64,000 nucleotides of DNA. Origin: Sphingomonadales bacterium (GTDB lineage Bacteria; Bacteroidota; Bacteroidia; Chitinophagales; Chitinophagaceae). The DNA is taken from assembly GCA_016872155.1 (NCBI GenBank), contig VHBB01000003.1:124001-188000 (forward strand). The letters run 5' to 3'. Each line of letters starts with the position of its first letter. Positions within the stretch are counted from its first letter, which is position 1. Under the pieces are notes generated by a model that saw nothing but the letters and a program-made list of their open reading frames with translations, did not search any database and was not told where the DNA came from. The position numbers were made by a program, and so were the translations under genes. Below are positions 1 through 64,000 of the stretch, in pieces.

Positions 1-1
1 G

Positions 2-910
2 ATCATTCCCACCCAAATCGAGATCGTGGATATTGCAGGGTTGGTGCGGGGAGCCAGTAAAGGAGAAGGCCTGGGCAATAAGTTCTTGGGGAATATCAGA
101 GAGGTAGATGCCATTATTCATGTGGTACGTTGCTTCGAAGACGAAAATATCTTGCGCGAAGAAGGTTCCATCAACCCGGTGGGTGATAAGGAGATCATCG
201 ATACCGAGCTGCAATTAAAAGACCTGGAGTCGATCGAAAAAAAGATACAACGTACCGAAAAGCAAGCTCGTATAGATCCCAAACTTAAGGCCGAGCTCGA
301 CGTGTTACTACGGTGCAAAAGTCAACTAGAAAAGGGACGCAGCATTCGGGAGTTAGCGTTGAGCAAAGAAGAAAAATCAGCCATTGCCGATCTATTCTTA
401 CTCACCGACAAACCTGTACTGTACGTAGCCAATGTAGACGAAGCCTCCATGCATACCGGTAATGCTTACTCAAAAGCTTTACAGGCCGCCATTCAAAGCG
501 AGAATGCCGAGTTGATCATCATGAATAATTCGATCGAGGCCCAGATCGCCGAAATGGATTCCCCCGAAGACAAAGCACTTTTTATGGGTGAGTACGGCAT
601 GCAACAACCTGCGCTCGATCGCCTGATTCATGCCACCTATACCCTACTTAACCTGTTTACCTATTTTACCGCAGGCGTACAAGAGGTGCGAGCCTGGACC
701 ATTCACCAGGGATGGAAGGCACCGCAAGCGGCCGGTGTTATTCATACCGATTTTGAAAAAGGATTCATTAAGGCAGAGGTCATCTCGTACGATGACTATG
801 TGCACTACGGCTCAGAGGCCGCCTGTCGAGAGGCCGGCAAACTACGAATAGAAGGAAAAGAATACATCGTTAAGGATGGAGATGTAATGCATTTCCGATT
901 CAACGTCTAA
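2..910 (+). CDS. ychF: Redox-regulated ATPase/GTPase YchF (5'-truncated)
   Basis: C-terminal five sixths of the Obg-family P-loop protein YchF (OLA1 in eukaryotes), which binds ribosomes and hydrolyses ATP in preference to GTP. The reading frame is open from base 2, so the gene starts before the window; roughly 60 residues including the P-loop are missing. The visible part opens with the G3 motif DIAGL followed by the family hallmark [12 protein letters not shown]. The specificity motif is NVDE rather than NKxD, which is typical of YchF and explains its ATP preference. The C-terminal TGS domain ends in HFRFNV, the usual family end. The GTG at base 26 is an internal valine, not a start. It runs tail to tail into sdhB with only 9 bases between them. 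Confidence 0.96.
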
Positions 911-919
911 GGAACATTC

Positions 920-1684
920 TTACTTGTCTTCGGTCAGACCCGCCATCATATACTCGCGGTTGAGCCTTGCGATATTCTCGATAGAGATCCCCTTGGGACA
1001 AACGGCCTCACAAGCACCGGTATTGGTACAAGCTCCAAATCCCTCTTTATCCATTTGGGTTACCATGTTAAGTGCCCGGTTCTTTCGTTCCGGAGAACCT
1101 TGTGGCAACAGTGCCAAGTGAGAAACTTTGGCTCCGACAAAGAGCATGGCCGAAGAATTTTTACAAGCCGCCACACAGGCACCGCATCCGATACAGGCCG
1201 CTGCCGCAAAGGCTTCGTCGGCCTTGTCTTTCTCAATGGGCGTGGCATTGGCATCGACAGCGTTACCCGTATTAACAGAAATATATCCACCCGCTTGTAT
1301 AATGCGATCAAAGGCGCTGCGATCGACCATCAGGTCTTTAATTACCGGAAAAGCATTGGCTCTCCAAGGTTCCACCACAATAGTATCCCCATCTTGATAG
1401 GCACGCATATGCAATTGACAGGTGGTGTTTTGCTGCCAGGGTCCATGTGGCCTTCCGTTGATGTACATCGAGCACATGCCGCAGATACCTTCGCGACAAT
1501 CATGGTCGAAAGCAATGGGCTCTTTTCCGTCTTTGATCAATTGCTCGTTCAACACATCGATCATCTCTAAAAAAGACATCTCAGAAGAGATATCCTTTAC
1601 CGGATAGGTTTCGAAGTGACCATTGTCGCCGGCATTTTTTTGCCGCCAAACTTTGAGTGTCAAATTCATGGTATAGTGCTGCAT
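920..1684 (-). CDS. sdhB: Succinate dehydrogenase / fumarate reductase iron-sulfur subunit
   Basis: Carries electrons from the flavin subunit to quinone in complex II on the inner face of the membrane. All three clusters can be read: [2Fe-2S] ligands C63, C68, C71 and C89; [4Fe-4S] in [11 protein letters not shown] (about 164-174); and the third cluster in [14 protein letters not shown] (about 219-230). Length (254 aa) fits the Bacteroidota type. It is the last gene of sdhC-sdhA-sdhB, 23 bases after sdhA. A second ATG five codons in (base 1669, [10 protein letters not shown]) is an equally plausible start. Confidence 0.96.
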
Positions 1685-1707
1685 AAATACGGCTATTAAA
1701 ATAAAGT

Positions 1708-3684
1708 TTATTTGTAGCTACGCTGACTGGGTTTGGCCACCTCGAAGCTGAGAGACTCTTTGTTCAATTGCCAATTATTCTCGGACTGATAGGCCCAGGC
1801 CGCCACGTAGGCATACTGCTGGTCATTGCGAAGCGCCTCTCCTTCGTTGGTCTGGCTTTCTTCTCTAAAATGCCCCCCACAGCTTTCGTTACGATCGAGC
1901 GCATCAATGCACATCAACTCTCCCAGTTCAATAAAGTCAGCCACACGGCCTGCTTTGTCAAGTTCGGGATTCATCTCGTTGATAGAGCCGGGAATCTTTA
2001 CATCGGACCAAAATTCCTTTTTAAGTTGGCGAATCTCTTCGATAGCCTTGGTAAGTCCTTTTTCGCTACGCGCCATACCGCATTCTTCCCACATGATCTT
2101 TCCTAACCGCTTATGAAAACTTTCTACGGTCTTAGTACCATTGATGCTTATCAGCCTGTTGATGCGGTCGGCCGCTTGTTGTTCTGCCTCTATAAAGGCG
2201 GGGTGATCGGTAGGGATCGGCTTGGTCGCAATTTCGTCGGCCAGGTAATTACCAACGGTATAAGGGATCACAAAATAGCCATCGGCCAGCCCTTGCATCA
2301 AGGCCGATGCGCCCAGACGGTTGGCTCCATGATCGCTAAAATTCGCCTCGCCAAGGGCATACAGACCCTTTACGGAGGTCATCAGCTCGTAATCGACCCA
2401 AAGCCCGCCCATGGTGTAGTGTACGGCCGGGTAGATGCGCATGGGAACTTCGTAGGGATTTTCGCCGGTGATCTTTTCGTACATATCAAAGAGATTACCG
2501 TACTCTTCTTTCACTACTTCTTTTCCCAATCGCATCAAGGTGTCGGTATCGGGATGTTGAATGCCTTGTTTATTAGCCTCGGCCTTACCGTACTTGTTGA
2601 TGAGGTTATACTTGAAATCGAGATATACGGCCTGTCCGGTGGTACCTACGCCAAAGCCGGCATCGCAACGCTCTTTGGCCGCTCGCGAAGCAACGTCTCT
2701 GGGAACCAGGTTACCAAAGGCCGGATAGCGACGCTCCAGAAAATAATCCCGCTCTTCTTCGGGAATATCATTGGCCGGTCTTTTATCGCCAGTCTTGGCA
2801 GGAACCCAAATGCGTCCGTCGTTGCGTAACGACTCAGACATTAGGGTTAGTTTAGACTGGTGATCGCCACTTACGGGTATACAGGTAGGATGAATCTGTG
2901 TAAAACAGGGATTGGCAAAATAGGCGCCCTTTTTATGCGCTTTCCAGGCAGCGGTCACATTGCTACCCATGGCATTGGTAGAAAGATAGAACACATTTCC
3001 ATATCCACCCGTACAAAGCAATACGGCATGCCCGAAATGTCGCTCGAGTTCGCCAGTTACCAAGTTGCGACAAATAATGCCACGAGCCTTGCCATCAATA
3101 ACGACTACATCGAGCATCTCGTGGCGGGTATGCATGGTGACCTTACCGAGCGCAACTTGTCTTTCGAGTGCCTGGTAGGCGCCGATCAATAATTGCTGAC
3201 CCGTCTGACCGGCCGCATAAAAAGTTCTTTTAACCTGCGTACCGCCAAAGGAACGGTTATTGAGCAGACCGCCATACTCGCGGGCAAAAGGAACGCCCTG
3301 GGCTACGCACTGGTCAATGATGTTGACACTTACTTCGGCCAACCGATGCACATTGGCTTCACGAGCACGGTAGTCGCCCCCTTTGATAGTATCGTAAAAA
3401 AGTCGGTAGACAGAGTCCCCGTCGTTTTGATAGTTCTTAGCGGCATTAATACCCCCTTGCGCCGCAATAGAGTGTGCCCGTCGGGGTGAATCCTGAAAAC
3501 AAAATGCCTTTACCTGGTATCCGAGCTCTCCCAGCGAAGCGGCCGCCGAAGCGCCGGCCAAACCGGTACCCACCACAATAACCTCGAGTTTTCGCTTGTT
3601 GGCAGGATTGACCAGTTTGCAATGTCCTTTGTAAGAGGTCCACTTTTGATCCAGAGATCCCGATGGAATTTTTGAGTCGAGCAT
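1708..3684 (-). CDS. sdhA: Succinate dehydrogenase / fumarate reductase flavoprotein subunit
   Basis: Catalytic subunit of complex II that oxidises succinate to fumarate. The dinucleotide-binding motif [12 protein letters not shown] lies at about residues 37-48. H71 in the [10 protein letters not shown] stretch is the residue expected to carry covalently bound FAD. Further family blocks are visible: the substrate-site region around [10 protein letters not shown] and the C-terminal [10 protein letters not shown] and [14 protein letters not shown] blocks. At 658 aa it matches the longer Bacteroidota/epsilonproteobacterial fumarate-reductase-like form, not the shorter mitochondrial type. It sits between sdhC and sdhB in one operon. 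Confidence 0.97.
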
Positions 3685-3709
3685 AGTTAGATCGGTTTCT
3701 TCGTAAAGA

Positions 3710-4396
3710 TTATTTTATCCAGCCCATGTACATCGAAACAGGCATGAGTGCAAAGGCGAGTGGAATAAGTACAGAGAATAGCACACCGGCCGATTCTACC
3801 AACAAAATATAGCGCCCATTGGTAAGTCCCAGTGTTCTAAAGGCACTTTGAAAACCATGCAACAGGTGCCAGGCCAGGGCCAGACAACCCAGTACATACA
3901 AAATAACGACGGCCAAATTACCCTGAAACACTTGCAACATTTCTCCGTAGAGATTATGATACTCCTTTCCCTCTATTCGTACCGGATCGAGCCCGGTAAT
4001 ACGGCTGGGTACCCAAAAATGAGAGATGTGCATGACCAAAAACAAAAACAAGAGCGTTCCCAACAATCCCATGCTACGACTATACCATTTGCTTCCTTTG
4101 CTCCCCATCGCAACGGCATACCCTTTTTTACGTGCGGCCCGGTTAGACATTTCGAGAGACCATCCTTGAATCATGTGCAACAGAATACCGGCAAATAGAC
4201 CGATCTCTAAAATTCGAGGAACGGCATTCGATCCCATAAAGTGGGCCGCCTTGTTGAACATAACCCCGCCGTCCATCGCAAAGATGCAAGCATTGAGCCC
4301 CACGTGCACCACCAGAAATAAGATCAGAAAAATTCCGGTAAGCCCCATTATCCACTTTTTGCCTACAGAAGAAGTAAATAACTCAGACCATTTCAT
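3710..4396 (-). CDS. sdhC: Succinate dehydrogenase cytochrome b558 subunit
   Basis: Single membrane anchor of the complex, replacing the separate SdhC and SdhD of other bacteria. The 228 aa contain five hydrophobic segments (about 15-35, 65-85, 105-130, 155-175 and 200-225). Histidines inside or next to several of them (for example [31 protein letters not shown]) are the likely di-haem ligands, as in the Wolinella and Bacillus type. It is the first gene of the sdhCAB operon. A TAATTTTG box on the same strand at 4458-4465 is a likely promoter, giving a leader of about 55 bases. Confidence 0.95.
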
Positions 4397-4457
4397 CAGA
4401 CTACGATTTTAAAAATTAAGCGACGAGTGCGGGTCAGCACCCTGTTGGTTCGTGGTG

Positions 4458-4465
4458 CAAAATTA
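4458..4465 (-). promoter_or_regulatory. Candidate -7 promoter box of sdhCAB
   Basis: Reads TAATTTTG on the minus strand, an exact match to the Bacteroidota sigma-A -7 consensus TAnnTTTG. It is 62 bases before the sdhC start in a 127-base intergenic gap that holds nothing else recognisable. No clear -33 TTG is seen at the usual spacing. Confidence 0.5.
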
Positions 4466-4523
4466 ACGCGGCAAAGCCGAAATCAGATAAAAGATTTAGG
4501 CTAAATACTAGGCTACGGAAGCC

Positions 4524-5090
4524 CTACTGCAAGAGATGCGGGCCCAAGATGGCCTCTACCTTTTTAAGCAAATGAAAAGGCCTGTACGAGCGCCATTCGG
4601 GTATATTAAAAACTTCTATAAAGTGATGGTTGCCGGCCTGTTTAAACTCGATTTCTGACTGCGAAGGCATATTTAAACAAACGATCCATCCCCCCATGTC
4701 CCTTAACTCTTGTGAAAGCTCTTCGTAGTAGTCAGTGCCACCACTATGAAAATTGAGCACGTTCTCTGCGATCAGTATAAACTTATGGATGCCTTCGTCG
4801 GAGAAGCGTTCCAAAACCGATCGCTTCAGAAGCATAATATCATTCTCAAGTGCATCGTTCCACTCGCCGATCAATTCAATAACGGCATAACGTTCTTCGT
4901 ATTCGGCCATCAATACCTTGCCATATAATGTTCGGCTACCAAACTCATCCCACTGCGGGTGTATGTAATAGTTGTAGATGGTTTGAGAGAATTCAAATTC
5001 GGAATATTGCTTTCCAAAAAAAGGAGAGCGAGCATCTTCTTCGCTTAAATAAATGTGCTGCCAGTTATAAAAGGGCTCCAGCGTATGCAT
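4524..5090 (-). CDS. Conserved protein of unknown function
   Basis: A 188-aa soluble protein with no signal peptide, membrane segment or known catalytic motif. Predicted alternating beta and alpha stretches are seen, for example YAVIELIGEWND and FILIAENVLNF, which recall a STAS- or anti-sigma-antagonist-like fold, but this is only a resemblance. The aromatic-rich N-terminus (EPFYNWQHIYLSEED) looks like a protein family conserved in Chitinophagaceae. It follows murQ by 7 bases on the same strand, so it is probably co-transcribed with murQ and the upstream kinase. Function is not assigned. Confidence 0.8.
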   Translation of the reverse strand: MHTLEPFYNWQHIYLSEEDARSPFFGKQYSEFEFSQTIYNYYIHPQWDEFGSRTLYGKVLMAEYEERYAVIELIGEWNDALENDIMLLKRSVLERFSDEGIHKFILIAENVLNFHSGGTDYYEELSQELRDMGGWIVCLNMPSQSEIEFKQAGNHHFIEVFNIPEWRSYRPFHLLKKVEAILGPHLLQ

Positions 5091-5097
5091 AGTTGCG

Positions 5098-5916
5098 TTA
5101 CTTGCCTTCTAAAAATTGAAGCGCTTTTTTAACACTCCCCTTGCTCAGCAGTAATTTCTTCGCTTCTTCGTAATCGGACAGCCCCGATTTTTCCATGAGC
5201 ATTTTGGTGCCGCGGTCCACTAATTTATCGTTGCTCAATTGCATATTGACCATCTTATTGTCCTCTACCCTGCCTAACTGAATCATTACCGCTGTCGATA
5301 TCATGTTGAGCACTAACTTTTGTGCCGTTCCACTTTTCATTCGGGTGCTGCCGGTCCACAATTCGGGTCCCACCACCACCTCGATCGGAAAATCGGCCGC
5401 TTGGCTAACAGGGGACTGTGGATTACAACTAATACTACCCGTAACAATGCCGTGGCTGCGACAAGCCTCTAGGGCGCCAATCACATAGGGCGTAGAGCCG
5501 CTGGCGGCAATACCTACCACCACATCCCGGTCAGACACCTCGCACTGCTGCAGATCTTTCCACCCCTGGTCTTTACTATCTTCTGCAAACTCGACGGCCG
5601 TGGTGATGGCTTTCTCGCCTCCGGCAATAATTCCTATGACCAGCCCATAAGGCACTCCGAAGGTTGGAGGACACTCACTGGCATCCACTATACCCAGTCG
5701 ACCGCTGGTTCCGGCGCCAATATAAAAAAGACGGCCTCCCATCAGCATTTTATCGCTGATAGCCTCGACCAAGCGCTCTACGTGGGGAATGGCCTTTTTA
5801 ACCGCGGAAGCCACCGTGTTGTCTTCGTTATTGATATGGGATAGCAGTTCGTGCAACGGCATCTTTTCGAGATGCCGATACTCACTTGTTTGCTCTGTTA
5901 TTCGTTGAAAAGACAT
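5098..5916 (-). CDS. murQ: N-acetylmuramic acid 6-phosphate etherase
   Basis: Cleaves the D-lactyl ether of MurNAc-6-phosphate to give GlcNAc-6-phosphate in peptidoglycan recycling. The sugar-isomerase (SIS) signature FYIGAGTSGRLGIVDASECP is at about residues 65-84. A second conserved block, GIAASGSTPYV, lies at about 136-146, and the C-terminal UBA-like segment ends the protein. At 272 aa it is slightly short compared with the usual ~300 aa but both halves are present. It is 8 bases downstream of a sugar kinase, which could supply the phosphorylated substrate or handle free amino sugar. NagA, the next step, is encoded at 51.3-52.4 kb. Confidence 0.94.
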   Translation of the reverse strand: MSFQRITEQTSEYRHLEKMPLHELLSHINNEDNTVASAVKKAIPHVERLVEAISDKMLMGGRLFYIGAGTSGRLGIVDASECPPTFGVPYGLVIGIIAGGEKAITTAVEFAEDSKDQGWKDLQQCEVSDRDVVVGIAASGSTPYVIGALEACRSHGIVTGSISCNPQSPVSQAADFPIEVVVGPELWTGSTRMKSGTAQKLVLNMISTAVMIQLGRVEDNKMVNMQLSNDKLVDRGTKMLMEKSGLSDYEEAKKLLLSKGSVKKALQFLEGK

Positions 5917-5924
5917 AGCAGGTT

Positions 5925-6767
5925 TTAAGAATGATACCGAATCAGCCCTTGCATGGGATGCTGCAAGACCTGTCCGAGTTCAAATTCGTAAGCGTGGCAA
6001 AGTTGCTGGATTATATCCCGAAATCCAAATGCCACTCCACCGGTAAAATGCACCGGATACTTCCAGATCTCTTTGTATTTGCACAGATGCTGAAAGAAAA
6101 AATCGTTGAGACCGTCTTGGATGATATTCTCGATCATATAGTGTCCGCGGTTCTCGGCAAGAAACCGAGTGTAGCCGGCCAGGTATCGGTTGGGCAGCGG
6201 CTTTTTATAGACCTGCTCCAGTATCTCCGCAGCCGTCGTGGTAAAACTGGCATCGAAGCGAGCCCTAAGCTCTTCGTCGAACGTGTCGTACAAATAATAC
6301 TGAATAACTTTTTTCCCCAGATACGCCCCACTGCCTTCATCACCCAATACATACCCCAACCCGGGGCTGTTACGAACGATCTTTTTTCCGTCGTAGTAAC
6401 AAGAATTCGAACCCGTTCCCAAAATACAGGCCACCCCTTTTTGCGTACCGCACAGCGCGCGGGCCGCAGCCATTAGATCGTGAGTAACCGTAGACTTAGT
6501 ATCGGGAAATACAATACCCAATGCCTTTTTTACCGCGCGCGCATTGGCAGGATTGGCACAACCGGTGCCGTAATAGAAAATATCGGTGATGCCCATGGCT
6601 TTAACGGTGGGCCATAACTCTTTTTTTAGCAGTGAAACGATCTGATCTGTAGATAAAAAATAGGGACTGATGCCTTGTGTAACGATCGATTTTTTCTTAC
6701 CCCCGCGTAGCACACACCACTCCGTTTTTGTGGCCCCACTGTCTGCGATCAGCGTTACAACTGCCAT
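5925..6767 (-). CDS. BadF/BadG-type N-acetylglucosamine (amino sugar) kinase
   Basis: ASKHA-fold kinase of the BadF/BadG/BcrA/BcrD family, best described as an N-acetylhexosamine kinase. The phosphate-1 loop ADSGATKTEW is at residues 8-17. The phosphate-2/adenosine region is CILGTGSNSCYYDG followed by GLGYVLGDEGSGAYLG, the classic GlcNAc-kinase block. Linkage to murQ on the same strand (8-base gap) suggests action on MurNAc or GlcNAc in wall recycling; a MurK-like role cannot be told apart from GlcNAc kinase by sequence. It is probably the first gene of a three-gene operon with murQ and the unknown gene at 4.5-5.1 kb. Confidence 0.88.
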   Translation of the reverse strand: MAVVTLIADSGATKTEWCVLRGGKKKSIVTQGISPYFLSTDQIVSLLKKELWPTVKAMGITDIFYYGTGCANPANARAVKKALGIVFPDTKSTVTHDLMAAARALCGTQKGVACILGTGSNSCYYDGKKIVRNSPGLGYVLGDEGSGAYLGKKVIQYYLYDTFDEELRARFDASFTTTAAEILEQVYKKPLPNRYLAGYTRFLAENRGHYMIENIIQDGLNDFFFQHLCKYKEIWKYPVHFTGGVAFGFRDIIQQLCHAYEFELGQVLQHPMQGLIRYHS

Positions 6768-6845
6768 AGCTAAATCTTAGTAAATACAAAGAGGGATTAC
6801 CCTCAAATCCAGTAATTTGCGTCAAATTACAGAATAAGCGCAATA

Positions 6846-8411
6846 ATGAGCAATAAAAAATGGAATTGGGCGCTCCCACTGGTTTTTTCTGTGGTGCTAA
6901 TAGCCGGCATGTGGCTGGGGCATTGCCTAACGCTCAAATCGGGTCAGGACCTTTTTCAGAAAAATAAAGGCAGCGCTTTGCAAGAGACTCTCGATCTAAT
7001 GAGGCTCCACTATGTAGATACGCTCAAGATCGATAGCATCGAACAACTTTCTATCGAGCAATTAATGGACCATCTCGATCCTCATTCAATTTATCTGGCT
7101 CCACAAGCGCTGGCAGCCGCCAACGAAGAGTTATCGGGCAACTTTGAAGGCATTGGCGTAGAGTTTACCATTCGAAAAGATTCTGTTATTGTAACCCACG
7201 TGATCTCCAAGGGGCCCAGCAGTGTGGCCGGACTCGAGCCGGGCGACCGCATTATCAAAGCCGGAGATTCCGCACTCACGTATGCAGGAATAGAGGCCGA
7301 ACGCGTTAAAAATCTTATTAGAGGACCTAAGCGATCTACCATTACGATACAAGTATTCAGGGATGGAAAGAAAATAGAAAAAAAGATCACCCGCGGTGCG
7401 ATCCCCTTACCAGCCGTGGATGCCGCCTATCTGATCGACGACACGACGGGCTATATAAAATTGAATCGTTTTTCTGAGAACAGCTACGAAGAGTTTATGG
7501 AAGCACTCGAAGACCTGCTGCAGCAAGGAATGCTTTCGCTAGTCTTTGACCTGCGCGGCAATGGTGGAGGATTCATGAACGAAGCCACCGACATGGCCGA
7601 TGAATTTTTGGATGGCGACAAACTGATCGTTTATACCAAAGGAGCGCATTACCCAAAAAGAGAGTACCGCTGCAAAAGACCGGGCCTTTTTGAGAAAGGA
7701 AAATTGATGGTTCTGGTCAATGAAGATGCAGCCAGCGCCAGCGAAGTACTGGCCGGAGCGTTGCAAGACTGGTGCAGGGCTACGCTGGTGGGGATGCCCA
7801 CCTTTGGAAAAGGGCTGGTACAAGAGCAATTCGAGCTCAGCAACCAATCGGCCATTCGGCTGACCGTGGCCCGCTATTACAGCCCGTTAGGGCGTAGCAT
7901 ACAGCGCTCGTACGAAAATGGAAACGAAGCCTATCATGAAGCAGCCGTCAATAGATCGCTGCAACCCCTGCTAAATGAAAATGACAGCATGGCCGCTATT
8001 TTAAAAAAGAAAAGATTTTTGACGGCCTGTGGCGACACTTTATATGGCGGAATGGGTATTATGCCGCACTTGTTGGTCGCTGTCGATTACCAAACGGATA
8101 CCAAAAATTGGATCGCCAAAAATGATATTGCCCAGCTCGAGGACTTTACGGTCGACTTTTACAGAAGGCATCACAAGCAGGTACAAGCGATTCGAGCCGT
8201 TAATTCAATGGAAGCCGATCCACAGCTGCGTAATCAATTGACCAAAGAATGGAAAAGTCTAAACCCGGCTGCCAGTCCCCTACCCGTTGATATGTACAAC
8301 TATGCCCTTGCAAGAATAGCCCGTTTCCGATTTGGAAACAACGGGTACCACCAATTGGTCAATCAAAAGGATCCCGTAATCGAGACCGCGCTAAAAAAAC
8401 TCCGCGACTAA
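6846..8411 (+). CDS. S41-family C-terminal processing protease (CtpA type)
   Basis: Periplasmic serine protease of 521 aa. A hydrophobic N-terminal anchor/signal (about 7-25) precedes a PDZ domain (about 90-180, with GIGVEFTI and AGLEPGDRI). The S41 core carries the catalytic serine in NEDAASASE and the lysine in TFGKGLVQ, the usual Ser-Lys dyad. The family trims or degrades misfolded envelope proteins. The C-terminal ~120 residues are an extension without a clear match. It is followed after 13 bases by a cystathionine beta-synthase gene, and a second, longer S41 protease lies at 10.9-13.0 kb. Confidence 0.93.
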   Translation: MSNKKWNWALPLVFSVVLIAGMWLGHCLTLKSGQDLFQKNKGSALQETLDLMRLHYVDTLKIDSIEQLSIEQLMDHLDPHSIYLAPQALAAANEELSGNFEGIGVEFTIRKDSVIVTHVISKGPSSVAGLEPGDRIIKAGDSALTYAGIEAERVKNLIRGPKRSTITIQVFRDGKKIEKKITRGAIPLPAVDAAYLIDDTTGYIKLNRFSENSYEEFMEALEDLLQQGMLSLVFDLRGNGGGFMNEATDMADEFLDGDKLIVYTKGAHYPKREYRCKRPGLFEKGKLMVLVNEDAASASEVLAGALQDWCRATLVGMPTFGKGLVQEQFELSNQSAIRLTVARYYSPLGRSIQRSYENGNEAYHEAAVNRSLQPLLNENDSMAAILKKKRFLTACGDTLYGGMGIMPHLLVAVDYQTDTKNWIAKNDIAQLEDFTVDFYRRHHKQVQAIRAVNSMEADPQLRNQLTKEWKSLNPAASPLPVDMYNYALARIARFRFGNNGYHQLVNQKDPVIETALKKLRD

Positions 8412-8424
8412 ATTTTTTGCTGCC

Positions 8425-9783
8425 ATGGACATTAAAAACAATATTCTAGAAACGATCGGAAATACACCGCTTATTCGGCTCAATAAATTAACCAAAGAAG
8501 TACGCTGCCCGGTGCTGGCCAAAGTGGATTATTTTAATCCGGGCAACTCTATCAAAGACCGGATGGCACTTAAGATGGTCGAAGTGGCCGAGCAAGACGG
8601 AAGACTCAAACCCGGGGGCACCATTATTGAGGGCACCAGCGGCAATACCGGCATGGGGCTGGCGCTGGCCGCTGTGGTAAAAGGGTACAAATGCATCTTT
8701 GTTACAACCGATAAGCAATCCAAAGAAAAAGCAGACATCTTAAAGGCCGTTGGAGCTGAAGTGATCGTTTGCCCGACTAATGTATTACCCGAAGATCCTC
8801 GTAGCTACTATAGCGTGGCGGCCCGATTGGCCAAAGAAATTCCCAATGCTTGCCACATGAACCAGTACGACAATCTGGCTAATCGATTGGCGCATTACGA
8901 GACCACCGGACCCGAGATCTGGCGTCAGACCGACGGCAAGATCACGCACCTGATATGCACGGCCGGCACAGGTGGCACCATTACCGGTACAGCCATGTAT
9001 TTGAAAGAAAAAAATCCAGCTATACAGATCTGGGCCATCGATGTGTATGGGTCTTTGCTCACTAAATACTTTCGTACCGGAGAGATCGATATGAACGAGG
9101 TCAAGCCTTATATCAGCGAAGGGTTTGGCGAAGACTTTGTTCCCAAGAACTACGACATGCGTTTTATCGATCATTTTGAACAGGTAACCGACCGCGACGG
9201 AGCCGTTATGGCCCGAAAGCTCGCCAAAGAAGAAGGACTATTTTGCGGTTACAGTGCCGGCAGCTGCCTGCAGGGCTTACTACAACTTAAAGCCAGATTA
9301 AAGAAAGATGACCTGGCGGTTTGCATCTTGCACGACCATGGCAGTCGCTATGTGGGTAAGATCTACAACGATCAGTGGATGATGGAAAGAGGCTTTCTAG
9401 AGGTAAAAACCATTCGTGATATCGTGAGTGCCCGGGGCGCCAAAAAACTCATTAGCGCAGCGCCGGAGCATACCGTAGCAGATTGTGTGGAGCTCATGAA
9501 AAAATATGATATTGAACAGATCCCGATCATGCAGCAGGGCGAACCCATCGGGGCTATCAGTCAACAAGGACTTTTCAAAAAAGTATTCGACGATCCGGCC
9601 CTCAAGAATGCAACGGTGGCCCAGGTAATGGAACCTGCTTTTCCGGTGGCCCCTTTCGATACGGCAGCAGAAAAACTAAGGTTATACATTACGAAAGAAA
9701 ACGGAGCGGTCATGGCCAAAGACGAAGCCGGCAACTATCATATCGTTACCAAATACGATGTAATTGCCGCCTTGGGCAATTAA
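8425..9783 (+). CDS. Cystathionine beta-synthase with C-terminal CBS domains
   Basis: PLP enzyme that condenses serine (or activated serine) with homocysteine to cystathionine. The N-terminal fold-II catalytic domain (about 1-320) shows the PLP lysine in NPGNSIKDRM, the substrate loop GTSGNTGMG and the phosphate-binding GTGGTITGT. The C-terminal ~115 residues form a pair of CBS motifs (EHTVADCVELMKKYDIEQIP and the following repeat), which bind adenosyl ligands in related enzymes. The 452-aa length fits this fused form rather than a plain cysteine synthase. The TAA stop is followed by the aldolase gene after a short gap that holds a promoter-like box. Confidence 0.92.
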   Translation: MDIKNNILETIGNTPLIRLNKLTKEVRCPVLAKVDYFNPGNSIKDRMALKMVEVAEQDGRLKPGGTIIEGTSGNTGMGLALAAVVKGYKCIFVTTDKQSKEKADILKAVGAEVIVCPTNVLPEDPRSYYSVAARLAKEIPNACHMNQYDNLANRLAHYETTGPEIWRQTDGKITHLICTAGTGGTITGTAMYLKEKNPAIQIWAIDVYGSLLTKYFRTGEIDMNEVKPYISEGFGEDFVPKNYDMRFIDHFEQVTDRDGAVMARKLAKEEGLFCGYSAGSCLQGLLQLKARLKKDDLAVCILHDHGSRYVGKIYNDQWMMERGFLEVKTIRDIVSARGAKKLISAAPEHTVADCVELMKKYDIEQIPIMQQGEPIGAISQQGLFKKVFDDPALKNATVAQVMEPAFPVAPFDTAAEKLRLYITKENGAVMAKDEAGNYHIVTKYDVIAALGN

Positions 9784-9806
9784 TGGCAAGTCAACTTTAT
9801 TTTTTT

Positions 9807-9814
9807 TTAATTTG
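9807..9814 (+). promoter_or_regulatory. Candidate -7 promoter box of fbaA
   Basis: TTAATTTG differs from TAnnTTTG at one position and sits in an A/T-rich stretch only 6 bases before the fbaA ATG, the same close spacing seen at ribF and DUF2279. It would give an almost leaderless mRNA. Confidence 0.35.
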
Positions 9815-9820
9815 CGTTCT

Positions 9821-10888
9821 ATGAAAAAATACACACCCGGTGTTTTATTTGGCGAAGAGCTCGCTGCCCTTTACAAAGATGCCAAAGACAATCAATTTGC
9901 CTTACCCGCGGTCAATACCATTGGCACCAACAGTATCAATGCCACGCTCGAAACGGCGGCCAAGGTCAACTCACCGGTCATTATTCAATTCTCGAATGGC
10001 GGGGCTCAGTTTATAGCCGGTAAGGGCATGCCAAACGATCAATTGCAAGGAAATATTCAAGGGGGAATCTCCGGAGCCCTCCATATTCATAATGTCGCCA
10101 AGTATTACGGCGTGCCCGTGGTATTACATACCGACCATGCCTCTAAAAAATGGCTCCCCTGGGTGAGCGGGTTACTCGATGCCGGTGAACAATTTTTTAA
10201 AGAAAAAAAGCAACCCCTGTTCAGCTCACATATGCTCGATTTGAGCGAAGAGCCCATCGAAGAGAACATCAGCAGTTCGGTGGCATTTTACAAACGCATG
10301 AAGCCCCTGGGCATGAGTATCGAAATAGAGCTGGGGGTAACCGGCGGAGAAGAGGACGGCGTTGACAATTCGGATGTAGAAAATTCAAAGCTCTACACCC
10401 AACCCGAAGATGTAGCCTATGCCTTTACCGCTCTGCAAGAAGTAGGTGATTTATTTACCGTAGCCGCCGCTTTTGGTAATGTGCACGGCGTTTACAAACC
10501 CGGCAACGTAGAGCTAAGACCCGAGATCCTAAACAACAGTCAGCGCTACATAGAGACCCAGTTAAAAACAGGGCCTAAACCCGTTTACTTTGTCTTTCAT
10601 GGGGGCAGCGGCTCTCCGCAACACCAGATTCGCGAAGCGATTGGCTACGGAGCCATCAAAATGAATATCGATACCGATCTGCAGTGGGCTTTCTGGGATG
10701 GCGTACTGGCCAATTACAAAAAGAACGAAGCCTACTTGCAGGGACAGTTGGGCAATCCGGAAGGAGAAGAAAAGCCCAACAAGAAATATTACGATCCCCG
10801 CGTATGGCTGAGAAAAGGAGAAGAGGCTTTTTGCAAAAGACTCGAGGTGGCCTTCGAAGACCTGAACTGCATAAACCGAAATCAGTAA
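9821..10888 (+). CDS. fbaA: Class II fructose-1,6-bisphosphate aldolase
   Basis: Zinc-dependent glycolytic/gluconeogenic aldolase (355 aa from the chosen start). Metal and substrate motifs are in order: HTDHASKKW (zinc His and catalytic Asp), EIELGVTGGEEDG, NVHGVYKPGNV (zinc His), VFHGGSGSP and the phosphate-binding IKMNIDTDLQWA. The ATG at 9821 (MKKYTPGVLF) was chosen because the reading frame upstream overlaps the cystathionine beta-synthase stop and encodes no conserved residues. The 3' end overlaps the convergent S41 protease gene by 7 bases. Confidence 0.96.
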   Translation: MKKYTPGVLFGEELAALYKDAKDNQFALPAVNTIGTNSINATLETAAKVNSPVIIQFSNGGAQFIAGKGMPNDQLQGNIQGGISGALHIHNVAKYYGVPVVLHTDHASKKWLPWVSGLLDAGEQFFKEKKQPLFSSHMLDLSEEPIEENISSSVAFYKRMKPLGMSIEIELGVTGGEEDGVDNSDVENSKLYTQPEDVAYAFTALQEVGDLFTVAAAFGNVHGVYKPGNVELRPEILNNSQRYIETQLKTGPKPVYFVFHGGSGSPQHQIREAIGYGAIKMNIDTDLQWAFWDGVLANYKKNEAYLQGQLGNPEGEEKPNKKYYDPRVWLRKGEEAFCKRLEVAFEDLNCINRNQ

Positions 10889-13005
10889 GTAATCGCAACG
10901 GAGCGTTTGATGCTCAGCATATCCTTCATTACCTTAACTCCCTGATCGAGGTAAATATCTTTTTTTAGATTTCCGATCCAGCTATTGAATCGTTCTTGCT
11001 TGGCGGTATCGGGGGCATATTTGTTCTCTTCGCCCGTTAGCGGAAACACCAACAGCGGTGTACGCAGTTGCTGCAACTTCTCGAGCTTCTTAACACTGGC
11101 CTTGACCCTGTCTTGCTCCTGCTGGTACTCGCTGAGCAAAAGAGGATACTTCTTGTCGTTTTGATCGGCCAGCCACTTTGCGGTCTGCCCGATCAAAATA
11201 AAGGTAGAGTCTTGAGCCAATCGCTTTGCTGCCATCTTCTTAATTTCTTCCGAATCAAAGCCCGGTGTCCAAGTAATAAAGCTGGTCTTGGCAATTTGAT
11301 CCCAAGGCAATGCTTCGGGCGTATCTTTTTCGCGCAGCTTCATGTACTCATAATTATCCGGTATTACGATATCGGCCGCTACACCCCGAAGTTGAGTAGA
11401 GGCCCCTGTTATTCTATAGAATTTTTGCAAGGTAAGTTTCACCGAACCCAACTCATCACTAGAGGTAGAGAAGCCATAGATCGGATCAAGGCCAATATTG
11501 CGCTGTACGGTTCCTTTGCCAAACGTAGAGGTGCTGCCAATGACCATCGCCCTGCCATAATCTTGCATGGCCGCGGCAAAGATCTCAGAAGCCGAGGCAC
11601 TGAACTCGTTGACCATAACGACCAGGGGGCCATCGTAGAGCACAGAGCGGTCTCGGTCGCTAAGAACGCTGGCCTGCCGATCACGGTCCTTGACTTGCAC
11701 AATGGGGCCCTCTGGAATAAAAAGTCCTGCCATCTGTACAACATCGTAAAGAGAACCACCTCCGTTGTTTCGCAGATCGAGAATAACACCCGATACACCC
11801 TCTTTCTTTAGCTTTTCGAGTTCTTTGGCCACATCGGTGTAGCAGCGTCTTCCTTTGGGATCATCGAAATTGGCATAGAAATCGGGCAAGAAGATATAAC
11901 CGACCTTGGCATCGCCCTCTTTGAGCACGGCGCTACGGGCATAGCCCTCGTCTTGCACGATCTTTTCCCGAATCATCGAAACTTCTTTCAGGTCACCGGA
12001 GGGCTTACGAATGATTAATCGAACCTCGGTATTTTTCTTTCCTCTAATCAATTTGACGGCGTCGGTGGTCATAAATCCGGTCAGATCGACGGGCTCTTCT
12101 TTTCCTTGCCCGACCTTAAGAATAATATCACCTGATTGAATCTGACCCGACTTGTAGGCGGGGCTACCCGTTACCACACTGGTAATCTTAATAGCACCGT
12201 CGTCGTATTGAAGCATGGCTCCGATACCAAAGAATTCACCGCTCATCTCTTCGTCGAAATAACGTTTGTCTACCGGCGGCATAAACTCGGTATGCGGATC
12301 CATGGTGGTCGTAATGGTGTTGACCAGCAAATTGAATTTATCGTCCTGGTCGAACTTTAAACGAAGCCGATCAAAAGTGCGGTCCATTAGCTTGCTTACT
12401 TTTTCGCGCGACTCTCTTTCGAGCGTAGAATCGGCTTTGTACACAAACCCCTCTTTTCCGTTGTTTTTACTGCGTAGTTCAAGGGCATCAGCATATCGTT
12501 CAAGCGTCATGAACTTAAGCTTTAGCCTCCAACGTTGCATCCGCTCGGCGGTAGACGTCGGAAACGAAAGCTTATCGGCATCCAACTCGGCCTGCTCGCT
12601 TACGGTAAAATCAAAAGGCTTTGCCAAAATATTTTTTGATAGTGTAGCGGCCTCTAGCATACGCGCATTAAAAATCTCTGCCGTCTTTTTAAAGAATACG
12701 ACGGGTGATCCCTTTAGTTCATCATCTATTGTCTTTTCGTAGGCACGCAACTTCTCGATGTCGACGCTCAGCAACATATTTTTTTCGGGGTCCAATTCTT
12801 TGAGATAGCGGTGAAACACCTTTTGAGAGAATGCATCATCGATGGCTTGCGGACTAAAATGTCCTTCTTCGAGCATTCGTCCGACCAGTGCCATAATTTT
12901 TTCGTATCGACCGGGAGGATCGGAGGGGCCTGCTATGCCCACGGCATGTAAGGTCAGATAACCGAGGCCGGCCAGCAACAAAATCAAAATCGGTATTCGC
13001 TTCAT
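10882..13005 (-). CDS. prc: Tail-specific (Prc-type) S41 protease
   Basis: Large periplasmic carboxy-terminal processing protease, 707 aa from the chosen start. The signal peptide is MKRIPILILLLAGLGYL. An N-terminal helical domain typical of Prc/Tsp is followed by a PDZ domain (GIGAMLQYDDG to SGDIILKVGQG). The S41 core has catalytic Ser in NEFSASASEIF and Lys in TFGKGTVQ. A C-terminal tail domain ends near 10.9 kb. Upstream in-frame ATGs exist at 13053 and 13035. The 13053 one precedes the expected transcript start given the TATTTTTG box at 13042-13049, so it is unlikely. Confidence 0.94.
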   Translation of the reverse strand: MKRIPILILLLAGLGYLTLHAVGIAGPSDPPGRYEKIMALVGRMLEEGHFSPQAIDDAFSQKVFHRYLKELDPEKNMLLSVDIEKLRAYEKTIDDELKGSPVVFFKKTAEIFNARMLEAATLSKNILAKPFDFTVSEQAELDADKLSFPTSTAERMQRWRLKLKFMTLERYADALELRSKNNGKEGFVYKADSTLERESREKVSKLMDRTFDRLRLKFDQDDKFNLLVNTITTTMDPHTEFMPPVDKRYFDEEMSGEFFGIGAMLQYDDGAIKITSVVTGSPAYKSGQIQSGDIILKVGQGKEEPVDLTGFMTTDAVKLIRGKKNTEVRLIIRKPSGDLKEVSMIREKIVQDEGYARSAVLKEGDAKVGYIFLPDFYANFDDPKGRRCYTDVAKELEKLKKEGVSGVILDLRNNGGGSLYDVVQMAGLFIPEGPIVQVKDRDRQASVLSDRDRSVLYDGPLVVMVNEFSASASEIFAAAMQDYGRAMVIGSTSTFGKGTVQRNIGLDPIYGFSTSSDELGSVKLTLQKFYRITGASTQLRGVAADIVIPDNYEYMKLREKDTPEALPWDQIAKTSFITWTPGFDSEEIKKMAAKRLAQDSTFILIGQTAKWLADQNDKKYPLLLSEYQQEQDRVKASVKKLEKLQQLRTPLLVFPLTGEENKYAPDTAKQERFNSWIGNLKKDIYLDQGVKVMKDMLSIKRSVAITY

Positions 13006-13041
13006 ATTCAACCAGTATTTTAAGGAGAGAATCATCGGTCT

Positions 13042-13049
13042 CAAAAATA
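13042..13049 (-). promoter_or_regulatory. Candidate -7 promoter box of the prc-type protease
   Basis: Minus-strand TATTTTTG matches TAnnTTTG exactly, 36 bases before the chosen start. It helps to rule out the ATG at 13053 as a start. Confidence 0.45.
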
Positions 13050-13071
13050 GCATAAATTGACGGGTGTTTTT

Positions 13072-13100
13072 TTTGCATCTGCGAAAGTTGCTTACCTTTG
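13072..13100 (+). promoter_or_regulatory. Promoter of tRNA-His (TTTG and TACCTTTG)
   Basis: A -33-like TTTG (13072-13075) and an exact -7 box TACCTTTG (13093-13100) are separated by 17 bases, the Bacteroidota sigma-A layout. The same TACCTTTG precedes the tRNA-Pro gene at 57.3 kb. Confidence 0.65.
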
Positions 13101-13109
13101 CAATTCTTT

Positions 13110-13142
13110 AACCGAAAAGCCTTCACAAGAGGCGTTTTGGTT
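13110..13142 (+). other. Leader hairpin before tRNA-His
   Basis: Arms AACCGAAAAGCCT (13110-13122) and AGGCGTTTTGGTT (13130-13142) pair over 13 positions with one G-T wobble and one mismatch around a 7-base loop. It ends 6 bases before the mature tRNA 5' end, so it would be part of the RNase P-removed leader. A comparable hairpin precedes tRNA-Pro. Confidence 0.6.
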
Positions 13143-13148
13143 AATTAC

Positions 13149-13226
13149 GGTGGCTATAGCTCAGTTGGTTAGAGCATCAGATTGTGGTTCTGAGGGTCGC
13201 CGGTTCGAACCCGGTTAGCCACCCCA
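13149..13226 (+). tRNA. tRNA-His (anticodon GTG), CCA encoded
   Basis: Acceptor arms GGTGGCT and AGCCACC pair, with the extra 5' G (G-1) opposite C73 that marks histidine tRNA. The D-arm CTCAGTTGGTTAGAG, the anticodon stem TCAGA/TCTGA with GTG at 13184-13186, and the T-arm GGTTCGAACC are all intact. The first 20 bases are identical to my memory of the E. coli tRNA-His start. CCA is encoded. Confidence 0.97.
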
Positions 13227-13227
13227 T

Positions 13228-13252
13228 AGACCCCGTCGAGCAGGCGGGGTCT
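13228..13252 (+). terminator. Terminator hairpin after tRNA-His
   Basis: A perfect 8-bp stem AGACCCCG / CGGGGTCT with a 9-base loop begins 1 base after the tRNA CCA. Only a short TT follows, so as an intrinsic terminator it is weak on the T-tract criterion; it may also mark the 3' processing site. Confidence 0.55.
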
Positions 13253-13269
13253 TGTATTACGACATCACT

Positions 13270-13875
13270 ATGCAATACTGGCCAATTTTTCTTATTCTCA
13301 TTTCGGGCTTTATTGGATGGATCACCAATTGGATCGCCATCAAAATGCTTTTTCACCCACGCAAACCCATACGGGTATTGGGATTAACCCTACAGGGCAT
13401 TTTTCCAAAGAACCAATCGCAGTTCGCGCAGAAACTAGGCAAGTTGGTAAGTGGGGAATTTCTATCGTTTGCGGACATCGAAAAAAAAATAAGTGAGCCG
13501 AGCAACATTCAAAAAATGATGCCGCTTATCGAAGCGCACATCGATACCTTTCTCAAAGAGAGATTGAGCGAACAACTGCCCATGATCAGCATGTTCGTAG
13601 GAGAAAAGACCATTACCCGGTTAAAAACTACGTTCTTGCAAGAGATCGAAAATCTGTTGCCCCCGGTCATGAAAACCTATGCCGGTCAACTTCGAACAGA
13701 GCTCGACCTAGAGTCGATTATTACAGAAAAAGTAGCTCATTTCTCTTCTGACCGCCTAGAGGAGTTGCTCTACCAGATTATGGCCAAAGAGTTTCGCTTT
13801 GTAGAATGGGTGGGCGCTATAATCGGCCTGTTGATCGGCCTTGTACAGGTATGGATCAGCAGCTGGGCCCATTAA
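13270..13875 (+). CDS. DUF445-family membrane protein
   Basis: A 201-aa protein of the DUF445 family, of unknown function. The family hallmark GWITNWIAIKMLFHPRKP lies in the first 35 residues, next to the first membrane helix. A second helix is at the C-terminus (VEWVGAIIGLLIGLVQVWI), with a charged helical domain between them that probably faces one side of the membrane. The ATG at 13270 is preferred to a TTG at 13252 that overlaps the tRNA terminator hairpin. It stands alone between tRNA-His and the following outer-membrane barrel. Confidence 0.87.
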   Translation: MQYWPIFLILISGFIGWITNWIAIKMLFHPRKPIRVLGLTLQGIFPKNQSQFAQKLGKLVSGEFLSFADIEKKISEPSNIQKMMPLIEAHIDTFLKERLSEQLPMISMFVGEKTITRLKTTFLQEIENLLPPVMKTYAGQLRTELDLESIITEKVAHFSSDRLEELLYQIMAKEFRFVEWVGAIIGLLIGLVQVWISSWAH

Positions 13876-13972
13876 ACAATTTCCATTCATACTTGTTATG
13901 GACCAGTAGTCCCAAATAAGCTGAGGACCAATAGCTTAAACCCCTTTTCCCGTCTAATTGAAAAATCCCTAC

Positions 13973-16621
13973 ATGAAATACGCCCTTTTGGTTCTTTTTG
14001 CCCTTATCCCCTCACTTATTGCCCTTTCGCAACCCCCAATGGGCATGAGCAGAGGCGGCTCCACCGGCGGGGCCAGACCACAGGTAAATGGCAATTTCTA
14101 CGGAAAAGTGCTAGAGGCGACCAGCGGAAAGCCTATAGAGTACGCCTCGGTGCAACTGCTTCAAAACAAATTTGACTCAGCCACCAAAAAGAGAAAGGAC
14201 CAGGTAATTGCAGGAATGTTAACGCGCTCCAACGGGGAGTTCAGACTCGAGAACATTCCTGCCTTTGGACAATACAAACTTCGAATTAATGTGGTAGGAT
14301 ACACGACCTATGAGCAGCCCATTGGCTTTGACATTAAAATGCCGCAAGGAGGCAACGCCGATTTTTCTTCGATGCTTTCTGCCCTCGACAAAGACTTGGG
14401 CAATATCAAGATCAGCATTGCCGAAAAGACACTCGAGAATGTGACCGTCAACGCAGGCACCTCGGGGCTTCGGTTGGGTATCGACCGGAAAGTATTCGGC
14501 GTCGATAAAAACATCGTCTCAGCAGGAGGAACCGCCATCGATGTTATGCGTAACGTTCCCTCCATCAATGTGGACATAGATGGCAATGTGACCATGCGCA
14601 ATAACACCCCGCAACTTTTTGTGGACGGAAGACCCACCGTGCTAACGCTAGAGCAAATTCCTGCCGATGCCATAGAGTCGGTAGAGATCATCACTAACCC
14701 TTCTGCCAAATTCGATGCCTCGGGTGGCACGGCAGGGATCTTGAACATCATCCTCAAAAAAAATAAACGGGTTGGCTACAGTGGCAGTCTTCGCAGCAAT
14801 ATCGACTCTAGGGCTCGTGTGGGTATGGGCGGCGACATCAACGTTCGTCAGAACAAACTTAATTTCTTTGCCAGTGTAAATGTAAACCAGCGTAAATCGA
14901 TCAGCACCGGACTTACCGATCGAAAGACCCTAATTACCAATCCCAATACATTACTACACCAAGAGGACGAGAGTATCAGCATTGGGTACTTTATGTTCCT
15001 TCGGGCCGGCCTGGACTACTTTATCAATAACCGCAACACATTTTCGGTTTCCGTAAATAAAGGGGGCGGGCAATTCAAACCCACCAGCGAAGGCGATATT
15101 GCCATCGATTCGCTCTTTATCAATCCCAAAAAATCATTGAGTGAGCGCAACTCTTACTCGAGTAGTGAATTCGGATTTACCGGCATTACCACCAGTTTTA
15201 AGCACCTGTTTCCCCGTGCAGGCGAGGAGTGGTCCATCGATCTAATGTATAACCTTAGCAACAGTACCAACTTTAATCAGATTACCACCTTCTATTACGA
15301 TAACCCCTTCTCTTCTTTTGCCAGAACCGCCGCTCAACAACAAGACGGCACCGGCGACAACGACAACCTGGTCATTCAAACCGATTATGTAAGACCGCTC
15401 AGCGACAAATCGAAATGGGAAGCAGGTCTGCGGGCCCAATTGAGGAATGTGGACAATCGAAACGATTTTTACCTGGTCAACGGCAGTACCCTATTTTATA
15501 TTCCGGCCCTCTCTGTCAATTACAATAGCCACGATAATGTACTGGCCGCCTATAGCACCTACTCGAATCAGGTTAAAAATTTTGGCTATCAACTGGGGCT
15601 TCGTGTCGAAAGCAGTCGCTACGACGGAGTACTGCCCGACTTGAATCAAGAATTTAGTATCGATTTTCCGATAAGTCTTTTTCCTAGTGTGTTTCTGACC
15701 CAAAAATTGAAAAAGAATCAGGACCTCCAATTAAACTATACGCGCAAGATCAACCGGCCTAATTTCTTTCAGCTCTACCCTTTTACCGACTACTCCGATT
15801 CACTGAATTTGAACCGGGGCAATCCCAATTTGGTCCCTGAGTTTACCAGTTCGCTCGAGCTCTCTTATCAAAAAACCTTTGCTAACAAAGACAACTTTAT
15901 CGCCTCGGCGTACTTTAAGCAAACCGATAATCTTATAACGCGTTACCAAGACAAAGAGACCAGTGCCACCTCTGGAAAAGAAGTATTGATCAATACCTAT
16001 ATCAATGCCAACAGTAGCTATGTAACAGGCCTCGAGCTGGTCGCTAAGAATAAACTGAAGTCTTGGTGGGATCTGACCACCAACTTTAATCTCTTTACCT
16101 CTGTAATCAAACTAAGCGACCCAACACTGGCCAATATAGATCCATTCGCCTCGTTCTTTATTAAACTCAACAACAGTATCAAACTGCAAAAAAGCCTTAC
16201 CCTTCAGTTATCGGGCGAATACCAGTCTCGCTCGGTATTGCCTCCCGGTGGCAGTGGCGGCGGTGGTGGCGGTCGCTGGGGCGGCGGCATGGGTGGCATG
16301 TTCGGAGGGGGCATGTTCGGTCAGGCCAGTGCGGCACAGGGATATCAAAAGGCCAACTACTTTGTAGATGCGGCCCTTCGCTTTGAATTCGGCAAAAACA
16401 AACAAGCTAATCTTTCTTGGAATATCAATGATATTTTCAGAACCCGCCGTCAACAGATCTTCTCTTCTTCTGCCTTGTTCGTTCAAGATGTATTTCGCAG
16501 AAGAGACCCCCAGCTAATGCGATTGAACTTTGGCTGGCGCTTCGGAAAATTCGATCCCAATTTGTTCAAACGCAAGAGCAACAAATTGATGGGCGAAGGC
16601 ATGGAAAACATCAATATGTGA
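13973..16621 (+). CDS. TonB-dependent-receptor-like outer-membrane beta-barrel protein
   Basis: An 882-aa outer-membrane protein. Signal peptide MKYALLVLFALIPSLIALS is followed by a carboxypeptidase-regulatory-like domain (about 35-130), a plug domain (DVMRNVPSINVDIDG to NPSAKFDASGGTAGILNI) and a long C-terminal barrel of the OMP_b-brl_3 type. An unusual stretch near residues 757-785, encoded at 16241-16326, is almost pure glycine with methionine, phenylalanine and tryptophan; it lies in a predicted late extracellular loop. The N-terminus after cleavage is also Gly/Pro-rich. No SusD partner is adjacent. The substrate is unknown. It overlaps the next gene by 4 bases (GTGA). Confidence 0.9.
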   Translation: MKYALLVLFALIPSLIALSQPPMGMSRGGSTGGARPQVNGNFYGKVLEATSGKPIEYASVQLLQNKFDSATKKRKDQVIAGMLTRSNGEFRLENIPAFGQYKLRINVVGYTTYEQPIGFDIKMPQGGNADFSSMLSALDKDLGNIKISIAEKTLENVTVNAGTSGLRLGIDRKVFGVDKNIVSAGGTAIDVMRNVPSINVDIDGNVTMRNNTPQLFVDGRPTVLTLEQIPADAIESVEIITNPSAKFDASGGTAGILNIILKKNKRVGYSGSLRSNIDSRARVGMGGDINVRQNKLNFFASVNVNQRKSISTGLTDRKTLITNPNTLLHQEDESISIGYFMFLRAGLDYFINNRNTFSVSVNKGGGQFKPTSEGDIAIDSLFINPKKSLSERNSYSSSEFGFTGITTSFKHLFPRAGEEWSIDLMYNLSNSTNFNQITTFYYDNPFSSFARTAAQQQDGTGDNDNLVIQTDYVRPLSDKSKWEAGLRAQLRNVDNRNDFYLVNGSTLFYIPALSVNYNSHDNVLAAYSTYSNQVKNFGYQLGLRVESSRYDGVLPDLNQEFSIDFPISLFPSVFLTQKLKKNQDLQLNYTRKINRPNFFQLYPFTDYSDSLNLNRGNPNLVPEFTSSLELSYQKTFANKDNFIASAYFKQTDNLITRYQDKETSATSGKEVLINTYINANSSYVTGLELVAKNKLKSWWDLTTNFNLFTSVIKLSDPTLANIDPFASFFIKLNNSIKLQKSLTLQLSGEYQSRSVLPPGGSGGGGGGRWGGGMGGMFGGGMFGQASAAQGYQKANYFVDAALRFEFGKNKQANLSWNINDIFRTRRQQIFSSSALFVQDVFRRRDPQLMRLNFGWRFGKFDPNLFKRKSNKLMGEGMENINM

Positions 16622-17739
16622 TCGAAAAAAAGACGATACATATTGTCTGTCCCGAGGCCCCCTGGCCCCTGACCAGCGGAAGCCGCATCGACATGTTTTA
16701 CCGCATACGCTGTTTGCACGATGCAGGGCTGACCATCCTTTTACACTATTTTTCGGCGTCGGAGGGCCTTCATCCCACAGAGCTCAACCCCTATTGTAAG
16801 GCCATCTATATTTATCCCCTAGAAAAAGGAAGATCCCGTCAGTGGCCCGAAAGCATCAGACTTCGCTCCCACCCGGCCTTACTGGCCCGCCTACAAGAAG
16901 ACCAGCATCTCATCCTTTTAGAAGGGCTTTCTTGTTGCGGACATCTTACTGCCTTATGTGGTTCGCAAAGAAAGATCTTGGTGAGGATACAGCAATTACG
17001 GCATCGCCATTTACTAGAAAAAGGAACGCAGACTAGAAATCCTCTACTCTGGCTGCGGTGGTTTATCGAAAGAAAAAAACTCTTACACATTAAACGTCAT
17101 TTACCCGCCGGGGTACGCTATGCCTGTAGCAACGAGGAGCAGGCTACTTATTACCGCGAAAAACTGGGCATGCCCGATACGGTGGTATTGCCGGTCTTTT
17201 CTCCGTACACCGAGGTTCGGGCCAAGGAGGGCGTAGGAAGTTTCTGTCTCTTTCAGGGAGATCTTTCCGAAAAAGAAACCGAAAAAATGCTGGTGTGGCT
17301 GCTGACCAAGGTATTCTCCAGAGTGTCGATTCCCTTTGTGATCGCCGGCCATCACCCTTCTTCACGAATAGAGAAACTGGTACATCTTTACCAACATACC
17401 TGTCTGGTGGCCAATCCCGGAGAAGCTGAACTCGACGATCTCATCCAAAAAGCACAAACCAATGTATTACCCTCTTCGGTTAGTGCGGGTACCAGCCTTC
17501 GCATACTGCATGCGCTCGCTTTGGGTAAACATTGTATCTGTAATGCCAAGGCGTTAAAAAACTCCACGCTTAAAGAGGCCTGTTATAGTGCGGAGACCGC
17601 TACAGGAATAGCGTCGCTGATTACGCAGTTGCAACATCGGCCCTTTGGGCAAGAAGAGATTACACTTCGAAAAAAATTATTGAAAGAAAACTTCGATACG
17701 ACAAAAAGCACGGCGGCCCTTATTGAATACCTAGTGTAG
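16618..17739 (+). CDS. Glycosyltransferase-like protein (GT-B fold, probable GT4)
   Basis: A 373-aa soluble protein that looks like a divergent GT-B glycosyltransferase. The N-terminus (IHIVCPEAPWPLTSGSRIDMF) has the Rossmann strand followed by the PxxSGxR loop common in GT4 enzymes. The second half has FQGDLSEKE, FVIAGHHP, and an acceptor/nucleotide region NVLPSSVSAGTSLRILHALALGKHCICN that corresponds to the usual E-x7-E block, but the paired glutamates are not clear. It starts with GTG overlapping the preceding barrel's TGA stop, so translation may be coupled. Its end overlaps ftsE by 20 bases. Substrates are unknown. Confidence 0.75.
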   Translation: MIEKKTIHIVCPEAPWPLTSGSRIDMFYRIRCLHDAGLTILLHYFSASEGLHPTELNPYCKAIYIYPLEKGRSRQWPESIRLRSHPALLARLQEDQHLILLEGLSCCGHLTALCGSQRKILVRIQQLRHRHLLEKGTQTRNPLLWLRWFIERKKLLHIKRHLPAGVRYACSNEEQATYYREKLGMPDTVVLPVFSPYTEVRAKEGVGSFCLFQGDLSEKETEKMLVWLLTKVFSRVSIPFVIAGHHPSSRIEKLVHLYQHTCLVANPGEAELDDLIQKAQTNVLPSSVSAGTSLRILHALALGKHCICNAKALKNSTLKEACYSAETATGIASLITQLQHRPFGQEEITLRKKLLKENFDTTKSTAALIEYLV

Positions 17740-18409
17740 CATTGTCAATGACCTTACCCTGCTCGGTGCGAATAAGACGGGCAGGAAATTTCTGTACAAC
17801 AATATAGTCGTGCGTAGCCATCACCACGGTGGTGTTATAATCGCGAGAAATATGAAACAACAACTTCATGATCTCGTCCGAGGTTTCCGGATCGAGATTT
17901 CCGGTAGGCTCATCGGCCAAGATCAGTTTGGGAGAGTTGAGTAGGGCACGTGCAATATCGACTCGTTGCTGCTCTCCGCCACTTAATTCGAAGGGCATCT
18001 TGAACCCCTTAGACTTAAGTCCCACCTTGTCGAGTACATCAGCGATCTTTTCGTTCATCAGACGCTCGTCGGTCCAACCGGTGGCGCGCAGGACGAACTT
18101 GAGATTATCATTTACGTTTCGATCGGTTAGCAACTGAAAATCTTGAAAGACCACCCCCAGATTACGACGCAGATAGGGGACTTTTTTCCAATCGAGTCCC
18201 CTTAACGAAAAACCGGCCACCGTAGCCTCTCCTTCGGTCAGCGGTAATTCTCCATAGAGCGTTTTGAGCAAACTCGATTTGCCCGTTCCGGTCTTTCCGA
18301 CCAGGTACACAAATTCTCCTTTGTTGACCTGCAAATGCACATCGGCCAACACTAAACCGGAACCCTGGTAAATATTTACATGTCGTAGATCAATTATGGC
18401 GTCTGACAT
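17720..18409 (-). CDS. ftsE: Cell-division ABC transporter ATPase FtsE
   Basis: Cytoplasmic ATPase that with FtsX controls peptidoglycan hydrolases at the septum. Walker A GKTGTGKS (38-45), Q-loop FQDFQL (about 88-93), ABC signature LSGGEQQR (142-149), Walker B LILADE (162-167) and the H-loop ATHD are all intact. The 229-aa length and the N-terminal [11 protein letters not shown] fit FtsE better than LolD, although the two are hard to separate by sequence alone. FtsX is not next to it here, as often in Bacteroidota. It follows purM by 42 bases on the same strand. Confidence 0.88.
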
Positions 18410-18451
18410 AGAGAGGTTTTATGTAAAATACTATCATTTATTCGCAATTGG

Positions 18452-19621
18452 TCAAAATTGAAGTCGCTCAGCGCCGGTCGCGATCTCGAGCGATTTGCTA
18501 GCCGCTTGTTCCACTCGACCAATAACCTGCGCCTCTACCCCAAATGCGCGAGCCAGCTCTATCAATGGTTGGGCGTTGGCCTCTGTCGTATAGATCTCCA
18601 TGCGGGTTCCCATATTAAATACCTGATACATTTCGCGGGCATCGGCACCACTGGCTTTTTGAATAAGATCAAATACAGGGGGTGGCGTAAACAGATTATC
18701 CTTTACTATCCGCAAGGGGCCCGGCAGGTATTTTAGACATTTGGTCTGTCCGCCGCCGCTGCAATGTACCAACCCATGAATGGACTCAAAATGTTCCTTA
18801 ATAAAGGTGGCAAGAACCGGGGCAAAAGTGCGAGTCGGGCTCAGCAACAAGTGACCGATAGAAACAGCTTGCTCATTGATGGTGATCGTATCGCTCAATT
18901 GATGAGGCCCGATATAAACAACCGATTCGTCAAGCCCATTATCGTACGACTCCGGAAAACGGGCACCATAGGTCTTATGCAAGCTGTCGTGCCGGGCACT
19001 GGTAAGCCCATTGCTGGCCAATCCGCTGTTGTAAGCCGATTCGTAGACCGTCTTTCCAAAGCTCGCCAACCCCACAATAACATCGCCGGGTTCAATTTTC
19101 TGATTGGTAATAAGCTTAGCCTTGGGCCAACGAGCCGTCATCGTACCATTTACGGTAATGGTTCTGACCAGATCGCCAACGTCGGCCGTTTCACCTCCCA
19201 GGTAGTGAATGTCGATTCCATAGGGACGCATGGATGCAAAGAAATCACGCGTACCCTCTATGACCGCTTCGAGCACCTCAGCGGGGATGAGTCTTTTATT
19301 GCGATCGATGGTAGAAGAAAAAAGTAAGGGAGAAGTAACCCCCACACAAAGCAAGTCGTCGAGGTTCATGACAATGGCGTCTTGGGCAATACCTCTCCAA
19401 ACCGAGAGATCACCCGTTTCGCGCCAATATAGATACGCTAGTATGCTTTTGGTGCCGGCTCCATCGGCATGCATAATGTTGACCCAGTTGCTGTCGTTGC
19501 ACAGATAGTCTGGATAGATCTTACAAAAGGCCTCTGGATATAGACCCGGATCGAGCCCTTGGGTAGCTCGGTGCACCTCTTCTTTCTGGGCCGACACGCC
19601 TCGTTTTGAATAAAGCGACAT
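18452..19621 (-). CDS. purM: Phosphoribosylformylglycinamidine cyclo-ligase (AIR synthase), Bacteroidota type
   Basis: Fifth step of purine synthesis, closing the imidazole ring of AIR with ATP. The 389-aa form is longer than E. coli PurM and belongs to the divergent Bacteroidota group. The conserved blocks NIMHADGAGTKS, GIAQDAIVMNLDDLLCVGV, YLGGETADVGDLVRT and HCSGGGQTKCLKY line the active site. The start at 19621 (MSLYSKRGVSAQ) was chosen because it matches the expected N-terminus; the longer frame adds only five residues. Its promoter TAAGTTTG (19650-19657) diverges from that of ribF. Confidence 0.92.
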   Translation of the reverse strand: MSLYSKRGVSAQKEEVHRATQGLDPGLYPEAFCKIYPDYLCNDSNWVNIMHADGAGTKSILAYLYWRETGDLSVWRGIAQDAIVMNLDDLLCVGVTSPLLFSSTIDRNKRLIPAEVLEAVIEGTRDFFASMRPYGIDIHYLGGETADVGDLVRTITVNGTMTARWPKAKLITNQKIEPGDVIVGLASFGKTVYESAYNSGLASNGLTSARHDSLHKTYGARFPESYDNGLDESVVYIGPHQLSDTITINEQAVSIGHLLLSPTRTFAPVLATFIKEHFESIHGLVHCSGGGQTKCLKYLPGPLRIVKDNLFTPPPVFDLIQKASGADAREMYQVFNMGTRMEIYTTEANAQPLIELARAFGVEAQVIGRVEQAASKSLEIATGAERLQF

Positions 19622-19649
19622 ACTGGTGTTTAGCAATGAATTTGCAAAG

Positions 19650-19680
19650 CAAACTTACTGATTAATGCCCGTTCGGTCAA
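19650..19680 (-). promoter_or_regulatory. Promoter of purM (TTG and TAAGTTTG)
   Basis: Minus-strand TTG (19678-19680) and an exact -7 box TAAGTTTG (19650-19657) are separated by 20 bases. The purM start is 28 bases downstream. It is divergent from the ribF box 38 bases away. Confidence 0.6.
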
Positions 19681-19695
19681 CTCAAAACAGACAGC

Positions 19696-19703
19696 TATCT
19701 TTG
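19696..19703 (+). promoter_or_regulatory. Promoter box of ribF adjoining the start codon
   Basis: TATCTTTG matches TAnnTTTG exactly and ends 6 bases before the ATG at 19710. The predicted transcript start coincides with the start codon, implying a near-leaderless mRNA and excluding the upstream in-frame ATG at 19665. No FMN riboswitch fits in the gap. Confidence 0.55.
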
Positions 19704-19709
19704 CGGCCC

Positions 19710-20639
19710 ATGAAGGTCCATTTTGATGTAGAGAACCTGCCCGATTTTACAAGAGCCGTCATTACGATTGGCACTTTCGATGGCGTACACTGCGGTCATC
19801 GGCAAGTACTCTCGGAACTTACAACTACCGCTAAAGAGGTGGGTGGCGAATCGGTGATCGTGACCTTTCATCCGCATCCGCGAAAAGTAGTCTCATCGGC
19901 TATATTGGGCATTCGGCTTATCAATACCTTAGAAGAGCGCTTAAAGCTATTCGCTACCCTATCGGTCGATCATGTGGTGGTGGTTCCCTTTACCGATGCT
20001 TTTGCCAACCTAACCGCCGAACAATACATTGCCGATTTTCTGGTACAAAAGTTCAAACCGCACACCATCATTACCGGCTATGATCACCAGTTTGGAAGAG
20101 ACCGGTCGGGCAATTTTGAACTGCTCCAACAAATGGCCACAACCTTCAGCTACCATGTAGAGGAGATTCCCAAGCATGTGTTAGAGAGTATTTCGATCAG
20201 CTCGACAAGAATCAGAGAGGCGCTTTTGCACAGCGAGATCGAAAAAGCGAATCGGCTACTCGGCTACCCTTTCTTTTTTAGTGGAACGGTAGTGCATGGC
20301 AATAAAATCGGACGCACCATTGGTTATCCAACCGCCAACCTGCGTGTAGAGGATAGCGAAAAGATCGTTCCCGGAAATGGCATCTATGCCGTGTATGCGC
20401 AACCCCAGTACTACGACAGCCCCCTAAAAGGGATGATGAGCATCGGCTTTAGACCTACGGTAGATGGAAAAAACAGGGTCGTAGAAGTAAATTTGTTCGG
20501 TTTTGACGAAGATATATATGACCAGACCCTAACCGTTCACGTAAAAAGATACCTGCGATCCGAAAAAAAATTCGAGAACCTGCAAGCCCTTATCATGCAA
20601 TTGCACCTCGATAAAGCGAATAGCTTGCAACTACTGTGA
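19710..20639 (+). CDS. ribF: Bifunctional riboflavin kinase / FAD synthetase
   Basis: Converts riboflavin to FMN and FMN to FAD; 309 aa, the normal size. The N-terminal FAD synthetase (nucleotidyltransferase) domain shows TIGTFDGVHCGHRQVL, with the HxGH-like site, and SSTRIREALL. The C-terminal riboflavin kinase domain shows GRTIGYPTANL and GIYAVYA, then the LFGFDEDIYDQ block. The ATG at 19710 fits both the usual N-terminus and the promoter box just upstream. It abuts the convergent lipoprotein gene with no intergenic base. It supplies FAD that SdhA, among others, needs. Confidence 0.95.
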   Translation: MKVHFDVENLPDFTRAVITIGTFDGVHCGHRQVLSELTTTAKEVGGESVIVTFHPHPRKVVSSAILGIRLINTLEERLKLFATLSVDHVVVVPFTDAFANLTAEQYIADFLVQKFKPHTIITGYDHQFGRDRSGNFELLQQMATTFSYHVEEIPKHVLESISISSTRIREALLHSEIEKANRLLGYPFFFSGTVVHGNKIGRTIGYPTANLRVEDSEKIVPGNGIYAVYAQPQYYDSPLKGMMSIGFRPTVDGKNRVVEVNLFGFDEDIYDQTLTVHVKRYLRSEKKFENLQALIMQLHLDKANSLQLL

Positions 20640-21392
20640 TCAAAACTCGATCAGGTACTGAAGCTTCTCGGGCTCATCGAAAAAATCATCAATATCTACG
20701 TTGAGTGTAATTCTCTTCTTGTCTTCGGATAGTTTTAGAGACTTCCCCTCTGCTTTCGTAGCCGGGCGAGGCAAATTGATGATATAGGCAGATTTCATAG
20801 AGAGCCCCATGCCCGAAAGCTCACGCATTCCTTTTAAAAATTCATCATCTTGAGCCTTTGCGTACTTTTCTTTATTCAATACCCGCTTTATACTGCCAGC
20901 TGCGATCGAGAGATCGTAATAATTTTCAAAACTTCTGGGCGAGGGCATTTGACGACCACCGGTAGGAAGTTTATCGCCCAGTTGACGACGGGCCGCGTCT
21001 CCCAACAATTTTCCAGCTAGGGGCTGTATAATGGCCGCTTGCTCGTAATTGTCAAAGGGCATTCGAATGGCGGTTTTCATCTGATCGGCCCCGATATTCA
21101 TGACAACAGAAAGACTGGCCTTGGCAACGAGCGCCTTTTCGTTACTAGAGAGCCCCTCTAGACTATCGGCAGCCGCAGCCAACGCAATGACCGTATCCAT
21201 TTTTTGTTTATCCAACGAAGAAAGGTCCTGCGCCGCTCCCATTTGACGAGCCAGGCCCAACAGTTCTCCCATATCGGTCGAAGAAGCAAAGAGGCCTCCC
21301 CCATTTTCATGAAGTGTTATCTCCTGGGTGTTTTCTAAACATCCCGTTAACAGAAAACTCAAAAGTAAGGTTCCAAAAAATTGTATTCGCAT
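20640..21392 (-). CDS. Putative lipoprotein of unknown function
   Basis: A 250-aa exported protein with a lipoprotein signal: hydrophobic FFGTLLLSFLLTGC with the lipobox cysteine at about residue 18, followed by LENTQEITLHENGGG. The rest is soluble, with an alanine-rich helical middle and a C-terminal beta-like part (KRITLNVDIDDFFDEPEKL). I do not recognise the family with certainty; similar proteins occur in Bacteroidota as hypothetical lipoproteins. It follows holA by 9 bases on the same strand and is probably co-transcribed with it. Confidence 0.82.
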   Translation of the reverse strand: MRIQFFGTLLLSFLLTGCLENTQEITLHENGGGLFASSTDMGELLGLARQMGAAQDLSSLDKQKMDTVIALAAAADSLEGLSSNEKALVAKASLSVVMNIGADQMKTAIRMPFDNYEQAAIIQPLAGKLLGDAARRQLGDKLPTGGRQMPSPRSFENYYDLSIAAGSIKRVLNKEKYAKAQDDEFLKGMRELSGMGLSMKSAYIINLPRPATKAEGKSLKLSEDKKRITLNVDIDDFFDEPEKLQYLIEF

Positions 21393-21401
21393 AGACTAGA
21401 T

Positions 21402-22400
21402 TTATAAAAGAATTTTCATGACCAGTTCTTTTAGCAACGAGGCATCAGTAGCGCCGGGCGTCCCCATCCCTACCGATCGCAAATTATACTGATGAAGCAA
21501 GAGCAGCACCTTCTCTGTAGCGGCATAGTCAAAATTACGGGTGGCAGATTTGTAGTCCTTTAAGAAAAAAGAAGGCACGCCAAGCGTTGCTGCAATCGCC
21601 TTATCATCACCCCCATTTACCCCATAGAGCATAAACACCTTCGAGAAAAAACCATACAACGAGGGTAAGATTAGCTGGATGGGGCCCGCTTTGGGATTGG
21701 CCTCGAAGTAACTTACAATTCGTAGACAACGGGCCGTATCTTTCTTTGCCAGGGCCGATTGTAGTTCAAAGACATTGTATTCTTTGCTGATACCAATGAA
21801 GCGCTCAATATCATCTGCGGTAATGGTCTTTCGGTCGGCCAAATTAACGACCAGTTTCTCAAGCTCGTTCTCTATTCGCTGCATATCCGACCCAATATGG
21901 TCAATAAGCAGGCTCAGCGCCATGGGTTGTATTGATAAGCCTTTAGTTTGCACCAGGGCTTCGGCAAAGGCGCGCAAATCTTGCTCGTATAACTTTTTTG
22001 TACTGACCAGCACCCCTTTGTCTTTGATCAGTTTGGCAAATTTTCGCCGGTTATCCAGTTTTTTTTCTTTGTAACCGATTACCAAGATCGTGGAGTCTAG
22101 GGGTTGCTCGAGATACGATTCGAGTTTATCGATATCTCGCATATGCTGCGCCTCTTTGATCAATACCACTTGTTTTTCGGCAAACATGGGGTACCGCTTG
22201 CAGGCATTGACCACATCGGGCCAGGCAGCATCACGACCATAAAATACACTCAGATTAAAAGAAGCCTCTGCATCAGAAAGCAATTGATGCTCTGCGTAGT
22301 TCAATACCTGGTCAATATAGTAATCCTCTTCGCCCTCCACCCAGTAAACGGGCTTCCATTTTCCTTTCTTCCAATCGGCTATAATGGCAGTGGCGCTCAT
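21402..22400 (-). CDS. holA: DNA polymerase III subunit delta
   Basis: Clamp-loader subunit that opens the beta sliding clamp. The N-terminal AAA-like domain shows the expected start (KPVYWVEGEEDYYIDQVL), a degenerate P-loop as in all delta subunits, and the KLEKLVVN and IGISKEYNVFELQSAL blocks. The C-terminal collar domain (PSLYGFFSKVFML onward) completes a 332-aa protein of normal length. It is first in a two-gene unit with the lipoprotein gene. A TAGTTTTC box at 22424-22431 is a possible promoter. Confidence 0.93.
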   Translation of the reverse strand: MSATAIIADWKKGKWKPVYWVEGEEDYYIDQVLNYAEHQLLSDAEASFNLSVFYGRDAAWPDVVNACKRYPMFAEKQVVLIKEAQHMRDIDKLESYLEQPLDSTILVIGYKEKKLDNRRKFAKLIKDKGVLVSTKKLYEQDLRAFAEALVQTKGLSIQPMALSLLIDHIGSDMQRIENELEKLVVNLADRKTITADDIERFIGISKEYNVFELQSALAKKDTARCLRIVSYFEANPKAGPIQLILPSLYGFFSKVFMLYGVNGGDDKAIAATLGVPSFFLKDYKSATRNFDYAATEKVLLLLHQYNLRSVGMGTPGATDASLLKELVMKILL

Positions 22401-22423
22401 AAAACACTAATATACAACGATTC

Positions 22424-22431
22424 GAAAACTA
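22424..22431 (-). promoter_or_regulatory. Possible -7 box of holA
   Basis: Minus-strand TAGTTTTC has one mismatch to TAnnTTTG, with a TTG (22448-22450) 16 bases upstream. It is 23 bases before the holA start. Confidence 0.3.
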
Positions 22432-22551
22432 TCAGCCAAGCACTGATCAAGTTCAGGGGGTAATTTAAGATTAATTTCACACAGTACTATAGGGCATTTG
22501 CTAATTTGCAGAAGCCATCACTTTCTTATTTACCCACAAAATCCATTATGT

Positions 22552-23499
22552 ATGAATGCCCCTCTTTCAGGCCGCCCCGACGATACCCAATCTTCGGCTG
22601 CCCTCAAAAAAAAGAATACCATCATCGTGTTGCTCTCGGTAGCACTGGTTTTTACCTGGGCTTATCTTCTGTGGGATAAAAGCCAGAGTCGAGACACCAT
22701 TGCGTTGCAAGCCGTTCAAATTGAAAATCTCGATGCAGACAAAGCGGCCATTCAAAAGGAATTCGACATGGCCATTATTCGCCTTGACTCCGTAACCAAC
22801 ACCAACACCACACTCACAAACCAGGTGGCCGAGCAACAGCGCGATATTGAATCGCAGAAGACCGCCATAAAAAAAATACTGAGCGACCGCAATGCCACCA
22901 AGGCCTCTCTCGACAAAGCACGAGGAATGGTTAGCGACTTAAATGGAAAGATCGCCGCCCTCGAAAACCAGATCGCCGTTCTAAAACAAGAGAACCTCGA
23001 GTTAACACAAGCCAATACGGCACTGCAAGGAGAAAAAGAGGGGCTGGAGCAAGACCTGTCTAAAAGTGCAGCACAAAATGCGGAGCTGGCCAAGACCGTA
23101 GATATTGGTTCTACTTTTTCGGCATCCTCTATTCAGATCTCTTCGATCGATGTAAAACCAAGCGGAAAAGAGAAGCTTACCGCTAATGCCAAGCGGGTAG
23201 ACAAACTACTGGTTCGATTTGATGTAGAAAACCGAATTGCCCCTTCTGGGCCGGCCGACATGTACCTGATCGTTACCGACCCGGCCGGAAAAGTAATTAC
23301 CGAAAAAGGATTTATGCTGCCCACCCGAGAAGATGGAGACCGATCGTATACAGCACTAATTCCTGTAAACTACGAAAAGGGGACCCGACAAAAAGTAGAG
23401 TTTCCGGTAAGGGCCGGACAATATAATAAAGGCACCTATCGACTGGAGATCTATCATAATGGCTTTAAGATCGGAGAGAGAAGTTGCCCACTCAAATAA
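22552..23499 (+). CDS. Single-pass membrane protein with long coiled coil, unknown function
   Basis: A 315-aa protein with a short cytoplasmic N-terminus, one membrane helix (about 30-48, TIIVLLSVALVFTWAYLLW) and a long alpha-helical coiled coil (about 55-190) with regular heptads and repeated ALENQI / LKQEN / LQGEK segments. The C-terminal ~110 residues form a predicted beta-sandwich (KLLVRFDVENRI, DMYLIVTDPAGKVI, GTYRLEIYHNGFKIG). The topology suggests an envelope-spanning adaptor with its C-terminal domain in the periplasm. Similar Bacteroidota proteins are unnamed. The ATG at 22552 is preferred over a frame extension to 22498 that has no conserved residues. Confidence 0.82.
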   Translation: MNAPLSGRPDDTQSSAALKKKNTIIVLLSVALVFTWAYLLWDKSQSRDTIALQAVQIENLDADKAAIQKEFDMAIIRLDSVTNTNTTLTNQVAEQQRDIESQKTAIKKILSDRNATKASLDKARGMVSDLNGKIAALENQIAVLKQENLELTQANTALQGEKEGLEQDLSKSAAQNAELAKTVDIGSTFSASSIQISSIDVKPSGKEKLTANAKRVDKLLVRFDVENRIAPSGPADMYLIVTDPAGKVITEKGFMLPTREDGDRSYTALIPVNYEKGTRQKVEFPVRAGQYNKGTYRLEIYHNGFKIGERSCPLK

Positions 23500-23504
23500 A
23501 AAGA

Positions 23505-23530
23505 AAGGTCCCGCCAGCTGGCGGGACCTT
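23505..23530. terminator. Bidirectional terminator between two convergent genes
   Basis: A perfect 26-base palindrome (arms AAGGTCCCGCCAG / CTGGCGGGACCTT) lies 5 bases after the coiled-coil gene stop and 48 bases past the TonB-receptor stop. On the minus strand it is followed by a T-rich run (CTTTTTATTT), making it a good intrinsic terminator for the receptor. On the plus strand the T tract is poor. Confidence 0.8.
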
Positions 23531-23578
23531 ATACTTATTACCCGATAGTTTTATTGCAGACCGTAAAGGCCGGAACAA

Positions 23579-26536
23579 TTAGAACAGGTTGTATCCATAG
23601 CTCACATAGTACAGACCACCCACAGCGGGGCTTCCGAAACCAGTACGCTGGTAGTTGTTGGCAATGTTGGTACCACCCACACGGAAGGTGCTCTTGGGAT
23701 TCTTGGCAGGACGATAGGTAACCTGTGCATCCCACCAGCCAAAAGCAGGCAGTGTGCCGGTAATGAACGTGCCTTCGTAGTAGTTACGATCTTGCCACTT
23801 GTACACTACGTTAAAACCAAAGTTCTTGTAGACATTGTCGTTACGAAGACCAATGTTGGTGCGGTAGCGAGGGGCATTAAAATAAGTTACCACATTAGGA
23901 TCAACCTCACTGAGTCTGTCAGAGAACACGTTTCCGTAGAGTACGTAGCGCTTGACCCACTGATACTCAAATCCTACACCCCAACCGGTAGTGGTCACAG
24001 CATCGGCAGAGTTCTGAACATAAGAGAGGTTGGTACTGCTAAAGGGAGAATAAAGATCTGAGTTAGCACCGGAACGAGATTGCACCAAGGCTACACCCAC
24101 TAAGAAATCTTGATAGCGGCTATAATAGATATAACCATCGATCAGCAATTTCTTGCCAATAACCCCTTTATACCCCAACTCGTAAGACTTAACAGTCTCG
24201 GGCTTCACTTCTTGATACTTAGCTCTCACTAAGCGAGAAGAGTCTCCCAACGATCCGGAGCGGTAAGCGAGTACACTGGCCGCTGTATAGCCGGGACGAG
24301 TTGAATTCAGCTTGTAATAATCTTGGAACTGAGGCAGACAGCCCATCAGCACACCCGAACCGGTCACTAAACTGATATACTGGTTCTGGTTGGTGGGGAA
24401 TCGATATGAGGTTTGGTAAGAAAGACGAAGAAAGTTCTCTTTTGCCACTTTGATTACAGCAGACAAACGGGGTGTAAAACGACCCTTGAAATTGGTTTGT
24501 CTATCGTAGCGACCAGAGGCAGAAAGAGTGAGTCCATCATCAAAGAATTTCTTTTTCAATTGCATGTATCCGCCATACTCATTAATACGGATCAATTGGG
24601 CCGTATCGGCAAAGAGCGTACCCTGCGAATTGAGCACATATTGTTTCCAGTTGGTACCGACCATCATCTCTACCTTGTCAGAGAAACCAGCCATATCAGA
24701 GATATTGAACTGGGTCTCGACACTCCACAGGTCCGTCTTGTCTAAGAAGAGGGCACCTCCTTTACTAATAGGAGTACTCTTGATCTGGTTCACAGCATCG
24801 GTATATGCCTTGGTGCCAGGTATTAAACGGGTGGCATCGGCAGAGGTGCGAGCGGCTTGGTGCAATTGAAAACTGCTGGCGAGGCCTGAATTCAAACGCA
24901 TGCCCTCAGAGAAGGTTCCAATATAAAGCGGGAACCAGTTGGCACTCGGAGCTGCTCTTTCATTTAAAAAGGCACCCAATGCAGAAGCATTGTAAGATTT
25001 ACCAGCATTCTCTTGTGTAGTGTACCCGCGAACAAACCAGTTCTTATGACGGAGCTCTACTTTGTGCTGCCCCATACTTAAGTTATTAAGTGAGTAACGA
25101 TCAGCACCTGTGTAAACAGTTGTTCCAGCACCAATAAAACTATTAAAAGAAAGTTCAAGGTTGTCATTGAACTTATAGTGAATACCTCCGTTAAAACGAA
25201 TATTCAGCGTATTGTAATCCACTAGTTGCTGCTCCTCATAACCCGTACGAGAAACAGTTGCGTTTCCAAAATAATTATTCTTTAACCCGTTATAGAAAGG
25301 GAACATTTGATCGATCAACGGCTTTAACTGAGGGCTGTTAATAGCCCCCAAAACTTGAGCCGGGAAAAATGGAAAAGCATAAAACCCTTGGCGTTGAGCC
25401 TCGGTGGGGAAACGAGGATTTCCAATAGCACCATAATAGGCATTAAGCAGTGATACTACATCAAGCGATCCGCCTGTCGCACCTAGAATACCGCCGCGAA
25501 TTGATCCCTGTACAAAATTTGCAAAAGCATTCATGTTTGCAGCGGTCTCATCGCCATACATGTTGATGCCATTGAAGTCTGAATTGCTGGTACGATTACC
25601 GGGAGCAACGGCACTCAAAATACCGATCTGGGTTTTGTTGCGATAATCTTCGGCTTCCCAATCGGAACCTTTTACCATAGAGGCCGCCAGTTTAATAGCC
25701 AGCTTGTTCTTGTAGGCCTTGGCCCAACGGAACGACCAGTCATAGAACGGTGCTGCTGCACGTTGCTTTTGATCGACGTGCATCATTCCCTGCTTAATGT
25801 TGTAACTAAGCCCTTGATATTTGAATGGGTTCTTGGTATTGATAAGAACGGTACCGTTCATACCCCCCGAGCCGTAGAGCGCAGAAGAAGCTCCTGAAAG
25901 AACCTCTACACTTTCTACATCGAGGTCAGAGGGCCCTACCATGCTACCCACGGCAAAGTTCAGACCGGGTGCCTGGTTATCCATTCCATCCATCAATTGG
26001 TTTAAACGCGTGTTACCACTACTTACGAAACCGCGGGTCGTGACCGTACGGAAAGTAAGAGAGGCCGTGTGAACGTCTACGCCTTTAAGATTACCGAGTG
26101 CCTCATAAAAGTTAGGTGCGGCCACATTGCGAAGAGCGGTACTGCTGAGACGCTCAACGGTAACAGGAGACTCCAACAGACGTGTGGGCGTACGGGTGGC
26201 AGCCACCACCACTTCCTGTCCTAGGGCGTTGTTGACTTTGAAGTCTACGACCAGGGCTTGAGAAGCATCCGATACGCTTACCTCGGCATCGAGGTAGCCT
26301 ACCGAAGTAAAGACAAGCACGGCCGGCAATTTGGAGACACTGATCGAAAAGGCTCCGTCAGCGTTGGTGTAGGTACCCTGCGAGGTTCCCTTAACGGCAA
26401 CCGAAACGGCGGGTACGGCTTCTTTTGTATCGCTGTTACGAACAGTTCCTTTTAACGTAACTGTTTGAGCGTAAGCGGAAAACATAAAAAGTAACGCCGT
26501 AAGCGAAGAAGCTAAATAAAGGTAGCTTTTTCTCAT
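23579..26536 (-). CDS. TonB-dependent receptor with carboxypeptidase-like N-terminal domain
   Basis: A 985-aa outer-membrane active transporter. Signal peptide MRKSYLYLASSLTALLFMFSAYAQ is followed by a CarboxypepD_reg-like domain (about 28-110, GTVRNSDTKEAVPAVSV), a plug domain (about 120-235, with DMDNQ-like loop DGMDNQAPG and VEVLSGASSALYGSGGMNG) and a 22-stranded barrel that ends with an aromatic residue (YGYNLF). There is no SusD-like lipoprotein beside it, so glycan uptake by a SusC/D pair is not supported. The gene stands alone with its own terminator. The substrate is unknown; siderophore or cobalamin-type ligands are possible but not shown. Confidence 0.92.
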   Translation of the reverse strand: MRKSYLYLASSLTALLFMFSAYAQTVTLKGTVRNSDTKEAVPAVSVAVKGTSQGTYTNADGAFSISVSKLPAVLVFTSVGYLDAEVSVSDASQALVVDFKVNNALGQEVVVAATRTPTRLLESPVTVERLSSTALRNVAAPNFYEALGNLKGVDVHTASLTFRTVTTRGFVSSGNTRLNQLMDGMDNQAPGLNFAVGSMVGPSDLDVESVEVLSGASSALYGSGGMNGTVLINTKNPFKYQGLSYNIKQGMMHVDQKQRAAAPFYDWSFRWAKAYKNKLAIKLAASMVKGSDWEAEDYRNKTQIGILSAVAPGNRTSNSDFNGINMYGDETAANMNAFANFVQGSIRGGILGATGGSLDVVSLLNAYYGAIGNPRFPTEAQRQGFYAFPFFPAQVLGAINSPQLKPLIDQMFPFYNGLKNNYFGNATVSRTGYEEQQLVDYNTLNIRFNGGIHYKFNDNLELSFNSFIGAGTTVYTGADRYSLNNLSMGQHKVELRHKNWFVRGYTTQENAGKSYNASALGAFLNERAAPSANWFPLYIGTFSEGMRLNSGLASSFQLHQAARTSADATRLIPGTKAYTDAVNQIKSTPISKGGALFLDKTDLWSVETQFNISDMAGFSDKVEMMVGTNWKQYVLNSQGTLFADTAQLIRINEYGGYMQLKKKFFDDGLTLSASGRYDRQTNFKGRFTPRLSAVIKVAKENFLRLSYQTSYRFPTNQNQYISLVTGSGVLMGCLPQFQDYYKLNSTRPGYTAASVLAYRSGSLGDSSRLVRAKYQEVKPETVKSYELGYKGVIGKKLLIDGYIYYSRYQDFLVGVALVQSRSGANSDLYSPFSSTNLSYVQNSADAVTTTGWGVGFEYQWVKRYVLYGNVFSDRLSEVDPNVVTYFNAPRYRTNIGLRNDNVYKNFGFNVVYKWQDRNYYEGTFITGTLPAFGWWDAQVTYRPAKNPKSTFRVGGTNIANNYQRTGFGSPAVGGLYYVSYGYNLF

Positions 26537-26565
26537 ATTTCGAGATTTTGGTTTTAAATAGAATT

Positions 26566-26573
26566 GAAAAGTA
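26566..26573 (-). promoter_or_regulatory. Possible -7 box of the TonB-dependent receptor
   Basis: Minus-strand TACTTTTC has one mismatch to TAnnTTTG, 29 bases before the receptor start, in a 120-base A/T-rich divergent region shared with purC. Confidence 0.3.
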
Positions 26574-26644
26574 CAATATGTATGGCGTCTGTAAAAATTT
26601 AATTTTTAACTAGAAACGAAGGTTTAGCGTACCCCTCAAACCCT

Positions 26645-26652
26645 TATTTTCG
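26645..26652 (+). promoter_or_regulatory. Possible -7 box of purC adjoining the start codon
   Basis: TATTTTCG has one mismatch to TAnnTTTG and ends 4 bases before the purC ATG, another example of the very short spacing seen in this window. Confidence 0.3.
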
Positions 26653-26656
26653 GGCT

Positions 26657-27592
26657 ATGGCTACCCCTCCCTTTTTATTTCCGGGTCAAACGGCCTTTTA
26701 CAGCGGTAAGGTCAGAGATGTATACAGCATCGGTAAAGACTGGCTGGTGATGATCGCCTCTGACCGAATTTCGGCCTTCGACGTCATTTTACCCAGACCT
26801 ATTCCCTTTAAGGGCCAAGTGCTCAATCAAATTGCGGCCTATATGCTCGAGGCCACCCAAGACATTTGCCCTAACTGGCTGGTCTCTTCGCCGGCCCCCA
26901 ATACCTCTGTTGGAAAACGATGTGAGCCCTTTAAGATCGAAATGGTCGTACGCGGGCATCTTACCGGACATGCCTGGAGAACCTATGCCTCAGGCAAACG
27001 CGTGCTCTGCGGTATGCCACTGCCTGAAGGGATGAACGAAAATGATGCATTTGACAAACCGATCATTACGCCCAGCACCAAGGCCGAAGCCGGACACGAC
27101 GAAGACATTAGCCAAGAAGAAATTATTGCACAAGGACTGGCGAGCGCAGCGGAATGGCAACAACTTACCGATTATGCCCTGCGTTTGTTTGCCCGCGGAC
27201 AAGCCATTGCCCAGCGACAGGGATTAATTTTAGTCGATACCAAATATGAATTTGGAAAGATCGGCAACAGTATCTATTTGATGGATGAAGTACATACCCC
27301 CGATAGTTCTCGGTATTTCTTCTCGGACGGTTTTAGCGAAAGACAACAACGAAAAGAACGCCAACCCCAACTTAGCAAGGAGTTTGTACGCGAATGGCTT
27401 ATTGCCAACGATTTTATGGGAAAAGAAGGCCAACAAGTACCCACGATGAGCGATGAATGGGTCGATACGATCTCGAAGCGATACATTGCATTATACGAAA
27501 AAGTGATCGGCCAACCCTTTGTGCCCTCGCCCCTCACCCATGAAGCCCTTTACGAGCGTATCTGCGATGAACTACACCGATTGACCGCTTGA
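26657..27592 (+). CDS. purC: SAICAR synthase
   Basis: Phosphoribosylaminoimidazole-succinocarboxamide synthase, which joins aspartate to CAIR in purine synthesis. The 311-aa length fits the longer yeast-like bacterial form. Family blocks are present: [12 protein letters not shown] at the N-terminus, [45 protein letters not shown] and [12 protein letters not shown] (metal/ATP site). Its last 21 bases overlap the convergent trhO gene. purM lies 7 kb away, so the purine genes are scattered. Confidence 0.96.
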
Positions 27593-28636
27593 GCCCGGAG
27601 GCTCTTTCGAGGACAATAGTGGCAGGCGGCTTCTCGATTTATTAAAGATGTGCTGCCCTTTGTCAACACCTTTTCGCAGCTTCTTTCTCTCTTCGGCTGG
27701 CAATGATGCTACCTGCAGACAAGCGGGGGTACAACAGCCCTTTAACGTCAAGGCGCAGCTCTCGCACTGAATAAAAAGCAGATGACATCCTTCGTTGGCG
27801 CAGTTAACATGGGTATCGGCAGGTGCACCACACTGATGACAATGTGCGATTACATGGTCGGTGATCCGCTCGGAGAGTCGCTCGTCAAAAACAAAATTTT
27901 TTCCGATAAATAAATTATCCAGTTGCTTCTCTTTTACCTGCCGGGCATAATTGATAATGCCGCCCTCTAGATGAAATACGTTTTTGAAACCGTTGTGCAA
28001 CATATAGGCCGAGGCTTTCTCGCAGCGGATTCCCCCGGTACAATACATAAGAATGGTGGCGTCTTTTTTATCGCGCATCAGATCGGCCGCCAGTGGCAAT
28101 TGCTGGCGAAAGGTGTCTGAGGGTATCTCGATCGCATCTTTAAAATGGCCTACCTCGTACTCATAGTAGTTACGCATATCAATGATGATCGTTCGGGGAT
28201 CTTTGGCCATCTCGTTGAATTGCTCCGGAGTTGCATAGCGGCCTTTGCGCTGCATATCAAAGGCAGGATCGGTAATTCCATCGGCCACGATCTTATCTCT
28301 AACCTTGATATCGAGTACAAAAAAAGACCGGCTGTTATTGTCTACCGCTGTATTAAGACGAATGCCTTTTAAGGGTTCGATCCCATAAAGCGTCTCTTTA
28401 AAAAGGGCAAGCTGTGCCGTTGGAACACTGATCTGTGCGTTGATCCCTTCGCGGGCCACATAGATTCTGCCTACTACGCCGACCGAGTTGAGTAGATGGT
28501 AGAGTTGATCTCTGAAACCAGAGGGATCAGTAATAAGAAAATAATGATAGAACGATACCGTAGTGCGAGGCGTAGGGTCGTTAGACATACGCTCCTTGAG
28601 CTCCTTGCGGGAGATACGGTTGTGTAAAGCCTTCAT
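27572..28636 (-). CDS. trhO: tRNA uridine-34 hydroxylase (rhodanese-domain protein TrhO)
   Basis: UPF0176 family enzyme that hydroxylates U34 of certain tRNAs using oxygen. The N-terminal acylphosphatase-like domain (about 25-115) is followed by a rhodanese domain with the active loop [10 protein letters not shown]199 is the catalytic cysteine and C205 the second conserved one. A cysteine-rich C-terminal segment ([14 protein letters not shown] to CESC, about 265-300) probably binds zinc. At 354 aa it matches the family. An exact TATCTTTG box lies upstream at 28698-28705. Confidence 0.93.
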
Positions 28637-28697
28637 AGGTCGAATTTTAGTTCGCTCTGAACCCCAATGGCAGGTTGGGCAAAATTCTAAAGCAACG

Positions 28698-28705
28698 CAA
28701 AGATA
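28698..28705 (-). promoter_or_regulatory. Candidate -7 promoter box of trhO
   Basis: Minus-strand TATCTTTG matches TAnnTTTG exactly, 61 bases before the trhO start, in the 81-base gap after the DUF5686 gene. Confidence 0.45.
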
Positions 28706-28717
28706 ACAAGACGCTGC

Positions 28718-31177
28718 TTACCGAATAAGACTTCCTGTAACTCCCAAGCGAAGGGCCGATTGCATGGGGCGGCCGGGCAAGTACGAAAAGATATAATCGA
28801 TCCGAAACAACTTGAACAAATTATCGACGCCGGCATACCACTCAAAATACCGGGTGTCGTTGTTTACATAACAGGTGTTCAACCCCGTCAGCAAATAGAG
28901 ATTCAACTTTTTAATGCCGGGAATCTTATTGGTAAGAAACCCTTTGAGATTGTATTCGGCATGCGCCAAGCCATAGAGCGGACGGGTATTGCTTAACTGA
29001 TACATAGGCAGCAACTGAAAACTATTAAGATTACTAGTGCCGAATTGCCAGTTGTTGCCATTAAAATGAGTATAGTCGGGCAACTGCACTTGCTTATCGT
29101 TAATAAACCCTCCCCCACCGATGCGGTACCGAAAGGCTCCTTTCAATTTTAGATTAAGTTGATCGGTTATATCGAGTCGCCATTTTATAAAAGATCCATC
29201 GCTGCCGGCGATCCCCTTGACCGACTTTGTGAGTTGCAAGAAAAAGATAGGCGATTTACCCCCGATGTTGATGGTACGCTGCGGTAATTCAATGTAGCGT
29301 GCCCCGGGCTGCCAACGCAGACCCGCGCTGATCAAAAAGACCTGGTGCGGCACAATATTACCAGCCACGATCTCGGTTGGATAATTGGGCGAATACGTTT
29401 TGCCTACTTTGTCTCGGAATGTAAAATCCGTTACATTGTCGAGGGGAGAACGACTGGCATACTGTACAGCAGCATTAAAAGTAAAGCCCGCTCCGATACC
29501 CGACACAAAACCCAGTCGCGAAAAAGAAGAGAGATAGGTCTTAATAACATTGTCTTCGTAAAACAAACAAGCGATGGTGTTATTTCTTTCGTCAATAGGA
29601 CTCTGGCTATTGAATTGTTGCACTTGTCGGCCAAACGACAACGAAACTGACCTGGAGAATCTAGAACCAAAGGCATAGGTAATACTGGCCCTGGGATTGA
29701 ACATTTTATTTCCAAATCCATAGCGCAGCCCTACCCCACCGCTCAAGGAGCGGCGCGAACCTCCGGTATCAAGATCATGTCTCCAAGTAAACTCGGGCTG
29801 CAAGACCCATCCTTCGGCCGGATTAAAATTCAATTGTTGAATCAGGGGATTTAGCGAAAGGGAACTGATGGATCCCTTAGCATAAAGCGGCTGCCCCAGC
29901 AAAAACAATTTTGGTATCGTAAACTTGTTGCGCACCCTATTGAGCGAATCGAGATAGCGAGGATCTTTTTGTATCCGCTCTAAACTATCTTTTGTGGCGT
30001 AGTCCTTTTTTTCGTCGGCCATTAACGGAACGGGCCGCATCGATTCCCAATAGGTCAAGTCGCGCTTGTTGGCACTGTCGGCGTATCGAAGCAGGGTTCT
30101 GTCAAAAAATTTCTTGACCCACTGCGGACGGGTATTGTAGTCGGTATAGACATTGACAAAACTACCATAGGCATCAAATCCAAATTTCTTACCCGCCGGA
30201 TAGAGCACCTGGCTATACAGTAACCAATCGCCTCTTTTATCTTGTTGATATAATTGCACCAGGCGAAGGGTGTCGAGTAATTCCATCTGCTGTTGACGGG
30301 TAAGCAACAGATCGATCGAGTAGAGTTGCCAGTCATCTTCTACAATGGTGACCTCACCACTAAAGAGCGGCTCCATCTTTCTGCGAGGGGTCACTTGAAT
30401 ACGACTGATGGCTTTTCCGTTCTCGTAAAAAGTGCCCAGCAATTTGTACTTATAAAAGGAAAGAGCATTCGCTGCCAATGGTGATACAAAGCCACGGGGA
30501 TTGATGCGAGAAGAGATCATGACATTGTTCTGATACAAACCATACTGATCCGGTACGGCCAAGCCATAACCATCGCTGCTACCACTTACCTTGGATGAGA
30601 CCACCTCTACCTTTCGCCTCGAGGGTCCGTCGATCGCAAACTGCGAAACGGTTTCAGACAAGTAAATGATCTTTTGCTGACTGGAATCACCATCCTCGAA
30701 ATCGACCTTCTCGCCTAAAAACTTTTTAGGATAAGAACGAAGTCGAAGCTGCCCCTTCGAGTACACCTGACAACGAAAGCTGCGCGTTCTGTCAAGATTA
30801 TCTTGTTGTTTGGCAATGGTACTTCGGATAATCTCGTAGGCAGGATCCTCTCCTTTGGTAAGCACCACATCGGGCATCAGCAACGCTTGTCGCTGCAATA
30901 CAAAATTGAGTTCTACCTCTTCTTGCTGTACAGTAACCGACAGTTTTTCTTGGGCGTAGCCTACATACTGACAAAGCAGTATGTATTTTCCGGAGGAGAG
31001 ATTTAATTCGTAACGACCCTGGCTATTAGCAATGGCACCCTTGGTAGTGCCCACGACCAAAATAGAGGCATACGGTAAGGGTTTGCCCTCTGCATCGGCA
31101 ACCAACCCTTTGATCAGCGTAGCGTTTGCGCCAACAGAAAAAAACAAAAAGAGAACAAAAGAAAAAGATCGCATCAT
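28718..31177 (-). CDS. DUF5686 outer-membrane protein with carboxypeptidase-like domain
   Basis: An 819-aa outer-membrane protein. A signal peptide (MMRSFSFVLFLFFSVGANA) is followed by a carboxypeptidase-regulatory-like domain (about 22-105, GLVADAEGKPLPYASILVVG), a DUF5686 middle region and a C-terminal beta-barrel with alternating hydrophobic strands. Function is unknown; the family is specific to Bacteroidota. The open frame continues upstream to 31372, but that part runs over the neighbouring membrane-protein gene in another frame and is basic and non-conserved, so the ATG at 31177 (or the next codon) is taken as start. It is the last gene of a five-gene minus-strand unit. Confidence 0.88.
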   Translation of the reverse strand: MMRSFSFVLFLFFSVGANATLIKGLVADAEGKPLPYASILVVGTTKGAIANSQGRYELNLSSGKYILLCQYVGYAQEKLSVTVQQEEVELNFVLQRQALLMPDVVLTKGEDPAYEIIRSTIAKQQDNLDRTRSFRCQVYSKGQLRLRSYPKKFLGEKVDFEDGDSSQQKIIYLSETVSQFAIDGPSRRKVEVVSSKVSGSSDGYGLAVPDQYGLYQNNVMISSRINPRGFVSPLAANALSFYKYKLLGTFYENGKAISRIQVTPRRKMEPLFSGEVTIVEDDWQLYSIDLLLTRQQQMELLDTLRLVQLYQQDKRGDWLLYSQVLYPAGKKFGFDAYGSFVNVYTDYNTRPQWVKKFFDRTLLRYADSANKRDLTYWESMRPVPLMADEKKDYATKDSLERIQKDPRYLDSLNRVRNKFTIPKLFLLGQPLYAKGSISSLSLNPLIQQLNFNPAEGWVLQPEFTWRHDLDTGGSRRSLSGGVGLRYGFGNKMFNPRASITYAFGSRFSRSVSLSFGRQVQQFNSQSPIDERNNTIACLFYEDNVIKTYLSSFSRLGFVSGIGAGFTFNAAVQYASRSPLDNVTDFTFRDKVGKTYSPNYPTEIVAGNIVPHQVFLISAGLRWQPGARYIELPQRTINIGGKSPIFFLQLTKSVKGIAGSDGSFIKWRLDITDQLNLKLKGAFRYRIGGGGFINDKQVQLPDYTHFNGNNWQFGTSNLNSFQLLPMYQLSNTRPLYGLAHAEYNLKGFLTNKIPGIKKLNLYLLTGLNTCYVNNDTRYFEWYAGVDNLFKLFRIDYIFSYLPGRPMQSALRLGVTGSLIR

Positions 31178-31203
31178 ACAAAAAGAGAAAATGACCAGGC
31201 CAA

Positions 31204-31560
31204 CTATTTTTGAACGGAAGCCCTTGCATAATGACCGCTTAAGGCAGCCAATCCGGCGAGCAGTCCTCCTACTGTTCCGGTTATGAACAGTAAAGCAGCG
31301 GCCGAACCACCCAAGGGCAGTACCAGCGCGATCTTTTGCGAAAGCAAACTTTGATTTTGCCAATCGATCCACCAGGCAAGACCACCCCAGGCCATAAGCA
31401 TGCCCAGAAAACCGGCAGCAAATGTTTTAGTGGCAGTTTGGTGCACCGTTGCGCCGACCAAAGCAGCGGCCACCACAAATCCCCACCAGGGAACAAAGGC
31501 GGTTGTGCCGAGCCCTAAACCGGTAAGAAAGGTGAGCAGCAAAGCGATACTGAATTTCAT
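31204..31560 (-). CDS. Small membrane protein of unknown function
   Basis: A 118-aa very hydrophobic protein with about four membrane segments (about 3-20, 24-42, 48-66 and 78-108), glycine- and alanine-rich, with tryptophans at the likely interfaces. No catalytic motif is visible. It lies between the acylase (10-base gap) and DUF5686 genes on the same strand, so it is probably part of that operon. Similar small proteins occur as hypotheticals in Chitinophagaceae. It is not assigned a function. Confidence 0.78.
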   Translation of the reverse strand: MKFSIALLLTFLTGLGLGTTAFVPWWGFVVAAALVGATVHQTATKTFAAGFLGMLMAWGGLAWWIDWQNQSLLSQKIALVLPLGGSAAALLFITGTVGGLLAGLAALSGHYARASVQK

Positions 31561-31570
31561 AAAGATTCGT

Positions 31571-34012
31571 TTATGATTTTTTAAATTGAATGACCCCTTT
31601 TACGCGGGCATCACCCCGCTCTTCTGCTCGCATCATCCAAAGCGGATGATAAGCGCCCTTTTCCCATACAGAAATATAATCATCATAAAAACGACTACCT
31701 GGATTGCCGCTTTGCCCACCGGGATAGACTCCCCAGGCCTCAGTTTTATTGGTAAGATGAACCACCATTCGCCAGCTGGGTCCGTGACTATGTTTGATGG
31801 CGTTGACTATATTGCCATACCCGCCCACCTTTAACCCTTTGCGCGCAAAGGCCGGTAATGCGTCTTTTAGCAAGTGATAGACCGATGGGTTCATAGATAA
31901 AGACCATTCCAGTTTTTGCTCGGCCGATTTTTTATCGAGCACGGCACAAGCCCGCTTAAAGGCGATCGTTATAATATCGGGCAGGGTCTCTACCGCAGGA
32001 GTGCGCACATCGTCGGCAAATTGCAATGCACTGTCTTTTACCAGTAACTCAAGAGTAGCTTGTTCGGTGGGCCAAGTGGCCATGGGATCCATTTTGGTCA
32101 ACTCGTCTTTCCAAATAGCCGATTGCACGCTATCCCAAAAACACTGAAACACCGTTTGTCCGATACTGCTGGGAGAGGCCAGCAGATCCCAAGTAGCGAA
32201 TGTTTGCAAGTATCCTTTTTCGAGAGCGGTAAGCTGATCGGTTCTCACATGCTTTAACAAAACCGGACGTAGATCTTCGGCCGAGGTATTAAAATAATCC
32301 TGATGAAGCTTCATCATATCTTCTGGCGTAATCTGACTCATGGCCGCCAGTTGCTTATCAATGCGAACACCACGGGCGGTAATATAGGCTCCCGGAATAA
32401 AGTAAGGGTACGTGCTGTCGGCGGCGCGCTGGTTGGCACTTTGTAAAAATCCTCTTTCGGGATTTAGGCTATGTGGATTTTCTTGTTGTGGAATAAAGCC
32501 CTGCCAAGCATAGCTACTGTCCCAACCCGGCATCACATACAAACCTTGCCCGGGCCAGCGTGCCGGAAAACGACCCTGTTGCCAAATGGCAATATCGCCC
32601 GACTTAGCGGCAAATACGAAATTTTGACCGGGGCATTGAAACGTACGGATCGCCTCTTCGTAATCGGCATAGTTGCGGGCATGATTTAACTTGTAAAAGG
32701 TCATCCCTTCGTTGCTGGGATCATGCGCTGCCCAGCGCACGGCCAGATTCATTTTTTTGGAGTAGCCATTCGAAAAACTTGCATCGAACATAACGGGCCC
32801 AAAAACAGTATAGGCCACCGTATCGTATACCGTAGTGCTATCTTTGACCCTGATCTCTTCGATACGTAACCGAGTGGGCTCCCATTTTCCGTTGTACCAG
32901 TACTCTTTTCTAGTATCATCTTTAAAACGGATCTCGTAATAGTCTTTTACATCGCGCTGTGAATTGGTAACCCCCCAGGCAATGCTGTCATTGAATCCAA
33001 TAATGACCATCGGAGAACCCGGCAGGGAGACCCCATAAACAGAACTGGTGGGAGTGGTCAGTTGCATCTCGTACCAAATAGAAGGAAGCGAAAGCTCCAG
33101 ATGAGGATCGTTGGCCAAAATAGGCGCGCCACTTTTGGTCTTGCTACCCGCTACGACCCAGTTGTTGCTTCCATTGTCGGGATCGGGTTGATAATGTGAA
33201 TGCGCAGCGATGGTATCACGATGACTAAAGTAAAGGGAATCGGCACTGGCCGGGGCCACCGGAACAACAGCGGGCTTAGAAAAAGCCGAGCCCATGGGTA
33301 CAATGGGGAGCAGCGAATCGGGCACCTGCGGATACAGACGTTTTAGCTGGTCGGGCAAAAAGATCAACTTAGCATTGGTATTTGAGAGGTCATTTTCCGT
33401 TCCGGAAGAAAGCATTTTTGCCATCATCTTTAATAAAAGAGCCGTGCGCAGGTTAGTCCAGCGCTCCGGGGTCGCATTCATTAATTTATATTCGATGGGT
33501 AGCTTAGCCTGCGTAAGTTGATCGATATAGGCATTAACACCAGCGGTATAGGCATCGAAGATCGATCTAGATAAAGGATCTTTTTCGATTTCTCGAAGGG
33601 CATTCTCGGCAGCAAAGACCATACCCAAACGACGCTGCTCCTTATCGAAATTAATAGCCTTGGGGCCGGCCAGTTCGCTGGCTCTTCCGGCTGCTGCGCG
33701 CGTCTGCAGATCAATTTGAAAAAGTCGATAGCGAGCATGCAAATACCCTTGCACAAAGTAGAGATCTTCTTCGTGCTCCGCAAAGACATGAGGCACCAAC
33801 CGCTCATCGAAGAAGACCTCGGTGTTACCCTTTAACGAAGCGAAAGAGAGATCCTCGTTTGGAATGCCATCGAAGGGCTCGGCATTTTGCCAAAACCCCG
33901 TTTGAGGGCTTAAGAATTTTCCGAGAGCAGGAGCTTTTCCTAGGGGCTTATCGAGTGCGACCACCAACCCAACGGTCAGCGATGTGCAGATAAGAAAAGG
34001 GACAAGACGCAT
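31571..34012 (-). CDS. Penicillin acylase-family N-terminal nucleophile hydrolase
   Basis: Secreted Ntn-hydrolase of 813 aa, the family of penicillin G acylases and acyl-homoserine lactone acylases. Signal-like N-terminus MRLVPFLICTSLTVGLVVA. The alpha chain (to about residue 281) ends in PDPDNG. Autocleavage before S282 (codon at 33167-33169) would free the catalytic serine of SNNWVVAGSKTKSGAPILANDPHL-type beta chain. Substrate class cannot be told by sequence; amide cleavage of beta-lactams, N-acyl amino acids or quorum signals are all possible. The ATG at 34012 is chosen over an in-frame ATG inside the end of pcm. Confidence 0.9.
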   Translation of the reverse strand: MRLVPFLICTSLTVGLVVALDKPLGKAPALGKFLSPQTGFWQNAEPFDGIPNEDLSFASLKGNTEVFFDERLVPHVFAEHEEDLYFVQGYLHARYRLFQIDLQTRAAAGRASELAGPKAINFDKEQRRLGMVFAAENALREIEKDPLSRSIFDAYTAGVNAYIDQLTQAKLPIEYKLMNATPERWTNLRTALLLKMMAKMLSSGTENDLSNTNAKLIFLPDQLKRLYPQVPDSLLPIVPMGSAFSKPAVVPVAPASADSLYFSHRDTIAAHSHYQPDPDNGSNNWVVAGSKTKSGAPILANDPHLELSLPSIWYEMQLTTPTSSVYGVSLPGSPMVIIGFNDSIAWGVTNSQRDVKDYYEIRFKDDTRKEYWYNGKWEPTRLRIEEIRVKDSTTVYDTVAYTVFGPVMFDASFSNGYSKKMNLAVRWAAHDPSNEGMTFYKLNHARNYADYEEAIRTFQCPGQNFVFAAKSGDIAIWQQGRFPARWPGQGLYVMPGWDSSYAWQGFIPQQENPHSLNPERGFLQSANQRAADSTYPYFIPGAYITARGVRIDKQLAAMSQITPEDMMKLHQDYFNTSAEDLRPVLLKHVRTDQLTALEKGYLQTFATWDLLASPSSIGQTVFQCFWDSVQSAIWKDELTKMDPMATWPTEQATLELLVKDSALQFADDVRTPAVETLPDIITIAFKRACAVLDKKSAEQKLEWSLSMNPSVYHLLKDALPAFARKGLKVGGYGNIVNAIKHSHGPSWRMVVHLTNKTEAWGVYPGGQSGNPGSRFYDDYISVWEKGAYHPLWMMRAEERGDARVKGVIQFKKS

Positions 34013-34047
34013 GGCAGAAGTTTGTTGACCAAAGATAGGAATGATAA

Positions 34048-34707
34048 TCAATCGGCCTTCTTACCGCTGAGCATGGGCACAAAAGAAAAACTGTCGAATA
34101 TCTCTTCTAAGAATCCGCCTTGTTCTAAGCGGGTGATCTTTTTCATTTGTTGCACCTCTCCCTCGCCTACCGGCACTACCATACAGCCCCCCGGACGCAA
34201 CTGCTCGAGCAAGCGCATAGGAACAGCCGGAGCAGCGGCCGTAATTAAAATGCGGTCAAAGGGAGCATAGGTGGGCAACCCGGCAAAACCATCCCCATAA
34301 AAAAACTTGATGCCCGGTTGTTCTTGCAACCAAGCAAACCCTCTGTTACTATCAAAGAGCGTCTTTTGTCGCTCGATGGTATAGACCAGCGCTCCGAGCT
34401 TTGCAAGCACCATGGCCTGGTACGCACTACCCGTTCCCACCTCTAGTATCTTATCGAAGCGAGCGGCCGAAAGTAATTGTGACTGGTAGGCCACTGTGTA
34501 GGGATGAGAGATAGTTTGCCCCTGGCCGATCGGAAAGGCCCTGTCTTCGTAAGCGATCTCATCGAAGGCCGAATCCAAAAAAAAATGACGCGGCACCTCT
34601 GCCATGGCCTGCAGTACCTTTTCGTCGGAGATGCCCTTGGCACGAAGAGAGTCGACCAGTTTTTTTCTAAGCCCCTGGTGACGATAGGTATCGACAGTGG
34701 GTCTCAT
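34048..34707 (-). CDS. pcm: Protein-L-isoaspartate O-methyltransferase
   Basis: Repairs isoaspartyl residues in aged proteins using S-adenosylmethionine. The 219-aa protein has the family order: the N-terminal helix, RAFPIGQGQTISHPYTVA (substrate loop), the SAM-binding EVGTGSAYQAMVLAKLG, and the C-terminal FDRILITAAAP and LRPGGCMVVPVG blocks. The usual GTGSGY reads GTGSAY here, a mild change. Its start overlaps the stop of the phosphohexomutase gene by 4 bases (ATGA type), which suggests translational coupling. Confidence 0.94.
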   Translation of the reverse strand: MRPTVDTYRHQGLRKKLVDSLRAKGISDEKVLQAMAEVPRHFFLDSAFDEIAYEDRAFPIGQGQTISHPYTVAYQSQLLSAARFDKILEVGTGSAYQAMVLAKLGALVYTIERQKTLFDSNRGFAWLQEQPGIKFFYGDGFAGLPTYAPFDRILITAAAPAVPMRLLEQLRPGGCMVVPVGEGEVQQMKKITRLEQGGFLEEIFDSFSFVPMLSGKKAD

Positions 34708-36431
34708 AGTTTAAGGTCGGCCCTAATGCCGTTGATCCGATCGGTAAGTTGCGCAGATACCTGTTCGTACTGCGATGCCTTATGCAAGGGAGCGTGCACG
34801 CTAAAATAAAATTTGATCTTAGGCTCCGTACCACTGGGTCTGGCCGATATAACACTGCCATCTTCTAACAAGAACTGAAGCACATTAGAGCGTGGCAGCG
34901 CAATGGGGGTAACAGCTCCGGTCGCTGTAGTTGTTTGCTCCCTTTTCTCAAAATCGAGTAGTGATACAACACGAGACCCGTTAATGGTGGCAGGCGGATC
35001 TTTTCTAAAACGATCCATCATAGCGGCTATTTGCGCTTGCCCATTCATTCCTTTTTTTGTAATCGAGAGCAAGTGTTCTTGGTAACAACCGAACTGCACG
35101 TAGAGGTCGATCATCTTTTCGTAAAGTGAGCGGCCTTTTTGCTTCTCGTAAGCAGCCATTTCACATAATAGGGCGACCGCACTTACGCCATCTTTATCGC
35201 GTACCTGATCGCCGATCATTAGCCCAAAACTCTCTTCGCCACCAATAATATAATGCTCACTGGTCTCTTTCTCACGAATCAGGTCGGCGATCCACTTAAA
35301 ACCGGTAAGCACGCGGTAACAATTAACACCAAAGTGGCTGGCAATGGCATCGATCATTGGGGTGGTCACGATCGTGGTCACGACCATGTCGCGGGCGGTA
35401 GCGATTCCTTTTTCTTTTCGAGCTTCGAGAAGATACGTAAAGGCCAATACCGCAGTTTGATTGCCATTCATCAGCACCCAGTTTCCTTTATTGTCCTTAA
35501 CGCCAATGGCCAATCGGTCGGCATCGGGATCGGTACCGCACAGAATATCGGCATTGAGTTTCTCGGCCAGCCGAAGTCCATAATTCATAGCCTCGCTCTC
35601 TTCGGGATTGGGGTAAGCCACCGTAGGAAAATTGCCATCGGGCGTTGCCTGCTCGTTGACCACATGAATAGTTTCGAATCCAAACCGACGAAGCACTGCA
35701 GGCACCAGGGTAATGCCGGTACCATGGATGGGCGTATAAACGATGGACATATTTTTTTGGGCTTCGATCACCTCCGGATAAATGCTTAGACCGGCCACCA
35801 TGTCGATATACTGCTGGTCCATCTCTTTTCCCAATAACGTAATAAGCTGCCCGCCACCCGACCAGCGAACCTCCTCGACAGACTGGATCTTTGCAACTTC
35901 GGCGATAACATTTTTATCGTGGGGCGATACTAACTGAGACCCATCGTTCCAATAGGCCTTATAGCCATTGTACTCTTTTGGGTTGTGCGAGGCCGTACAC
36001 ACCACCCCGCCCTGGCAACCCAACTTGCGTATGGCAAAGGATAGAGCAGGCGTAGGACGTAACTCTTCGAATAGATAAACCCGAATGCCGTTGGCGGCAA
36101 AAACATGGGCCGTGGTCTCTGCAAAAAAACGACTGTTGTTGCGACTATCATGGGCAATGGCCACCGATACACCCGCAGGGAAACAAGCTTTTAAATAATT
36201 AGAAAACCCCTGGGTAGCCATACCCACGGTATATTTATTCATACGGTTGGTTCCAACACCCATCAAACCGCGCAAACCACCGGTGCCAAATTCCAAGTCT
36301 CTATAAAAAGCATCCGCTAATGCCTGAGGATCCTCTTGCTGCAACCGCAAGACTTCCTCTTTAGTGGCAGTATCGAAGGAACCTGTTAGCCAATTGTTCA
36401 CTCTCTTTGCAATGACCTCGTTCATCTGCAT
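34704..36431 (-). CDS. Phospho-sugar mutase (phosphoglucomutase/phosphomannomutase)
   Basis: Alpha-D-phosphohexomutase of 575 aa, converting glucose-1-P and glucose-6-P and possibly mannose or ribose phosphates. All four signature sites are present: the phosphoserine loop CTASHNPKEYNG with S148, the metal loop GTDPDADR (about 300), the sugar loop GGEESFGLMIGDQ and the phosphate-binding RPSGTEPKIKFYF near the end. The length matches the PGM2/YhxB-like subgroup. It heads the minus-strand unit with pcm, acylase, small membrane protein and DUF5686. An ATG two codons inside (36425) is an alternative start. Confidence 0.94.
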   Translation of the reverse strand: MQMNEVIAKRVNNWLTGSFDTATKEEVLRLQQEDPQALADAFYRDLEFGTGGLRGLMGVGTNRMNKYTVGMATQGFSNYLKACFPAGVSVAIAHDSRNNSRFFAETTAHVFAANGIRVYLFEELRPTPALSFAIRKLGCQGGVVCTASHNPKEYNGYKAYWNDGSQLVSPHDKNVIAEVAKIQSVEEVRWSGGGQLITLLGKEMDQQYIDMVAGLSIYPEVIEAQKNMSIVYTPIHGTGITLVPAVLRRFGFETIHVVNEQATPDGNFPTVAYPNPEESEAMNYGLRLAEKLNADILCGTDPDADRLAIGVKDNKGNWVLMNGNQTAVLAFTYLLEARKEKGIATARDMVVTTIVTTPMIDAIASHFGVNCYRVLTGFKWIADLIREKETSEHYIIGGEESFGLMIGDQVRDKDGVSAVALLCEMAAYEKQKGRSLYEKMIDLYVQFGCYQEHLLSITKKGMNGQAQIAAMMDRFRKDPPATINGSRVVSLLDFEKREQTTTATGAVTPIALPRSNVLQFLLEDGSVISARPSGTEPKIKFYFSVHAPLHKASQYEQVSAQLTDRINGIRADLKL

Positions 36432-36447
36432 TTCAATTTTGAAGCCG

Positions 36448-36455
36448 GAAAGTTA
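36448..36455 (-). promoter_or_regulatory. Possible -7 box of the phosphohexomutase operon
   Basis: Minus-strand TAACTTTC has one mismatch to TAnnTTTG, 16 bases before the start codon, in the 75-base divergent gap shared with the DUF2279 gene. Confidence 0.3.
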
Positions 36456-36492
36456 CCAATTTTTGGGCGCTCTTTTGATCGGGGCTTCCCTG

Positions 36493-36500
36493 TAGCTTTG
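36493..36500 (+). promoter_or_regulatory. Promoter box of the DUF2279 gene adjoining the start codon
   Basis: TAGCTTTG matches TAnnTTTG exactly and ends 6 bases before the ATG at 36507. A TTTG at 36474-36477 lies 15 bases upstream. The predicted mRNA is near-leaderless. Confidence 0.5.
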
Positions 36501-36506
36501 TAGTAC

Positions 36507-37436
36507 ATGTACCGAGTAATCCTTAGCTTATTTATCCTGCTTCTTCATCAAGTTCCCACAGGGGCGCAAGACAGTATTTCGCTACAAAAAAATTATCGAA
36601 GCCGAACCAGCTGGGTGGCCGCAGCCAATGTTGCCGGCTACGGCGGAACGATGGTGGCTTTATATCGCTCTTGGTATCTAAACTACCCAAGGTCCCCTTT
36701 TCATACATTCAATGACATGCCGGAGTGGAAACAAGCAGACAAGGCCGGACATCTCTACAGCGCCTACATTCAAAGTAGTGCCAGCACCGATCTCTGGAAA
36801 TGGGCAGGCATGAACCGAAAGACCCGTATTTGGGTAGGCGGGCTTAGCGGTACGGTGTACCAAACGGCCATTGAAATACTCGATGGGTTTAGTGCCGATT
36901 GGGGATGGAGTTGGGGTGATATAGGAGCCAATGTGCTCGGCAGCGGAACCTACATTGCTCAAGCACTAGCCTGGGATGAGCAACGGATTCGTCTTAAATT
37001 TTCGTTTCACCGAAAAAATTATAACGACCCTACCCTCGACCTGCGCAGCGATCAACTTTTTGGAAGCGGATGGAGCGAACGCATGTTAAAAGATTACAAT
37101 GGACAAACGTATTGGGCCAGTGTGCGGCTGGCCCCTTTCTTTACGCATGGGCATCTCCCCCCCTGGCTATCCTTGGCCGTTGGTTATGGGGCCGAAGGCT
37201 TGTTTGGCGGCCGAGACAACATAGCCACCAATAGTAGCGGCACCGTTACCTTCGACCGAAGAGATAGGGTCAGGGTTAGGCAGTGGTACTTGTCTCCGGA
37301 TATTGATTGGACGCAGATCAAAACGAATAAAAAAGCGGTCAGCGTACTGCTAACTTTTTTAAATGCCTTTAAGTTTCCGGCGCCGACCCTGATGTTCTCG
37401 AATGGAAAATGGAAAGTGATCCCCCTCTATTTCTGA
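36507..37436 (+). CDS. DUF2279-family periplasmic protein
   Basis: A 309-aa exported protein. Signal peptide MYRVILSLFILLLHQVPTGAQ is followed by a hydrophobic segment and the family core DMPEWKQADKAGHLYSAYIQ, then IEILDGFSADWGWSWGDIGANVLGS. The second block, with conserved aspartates and tryptophans, is typical of DUF2279. The C-terminal half looks beta-rich. The biochemical function of the family is not known to me. It is monocistronic or the first gene before the iron-sulfur membrane protein (37-base gap). Confidence 0.88.
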   Translation: MYRVILSLFILLLHQVPTGAQDSISLQKNYRSRTSWVAAANVAGYGGTMVALYRSWYLNYPRSPFHTFNDMPEWKQADKAGHLYSAYIQSSASTDLWKWAGMNRKTRIWVGGLSGTVYQTAIEILDGFSADWGWSWGDIGANVLGSGTYIAQALAWDEQRIRLKFSFHRKNYNDPTLDLRSDQLFGSGWSERMLKDYNGQTYWASVRLAPFFTHGHLPPWLSLAVGYGAEGLFGGRDNIATNSSGTVTFDRRDRVRVRQWYLSPDIDWTQIKTNKKAVSVLLTFLNAFKFPAPTLMFSNGKWKVIPLYF

Positions 37437-37473
37437 TAAGATTTATCATAATTTAGCGATCTAATTATAGCGC

Positions 37474-38790
37474 ATGGCCTTTTTAGAACCCCTTGCTTTT
37501 ATCGTGCTCTTTGCCGTAGCCGTTGGCCTGTTCAGCAAAAAAGCGGCTGCCATTCGCCGCAATATATTATTGGGGCAAAAAGAAAGCATCAATGACCAGC
37601 CAGCCCGCCGATTTAAAAACATGCTGCTGTTGGCCCTGGGGCAAAAAAAAATGTTTCATAACCCGCTGGTCGCCATTTTACATCTTTGGGTCTATGCAGG
37701 ATTTATTATCATCAATATCGAGATTGTCGAAATTATAATCGACGGACTCACCGGTGCGCATCGAATCTTTTTTCCGCTTATCCCCTCGCTTTACCCCTAC
37801 CTCATCAATAGTTTCGAGGTGTTGGCTTTTCTGGTGCTGGTAGCCTGTATAATTTTTCTAGTTCGCCGAAACGCAATGCCCATCAAACGCTTTTTAAGCA
37901 ACGACCTTGCCGGGTGGCCAAGAACCGATGCCAATTTTATATTGATTACCGAGATCGTGCTCATGAGTCTTTTTCTGCTCATGAATGCCAGCGATACCCT
38001 CTTGCAACAGCGAGCGGTGGGCCATTATGCCGATCGACTAACGGGTAATTTTATTCTTTCTTCGCTTCTACACGAAGGCCTGCATTCTTTTTCTGACCAA
38101 ACGCTGATCGTAATGGAGCGAGCCAGTTGGTGGCTTCACATTGTGGGTATTCTTGCCTTTTTAAACTACCTGCCTTATTCCAAACACCTGCACATTGTGC
38201 TGGCTTTTCCTAATGCCTACTATGCCAGATTAGCGCCTGCCGGCAAAATGGAAAACATGCCCTCCATTCAGCAAGAAGTTCTATATGCCATGCAACCCGA
38301 GCTGGCGCCGGCCGATGCGGCCGCCCCGCAGCGATTTGGAGCGCGTGATGTGAACGACCTGAGCTGGAAGAACCTACTGGATGCCTACAGCTGTACAGAA
38401 TGCGGCCGGTGCTCAGCGGCTTGCCCGGCGCGCCAAACCGGCAAGTTGCTCTCTCCTCGAAAAATTATGATGGACACGCGCGACCGACTCGAAGAGGTAG
38501 GTCGACAAATTGACGATAAACAGCCCTGGCAAGAAGATGGTAAATCACTTTTGCATAGCTATATCTCTACCGAAGAACTCATGGCCTGTACAACATGCAA
38601 TGCTTGTGTAGAGGCTTGCCCTGTTAGCATTAACCCCCTGGATATTATCTTACAATTGCGTAGAAATCTGGTGATGGAAGAGAGCAAGACCCCTGCAGAG
38701 TGGGCCGCCCTCTTTAGTAATGTCGAAAATAATTTTGCTCCGTGGAAATTTAGTCCCGACGATCGAGACAGTTGGACCCGATCGGTCTAA
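37474..38790 (+). CDS. Membrane-bound 4Fe-4S dicluster protein (HdrC/GlpC-like)
   Basis: A 438-aa protein with an N-terminal membrane domain of about five helices (about 5-25, 70-90, 110-132, 155-175 and 220-245), resembling the nitrate-reductase gamma / HdrE cytochrome-like domain. A C-terminal domain carries two [4Fe-4S] motifs, CTECGRCSAACPARQTG and CTTCNACVEACP. In Bacteroidota this protein normally sits directly before a CCG-domain protein and is thought to move electrons between a quinone pool and a soluble partner. Here the partner (40.6-41.4 kb) is displaced by two minus-strand genes. The electron donor is unknown. Confidence 0.9.
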   Translation: MAFLEPLAFIVLFAVAVGLFSKKAAAIRRNILLGQKESINDQPARRFKNMLLLALGQKKMFHNPLVAILHLWVYAGFIIINIEIVEIIIDGLTGAHRIFFPLIPSLYPYLINSFEVLAFLVLVACIIFLVRRNAMPIKRFLSNDLAGWPRTDANFILITEIVLMSLFLLMNASDTLLQQRAVGHYADRLTGNFILSSLLHEGLHSFSDQTLIVMERASWWLHIVGILAFLNYLPYSKHLHIVLAFPNAYYARLAPAGKMENMPSIQQEVLYAMQPELAPADAAAPQRFGARDVNDLSWKNLLDAYSCTECGRCSAACPARQTGKLLSPRKIMMDTRDRLEEVGRQIDDKQPWQEDGKSLLHSYISTEELMACTTCNACVEACPVSINPLDIILQLRRNLVMEESKTPAEWAALFSNVENNFAPWKFSPDDRDSWTRSV

Positions 38791-38808
38791 GCAGCAATGC
38801 CCAACCAG

Positions 38809-39474
38809 TTAAGAGCGGGTCGCTTTTTCTTCGATCTGCTGAAACGTATCTTTTTTACGAAGTATCTTGTAGAGTTGTAGCAGGGCCGTGCCGGCAAAGA
38901 CACCGCCAATTATCCAATTGAGTAGTTGCTGATTATTCTCGATACGGTACGCCACATACTGCCCTCCAAAAATAAATACGCAGTTGCCCAAAAAGGTACC
39001 CGATCCAATCCCCAGGATATAAAAATAGTATTGTACCCGGTCTGGCACGATTATTTTTCGAGAGAACAATACGGCACTCCAGCCAAACCAAAAGGGAATC
39101 TGCACCGGGTTTAAGGCGCTCATTAAAAATCCAAGTACCACTTTTGGCATCGATAAAGCTAACACCGGATTAGGCGCGGGCTCCGATTGCGCGGCCGTAT
39201 AAAAACTAGACAATGAAAGCGCGGTTACGATCAGCACCGTAAGCCAGTCCAACAGCTTGAGCAATAGTTTTTGCTTTCGCACCCAGTCCATGGCGACCAG
39301 CGAGAGGCGCACATAGATCATCTCTGCCAGTAGTGAACCTAATGAGAATAGCATGGCTGATTGAATTCCCTGACCAATGGCGATCTGCATGGCCGCGATG
39401 TTGAGTGTTCCCAACGGAAGAGACCCTAAGAAACTCACCAGCAACCCCACCAGAAATACGCGAACAAAATTCAT
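38809..39474 (-). CDS. LysE-family exporter
   Basis: A 221-aa transporter with six predicted membrane helices and the LysE-type N-terminus (FVRVFLVGLLVSFLGSLPLGTLNIAAMQIAIGQG), including the conserved PLGT/N region after helix 1. The family exports amino acids or metal ions; substrate cannot be read from sequence. The ATG at 39474 was chosen because the longer frame (to 39522) would overlap the upstream ATP-grasp gene and adds a non-conserved stretch. It is 22 bases after that gene on the same strand, so the two may act together. Confidence 0.87.
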   Translation of the reverse strand: MNFVRVFLVGLLVSFLGSLPLGTLNIAAMQIAIGQGIQSAMLFSLGSLLAEMIYVRLSLVAMDWVRKQKLLLKLLDWLTVLIVTALSLSSFYTAAQSEPAPNPVLALSMPKVVLGFLMSALNPVQIPFWFGWSAVLFSRKIIVPDRVQYYFYILGIGSGTFLGNCVFIFGGQYVAYRIENNQQLLNWIIGGVFAGTALLQLYKILRKKDTFQQIEEKATRS

Positions 39475-39496
39475 ACTGCAAATGTAAGGCTGCAGG

Positions 39497-40531
39497 CTAG
39501 TCGATGGTCTCGAGCAGTGCAAAATGCTTTCGCGCCTCTCTTAAAAAGCGCCAACCCTTTCTAAGTGGCCAGTAGCGATGACCCATCTGATGATTGAACA
39601 AGCTGATCTTGTAAAGCATGTGCCAGTGGTGTAGCAATACCCGATAGGCTTGCCAAACGGTTAAGCCGGCATCATAGATATGGTTGGGTTCGGCACCACA
39701 TCCGTTATATTCCAGAATAGAAAACGAATGCCCCTCTCGTAGGGCTTGCAGCGAATGGCACTTGATGTCGTAGCGACCATAATAAAAACAGGTTTTTCGG
39801 CTAAGGTCATCAAATAAAGAAACAAGGCGGTCATCGACCTCGTGCATCAGATCGATAAAACGTGCACCGCGGTTGTGATTGCCCGCATACGATAGGTAAT
39901 AGCGCGTTCCTGCCGGCACTATCCGATCAAAGTGCTCGCCATGTCTTTGTCGCATTTCTTGAAATCGAGCAGCCGCACGCGGCTGTTGGCCGATCAGTTG
40001 TTGCAGGGTGGCCTCTCCATTACCCACTACTTGTAACAACTCTTTTTCTATACAGCCAGAAATCGTGCCTCTCTCCGTAGCGGGATGCCGATAGTAAAAT
40101 ACACTCAACTCAAGGGGATAATTGATTAGCTCTTGTACCAAGTACGTAACCGGCATTCGGTTATGATACTGCTCCCACTGCTGCCAGCTCTCTATTTTTC
40201 GAAACAGGATCCCCTTCATGCCCACATCGGGCTTTACCACAAAGGGAGGCTCGAAGCCAGCATCCCTAATGGCCTTGCGCACCAGGGCCGCTTCTTTTCC
40301 GGGTTCGATATAGTGAGTTTTTGGATACCAATCCGCCGGAAGCTGATCATACATCTCTTTTTTACCCTCCCCCTCTAGCCCGCCAAAAGTAATCGTAGGA
40401 TTAGAGGCCGTAAAGAACCAAAGCGAACGGCTTTTGATGCAATACCAACACCACACCGGAAAAAGAGGTAAATAGAGAACAAAGAAGTTCCATTGCTCCC
40501 AATTTGTTACAAAGCGAACTAGTTTTTTCAT
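39497..40531 (-). CDS. ATP-grasp ligase-like protein of unknown substrate
   Basis: A 344-aa protein with an N-terminal hydrophobic stretch (about 15-45, FFVLYLPLFPVWCWYCI) and a downstream ATP-grasp domain: FVVKPDVGMKGILFRK (lysine and glycine-rich loop) and a metal-binding end YGRYDIKCHSL ... FSILEYNGCGAEPNH, where D/E/N residues match the Mg-ATP site of D-Ala-D-Ala ligases. It resembles proteins annotated as D-alanine-ligase-like in Bacteroidota, but the omega-loop residues for D-Ala are not evident. A membrane-associated peptide or amino acid ligase working with the LysE exporter downstream is a reasonable guess. Confidence 0.78.
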   Translation of the reverse strand: MKKLVRFVTNWEQWNFFVLYLPLFPVWCWYCIKSRSLWFFTASNPTITFGGLEGEGKKEMYDQLPADWYPKTHYIEPGKEAALVRKAIRDAGFEPPFVVKPDVGMKGILFRKIESWQQWEQYHNRMPVTYLVQELINYPLELSVFYYRHPATERGTISGCIEKELLQVVGNGEATLQQLIGQQPRAAARFQEMRQRHGEHFDRIVPAGTRYYLSYAGNHNRGARFIDLMHEVDDRLVSLFDDLSRKTCFYYGRYDIKCHSLQALREGHSFSILEYNGCGAEPNHIYDAGLTVWQAYRVLLHHWHMLYKISLFNHQMGHRYWPLRKGWRFLREARKHFALLETID

Positions 40532-40542
40532 GCAGGTATCAA

Positions 40543-40571
40543 CAAAAGTAAGGGCAATTAAGCAAGCACAA
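40543..40571 (-). promoter_or_regulatory. Promoter of the ATP-grasp/LysE unit (TTG and TACTTTTG)
   Basis: Minus-strand TTG (40569-40571) and an exact -7 box TACTTTTG (40543-40550) are separated by 18 bases. The start codon is 11 bases downstream of the box, again a very short leader. Confidence 0.5.
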
Positions 40572-40622
40572 TTTGAGTGATGCCCACGAAAGCTGTAATT
40601 TTATACTCTAAATCGAAGGCTG

Positions 40623-41405
40623 ATGCATGTACCAACCGTAGCTGAGCTTATTGCGCAGGGTAAAAGCCCCGAGATCTTATTTTGGGTAGGATGCGCGGGC
40701 AGTTTCGATCAACGGGCCCAGCGTGTCACCAAAGCCTTTGCACAAATACTCGACCAGGTCGAGATCAACTATGCCATCTTAGGAAAAGAAGAATGCTGTA
40801 CCGGCGATCCTGCTCGCAGAGCCGGTAATGAGTTTTTGTTCCAGTTAATGGCCTACCAAAACATACAGGTGTTAAATGGATACGGTATTAAAAAGATCGT
40901 TACCACCTGCCCGCATTGTTTTAATACGCTCAAGAACGAATACCCAGAACTGGGCGGCAATTATGAGGTCATTCACCATACCACGCTGCTACAGCAATTG
41001 ATCAACGAGGGTCGAATTAAACTAAAAGGAGGCGGAACCTTTGCGGGCAAAAAGATCGTTTACCACGATAGCTGCTATTTAGGAAGGGCCAACGGGATCT
41101 ACGAAGCTCCCCGCGAAATCTTAGAATGGCTCGATGCCGATCTGGTAGAGATGAAACGTTGTCGCAGTAATGGTCTCTGTTGCGGAGCGGGCGGCGCCCA
41201 GATGTTCAAAGAAGAAGAAAAGGGCGATACGCGTATCAATACAGAACGAAGTAAAGAGGCACTCGCTACCGGGGCCGGTATTATTGCGGCCGCTTGCCCC
41301 TTTTGCAATACCATGCTTAGCGACGGTGTTAAACTAGCCGAAAAAGAAGAGCAAGTACAAGTGTTGGACGTTGCAGAGCTGATTGCTTCGCAGCTAACCA
41401 AGTAA
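40623..41405 (+). CDS. CCG-domain iron-sulfur protein (HdrB/LutA-like)
   Basis: A 260-aa protein with two CCG repeats: CAGSFDQRA ... ECCTGDPARR ... TCPHCFNTL (about 20-110) and YHDSCYLGRANG ... LCCGAGGAQMF ... CPFCNTML (about 145-240). Such domains bind a noncubane [4Fe-4S] pair in HdrB and occur in LutA and GlcF. It is expected to pair with the membrane dicluster protein at 37.5-38.8 kb, from which it is separated by the LysE and ATP-grasp genes. The reaction is unknown. It is followed after 4 bases by the small conserved gene at 41.4 kb. Confidence 0.9.
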   Translation: MHVPTVAELIAQGKSPEILFWVGCAGSFDQRAQRVTKAFAQILDQVEINYAILGKEECCTGDPARRAGNEFLFQLMAYQNIQVLNGYGIKKIVTTCPHCFNTLKNEYPELGGNYEVIHHTTLLQQLINEGRIKLKGGGTFAGKKIVYHDSCYLGRANGIYEAPREILEWLDADLVEMKRCRSNGLCCGAGGAQMFKEEEKGDTRINTERSKEALATGAGIIAAACPFCNTMLSDGVKLAEKEEQVQVLDVAELIASQLTK

Positions 41406-41409
41406 TGAT

Positions 41410-41952
41410 ATGAACCTAGCGTATACCCATTTGCTGCCCTCCGATTTTTCGGCCACCTCCCGCGTGTGGATCTATCAAGCCCCGCGCTTATTCTCGCTGG
41501 CAGAGGCCTTTGCCATCGAAGATCGAATTGACCAATTTACGGCGCAGTGGCAATCACATGGACAGCCCGTTAAGGGAAAGGGCTTTCTATTCTTTGGTCA
41601 GTTTATTGTTTTGCTGGCCGATCAAACTGCAACGATGGTAAGCGGCTGTAGTACCGACAGCTCCGTTGCCCTTATAAAAAAATTGGAGCAAGAATTTTCC
41701 ACCTCGCTGCTAGACCGCACCCAACTGGCCTTTGTAGTGGGCGATAAGATTGAACGACTCCCCCTGGCGCAGATCGACTATGCCCTAGAAAAAGGATTTA
41801 TAACCGCCACTACCCTTTATTTTAACAACACGGTAGCTACTAAGGAAGAGCTAGAGAAAAACTGGATCGTTCCGGTATCTCAAAGTTGGTTGTCAAAAAG
41901 GCTAACGCGACAAGGAGGGCTTTCTGGCACTGAGCAAGTACGCGATCGTTAA
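41410..41952 (+). CDS. Conserved Bacteroidota protein of unknown function
   Basis: A 180-aa protein without signal peptide or membrane segment. The blocks RVWIYQAPRLFSLAEAF, WQSHGQPVKGKG and VSGCSTDSSVALIKKLE recall a Bacteroidota family often labelled, without good reason, as an ABC transporter ATPase; no Walker motif is present. It lies 4 bases after the CCG protein gene, a linkage that I believe recurs in the phylum and hints at a shared job. The last 51 bases overlap the convergent outer-membrane barrel gene. Confidence 0.8.
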   Translation: MNLAYTHLLPSDFSATSRVWIYQAPRLFSLAEAFAIEDRIDQFTAQWQSHGQPVKGKGFLFFGQFIVLLADQTATMVSGCSTDSSVALIKKLEQEFSTSLLDRTQLAFVVGDKIERLPLAQIDYALEKGFITATTLYFNNTVATKEELEKNWIVPVSQSWLSKRLTRQGGLSGTEQVRDR

Positions 41953-44295
41953 CCGATAATTTTCTGTACGCGTAAGCGTATACCCCTCTAGCGAAAAATT
42001 GGGCCCGAACGTAAAACTTTTACGCTGTTGGTTGATAAACGGATCTACCCATGTTGTCGTTATCAGCAGCTTCTTTTTTAGTAGTTTTCGCTGCACTGCC
42101 ATTTGAATAGCCGCCGTCCAGTTGGCATACCCTTGCGGATTTGCGAACCGATTTACGTTAACCGTTCCATTGGCATTCCAAACATCACTGGCTACCCATG
42201 CATAGCCGACCGAAGAAGAGAACGAGGCCCCATTTCTAAATTTTCTCACCAGTCTATCGTAGTTACTGTACCGCTGCAGGGTTAGACTGGCATTGATGTT
42301 CAATTTTAAGCGCGACGAAAGATTTACACCATTCCATGAACTGAACTCCACTTCTTTACGACCACTAATATTCTCCCAGGTCACTTGCGTTTTACCGCCG
42401 TCAAGCAAGGTGCGCACCGGGCTAAATATATCTTCGATGCTATTGTATCCCACGCCAAGATTCAAAAAATAGGTGCGTTGAGTACGGCTGAGGATCAGAT
42501 CGAGGTTATGCGCGCCCGAAGCCTCTAAAAACGGATTACCGAAACGCAGATTATACGGATCCGAAAAATCGATGGTAGGATTCAACTGCCCCAGTCCGGG
42601 ACGGTTGATCGTGCGGCGATAGGCCAGGGTAAGCGATAACTTCTCTTTCCAACTTTTATTTAGGTTGGCAAAGGGAAGCCACGACAAATACTGGTTGTTG
42701 ACCTTTCGATTCTCTGTTAACAGATCGAAAAACAGTCTTGTTTGCTCCAAAGCCGCTCCGCCCGTTATGCTGAACTCTTTTCCGACTAACTGTCGAACCG
42801 AGAACCTCCAGTTTCCTACGGTCTGGTAAAACCAAAGATCATTACTGAGGCCGGGGAGTGGAAGCATGATCTGCTCCGGTCTTTTCTTATAGCTAGCTGC
42901 ATTTAAAACATGATGTGCCCCATGCTGAAAATAACTACCCATCGACAAAAACGTCTTTTTACCTGCGAGCATCTTATCGTAGAACAATCGCATAGATAAG
43001 GTACCCACCGACTGATCGATCAACTGTCGCTGCAAAGAGTCGACGCCCGTAAACAATCCGTTGGCAAATAAATAACGTTGATAAAACTCCCTGTTGTTGC
43101 CGCTAAGAGAGTGGTTGTAATTGAATACTAATTTAAAGGTCTCTCCCGGCTTGGGCTTTTGCTGATAACTAAAGGTCAGGGCCGGGCTACCCGATGTGGT
43201 ATTACCCGTTACCATTCGATCGCTCAGACGACTGATGGCATCAAAACGATTACGGTTGGTAAAGCGGGTATCGGACGTACTGTGCCCTTGCTGGCTATTG
43301 TATTGAACGACCAGATTAAAAAGCGTCTTTTTATTGGGTTCGTAGTCGATAGACAAACGAGACGATGGCCGTTGGGTCCGTTGCCGGTTCTGGTTAGCGA
43401 TCGAAAGCGTGTTGACACTATCTACGTAGCTATTTTTTCGCAGCGAAGAGCTCTCTCCGGCAAATAGGTTGTTGGTAAACCCCGCCGTAAGTTGTAGCGC
43501 CCAAGCATTTTTCTTATAGGTAAAATTCGCGTTCAGGTTTTGCTCTCCGCGTGTTCCGGCGGCCAGCGAGAGACGACCTGTTTTTCCGACCCTACCCTTT
43601 TTGGTAATGATATTAATAACACCCCCCTGTTCGTTGGCATACTGCGGTGGCGGTTGGGTCATTACCTCAATTTTTTCGATTGAGCTACCCGGCATTGACT
43701 CGAGCAGGTCTTGCAATTGATGCAAGTTCAACTCTACCTGCTTGTCATCGATCAAGATTCGGGGCTCTTTACCGCGCAGGGTGACCTTACCATCCGGATC
43801 ACGAGAAATAAGGGGCACCTGGGTCAATAACTCCGAGGCGGACGATCCGGCTGACGCGGCAGATTCAGAAACGTTAAAGGTTAGGTTTCCGTCCTTTGAC
43901 TGAAACAATGGTTTTTCGGCATAAACAACCACATCTTTTAATTGCTCTGAACTACTAGATTTCAATACGATATCAGAAATGTTGAAATTTAATTTATCGA
44001 CTCTAAACCAAAGGCTATCGACGCAAAAGGTTCGAAGTCCCACATAACTGATGCATGCCCGGTAATACCCCATTGGAATGGAGAGAATCTGAAAATCTCC
44101 GGCCGCATCGGAAACTGCAGAAAAGAATATCGAGGTATCGGCAAGGAAAAAAAGCCGTACAGCGGCTGATTCTACCGGCTTTCCACGCTCTGAAATTACC
44201 TGCCCGGTAAGGGTTCCCAATTGACGCAAGGGCTGCGCTATCGCATTGATAGACAATGAAAAAAATAGGATCAAGTATATGAAGACTCGCTTCAA
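41902..44295 (-). CDS. TonB-dependent-receptor-like outer-membrane barrel (TTG start)
   Basis: A 797-aa outer-membrane protein: signal peptide KRVFIYLILFFSLSINAIAQ, carboxypeptidase-regulatory-like domain (about 25-115), plug (about 125-225, ILIDDKQVELNLHQLQD and QPPPQYANEQGGVINIITKKG) and an OMP_b-brl_3 barrel. No ATG is present before the signal peptide. The frame can begin at TTG 44313 or TTG 44295. The first lies inside an exact TATATTTG promoter box (44311-44318), so the second, giving MKRVFIY, is preferred. No partner gene is adjacent; the substrate is unknown. Confidence 0.86.
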   Translation of the reverse strand: MKRVFIYLILFFSLSINAIAQPLRQLGTLTGQVISERGKPVESAAVRLFFLADTSIFFSAVSDAAGDFQILSIPMGYYRACISYVGLRTFCVDSLWFRVDKLNFNISDIVLKSSSSEQLKDVVVYAEKPLFQSKDGNLTFNVSESAASAGSSASELLTQVPLISRDPDGKVTLRGKEPRILIDDKQVELNLHQLQDLLESMPGSSIEKIEVMTQPPPQYANEQGGVINIITKKGRVGKTGRLSLAAGTRGEQNLNANFTYKKNAWALQLTAGFTNNLFAGESSSLRKNSYVDSVNTLSIANQNRQRTQRPSSRLSIDYEPNKKTLFNLVVQYNSQQGHSTSDTRFTNRNRFDAISRLSDRMVTGNTTSGSPALTFSYQQKPKPGETFKLVFNYNHSLSGNNREFYQRYLFANGLFTGVDSLQRQLIDQSVGTLSMRLFYDKMLAGKKTFLSMGSYFQHGAHHVLNAASYKKRPEQIMLPLPGLSNDLWFYQTVGNWRFSVRQLVGKEFSITGGAALEQTRLFFDLLTENRKVNNQYLSWLPFANLNKSWKEKLSLTLAYRRTINRPGLGQLNPTIDFSDPYNLRFGNPFLEASGAHNLDLILSRTQRTYFLNLGVGYNSIEDIFSPVRTLLDGGKTQVTWENISGRKEVEFSSWNGVNLSSRLKLNINASLTLQRYSNYDRLVRKFRNGASFSSSVGYAWVASDVWNANGTVNVNRFANPQGYANWTAAIQMAVQRKLLKKKLLITTTWVDPFINQQRKSFTFGPNFSLEGYTLTRTENYRLTIAYLLSARKPSLSR

Positions 44296-44310
44296 CCGGC
44301 TAAATTTAAT

Positions 44311-44318
44311 CAAATATA
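44311..44318 (-). promoter_or_regulatory. Promoter box of the barrel gene at 41.9-44.3 kb
   Basis: Minus-strand TATATTTG matches TAnnTTTG exactly, 15 bases before the TTG start at 44295. It diverges from the miaB box 64 bases away, which has the same eight bases. Confidence 0.5.
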
Positions 44319-44381
44319 CGGTTTGCCCCTTCGCGATTGTTAAAGCAGTGTGACAACCTGTCAGAATAGAGGGGATAGTGG

Positions 44382-44389
44382 TATATTTG
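44382..44389 (+). promoter_or_regulatory. Promoter box of the miaB operon
   Basis: TATATTTG matches TAnnTTTG exactly, 23 bases before the miaB ATG. It probably drives miaB through secG, ending at the terminator at 48704-48728. Confidence 0.5.
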
Positions 44390-44412
44390 TTCTCCCAAAT
44401 TTGAAAGGGCCG

Positions 44413-45846
44413 ATGGAGACACTATTTATTGACAAAATGCACGATGAGTTGCGGCAAGGAGAGGCCTTTGCTCCTGCTGCAACCGACCCTATCGCCTACA
44501 AAAAGCGTTTCTACATTGAAAGCTATGGGTGCCAGATGAATTTTGCCGACAGCGAAGTGGTAGCCTCTATTCTTAACCAAGAGGGATTTGGAGCCACTCG
44601 TAACCTCGAAGAAGCCGATCTGATCTTTGTTAATACTTGCTCCATTCGAGAAAAAGCAGAGCAAACCGTACGCAAAAGACTCACCGAGTTTAAACGACTT
44701 AAGAAACAGAACAAAGCATTGTTGATCGGCGTACTTGGCTGCATGGCCGAACGGCTCAAATCGAAATTTCTAGAAGAAGAGCGACTGGTCGATATTGTAG
44801 TGGGGCCTGATGCCTATCGATCGCTTCCTGCATTGGTAAGCGAAGCGGCCGGCGGGCAAAAAGCCGTCAATGTACTGCTGAGCAGAGAAGAGACCTATGC
44901 CGATATTGCACCGGTTCGCCTCGATGGCAATGGCGTTAGCGCTTTTGTTAGCATTATGCGAGGCTGTAACAACATGTGCTCTTTCTGCGTGGTGCCTTTT
45001 ACCCGTGGCAGAGAGCGTAGCCGCGATGCCGAAAGCATCTTACATGAGTGTCGCGAGCTGTTTGCACAAGGCTATCGCGAAGTAACCCTGCTGGGGCAAA
45101 ATGTAGATTCCTATTACTTTGTACCCGATGATGCAACAGCCCAAGAGAGTACCCCGGTAACGTTTGCGAAGCTTCTCGAAAAAGTAGCGCTGATCTCTCC
45201 GCTACTGCGGGTGCGCTTCTCGACCTCGCATCCAAAGGATATTACCGACGAAGTGCTCTATATCATGCAGCGCTACGAAAATATTTGCCAGTACATTCAT
45301 TTGCCGCTGCAAAGCGGTTCTACCCGCGTTTTGCAACTCATGAACCGCACCTACACCAAAGAGTGGTATATGGCCAAGGTAGATCGCATAAAGACGCTCT
45401 TGCCCGATTGTGGAATTAGCGCCGACATAATTGCCGGATTTTGTAGCGAGCAAGAAGAAGATCATCTCGATACCCTTCGCGTAATGGATTATTGCGGCTT
45501 TGACTTTAGCTACATGTTCTTCTATAGCGAAAGACCCGGCACGCTGGCTGCACGTCGCTATCAGGATGATATACCCGAAACAGTTAAAAAAAGAAGATTG
45601 CAAGAGATCGTAGAGAAACAAAATCAGCTGTCCTTACGAAGCAACCAACGCGACCTGGAAAAGATCTTTACGGTGCTTATAGAAGGAGACAGTAAGAAAA
45701 ACGACCAGGAATGGAAAGGAAGAAACAGCCAAAATAAAGTGATCGTATTTCCTAAAACGGCTAACAGTTCTCTCGAAAAAGGTTCTTATGTGCGCGTAAA
45801 GGTCACTGAATGTACCCAGGCTACCCTGCGGGGCGTGCCGGTTTAA
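44413..45846 (+). CDS. miaB: tRNA-2-methylthio-N6-dimethylallyladenosine synthase
   Basis: Radical-SAM methylthiotransferase that adds the 2-methylthio group to i6A37 of tRNAs. The N-terminal UPF0004 domain has the cluster cysteines C40 (ESYGCQMN), C76 (VNTCSIRE) and C110 (LGCMAERL). The radical-SAM motif is CNNMCSFC (C185, C189, C192). A C-terminal TRAM domain (about 405-477) binds RNA. The ATG at 44413 gives a 477-aa protein of usual length; a GTG at 44350 lies upstream of the promoter box. It leads into a sigma-54 activator gene after 11 bases. Confidence 0.96.
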
Positions 45847-45857
45847 TTCGTATTACC

Positions 45858-47126
45858 ATGGAAATTCAAAACATCAAAAATCGGTTCAATATAATTGGCA
45901 ACTCCCCTGCCCTCAATTATGCGTTGCAGGTAGCCACACAAGTGGCGGCCACCGACCTTACCGTGCTTATTAACGGAGAGAGCGGTGTTGGAAAAGAAGT
46001 ATTCTCACAGATCATTCATACCCTTTCGGCACGCAAGCACAACCCCTTTATCGCCGTAAACTGCGGGGCCATTCCCGAAGGCACCATCGATTCCGAGCTG
46101 TTTGGTCACGAAAAGGGATCGTTTACCGGAGCGGTAGAGGCACGCAAAGGATACTTTGAGACCGTCAATGGAGGCACTATTTTTTTGGACGAGATAGGAG
46201 AGCTTCCATTAGGCACGCAGGCTCGTTTGTTACGGGTGCTCGAAACCGGAGAGTACATTCGGGTGGGATCTTCTAAGGTTCAAAAAACCGATGTTCGCGT
46301 GGTGGCGGCCACCAATCGCGATCTGCTGCAACAAGTGCAAAATGGAAAATTCAGAGAAGATCTGTATTACCGATTAAGTACGGTGCCCATTCGGGTCCCT
46401 TCGCTTCACGACCGTACCGAAGACATTCATTTATTGTTTCGAAAATTTGCGGCCGATTTTGCCAATAAATACAAAGTGCCCTCGGTACAACTTAACGAAG
46501 AGGCCATTCAATTACTAATCGGCTATCCCTGGCCCGGCAATGTGCGCGAATTAAAAAATATAGCCGAGCAGATCTCGGTGCTCTCTTCCGACAAGGTAAT
46601 CAGTGCCGAAGCGCTGGGCAAATTCTTACAGCCCTATCCTAAAAATCGTTTGCCGGTATTGCAATCGGCTGCCGCATCGGGCGGCCCTGAATTTGCCAAT
46701 GAGCGAGAAATTCTTTACAAGCTTTTTTTTGATATGAAAAAAGATGTAACAGAGCTCAAGAGGATGTTCGTCGAACTCTTGCAAAATCCAGAGCTGGCGG
46801 CCACTCATCCGCAATTCGTCAATCAACTTCAGGAGTGGAGAGGACCCGGCTCTTCTGAGCTGCTGCCCGCCACGGCTTCTCCTTCGGCCTCTTCGGTGGC
46901 CACCCCTGTATCGCCCGTTATTCATACCGGCTTTGCTCGCGCTAACTCCAACATTCAAGAGCACGAAGAGGTAGAAGAAAGTTTAAACATTATTGATAAA
47001 GAGAAAGAGCTTATTGTCAAAGCGCTCAAAAAACACAAGAGCAAGCGCAAAGATGCCGCCCTTGATCTGGGCATTAGCGAACGAACACTCTACCGCAAGC
47101 TTAAAGAATACGATATAGAAGAATGA
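45858..47126 (+). CDS. Sigma-54-dependent transcriptional activator without sensor domain
   Basis: A 422-aa enhancer-binding protein. The AAA+ domain starts right at the N-terminus: Walker A GESGVGKE (40-47), the sigma-54 contact loop GSFTGA (87-92; the common GAFTGA with A to S), Walker B GTIFLDE (106-112) and the arginine-finger region. There is no receiver, GAF or PAS domain. A linker of about 120 residues (260-380) includes a Ser/Ala/Pro-rich part (about 337-356). A Fis-type helix-turn-helix (about 383-420, DAALDLGISERTLYRKL) ends the protein. It overlaps lptE by 4 bases. Target genes are unknown, though envelope genes follow. Confidence 0.92.
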   Translation: MEIQNIKNRFNIIGNSPALNYALQVATQVAATDLTVLINGESGVGKEVFSQIIHTLSARKHNPFIAVNCGAIPEGTIDSELFGHEKGSFTGAVEARKGYFETVNGGTIFLDEIGELPLGTQARLLRVLETGEYIRVGSSKVQKTDVRVVAATNRDLLQQVQNGKFREDLYYRLSTVPIRVPSLHDRTEDIHLLFRKFAADFANKYKVPSVQLNEEAIQLLIGYPWPGNVRELKNIAEQISVLSSDKVISAEALGKFLQPYPKNRLPVLQSAAASGGPEFANEREILYKLFFDMKKDVTELKRMFVELLQNPELAATHPQFVNQLQEWRGPGSSELLPATASPSASSVATPVSPVIHTGFARANSNIQEHEEVEESLNIIDKEKELIVKALKKHKSKRKDAALDLGISERTLYRKLKEYDIEE

Positions 47127-47641
47127 TCCAAAGACTCCCCATACTCGCCTTACTCGCCATGGCCGCTTATCTACTAGCGGTGCCACTTATCGGTTGTGGC
47201 GTGTACCGATTTACCGATGCCTCGGTACCCGATAGTATCAAGACCATCAAGGTAAATTTTATAGAGAATAAGGCCTCGTACATTAACCCGCAACTGAGTC
47301 CTCGCCTTACCGATAAACTACGCCAAAAAATTATTGCCCAGACCCGGCTTACACAAACCAACCGCGATAACGCCGACTGGGAGATCACCGCGACCATTAC
47401 ACAATATCTCTTTAGCACCTCTGCCATTGCGGGGCAACAAGCCTCGAATAACCGTCTTACGGTGGGTGTACAAATTGTCCTCTACGATCGAACGGCCAAC
47501 GAGACCAAACGATTTGATGTAAGTAGAAGTTTTGAATTTAAAGGCACGCTCTCGTTTCAGGCGGCAGAAGCCAGCCTGGGAGATGAAATGACAAGAACGC
47601 TCACCGACGATATTTTCAATAAACTATTTTCGAACTGGTAA
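47123..47641 (+). CDS. lptE: LptE-like LPS assembly lipoprotein
   Basis: A 172-aa outer-membrane lipoprotein that would plug the LptD barrel in lipopolysaccharide export. The signal peptide ends in the lipobox VPLIGCGVYRF, whose GCGVYRF is the Bacteroidota LptE signature. The core FTDASVPDSIKTIKVNFIENKA and the GVQIVLYDRTANET ... FEFKGTLS strands fit the family. It is translationally overlapped by the sigma-54 activator and followed by an unknown gene and secG, an order I recall as common in Bacteroidota. LptD is not in the window. Confidence 0.88.
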   Translation: MIQRLPILALLAMAAYLLAVPLIGCGVYRFTDASVPDSIKTIKVNFIENKASYINPQLSPRLTDKLRQKIIAQTRLTQTNRDNADWEITATITQYLFSTSAIAGQQASNNRLTVGVQIVLYDRTANETKRFDVSRSFEFKGTLSFQAAEASLGDEMTRTLTDDIFNKLFSNW

Positions 47642-47650
47642 TACCCTTTC

Positions 47651-48277
47651 ATGAATAACCGCATCAACTTGTTAACGCAGACACTGGTAGGTAAGCCCCA
47701 GCTGGGCGATGCCAGTTTACAAGAGCTAAAAAAACTGGCACTTGACTACCCATGGATGCCTGCGGCCCGATTACTGATTATAAAAAAAATGCAGTCCGAA
47801 AAGGACCCCGGATGGAAATCGGAATGGGAACAAGCCAGCTGCTACTTTACCGATACACTGTGGGCATCGTTATTATTGACAGAACCAGAGACAGAAAAAA
47901 GAGAAGATAAAGAACTGCTATTTGAGCCCTACTATACGGTAGACTATTTTGCGGCGCAAGGCATACAATACAAACCCGAAGAAGTACCCGCTGATAAGTT
48001 CGGGCAGCAACTCAAGAGCTTTACCGATTGGCTTAAAGTAATGAAAAGACTGCCACTGGCCGATCTGGGTAAATCAGTAGATCCTAAAGAAGAGAGAAAG
48101 GTAGAACAGATGGCCGGCCAATCGCTGGCCAGCGAAGAGGTCTTTACCGAGGCCATGGCCGAGGTCTGGATTAAACAAGGAAATCTTGCTAAGGCCAAAG
48201 AAGTGTACGGCAAATTAAGTTTGCTAGAGCCCGCTAAAAGCGCTTATTTTGCGTCGAAAATCAGTGAATTACAGTAA
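47651..48277 (+). CDS. Conserved protein of unknown function, TPR-like C-terminus
   Basis: A 208-aa soluble protein with no signal peptide. The N-terminal half is helical (DASLQELKKLALDYPWMPAARLLI). The C-terminal ~40 residues (EVFTEAMAEVWIKQGNLAKAKEVYGKLSLLEP) look like one or two TPR helices, and the YFASKISEL ending matches an unnamed Bacteroidota family found between lptE and secG. The position in the operon suggests a role in envelope biogenesis or secretion, but this is guilt by association only. Confidence 0.8.
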   Translation: MNNRINLLTQTLVGKPQLGDASLQELKKLALDYPWMPAARLLIIKKMQSEKDPGWKSEWEQASCYFTDTLWASLLLTEPETEKREDKELLFEPYYTVDYFAAQGIQYKPEEVPADKFGQQLKSFTDWLKVMKRLPLADLGKSVDPKEERKVEQMAGQSLASEEVFTEAMAEVWIKQGNLAKAKEVYGKLSLLEPAKSAYFASKISELQ

Positions 48278-48293
48278 CTAAATTGTTTCGAAT

Positions 48294-48665
48294 ATGACCA
48301 TTTTATTTGTAGTACTCATTGTTGTGGCAGCTATCGCGCTTGGATTTTTTGTATTGATTCAAAATCCAAAAGGAGGCGGCCTCTCTGGAAATATTGCCGG
48401 CTTTAGCACGCAGTTTATGGGCGTAAAGCAAACCACCGATGTGTTAGAGAAAGGTACTTGGATCTTTGGTACTGTCGTAGCCGTGCTCTGCCTGCTCTCC
48501 GTTCTTTTTATTCCTAAAAACGCTACCAGCAATGGGCCTGATCGTTCGATGGATGCCACCAGCGCTCCCGTTCCTGTGCAAGCTCCTGCCCCTGCTCCGG
48601 CAGCTACCCTTCCGGCTCCTGCTCCTTCCGCTACTCCCGTAGCGCCTGTGCAACCCGGAAAATAA
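48294..48665 (+). CDS. secG: Preprotein translocase subunit SecG
   Basis: A 123-aa accessory subunit of the SecYEG channel. Two membrane helices (about 2-23 and 54-75) flank the conserved loop IQNPKGGGLSGNIAGFSTQFMG. After the second helix there is an extension of about 45 residues, rich in proline and alanine (PAPAPAATLPAPAPS), not needed by the core fold and commonly seen in Bacteroidota. A strong terminator follows 38 bases after the stop, marking the operon end. Confidence 0.94.
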   Translation: MTILFVVLIVVAAIALGFFVLIQNPKGGGLSGNIAGFSTQFMGVKQTTDVLEKGTWIFGTVVAVLCLLSVLFIPKNATSNGPDRSMDATSAPVPVQAPAPAPAATLPAPAPSATPVAPVQPGK

Positions 48666-48703
48666 TCTCTGATCGAATTGAAGTTTCGATAAACCGTTTT
48701 ACC

Positions 48704-48728
48704 AAAACCCCGCCCACCGCGGGGTTTT
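48704..48728 (+). terminator. Intrinsic terminator after secG
   Basis: A perfect 10-bp stem AAAACCCCGC / GCGGGGTTTT with a 5-base loop (48714-48718), followed by a further T. It ends the miaB-secG unit and precedes mltG by 19 bases. Confidence 0.85.
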
Positions 48729-48747
48729 TCATTAACTTGAACTCGGT

Positions 48748-49770
48748 ATGCGTTGGTCTCGACTAATAGGATGGCTCTCTCTTTTACTGCTCTCGGCCCT
48801 GTGCTGGGTGCTCTACAGCCTTTGGGGGCCAGCCGTCTCGCTCTACGAAAAAAAATATTTTTATGTAAGTCGGTCCACGACAACGGACTCCATTGCACGT
48901 CAACTGCAACAAGAGGGCTTCTTATCTTCTGATTATTGGTTCTCGCTGGTGAGTAAACAGCTTCAACTTCAAAAAGTAAAAGCCGGTCGCTACCAGATAA
49001 AGCCGGGCACCAGTATAATTCAGTTAGTCCGCATGTTCAGAAACGGGCAACAATCGTTTGTAAAGCTCAGCATCGTCAAGCACAGAACTTTACAAGAACT
49101 GGCCGGCAAGATCGGCAGCCGTACCGATACCCAGACCGATTCTGCAACGCTGTTGTCTTTTTTATCGAATAACGATTCGCTACGTTCTTATGGCGTAGAT
49201 ACCAACACGGTGCTTTGTATCGTAATGCCCTTTACCTACTCGATTGGCTGGGCAGAGACCCCCGCTCAACTACTGCAACGGATGCATGCCCGTTATCTAC
49301 AGTACTGGAACACCGAGCGCAGCAACAAAGCAGCGGCCAAAGGACTTACCCCGCAACAGGTCTCTATATTGGCCTCTATCGTAGAAGAAGAGACCAACCG
49401 CCAAGACGATCGCTACAAGATAGCCAGCACCTATTTGAACCGCCTTCGTCTGGGCATGAAACTACAAGCCGACCCCACCGTCAAATACGTAACGCGCAAT
49501 TTTAGTTTGAACCGAATTTTCTATGGACATCTGGGGCTCTCATCGCCGTACAATACCTATCAAAATAAAGGGCTACCGCCCGGACCCATCTGCACCCCCT
49601 CTATTGAATCCATAGAGGCGGTACTGGATGCGCCCGATACCGATTACTTGTTTTTTGTAGCCAGTTGGAAATTCGATGGATCCTCTGTATTTAGTAGCAG
49701 CTATGCCGAACACCAACGCTATGTAAAGCTCTTTCATGCAGCGCAAGAAAGAAGATCAAAAACACCTTGA
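48748..49770 (+). CDS. mltG: Endolytic murein transglycosylase MltG
   Basis: Inner-membrane lytic transglycosylase that cuts nascent glycan strands and sets their length. One membrane helix (about 7-28) is followed by a LysM-like subdomain (about 40-115) and the YceG catalytic domain. The catalytic glutamate is E213 in ASIVEEETN, with the conserved NRLRLGMKLQADPTVKY and the C-terminal SPYNTYQNKGLPPGPICTP block. The 340-aa length is normal. It is followed by a YihY gene after 20 bases. Confidence 0.94.
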   Translation: MRWSRLIGWLSLLLLSALCWVLYSLWGPAVSLYEKKYFYVSRSTTTDSIARQLQQEGFLSSDYWFSLVSKQLQLQKVKAGRYQIKPGTSIIQLVRMFRNGQQSFVKLSIVKHRTLQELAGKIGSRTDTQTDSATLLSFLSNNDSLRSYGVDTNTVLCIVMPFTYSIGWAETPAQLLQRMHARYLQYWNTERSNKAAAKGLTPQQVSILASIVEEETNRQDDRYKIASTYLNRLRLGMKLQADPTVKYVTRNFSLNRIFYGHLGLSSPYNTYQNKGLPPGPICTPSIESIEAVLDAPDTDYLFFVASWKFDGSSVFSSSYAEHQRYVKLFHAAQERRSKTP

Positions 49771-49790
49771 CCCCTTGAGCCAACCCACCC

Positions 49791-50738
49791 ATGAAAACGC
49801 GCCTTCTAACCTATATTGAACAACTTCGGCCGGTGGCCTGGGTCTTAACTAAAAGCAAGGCGACCTACTTGCCTGGATTTGGCGGGATCGCCCTCTATGA
49901 TGTGATCAGCTTCTTTATTAAACAAGTGCAAACGATCGGCATGACCGAGCGGGCTTCATCGATCGCTTTTAATTTTGTAATGGCCATTCCGCCCGCCATC
50001 ATCTTTTTATTTACGCTTATTCCGTACCTGCCCATTACCCAAGCTTTTCAGGTAGAACTCTATAGTCTTATCAGAGATGTAATTCCGGGTGAAAAAGACA
50101 ATGCCATCCTGATTGGATTTCTGCAAGATTTTATCAATAATCCCCGCAATGGTCTGCTATCGCTGGGTTTTGTATTATCACTGTACTTCTCTTCGAATGC
50201 CATGATGGGCATTATGCGATCGTTCGATAAAAACTATGTAGGATTTACCAAACGAAAAGATTTTAACAGAAGAGTGGTCGCCCTCAAGATCACTGCCCTG
50301 CTTTACCTGATCGTTTTTACATCGCTGGCCACCCTTATTGCAAGGGATGTCGTGCTGCAGTGGTTGGGCATAGAGACACCCGCTGTAATCGCCGTTATTA
50401 TGAACCTACGCTGGCTTGTCATCGTATTACTCTTCTTTTTTTGCATCTCGTTTATTTACCGACATGCCCCCTCGGTACAAAAAAAATGGAGATTGATTAA
50501 CCCCGGCTCTATTGTAGCCACGTTACTGATGCTACTCATGACCCTGGCGCTATCGTGGTGGGTATCGCAGTTCTCGCGGTATAATCAACTGTATGGATCG
50601 ATCGGCACGGTGCTGATCATTATGATAATGATCTTTATTAATTCACTGATCTTACTGATCGGATTCGAGCTTAACGTAAGCATTCACTCGCTACACACCC
50701 AAGCAAAAGAAAAAGAAGCGATCGGGCTGGACGAGTAA
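49791..50738 (+). CDS. YihY/BrkB-family membrane protein
   Basis: A 315-aa inner-membrane protein with six predicted helices. The family pattern is present: a helical N-terminus, GMTERASSIAFNFVMAIPPAIIFLFTLIPYLP, the SSNAMMGIMRSFDKNY turn, YRHAPSVQKKWRLINPGSIVATLL, and SQFSRYNQLYGSIGTVLIIMIMIFINSLILLIGFELN. The function is not settled. It is the last plus-strand gene before trmH and ends 6 bases from it. Confidence 0.92.
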   Translation: MKTRLLTYIEQLRPVAWVLTKSKATYLPGFGGIALYDVISFFIKQVQTIGMTERASSIAFNFVMAIPPAIIFLFTLIPYLPITQAFQVELYSLIRDVIPGEKDNAILIGFLQDFINNPRNGLLSLGFVLSLYFSSNAMMGIMRSFDKNYVGFTKRKDFNRRVVALKITALLYLIVFTSLATLIARDVVLQWLGIETPAVIAVIMNLRWLVIVLLFFFCISFIYRHAPSVQKKWRLINPGSIVATLLMLLMTLALSWWVSQFSRYNQLYGSIGTVLIIMIMIFINSLILLIGFELNVSIHSLHTQAKEKEAIGLDE

Positions 50739-50744
50739 GCCTCT

Positions 50745-51326
50745 CTACGATAAACCCCAGTCTTTTTTGACTTGTTGTTTTACAGGATGATTGAGATCTG
50801 AGCGCTGATAATGGCCTGCCAGCTCCTTTTGACGAAAGGCCTCATAGACCGTTACGGCACAAGCCACACTTATATTGAGCGACTGAATAATACCCACCTG
50901 AGGAATCAAAAAGTTTCCATCGGCCAGTGATCTGATCTCGTCGCTGACGCCGCTGTGTTCGTTACCGAATACCAATGCCAATCGACCTGTCAGATCGATC
51001 GCATGCAAAGGAACGGCATCAGACGATAAATGAGTGGTCAAAATGCGATCGTAATTCGTTCGCAGCTCCTTAATACAAGCCCCTGTGTCTTCGTATTGAT
51101 GAATGGTCAACCACTTGGCTGCACTCGATGAACTGCGCGCACCCCATTTTTTGTGGCGAGGAATTTTCGTATTCAAAATATAGATCTCTTGAATACCTAC
51201 GGCATCACAGGTGCGCATCACGGCCGAGATATTGTGCGGATCGAACACATTTTCTAAAACAAGCGTAATATCGATCTGCCTTTTTTTTAGTACCTCAGTT
51301 AACTTATGCGTGCGTTCCGGGGTCAT
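50745..51326 (-). CDS. TrmH-family RNA 2'-O-methyltransferase
   Basis: A 193-aa SPOUT (trefoil-knot) methyltransferase. Motif 1 is LENVFDPHNISAVMRTCDAVG, motif 2 LALVFGNEHSGVSDEI and motif 3 IPQVGIIQSLNISVACAVTVYE. The close match to TrmH suggests methylation of G18 in tRNA, but other TrmH-family targets cannot be excluded. The ATG at 51326 lies 1 base after the nagA stop; a TTG at 51341 inside nagA is unlikely. It is probably co-transcribed with nagA. Confidence 0.9.
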   Translation of the reverse strand: MTPERTHKLTEVLKKRQIDITLVLENVFDPHNISAVMRTCDAVGIQEIYILNTKIPRHKKWGARSSSSAAKWLTIHQYEDTGACIKELRTNYDRILTTHLSSDAVPLHAIDLTGRLALVFGNEHSGVSDEIRSLADGNFLIPQVGIIQSLNISVACAVTVYEAFRQKELAGHYQRSDLNHPVKQQVKKDWGLS

Positions 51327-51327
51327 G

Positions 51328-52410
51328 CTACAAATTTGCAAGGGTGTAAAATGCGTCTTGCCGACTAAGGGCTGTCCAATGAGCGTCGTAGCCGGGTGCT
51401 AACTTTCCAAGCCGCTGGTCAAGACCCAATGCCCTGGCCGGATAAAGACTGCACATGCGTAACGCCTCTTCGAGATCGATATGACAAAACCGTATCAAAT
51501 TATTGAGTGCTTTCAACATCGTTAGGGACGATCCGCTCAAAATGCCGCCCGCTTCGTAGTGGTCATTACCCAGTTGATGAGGGTAAGGCCCCGATGTGGT
51601 ATCCGTAACGGCATCGGTAATTACAAAAAGTCGATCGCCCAGTTGCTTTTTGGCGATCTGAATGGCTGGCCAGTCTACATGATAGCCGTCGGGTATAATG
51701 CTGGCCATTGCCTGCTCGGCGCAAAAGATCGCTCCCACCATGCCCGGAGCGCGGTGCTGCAATGGCGACATGGCATTGTAGAGGTGTGTTGCCAACGATA
51801 CCCCGCTATGGAAAGCCCTGCTAGCCTCTTCGAAACTGGCATTACTGTGTCCGGCCGATACCTTTACTCCAAGATCGTTGATCAGCTCGATCAATTCCCG
51901 ATCACAAACCTCTGGGGCCAACGTAATTATTTTAATAACATCTTTACCTTCTTGCAACAGGTCGATCAACCCCGACTTGGTAGGTACCTGCAACAGTGTC
52001 TCAACATGGGCTCCTCTTTTTGCCGGATGTAACCAGGGCCCCTCCAGATGCAGACCCAGACAACCCTGTCCACCCTGCTTCCAATAATCCCGAACGGCTT
52101 GAATGGCGGCACTCATCACCTGCGAAGTATTCGTAGCAATGGTTGGTAAAAAATGAGAAGTGCCCGCTTGCATGCAATACTTGTAGAGCAGCGACAAACT
52201 TTCCACATTGGGATAGACCGAAAGCAATTGGCCAAAAGCCCCATAGATCTGCAGATCGATAAAAGAGGGAACCACCATCTCGTATTGAGGAGTTGAAGAA
52301 GTCAATTTGATATCTACGATCTTTCCGCTTTGCAGCAGGAGTTCTGCGTTTAACAACCATCCCTCTCCGGTAAAGATCTTTTGGGCACTAATCTGTTGCA
52401 ATTGACTCAT
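51328..52410 (-). CDS. nagA: N-acetylglucosamine-6-phosphate deacetylase
   Basis: Removes acetate from GlcNAc-6-P, the product of MurQ and GlcNAc kinase (genes at 5-6.8 kb). The 360-aa amidohydrolase shows the metal glutamate in HLEGPWLHP (E123), histidines in SAGHSNASFEEA and ATHLYNAM, and the catalytic aspartate in FVITDAV. The usual HxH after strand 1 reads FIDLQIYGAFG, so this is the E. coli-like single-metal type rather than the two-metal type. The ATG at 52410 gives the expected N-terminus. nagB is not nearby. Confidence 0.93.
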   Translation of the reverse strand: MSQLQQISAQKIFTGEGWLLNAELLLQSGKIVDIKLTSSTPQYEMVVPSFIDLQIYGAFGQLLSVYPNVESLSLLYKYCMQAGTSHFLPTIATNTSQVMSAAIQAVRDYWKQGGQGCLGLHLEGPWLHPAKRGAHVETLLQVPTKSGLIDLLQEGKDVIKIITLAPEVCDRELIELINDLGVKVSAGHSNASFEEASRAFHSGVSLATHLYNAMSPLQHRAPGMVGAIFCAEQAMASIIPDGYHVDWPAIQIAKKQLGDRLFVITDAVTDTTSGPYPHQLGNDHYEAGGILSGSSLTMLKALNNLIRFCHIDLEEALRMCSLYPARALGLDQRLGKLAPGYDAHWTALSRQDAFYTLANL

Positions 52411-52703
52411 GGGGCTCAAAATACCACATATTTTTAGCAAGAAAGGGTCGTTAAAAAGCTAGTGAAAAGTTGACCCTAAAAGGGCCTTTAGCGTCTCAAA
52501 TGTGCATAACCCGGGCGATTCTTTGTAGGTATTTACTTCCAAATATCTGATTATCAATATATAGAATATATGTTTTGCACTGATTTTCAATGTTTAAAAC
52601 TTTAGAATCATTTCTGAAGCTTTTTGAACTTTATAAAAATTTTTATGTTTAGCTTTACAACGCTTGCCGTTTAACAACATTTTTTAACTTAAATCAACGA
52701 GCT
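52411..52703. other. A/T-rich divergent intergenic region upstream of the rhodopsin
   Basis: The longest gap in the window (293 bases). It is markedly A/T-rich from about 52500 on. It contains a short stem (AGGGTC 52444-52449 with GACCCT 52472-52477) near the nagA side and the rhodopsin promoter candidate at 52623-52651. No small gene or RNA is recognised. Confidence 0.6.
52623..52651 (+). promoter_or_regulatory. Candidate rhodopsin promoter (TTTG and TATGTTTA)
   Basis: TTTG at 52623-52626 and TATGTTTA at 52644-52651 (one mismatch to TAnnTTTG) are 17 bases apart, with a 52-base gap to the ATG. The leader is A/T-rich and lacks a Shine-Dalgarno sequence. No light- or carotenoid-responsive operator is recognised. 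Confidence 0.45.
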
Positions 52704-53429
52704 ATGACCTTTCTTTTGGACATCACTCAGATTAATCCGGGTGATTACAGAGCGTTTACGTTTTTCATTGGCTGTATGGCCATGATGGCTGCCTCTGTAT
52801 TCTTCTTCTTTGAGGTCGGTAACACCGAAAAAGCATGGAAAACTTCTGTGCTGGTTTCCGGACTCATCACCTTCATTGCAGCCGTGCATTATTATTACAT
52901 GCGCGACTACACCATTGCAACCGGACAGTCTCCTACCTTCTTCCGTTATGTAGACTGGTTGCTGACTGTACCCCTGATGTGTGTAGAGTTTTACCTGATT
53001 ACCAAAAAAGCAGGAGCCAAAATTGGCTTGCTGTGGAATCTGATCCTAGCTTCTGTAGTGATGCTGGTGACCGGATATTGGGGTGAGGTAGCTGCAGGCG
53101 CTGACAACAACAATGCTACCCTTTGGGGTACCGTTAGTGCCATCGCTTATTTCTACATTGTCTATCTGGTATGGATGGGTGATGTAAAGAAATTAGCCGC
53201 CAGCGCCGGACCTGCCGTTGCCAAAGCCAACTCTCTGTTGGGATGGTTCGTATTGGTAGGTTGGGCCATTTACCCTGTTGGATACCTTGCCGGTACTGCT
53301 GCTGGTCAGTGGTATGCTGGTTTCGCCAACCTGGGTCTCGACATGGACATCATCTATAACATTGGTGATGCCGTAAACAAGATCGGTTTCGGTCTGGTTA
53401 TTTATAACCTCAGCCGCTCTTCTAACTAA
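52704..53429 (+). CDS. Light-driven proton-pumping rhodopsin, xanthorhodopsin-like
   Basis: A 241-aa type-I microbial rhodopsin with seven helices. Helix C reads RYVDWLLTVPLMCVEFYL: R81, proton acceptor D84, T88 and donor E95, i.e. the D-T-E signature of outward proton pumps. M92 occupies the colour-tuning position (Leu/Gln105 of proteorhodopsin), usually green-absorbing. H62 in VHYYYMRD is the conserved histidine partner of D84. Helix G has D222 and the retinal Schiff-base lysine K226 (codon 53379-53381). Helix E has G142 in LWGTVSAIAYFY, aligned by me to xanthorhodopsin G156, which opens a carotenoid-antenna window. blh follows and should supply retinal. Confidence 0.95.
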   Translation: MTFLLDITQINPGDYRAFTFFIGCMAMMAASVFFFFEVGNTEKAWKTSVLVSGLITFIAAVHYYYMRDYTIATGQSPTFFRYVDWLLTVPLMCVEFYLITKKAGAKIGLLWNLILASVVMLVTGYWGEVAAGADNNNATLWGTVSAIAYFYIVYLVWMGDVKKLAASAGPAVAKANSLLGWFVLVGWAIYPVGYLAGTAAGQWYAGFANLGLDMDIIYNIGDAVNKIGFGLVIYNLSRSSN

Positions 53430-53442
53430 TTTCGACTCTTTC

Positions 53443-53480
53443 AAAAGGGGGCTGTTTATTGATAGGCAGCCCCCTTTTTT
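53443..53480 (+). terminator. Intrinsic terminator between rhodopsin and blh
   Basis: A 12-bp perfect stem AAAAGGGGGCTG (53443-53454) / CAGCCCCCTTTT (53467-53478) with a 12-base loop and a T-run. It begins 14 bases after the rhodopsin stop and ends just before the blh ATG at 53487, so blh must be read through it or start from a promoter not recognised. Confidence 0.88.
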
Positions 53481-53486
53481 ATTTTC

Positions 53487-54392
53487 ATGACACCCATCCT
53501 TAAACAGCAAAGCTGGCTGACCCTTGCCGGTCTGGTCATGGGGCTTATCTTTTGGTTTAGTCCAATACCGCACTCCTGGCAATGGATCTTCTTCTTATTG
53601 GTGATTGTAACGGTAGGTCTGCCCCACGGCGCTTTGGATTTTCTGGTGGCCGGAGAAGGAAAAAACAAGGCCAAGCTAAGCACGTTCTTGTTCTTTTATG
53701 TCTCTCAATCGCTGGCATTTTTGTTGCTATGGTTTTGGCCGCTGGCCGCAGCGAGCATCTTTGTAGTACTATCTGCCTATCACTTTGGCGAGACGGACCT
53801 ACAGGAGTTTAATCCACACCCTTTTCTCAAGCATTTCTCGATCGTATGCTATGGATTGGCGACCCTTACCGCCCTTCTCTTTGCGAATTACAGCGAACTA
53901 ATTACGCTAATACCCGATATAAACAAGCAGGTATCGCAATACGGCGCCCTTCAATGGCTTAAAGAAAACTACCTGATTGCCTACTTTCTTTTAATGGGGA
54001 TTAGTCTTTTGATCTTACTACAAGAAAAGAGCATCGACAGAAGCCAGCTAGCCTCACTGCTTATATTGAGCATACCTCAGTTGCTCATCTTTCTACTTCC
54101 TTTCTTGGCAGGTTTCACCTACTACTTTGGCATATGGCATTCCTTGCTCTCTATTGCCACCATCCAAAAAAATACGAATGCTACGGGCTGGTCTCAGATC
54201 GGTAAATTGATCAATGCACAAACCGTTTCTTTCGCATTGCTAGCCCTGGTAATTATGGGCCTTTTATACTGGCTAATCAGCTCTTTCTTTAATTACGACA
54301 ATCAGCTCCTGATCTTTTTTATAGGACTCTCCATCTTAGCTATCCCCCATATGCAATTGATGCATCAGCTTTTGACCCGACGCTACCTATAA
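53487..54392 (+). CDS. blh: Beta-carotene 15,15'-dioxygenase, Brp/Blh family
   Basis: Integral-membrane oxygenase that splits beta-carotene into two retinal molecules, the chromophore of the rhodopsin upstream. Conserved metal histidines are seen in GLPHGALDF (H47), AYHFGETD (H99), GIWHSLLS (H218) and PHMQLMHQ (H288, H293), on a polytopic protein of 301 aa, normal length. It lies 57 bases after the rhodopsin stop, directly behind a terminator hairpin with only 6 bases between the T-run and the ATG, and lacks a visible ribosome-binding site. Its expression is thus likely much lower than the opsin's. Carotenoid synthesis genes are not in the window. Confidence 0.94.
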   Translation: MTPILKQQSWLTLAGLVMGLIFWFSPIPHSWQWIFFLLVIVTVGLPHGALDFLVAGEGKNKAKLSTFLFFYVSQSLAFLLLWFWPLAAASIFVVLSAYHFGETDLQEFNPHPFLKHFSIVCYGLATLTALLFANYSELITLIPDINKQVSQYGALQWLKENYLIAYFLLMGISLLILLQEKSIDRSQLASLLILSIPQLLIFLLPFLAGFTYYFGIWHSLLSIATIQKNTNATGWSQIGKLINAQTVSFALLALVIMGLLYWLISSFFNYDNQLLIFFIGLSILAIPHMQLMHQLLTRRYL

Positions 54393-54420
54393 AAAAGTCG
54401 GCCCCTTTGCAGAGGCCGAC
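54391..54420 (-). terminator. Terminator of the DUF4177-like gene
   Basis: On the minus strand the stem GTCGGCC / GGCCGAC (7 bp, extended by further imperfect pairs) is followed by TTTTTT. It lies 31 bases past the stop of the minus-strand gene and overlaps the last bases of blh. Confidence 0.75.
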
Positions 54421-54451
54421 CGTCGGAACAAATTCCACAAAACACCAACCC

Positions 54452-54913
54452 TTAATTCGACGTCTTTCTTTTAAAGATAAAACGGGTAATAAATATACCC
54501 ACTCCATCCGCTTTGCCTGCATCACTCTCTACAGCAGAGGTTACGTAGGCCAGCTCCCATCCTTGTTTCACCAGGTTATTGATCTTAGAAGTAAGAACCG
54601 CATCGTTAGAGGCGATATTTTGAAAGTTGATGCCGGTCATACTGTAAAAATTGAGCAATTTGGTTTCGCTTAGCTCATCGATCTTAACATCGCGACGCTT
54701 AACACTTCCTTGCTGAGAGTCGTTACCACTATTACGCTCAGTGGTCAATTCATCGGCATTGATCTGCCCGTTGTTCTCAATGACGCGAGAGCGACCCAAT
54801 CCCATCGGAACGATCGATTCTACAGAGGTAACGATCTTGTACTCGAACTGTGCTTGTGCACGGGTGCCCAATAAAAAGGTAAGCCCCAGAGCGGCAAAGA
54901 TGATCTTATTCAT
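54452..54913 (-). CDS. Secreted DUF4177-like small protein
   Basis: A 153-aa exported protein. Signal peptide MNKIIFAALGLTFLLGTRAQAQ is followed by FEYKIVTSVESIVPMGLGRSR and a C-terminal domain with NNLVKQGWELAYVTSAVE ... FIFKRK. The start YKIV and the LxxxGWELxxV pattern resemble DUF4177, small single-domain proteins of unknown function, here with a longer middle insertion (about residues 45-85). The ATG at 54913 was chosen for the signal peptide; the frame upstream has no conserved residues. It has its own terminator and no partner. Confidence 0.78.
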   Translation of the reverse strand: MNKIIFAALGLTFLLGTRAQAQFEYKIVTSVESIVPMGLGRSRVIENNGQINADELTTERNSGNDSQQGSVKRRDVKIDELSETKLLNFYSMTGINFQNIASNDAVLTSKINNLVKQGWELAYVTSAVESDAGKADGVGIFITRFIFKRKTSN

Positions 54914-55031
54914 GTTGTATAGGTTTTGATAGTTAAAGATAATAAGGACACCCTCTTCTTGTACGGCCCTACCCCCCATTGGCCGAAATTTAACAATTCG
55001 ATAGGTCGCAAATTATCCGGAAATTTGCCAC

Positions 55032-56021
55032 ATGTCTTCTTCGCAATTAGCACTGGCCATTGAACTACTGAGCAACCATGAGGTGGTCTGCATTCCCACC
55101 GAGACCGTCTATGGGCTGGCCGCTAATCTCTATAGCGAAAAAGCCATCGCTAAAATTTATGCGATAAAGGGTCGCCCCCGAACCAACCCGCTGATCGTAC
55201 ATATTGGAAGAAAAGAAGATTTATCCCTGCTCTGCTCCGAGGTTCCTGCACCCCTACAGCGGCTTATCGATCGCTTTTGGCCTGGGCCACTTACTATTTT
55301 GGTCGAAAAATCAGCGCAAGTTCCCGACTCCATTACCGCGGGTGGCACAAGGGTCGGTATACGAATGCCCAATCATCCACTAACGCTCGAACTTTTGCAA
55401 AGCCTTCCCTTTCCACTGGTGGCTCCCAGTGCCAACCCCTATAATGCCATTAGCCCTACCACCGCAAAGCATGTGCAGGACTATTTTGCACTACAGATAC
55501 CCCTTATTTTGGATGGAGGCCCTTGCCAGCAAGGGTTGGAGTCAACTGTCGTTGGCATAGAAAAAGGACAGGTGGCTATTTATAGGCAGGGAATAATTAC
55601 GACCGAGCAAATTCGAGAGGTAGTAGGTAACGTGATAGACCGATGCGGAAACACAAAAGAATTGACTGCGATGGCAATAGATAATCAGGCGCAAGCAGCT
55701 CCGGGAATGACCCTAAAACATTATTCTCCTAAGACGCCAACGTTTTTTTGTGAGAACATAGAAAAGTACAAAGAAGACAGTGATGGAAAAGCCTTTTTAC
55801 TCTTTTGCAAAAAAAATCCATTACTGCCTCAAGAACATCAATATCTATTAAGCGAGAAGGGAGACCTAAACGAGGCGGCGGCCCGGCTGTACCAGCTGCT
55901 TCATGAACTCGATGTGCAATCGTATCGTCAAATTATTTGCGAGCGCTTTCCAGACCAGGGTATTGGCCGCGCCATCAACGACCGACTACTGCGGGCCGCT
56001 GGCGGAATTGTTTCTCAATAA
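55032..56021 (+). CDS. Threonylcarbamoyl-AMP synthase, Sua5 type
   Basis: Makes threonylcarbamoyl-AMP from threonine, bicarbonate and ATP for the t6A37 modification of ANN-decoding tRNAs. The N-terminal YrdC domain (about 1-200) shows CIPTETVYGLAANL, the KGRPRTNPLIVHI substrate loop, FWPGPLTIL and VAPSANPYNAISPTTA. The C-terminal Sua5 extension (about 215-329, after MTLKHYSPKTP) distinguishes it from the short TsaC form. Length is normal for Sua5. Its last 36 bases overlap the convergent MFS-like gene. Confidence 0.94.
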   Translation: MSSSQLALAIELLSNHEVVCIPTETVYGLAANLYSEKAIAKIYAIKGRPRTNPLIVHIGRKEDLSLLCSEVPAPLQRLIDRFWPGPLTILVEKSAQVPDSITAGGTRVGIRMPNHPLTLELLQSLPFPLVAPSANPYNAISPTTAKHVQDYFALQIPLILDGGPCQQGLESTVVGIEKGQVAIYRQGIITTEQIREVVGNVIDRCGNTKELTAMAIDNQAQAAPGMTLKHYSPKTPTFFCENIEKYKEDSDGKAFLLFCKKNPLLPQEHQYLLSEKGDLNEAAARLYQLLHELDVQSYRQIICERFPDQGIGRAINDRLLRAAGGIVSQ

Positions 56022-56558
56022 CTGAGCGGTGACCACAGCTGCCAGCAATTGAATACACCCCATGGCAATAAACAACAGATCAAAAGAATAATAGTAAGTA
56101 AGTACACCCCCTAGCGCAAAGGCCAGACCCGATACGATCTGCGATTGCCCCGTAGACAACCCCCAGGCATAGGTCTGGTGCTCACGGTGCAAGCTCGAGG
56201 CATATAGAGAATCCCATAGCGGGGTGCCAATGGCCTCTGCTACCCCCAGCCCAACCTGTATCCAAAATAATTGCAGCGGCGAAGAGACCCATAAATAGCC
56301 AAACGTGAGTAGCGCATTGAGCGTATATCCCAACACCATCATTTGCACCTTGTATCCTCTACGATTAAATAGCTTGCCGATCAGTATGTAACAAAACCCT
56401 GTGCAGATCAGATACGCCGACCAAGCCCAGGTAAGATCGAGCACATCGCCTCCGATCTTTTCTGAAAAAATCGCATACAACGGCCCCAGCATTCCTTCTC
56501 CAAAATACCAGATATTAGCACCCCACAGAAGGAGTTTCATGGTCTTGCTTAGTTTCAT
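55986..56558 (-). CDS. Half-size MFS-like membrane protein (six helices)
   Basis: A 190-aa protein with six predicted helices, about half of a normal 12-helix major facilitator. The motif between helices 2 and 3, GKLFNRRGYKVQMMVLGY, matches the MFS A-motif G-x3-D-R-x-G-R in a weakened form (Asp to Asn). The rest resembles the N-terminal half of permeases. No second half lies upstream or downstream in any frame, and stop and start are clean, so it is not an obvious pseudogene. It may work as a homodimer, like other small MFS-like proteins. Substrate unknown. Confidence 0.78.
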   Translation of the reverse strand: MKLSKTMKLLLWGANIWYFGEGMLGPLYAIFSEKIGGDVLDLTWAWSAYLICTGFCYILIGKLFNRRGYKVQMMVLGYTLNALLTFGYLWVSSPLQLFWIQVGLGVAEAIGTPLWDSLYASSLHREHQTYAWGLSTGQSQIVSGLAFALGGVLTYYYSFDLLFIAMGCIQLLAAVVTAQLLRNNSASGPQ

Positions 56559-56607
56559 GGCTCAAGAAATCGATTGAATGACTAAGACCAAAAAAAGAGA
56601 AGGGAGT

Positions 56608-57162
56608 TTAATGCTTTGGGGGAAGAGAACCCATGAGATGCGCCTTACGACCCGTAAGATGCCAACCCTCTATTTTTTTCGATTTCTTTTCCCACACTTC
56701 TGCTACTGATAGCCGATACGTGTTTCGCTTACCCTCTTTACTCACATCGATGGTGGCCTTAAATAGCAAAGTAGCGCGATTATCAAAGCGGGGACCAAAT
56801 TGAGTTAGTTGCCCGTTTAAGGTAAATTCAGGTGGCTTGGAAGGCAAATAAATACTCATGCTATCTTCTTTAAAACTATGATAGACCAGATAGCCGGTCT
56901 CTAGATTTTTAAGCTGCTGTTTTTGGCTCTCGACCCAGCCATTACTGTGACCATAACGTAGCTGTTTAGAAGTGCGATTTTTGATAACCGCTACATCCCG
57001 CTTAACCAAGGCCTGGTGATATTCCATTGCGTTGAGCAGTAGCGCTCCATAGGCTGGGTCCATGTTCAGCATCGTATCTAGTAAGATGGACTGTTGTTGC
57101 TGTGCCTTTAGCGGCACCCACGCCTCCAGCGATAACAGCAGAAAAAGTAAAAAGACTCTCAT
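56608..57162 (-). CDS. Secreted NTF2-like (DUF4440) protein
   Basis: A 184-aa exported protein. Signal peptide MRVFLLFLLLSLEAWVPLKAQ is followed by a domain resembling the SnoaL/NTF2-like DUF4440 family: MEYHQALVKRDVAVI and LRYGHSNGWVESQKQQLKNL, then beta strands ending in WHLTGRKAH. The YGHSNG motif is typical for the Bacteroidota members. The role is unknown; the fold usually forms a ligand or catalytic pocket. The ATG at 57162 is chosen for the signal peptide. It starts 16 bases past the tRNA-Pro terminator. Confidence 0.82.
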   Translation of the reverse strand: MRVFLLFLLLSLEAWVPLKAQQQQSILLDTMLNMDPAYGALLLNAMEYHQALVKRDVAVIKNRTSKQLRYGHSNGWVESQKQQLKNLETGYLVYHSFKEDSMSIYLPSKPPEFTLNGQLTQFGPRFDNRATLLFKATIDVSKEGKRNTYRLSVAEVWEKKSKKIEGWHLTGRKAHLMGSLPPKH

Positions 57163-57177
57163 GGTTGGTAAATTAAC

Positions 57178-57202
57178 AAAAAGCCCCGACAAATGTCAGG
57201 GC
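57178..57202 (-). terminator. Terminator of tRNA-Pro
   Basis: Minus-strand stem GCCCTGAC / GTCGGGGC (8 pairs with one G-T) with loop ATTT and a following TTTTT. It begins 9 bases after the encoded CCA of tRNA-Pro. Confidence 0.8.
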
Positions 57203-57211
57203 CTAGTTGGT

Positions 57212-57288
57212 TGGTCGGGACGACTAGATTCGAACTAGCGACCCCTTGCACCCCATGCAAGTGCGCTACCGGGCTGCGCTACGTCCCG
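57212..57288 (-). tRNA. tRNA-Pro (anticodon GGG), CCA encoded
   Basis: Read on the minus strand, acceptor arms CGGGACG / CGTCCCG pair. The D-arm GTAGCGCAGCCCGGTAGCGCAC, the anticodon stem CTTGC/GCAAG with GGG (57252-57254) and the T-arm with GTTCGAATC are intact. The C1-G72 start is typical of bacterial proline tRNA. Discriminator A and CCA are encoded. Confidence 0.96.
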
Positions 57289-57293
57289 AACAA

Positions 57294-57309
57294 GCGAAGC
57301 AAGCTTCGC
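57294..57309 (-). other. Leader hairpin before tRNA-Pro
   Basis: A near-perfect palindrome GCGAAGC-AA-GCTTCGC (7-bp arms) lies 5 bases before the mature 5' end of tRNA-Pro on the minus strand. It parallels the hairpin upstream of tRNA-His. Confidence 0.6.
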
Positions 57310-57317
57310 GGGGAGGG

Positions 57318-57325
57318 CAAAGGTA
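57318..57325 (-). promoter_or_regulatory. Promoter box of tRNA-Pro
   Basis: Minus-strand TACCTTTG matches TAnnTTTG exactly and is identical to the tRNA-His box. A clear -33 TTG is not seen. The mature tRNA begins 30 bases downstream. Confidence 0.55.
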
Positions 57326-57364
57326 GGCTATTTTGCCTATTTTTTTAAACCGAGTGCAATGCAT

Positions 57365-57372
57365 TATCTTCG
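57365..57372 (+). promoter_or_regulatory. Possible -7 box of the dihydroorotase-like gene
   Basis: TATCTTCG has one mismatch to TAnnTTTG and ends 7 bases before the ATG at 57380, again the short spacing seen at ribF and DUF2279. Confidence 0.35.
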
Positions 57373-57379
57373 TTCCTTA

Positions 57380-58642
57380 ATGAAGCTCCTCATTAAGCAA
57401 GCCAGGATCGTTGACCCTGCCTCTCCCCATCATGGTCAAGTCGCTGACCTTCTTATCGAAAATGGCATCCTGACCACCCTTTCTAAAAAGATCTCCGGTA
57501 AAGCCGATCAAGAAATTGATATGCCCGGACTTCATGTATCACCCGGTTGGGTCGATTGCTTTGCTCATTTTGCCGATCCGGGATACGAGCATAAAGAAAC
57601 ACTAGAAACTGGGGCGGCTGCCGCTGCCGCTGGCGGATTTACCGATGTAATGATCATGCCCAACACGGCTCCGGTGCTACACAATAAGGCATCGGTAGAA
57701 TATATTTTACATAAAGCACGTACACTCGCGGTCAATGTTCATCCGATCGGAGCGGTCACGCGCAACACCGAAGGAAAAGAGCTAGCCGAGATGTACGATA
57801 TGAAAAGCAACGGTGCCCTTGCCTTTTCGGATGGCCTCCATTGCATACAATCGGCCGGTTTATTGATCAAAGCCCTTCAATATATTAAGGCTATTGACGG
57901 CGTATTGATACAAGTACCCGACGATAAAACTGTCAATCCGCAAGGCCTGATCAACGAGGGCATTCTCTCTACGCAACTGGGACTTCCGGGCAAACCTGCC
58001 ATTGCCGAAGAGCTCATCGTTAGTCGCGATATTGCACTCAATAAGTATGCAGAATCAAAGCTTCATTTGACCGCCCTTTCTACAGCGGCATCGGTGGCGC
58101 AACTTTCGGTAGCCAAAAAAGAGAAGAACAATGTCTCTTGCTCGGTTACTCCTTATCACCTTTTCTTTTGCGAAGAAGATCTCAACGACTACGATACGAA
58201 CCTTAAGGTGAATCCTCCGCTTAGAACCAAAAGCGATCGCGATGCACTGCGAAAAGCCGTTCGCGAAGGTGTTATCGATTGCCTGGCCACCCATCACCTC
58301 CCGCACGAAAAAGACAGCAAGGTCGTTGAGTTCGAATACGCCCAGCATGGCATGATCGGGCTAGAGACCGCCTTTGCCGCGTTGCGCACCAGCATCGATG
58401 ATCTTTCGGTCGATCAGATCGTCTCGCTGATGGCGATCAATCCCAGAAAGATCTTTGGCTTGCCTGCTGCCACTGTTGCCAAAGGGCATTGCGCTTGTCT
58501 GACCTTTTTTGATCCGGCAGCCCGCTGGACCGTTACCACTAATAGCCTTCGCTCCCGCTCTCAGAACTCCCCTTTTATTGGAAAAACGTTGCAAGGAAAA
58601 GTGGTAGGCATCTTCAACAAAAATGTACTCACACTTGCCTGA
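57380..58642 (+). CDS. Dihydroorotase-like protein lacking most metal ligands (PyrC homologue)
   Basis: A 420-aa amidohydrolase of the type-I dihydroorotase subfamily, clear from PGWVDCFAHFADPGYEHKET, TDVMIMPNTAPVL and NPPLRTKSDRDAL. The catalytic residues differ from active enzymes. The HxH motif is F61-A62-H63. The SDDG stretch reads FSDGL. The His after strand 4 is replaced (LIQVPDD). TPHHL is TPYHL. The catalytic Asp of TDHAPH is His (THHLPH, about 304-309). It is thus probably a non-catalytic structural homologue, like the pseudo-DHOase partner of aspartate transcarbamoylase in Pseudomonas, or it has another role. DUF4199 follows by 1 base. Confidence 0.85.
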   Translation: MKLLIKQARIVDPASPHHGQVADLLIENGILTTLSKKISGKADQEIDMPGLHVSPGWVDCFAHFADPGYEHKETLETGAAAAAAGGFTDVMIMPNTAPVLHNKASVEYILHKARTLAVNVHPIGAVTRNTEGKELAEMYDMKSNGALAFSDGLHCIQSAGLLIKALQYIKAIDGVLIQVPDDKTVNPQGLINEGILSTQLGLPGKPAIAEELIVSRDIALNKYAESKLHLTALSTAASVAQLSVAKKEKNNVSCSVTPYHLFFCEEDLNDYDTNLKVNPPLRTKSDRDALRKAVREGVIDCLATHHLPHEKDSKVVEFEYAQHGMIGLETAFAALRTSIDDLSVDQIVSLMAINPRKIFGLPAATVAKGHCACLTFFDPAARWTVTTNSLRSRSQNSPFIGKTLQGKVVGIFNKNVLTLA

Positions 58643-58643
58643 G

Positions 58644-59120
58644 ATGAAAGTTCATCCTGCCCTTATTGGATTAATGAGCGCCGGTTTGATGATCGCAGCA
58701 CTGCTGGCCGGTTACTATCAAACGATACCAGATGCGACCACCGCACAACTGGTTGCTTATGGATTCTATGCAGCCGGACTGGTGGCTAGCTTGCTGCTGC
58801 AGGGGTCGCCATCGAAGGGATTCGGTGGAAATTTCTCTATCGGCTTTCGTTGCTTTATTGTAATTACATTGGTGATGGTTCTTTTTACATACTTCTTTAA
58901 CGCCCTTCATCCCGAAACGGCCGATCAGGCAGCGAACCAGCTCAACGATTCGTTGCAAAAGGCCAATAACAGGACCCCCGACGAAATAGAAAGAGACGTT
59001 AATTTATTTCGTGAGGGCTTTTCTACCATGGTGGTTTCCCGCGCTATTTTCGGATATTTGACGTACGGAGCAATTATCACGGCCATGGTCTCCTTTATAC
59101 AAACCCTTAGAAAACCCTGA
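58644..59120 (+). CDS. DUF4199 membrane protein
   Basis: A 158-aa protein with four predicted membrane helices (about 5-25, 37-55, 68-90 and 130-153) and a soluble loop (about 92-125) with ADQAANQLNDSLQK. The pattern fits DUF4199, a Bacteroidota family of unknown function often next to a dolichol-phosphate-mannose-synthase-like glycosyltransferase, as here. The start at 58644 is 1 base after the dihydroorotase-like stop, and its stop overlaps the GT2 start by 1 base, so the three genes are one transcript. Confidence 0.87.
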   Translation: MKVHPALIGLMSAGLMIAALLAGYYQTIPDATTAQLVAYGFYAAGLVASLLLQGSPSKGFGGNFSIGFRCFIVITLVMVLFTYFFNALHPETADQAANQLNDSLQKANNRTPDEIERDVNLFREGFSTMVVSRAIFGYLTYGAIITAMVSFIQTLRKP

Positions 59121-60061
59121 TGCACCTTTCTATCGTTATACCCTTGCTTAACGAAGCGGAGTCCCTTCCGGAGCTTAGCCGGTGGATCGCCGATGTTATG
59201 AAGCGAAACGAGTTTGTGTACGAGATTATTTTTATCGACGATGGCAGCACCGACGACTCCTGGCAAGTAATCGAGTCGCTTCGCAACGAGAACCCCTGCA
59301 TAGCCGGCATAAAGTTTCAACGCAACTATGGCAAATCGGCCGCATTGCAAGTGGGCTTTACGCATGCGCGTGGAGAAGTGGTTATTACCATGGATGCCGA
59401 CTTGCAAGACTCCCCCGAAGAGATACCGGCGCTGCGGGCCACCCTATTGAACGACAAACTCGATCTGGTGAGTGGATGGAAAAAAGTTCGATACGATAAC
59501 ACCCTTACCAAGAATATCCCCTCTAAATTCTTTAATGCCGTAACCCGAAGCGTATCCGGTATTGGTCTGCACGATTTTAACTGCGGTCTTAAAGCCTACC
59601 GTAGACAAGTGATAAAAAGTATTGAGGTGTACGGAGAAATGCACCGCTACATTCCCGTGCTGGCCAAATGGGCAGGCTTTAAACGCATCGGAGAAAAGGT
59701 GGTAGAACACCGCCCACGCAAACACGGCTACTCCAAATTTGGTTGGGATCGATTTGTCAATGGCTTCTTAGATCTACTGTCGATTACTTTTGTGGGTCGT
59801 TTCTCGAAGCGCCCAATGCATTTCTTCGGACTTTGGGGTTCGGTCTGCTTTTTGGGCGGTCTGGTCATGGCGCTTTATTTGGTGATCGGTAAATTAGCAG
59901 ACAGAGAGTTTGGGCTTACGAACCGACCTGCTTTCTTTTTTGCACTGACCTTTCTAATCTTAGGGATGCAACTCTTTCTAGCCGGCTACTTGGCCGAGCT
60001 GATCGCCCGCAATGCACCGGGTCGAAATTTCTACCTGATCGAAACACAAATCGGCTTGTAA
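59120..60061 (+). CDS. Family 2 glycosyltransferase with C-terminal membrane helices (DPM1/GtrB-like)
   Basis: A 313-aa enzyme that transfers a sugar from a nucleotide donor, probably to polyprenyl phosphate. The GT-A domain begins with LSIVIPLLNEAESLPEL and contains IFIDDGSTDDSW, the metal-binding MDADLQDSPEEI and the acceptor region HDFNCGLKAYRR ... HRYIPVLAKWAG and RKHGYSKFGWDR. Two helices near the C-terminus (about 232-255 and 270-300) anchor it in the membrane, as in GtrB. It is joined to the next glycosyltransferase by a 1-base overlap (TAATG). Confidence 0.91.
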   Translation: MHLSIVIPLLNEAESLPELSRWIADVMKRNEFVYEIIFIDDGSTDDSWQVIESLRNENPCIAGIKFQRNYGKSAALQVGFTHARGEVVITMDADLQDSPEEIPALRATLLNDKLDLVSGWKKVRYDNTLTKNIPSKFFNAVTRSVSGIGLHDFNCGLKAYRRQVIKSIEVYGEMHRYIPVLAKWAGFKRIGEKVVEHRPRKHGYSKFGWDRFVNGFLDLLSITFVGRFSKRPMHFFGLWGSVCFLGGLVMALYLVIGKLADREFGLTNRPAFFFALTFLILGMQLFLAGYLAELIARNAPGRNFYLIETQIGL

Positions 60062-61215
60062 TGGCAAGGGTCGTGATTATAGGGCCTGCACATCCCCTGC
60101 GGGGAGGTGGAATCGTTAGTTTCAATCATCGCTTGGCACTCGCCTTTCAACAAGCCGGCCACGATTGCGAGATCTGGTCTTTTTCGCTTCAATATCCCTC
60201 CTTTCTTTTTCCAGGCAGCTCGCAATTTTCGAACGAAGCTGCTCCCATTGGCATTCGAATACATAGCGCCATTAACTCTATAAACCCCCTTAATTGGCTA
60301 CGCGTTGGCAAAAGAATCAATGCGCTGCGCCCCGATCTGGTCGTGGTGCGCTTTTGGCTACCCCTTATGGGCCCCTCGCTCGGCACCATACTTTCTATTG
60401 TCAAAAAAAATAAATTTAGTCGTATTGTTTGTTTGGCAGACAATATTATTCCTCACGAAAAAAGACCCGGTGATCGTCTCTTTACCCGTTACTTCTTGCA
60501 CCAGTGCCACAGCTTTATTACCATGAGCGAACAGGTAAGCCAAGATCTGCGTGGCTTTGAAAATTATAAACCACACCGACAAGTAGCCCACCCGCTTTAC
60601 GATCATTTTGGAGAGCCGGTTACCATAGAGCAAGCCCGCACTAAATTGGGGCTTAGCGCAACCGACAAGATCGTATTATTCTTTGGATTCATTCGCCCCT
60701 ACAAAGGACTCGATCTGTTACTACAGGCCATGGCCGATAAGCGCGTTGCACAACAAGGAATTAAATTGCTGATTGCAGGAGAGTACTACGAAAACCCACA
60801 ACCCTATTTAGCTTTACTAGAAAGGCTGCACTTGAGCGAGCGCGTGCTTTGCCATACGCAGTTTATTGCCGATGCCGATGTACGCTACTATCTATGCGCA
60901 GCCGATGTGGTCGTACAGCCCTATAAGCAGGCTACGCAAAGTGGTGTAACACCACTGGCCTATCACTTTGAAAAACCCATGATCGTTACCCGCGTGGGCG
61001 GACTTGCCGACGCCGTGCCGCACGAAGAGGCCGGTCTGGTTTGCGAGCCCAACAGTGGGGCAATAGCAGAAGCGATCTTACGTTTCTACCAGTTGGGGGC
61101 AGACCATTTTTCGAAGGGACTTAAAGCACAAAAAATAAAACTGAGTTGGCCATCGCTCATACAGTCAATCGAAGAGGTAGCCGAACTAAACAAACCGCAC
61201 GCACATGCCCGCTAG
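60061..61215 (+). CDS. Family 4 glycosyltransferase
   Basis: A 384-aa GT-B enzyme. The N-terminus ARVVIIGPAHPLRGGGIVSFN has the Rossmann strand and glycine-rich loop. The C-terminal domain begins near IVLFFGFIRPYKGLDLL and has the donor-binding LYDHFG ... CAADVVVQPYKQATQSGVTPLAYHFEKPMIVTRVGGLADAV stretch. The product could be a glycolipid or surface glycan with the GT2 enzyme upstream. Its end overlaps the next gene by 11 bases. No flippase or polymerase lies nearby, so a full surface-polysaccharide locus is not supported. Confidence 0.9.
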   Translation: MARVVIIGPAHPLRGGGIVSFNHRLALAFQQAGHDCEIWSFSLQYPSFLFPGSSQFSNEAAPIGIRIHSAINSINPLNWLRVGKRINALRPDLVVVRFWLPLMGPSLGTILSIVKKNKFSRIVCLADNIIPHEKRPGDRLFTRYFLHQCHSFITMSEQVSQDLRGFENYKPHRQVAHPLYDHFGEPVTIEQARTKLGLSATDKIVLFFGFIRPYKGLDLLLQAMADKRVAQQGIKLLIAGEYYENPQPYLALLERLHLSERVLCHTQFIADADVRYYLCAADVVVQPYKQATQSGVTPLAYHFEKPMIVTRVGGLADAVPHEEAGLVCEPNSGAIAEAILRFYQLGADHFSKGLKAQKIKLSWPSLIQSIEEVAELNKPHAHAR

Positions 61216-62197
61216 ATCTTTTTTGATGGTTTTTGCAAACTCGGCACTGCTGGGGAGCCTACTACTTGCTAGCCCCGTTTTTTTGAGTGCACAACAACGC
61301 ATCTTTTCGAAGCGGCTGGGCCCGACAGCGCAACAACAACTGCTAGCAAAAGAAGATACCCTTAAAGAATATGCCGAGTACCTGATTACCGATAGCTTAC
61401 CCGAAGACCGCATGATCGCTGATAGTGTTTTTACCAAGACGCTGGTTAGAGCCCTTCGGATCAACCATTCCTTTTGGTTTCCCTTTGATTCGGTAAAGGG
61501 AATTTCGTGTCGCTACGCACCCGACTCGAGCTTTCGGATTATTACCTGGAATCTGCAGTTCGATGATTATTACTGCCGACAAAAAGGAGCCATACAGCTC
61601 CGTACAGAAAATGGCTCTTTATCGCTTTACCCGCTAAGAGATGTATCGGAGTTTACCGATCATCCCGAAGATTCACTACGAACGGCCAGCCAGTGGATCG
61701 GTGCGCTTTATTACAATATCATAGTAACTCGCTACCAAAATAAAAATTATTATACCCTGTTTGGCTTCGATCCCAACAATGCCAGAAGCAACATAAAATG
61801 GCTGGAGGTATTACAGTTCAACAGTAAAGGAGAGCCCTTGTTTGGAGGTCCTCTTTTTAGTTACGAAAAAGACAGCGTTCCTACCCCGCCTCGCCATCGT
61901 GTACCATTAGAATTCAAAAAAGGAGCCCGGGTGCTGATGGATTACATTGCAGAGCTAGACATGATACTTATCGATCACTTGATCTCAGAAAATAACGATC
62001 CCGACAGCAAGTACACCTACATTCCCGACGGCGATCAAGAAGGATTTAAATGGGTCGATGGCAAATGGGTCCACATTAACAAGGTCTTTACGCTGCAGTT
62101 GCAAGACGGACAGGCTCCGAGGGAGCAACCTTTGTTCGACAAGCCAAAGCCGCCTGCCAAGTTACCGGCCCAACGGCCCACGAAAGGAAAAGGATAG
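61205..62197 (+). CDS. Secreted protein of unknown function
   Basis: A 330-aa exported protein. The signal peptide (SFLMVFANSALLGSLLLASPVFLSAQ) is followed by a soluble region with FWFPFDSVKGISCRYAPDSSFRIITWNLQFDDYYCRQ, YYTLFGFDPNNARSNIKWLEVL and DYIAELDMILIDHLIS. The C-terminus is proline- and lysine-rich. The family seems conserved in Chitinophagaceae but has no known function. It overlaps the GT4 gene by 11 bases and so belongs to the same transcript; it ends 18 bases from lepA. Confidence 0.8.
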   Translation: MPARSFLMVFANSALLGSLLLASPVFLSAQQRIFSKRLGPTAQQQLLAKEDTLKEYAEYLITDSLPEDRMIADSVFTKTLVRALRINHSFWFPFDSVKGISCRYAPDSSFRIITWNLQFDDYYCRQKGAIQLRTENGSLSLYPLRDVSEFTDHPEDSLRTASQWIGALYYNIIVTRYQNKNYYTLFGFDPNNARSNIKWLEVLQFNSKGEPLFGGPLFSYEKDSVPTPPRHRVPLEFKKGARVLMDYIAELDMILIDHLISENNDPDSKYTYIPDGDQEGFKWVDGKWVHINKVFTLQLQDGQAPREQPLFDKPKPPAKLPAQRPTKGKG

Positions 62198-62215
62198 TAG
62201 CTGATAAACGGCGAC

Positions 62216-64000
62216 CTACTCGTCTAATTTAAGCACGGCTAAAAAGGCCTCTTGCGGAACTTCTACATTGCCGATCTGGCGCATTCTCTTTTTACCCTCT
62301 TTTTGCTTTTCGAGTAGTTTTCGCTTACGACTAATGTCACCACCATAACATTTGGCGGTTACATCTTTTCGCATAGCCGATATATTTTCTCGAGCCACCA
62401 CTTTGGCTCCAATGGCTGCTTGAATGGCGATCTGAAATTGTTGACGAGGCAGTAGTTCCTTTAACTTCTCACAAAGCTTGCGACCAAACTCTTGGGCCCG
62501 ACTGCGGTGAATAAGGGCAGAAAGGGCATCGACCTTATCGCCATTGAGTAAAATATCCATCTTTACGATATCGCTCTCTCTGTACCCAATAGGATGATAA
62601 TCGAACGAGGCATATCCACGCGTTTGCGATTTGAGCTTATCGTAAAAATCAAAAACGATCTCAGTAAGGGGCATCTCAAAGATCAATTCGACGCGGGTGG
62701 GTGTTAGATAGCTTTGATTGATCAAAATACCACGTTTACCCAAACAAAGGGTCATGATATTCCCTATGTAATCGGGCTTGGTAATAATCTGGGCCTTAAT
62801 AAAGGGCTCATCGATATGATCGGTCTTGACCGGATCGGGAAACTCGGTGGGGTTATTGACGATCACGATTTCGCCTTTGGTAGTGGTAGCAATGAAACTA
62901 ACGTTGGGCACCGTAGTAATAACGGTCTGGTTAAACTCCCTTTCTAGGCGCTCCTGAATAATTTCCATATGGAGCATCCCCAAAAACCCGCAGCGAAAAC
63001 CAAAGCCCAGCGCCTGCGAGGTCTCGAGTTCGAAGGTGAGGGAAGCATCATTGAGCTGTAATTTATCCATACAGTCTCTGAGCTCTTCGAATTCATCAGT
63101 GTTGACCGGAAATATGCCGGCAAATACCATTGGCTTTACCTCTTCGAACCCTTTGATCTGTTCGGGATTGGGGTTGGTGGCCAGCGTAATGGTATCCCCC
63201 ACTTTTACTTCTTTGGCATTTTTGATACCGGTTATAATATACCCTACATCACCTGTAGACACCTGACCTTTCTCGGTCATCTTTAACTTGAGAATACCGA
63301 CCTCGTCGGCCCCGTATTCTTGGCCGGTAGAAACGAACTTGACCTTATCGCCTTTTTTGATGCTCCCATTTATAATACGGTAATACACAATAATGCCACG
63401 AAACGAATTGAAAACCGAGTCGAAGATGAGCGCCTGTAACGGAGCATGTGGATTGCCGGTCGGAGCAGGAATACGCTGCACAATCGCCTCTAAAACCTTG
63501 TCTACCCCCAGCCCGGTTCTGCCGCTGGCATGCAAGATATCTTCGCGCTTGCAACCGATCAGATCGACGATCTGGTCCTCGACCTCTTCGATCATGGCCC
63601 CGTCCATATCGATCTTATTAATGACAGGAATAATCTCTAAATTATTTTCAATAGCCAGGTATAAGTTGCTGATTGTCTGGGCTTGAATACCTTGAGTGGC
63701 ATCTACTAAAAGAAGACAGCCCTCGCAGGCGGCCAGCGCTCGGCTTACCTCGTAGCTAAAGTCGACGTGCCCCGGTGTGTCGATCAAATTCAAGATATAT
63801 TCCTGCCCGTTTTGGTGGCGATAATTGATCTGTATGGCATGACTCTTGATCGTGATCCCCTTTTCGCGCTCCAGGTCCATATCGTCGAGTACCTGGTCCA
63901 TCATGTCTCGCTCACTAATGGTATTGGTGGCTTGCAACAGACGATCTGCCAGGGTTGACTTACCGTGGTCAATATGAGCAATGATGCAAAAATTTCTGAT
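62216..64000 (-). CDS. lepA: Elongation factor 4 (LepA), 5'-truncated
   Basis: Ribosome-associated GTPase that promotes back-translocation or helps ribosome assembly. The minus-strand frame is open to the window end; the first codons visible encode [21 protein letters not shown], so only about three residues are missing. G-motifs: P-loop [17 protein letters not shown] (G3) and NKID (G4). The LepA-specific C-terminal domain ([25 protein letters not shown], then the end KLDE) is complete. About 595 codons are visible, the normal length. Confidence 0.97.

Follow-up and report, generated by a model that had tools for sequence, protein, structure and literature searches.

The window, the whole 64,000-nucleotide stretch of DNA analysed here, carries a rhodopsin gene followed on the same strand by blh, which starts 57 bases downstream, with a terminator-like hairpin between the two genes (Table 1). 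The 241-residue rhodopsin matches PF01036 at 141.2 bits, against a Pfam cut-off of 24.6, and is the sole one found in its genome, an assembly of 1,787,557 bases in 35 contigs with 98% completeness. A rhodopsin 99% identical to it is carried by the MAG 'Chitinophagaceae bacterium isolate UBA10502' (L119), and a phage collection searched at 1e-5 contained no relative.

Table 1. Features of the rhodopsin locus, with codons of interest; positions refer to the window unless another sequence is named.
Feature	Position	Strand	Basis
Proteorhodopsin-type proton pump (by sequence), 241 aa	52704..53429	+	ATG start, intact ORF
Asp84 codon, putative proton acceptor of the DTE triad (D84, T88, E95)	52953..52955	+	aligned with XR D96/T100/E107
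Gly142 codon, equivalent of XR Gly156 / Kin4B8 Gly153 / GR Gly178	53127..53129	+	two alignments
Tyr194 codon, equivalent of XR Tyr207 / Kin4B8 Tyr204	53283..53285	+	alignments; role from the excerpted PMC12308411
Thr198 and Ala199 codons; Thr198 at the Kin4B8 Ser208 site	53295..53300	+	alignment; Table 2 of the excerpted PMC12308411
Lys226 codon, retinal Schiff base lysine	53379..53381	+	aligned with K240 of L109
Terminator-like hairpin between rhodopsin and blh	53443..53478	+	16 pairs and a T run
blh, beta-carotene 15,15'-dioxygenase (retinal synthesis), 301 aa	53487..54392	+	TIGR03753, 132.8 bits vs 95.25; PF15461
CrtZ-like gene, 171 aa	L006 13054-13569		found by reading the crtB contig

The hairpin recurs among relatives. 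A hairpin with a T run lies within 140 nt after the rhodopsin stop codon in 65 of 79 relatives (L119-L198, from the best 80 of 576), compared with 0/79 after one mononucleotide shuffle, 5/79 inside the gene and 1 upstream of it, and it is present in 52 of the 61 relatives among the best 80 of 576 that have a same-strand blh downstream. It may keep opsin levels high and Blh levels low.

Genes for a hydroxylated carotenoid

By homology, contig C22 of the same genome encodes, in this order, crtI, crtB, idi, the CrtZ-like gene and, at the contig end, the start of crtY; contig C31 opens with the C-terminal part of CrtY, and its next gene lies on the opposite strand. At a threshold of 0.001, no Pfam or NCBIfam model recognises the CrtZ-like protein, and up to E 10 only unrelated Pfam families appear. 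It is 37-39% identical over 95% of its length to sequences in the 15 Pantoea plasmid records listed of 109 matched, where the match extends up to the phytoene synthase gene. We call it CrtZ-like on the strength of this identity, its cluster position and its histidine clusters, which we take to be the hydroxylase motif. Since no model recognises the protein at 0.001, a genome search with PF04116 missed it, and that family was given up as a route to CrtZ, its three genome matches being read as other enzymes. No ketolase was recognised among the proteins matching PF04116 (three) or PF00487 (two), none of which passes an NCBIfam cut-off and all of which are presumably other enzymes, and the source genome has no match to the lycopene cyclase family PF18916.

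These genes agree with the proposal, made in the sequence-only reading, that a hydroxylated carotenoid may be produced in the same cell; of the crtZ and crtW that it suggested searching for, a CrtZ-like gene was found, and no ketolase was recognised in the proteins just named. The identity of the end product is a further matter. CrtI scores 718.5, above the cut-off of 640 for CrtID, the bifunctional phytoene/3,4-desaturase model, and the product may therefore be other than plain zeaxanthin.

Family placement and carotenoid pocket

All nine residues that had been singled out before (H62, D84, T88, M92, E95, G142, Y151, D222 and K226) are present in the translation; of these, M92 is presumably the colour-tuning site. 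Sequence alignments find the DTE triad, the His62 partner and the retinal lysine, which supports the earlier assignment to the proton-pump type. The protein is 51-80% identical to proteorhodopsin-like (PR-like) sequences and 26-31% identical to xanthorhodopsin-like (XR-like) sequences of the family and phylum samples described below, and among solved structures it matches NM-R1 and proteorhodopsins best, a placement made from identity and motifs, without a tree. A xanthorhodopsin identity is ruled out by the low identity to XR-like sequences and by the residue after the helix F Trp, which is Gly in 19/19 XR-like sequences and Ala188 here. The protein is a Bacteroidota-type proteorhodopsin that would pump protons outward in the light.

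The position of Gly142 was fixed by two alignments. A MAFFT alignment of 103 rhodopsins sets it on residue 156 of L109, which aligns gap-free over 1-273 with PDB 3DDL, the xanthorhodopsin (XR) structure (HMMER). Alignment with solved chains places it in one column with XR G156, Kin4B8 G153, Gloeobacter rhodopsin (GR) G178, a Gly at printed position 142 of 9jov, and the Phe of green proteorhodopsin (printed position 153 of 8CQC). The manual alignment in the sequence-only reading, which had counted nine residues from G142 to Y151 and had set the glycine opposite xanthorhodopsin Gly156 and a bulky Phe of green proteorhodopsin, holds in each of these respects. An AlphaFold2 model puts G142 within a helix spanning 135-157 (block mean pLDDT 87). 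According to the excerpted text of PMC9151804, the G178W replacement abolishes binding in GR, and the glycine site is occupied by Phe in GPR and by Trp in BPR.

The remainder of the pocket lies in helix F. As set out in the excerpted text of PMC12308411, the first criterion for carotenoid binding is Gly at the XR156 site and the second is the helix F Tyr (XR207, Kin4B8 204), and polarity at Kin4B8 sites 208 and 209 accompanies 3-hydroxy carotenoids, XR and GR being hydrophobic there. The same excerpt describes Kin4B8 Ser208 as the anchor of the 3-hydroxy ring, with zeaxanthin binding by S208A at 2% of wild type, whereas Y209F still bound zeaxanthin with reduced energy transfer, so polarity at 209 is not required for binding. 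The pocket studied here, read from alignment with solved chains, consists of Gly142, Tyr194, Leu195, Thr198 and Ala199. It has three of the four marks, namely the glycine, the tyrosine and a polar Thr198, a threonine shared with KR1 (Tyr-Met-Thr-Asp) and EinA29G6 (Tyr-Ile-Thr-Glu) in that excerpt; the 209 site is the nonpolar Ala199, where 9jov (Tyr-Met-Thr-Pro) has Pro, and is not a defining feature. Around Tyr194 and Thr198 the AlphaFold2 model has a mean pLDDT of 56, and it therefore gives no test of their placing.

The closest solved relative is the proteorhodopsin NM-R1, which we take to come from Nonlabens. At 63% identity, NM-R1 (PDB 9jou, titled as a zeaxanthin-bound proton pump) shares the fold and has identical pocket Gly, Tyr and Thr; it differs in having Pro, Met and Gly in place of Ala199, Leu195 and Ala146 and in a shorter D-E loop. 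These residues were compared through 9jov, which equals 9jou wherever its sequence is printed, the zeaxanthin-bound title being that of 9jou. Literature searches on 9JOV/9JOU, and on NM-R1 together with zeaxanthin, returned no paper. KR1 of Dokdonia and EinA29G6 are proteorhodopsins that bind lutein/zeaxanthin (Chazan et al., Nature 2023, via the excerpted PMC12308411) and, compared through Table 2 of that excerpt, resemble the present protein in family and in the helix F Tyr and Thr; at the 209 site, they have Asp and Glu, respectively, and Kin4B8 has Tyr209, in contrast to Ala199. Kin4B8 (PDB 8I2Z, with zeaxanthin) matches Gly142, Tyr194 and Thr198 with Gly153, Tyr204 and Ser208 but is a member of the xanthorhodopsin family at 25% identity and has Gly198 where Ala188 stands here. 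The Salinibacter xanthorhodopsin (PDB 3DDL) likewise has Gly156, Tyr207 and the pump residues, but it is 28% identical (via the near-identical L109), has Met211/Ala212 in the pocket and binds a 4-keto carotenoid. Green proteorhodopsin (PDB 7b03/8CQC), at 44% identity, belongs to the same family and has the pump residues, yet differs by Phe at the glycine site and Leu at the M92 site.

Distribution of the glycine and of CrtZ

Two genome samples and one set of relatives were used to place Gly142 in context. Of 394 sampled genomes from the same family, 37 have a rhodopsin above the PF01036 cut-off, and a sample of 395 genomes across the phylum contains 61 with a match, from which 66 of 67 further sequences were readable; the phylum rhodopsin L054 was left out after the family HMM failed to recover it, and matches below the cut-off (G173, G296, the second one in G289 and the second one in G647) were excluded. 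The equivalent glycine is present in 37/37 rhodopsins of the family sample, the present one included, and in 80/80 relatives (the best 80 of 576 in the genome contig collection), so that G142 is not a chance residue. By the same token, an invariant glycine does not single this protein out. Groups were defined by motif: DTE sequences count as PR-like if site 92 is Met and as XR-like if it is Leu, and NDQ sequences count as sodium pumps. With the present protein left aside, the family and phylum samples have the glycine in 58/58 PR-like, 19/19 XR-like and 16/16 NDQ sodium-pump sequences and in 2/9 others. A 2026 paper, in its excerpted text, reports the same glycine across its Bacteroidota proteorhodopsins.

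The glycine had been read as a possible window for a carotenoid antenna. The open glycine site is indeed there, but Bacteroidota pumps, sodium pumps among them, ordinarily carry this residue, which on its own is therefore weak evidence. Consistent with this, the excerpted text of PMC10026069 describes KR2 as having the glycine with no binding reported there, a sodium pump with Thr216 that bound carotenoid only once this residue was changed to Gly, and DDR2, a flavobacterial sodium pump in which salinixanthin is bound but no efficient energy transfer is detected. The behaviour of KR2 and DDR2 in that excerpt makes the glycine insufficient as a mark of binding or of an antenna.

CrtZ is similarly widespread. 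With E-value limits of 1e-6 for CrtZ and 1e-40 for crtB, the family sample has a CrtZ match in 277/394 genomes, a crtB match in 280/394 and both in 273 (overlap counted by eye). CrtZ is found in 34 of 37 rhodopsin genomes and in 243 of 357 others (Fisher p 0.002), but among crtB genomes this difference vanishes (34/35 with rhodopsin vs 239/245 without; p 1.0). We therefore rejected CrtZ as special evidence for an antenna: in the Chitinophagaceae sample, it tracks carotenoid synthesis and not rhodopsin, and its presence points to an antenna weakly. One same-genus genome, G254, has the rhodopsin and blh without crtB or CrtZ matches, for which an assembly gap is the likeliest explanation, the other being dependence on outside carotenoid.

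Among 59 rhodopsin genomes from the rest of the phylum, 24 have a CrtZ match. In 13 of the 58 PR-like sequences, the glycine is kept while the Thr198 position is taken by Pro, Glu or Ser (L008, L019, L021, L056, L059, L060, L067, L068, L069, L075, L080, L089 and L091). Pockets with Thr198 occur with CrtZ in 44/46 cases versus 7/13 for Pro, Glu or Ser pockets (p 0.0008, among related sequences with few non-Thr lineages and with a Chitinophagaceae CrtZ query that may miss distant hydroxylases), an association that we keep only as a lead. It would be in line with a 3-hydroxy carotenoid being a fixed pump cofactor in Chitinophagaceae and certain further families of Bacteroidota, with non-Thr lineages using another pigment or none and with pocket and pigment changing together, a scheme that we regard as improbable at this stage.

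A probable zeaxanthin-binding pump and its alternatives

We consider it quite probable that the locus encodes an outward-pumping proteorhodopsin with Blh-supplied retinal and a bound 3-hydroxylated carotenoid, most likely zeaxanthin. Blh, encoded beside the rhodopsin, would cleave beta-carotene to retinal, while the carotenoid, made by the same cell, would pack against helices E and F. By analogy with the zeaxanthin-bound relatives NM-R1 and Kin4B8, ring A of the carotenoid would enter the gap left by Gly142 and be held by Tyr194 and Thr198. Once bound, it would add blue light capture, speed the photocycle, or both. Carotenoid binding is likely, with zeaxanthin as the likeliest partner, and carotenoid-to-retinal energy transfer is plausible.

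Zeaxanthin might instead be bound mainly for stability or for a faster photocycle, with energy transfer to retinal playing a minor part, which we regard as possible if somewhat doubtful. Photocycle acceleration is reportedly, by its title, the subject of work by Fujiwara et al. from 2025, which is presumably also the source of 9jou, and would be a rival or an added role of the carotenoid. The binding of salinixanthin by DDR2 without detectable efficient transfer (PMC10026069, as excerpted) fits a minor antenna role, but in the excerpted text of PMC12308411, astaxanthin bound to the flavobacterial proteorhodopsin KR1 takes part in energy transfer, and, canthaxanthin apart, KR1 responds to the tested carotenoids as Kin4B8 does. 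The CrtI score above the CrtID cut-off would suit a different native partner, such as a xanthophyll of the 3,4-didehydro or monocyclic kind or a carotenoid obtained from other cells, but this is unlikely given the presence of CrtY and the CrtZ-like gene and the opposite strand of the gene after the CrtY part on C31. That the glycine is merely inherited in Bacteroidota pumps and the protein works with retinal alone would suit its presence in every PR-like, XR-like and sodium-pump sequence and the missing CrtZ-rhodopsin link among crtB genomes, but is quite unlikely in view of a helix F Tyr and Thr that, together with the Gly, match a zeaxanthin-bound relative and of a cell that has genes for a hydroxylated carotenoid.

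The favoured zeaxanthin-binding pump is an ordinary addition to a common Bacteroidota type, a zeaxanthin-bound close relative having already been solved. No proton-pump-like or sodium-pump sequence read lacked the glycine, so its use as an antenna marker may inflate survey counts where support from the helix F pocket and from a measurement is missing. The protein adds a small-genome Chitinophagaceae pump to those rhodopsins for which a hydroxylated carotenoid partner is expected.
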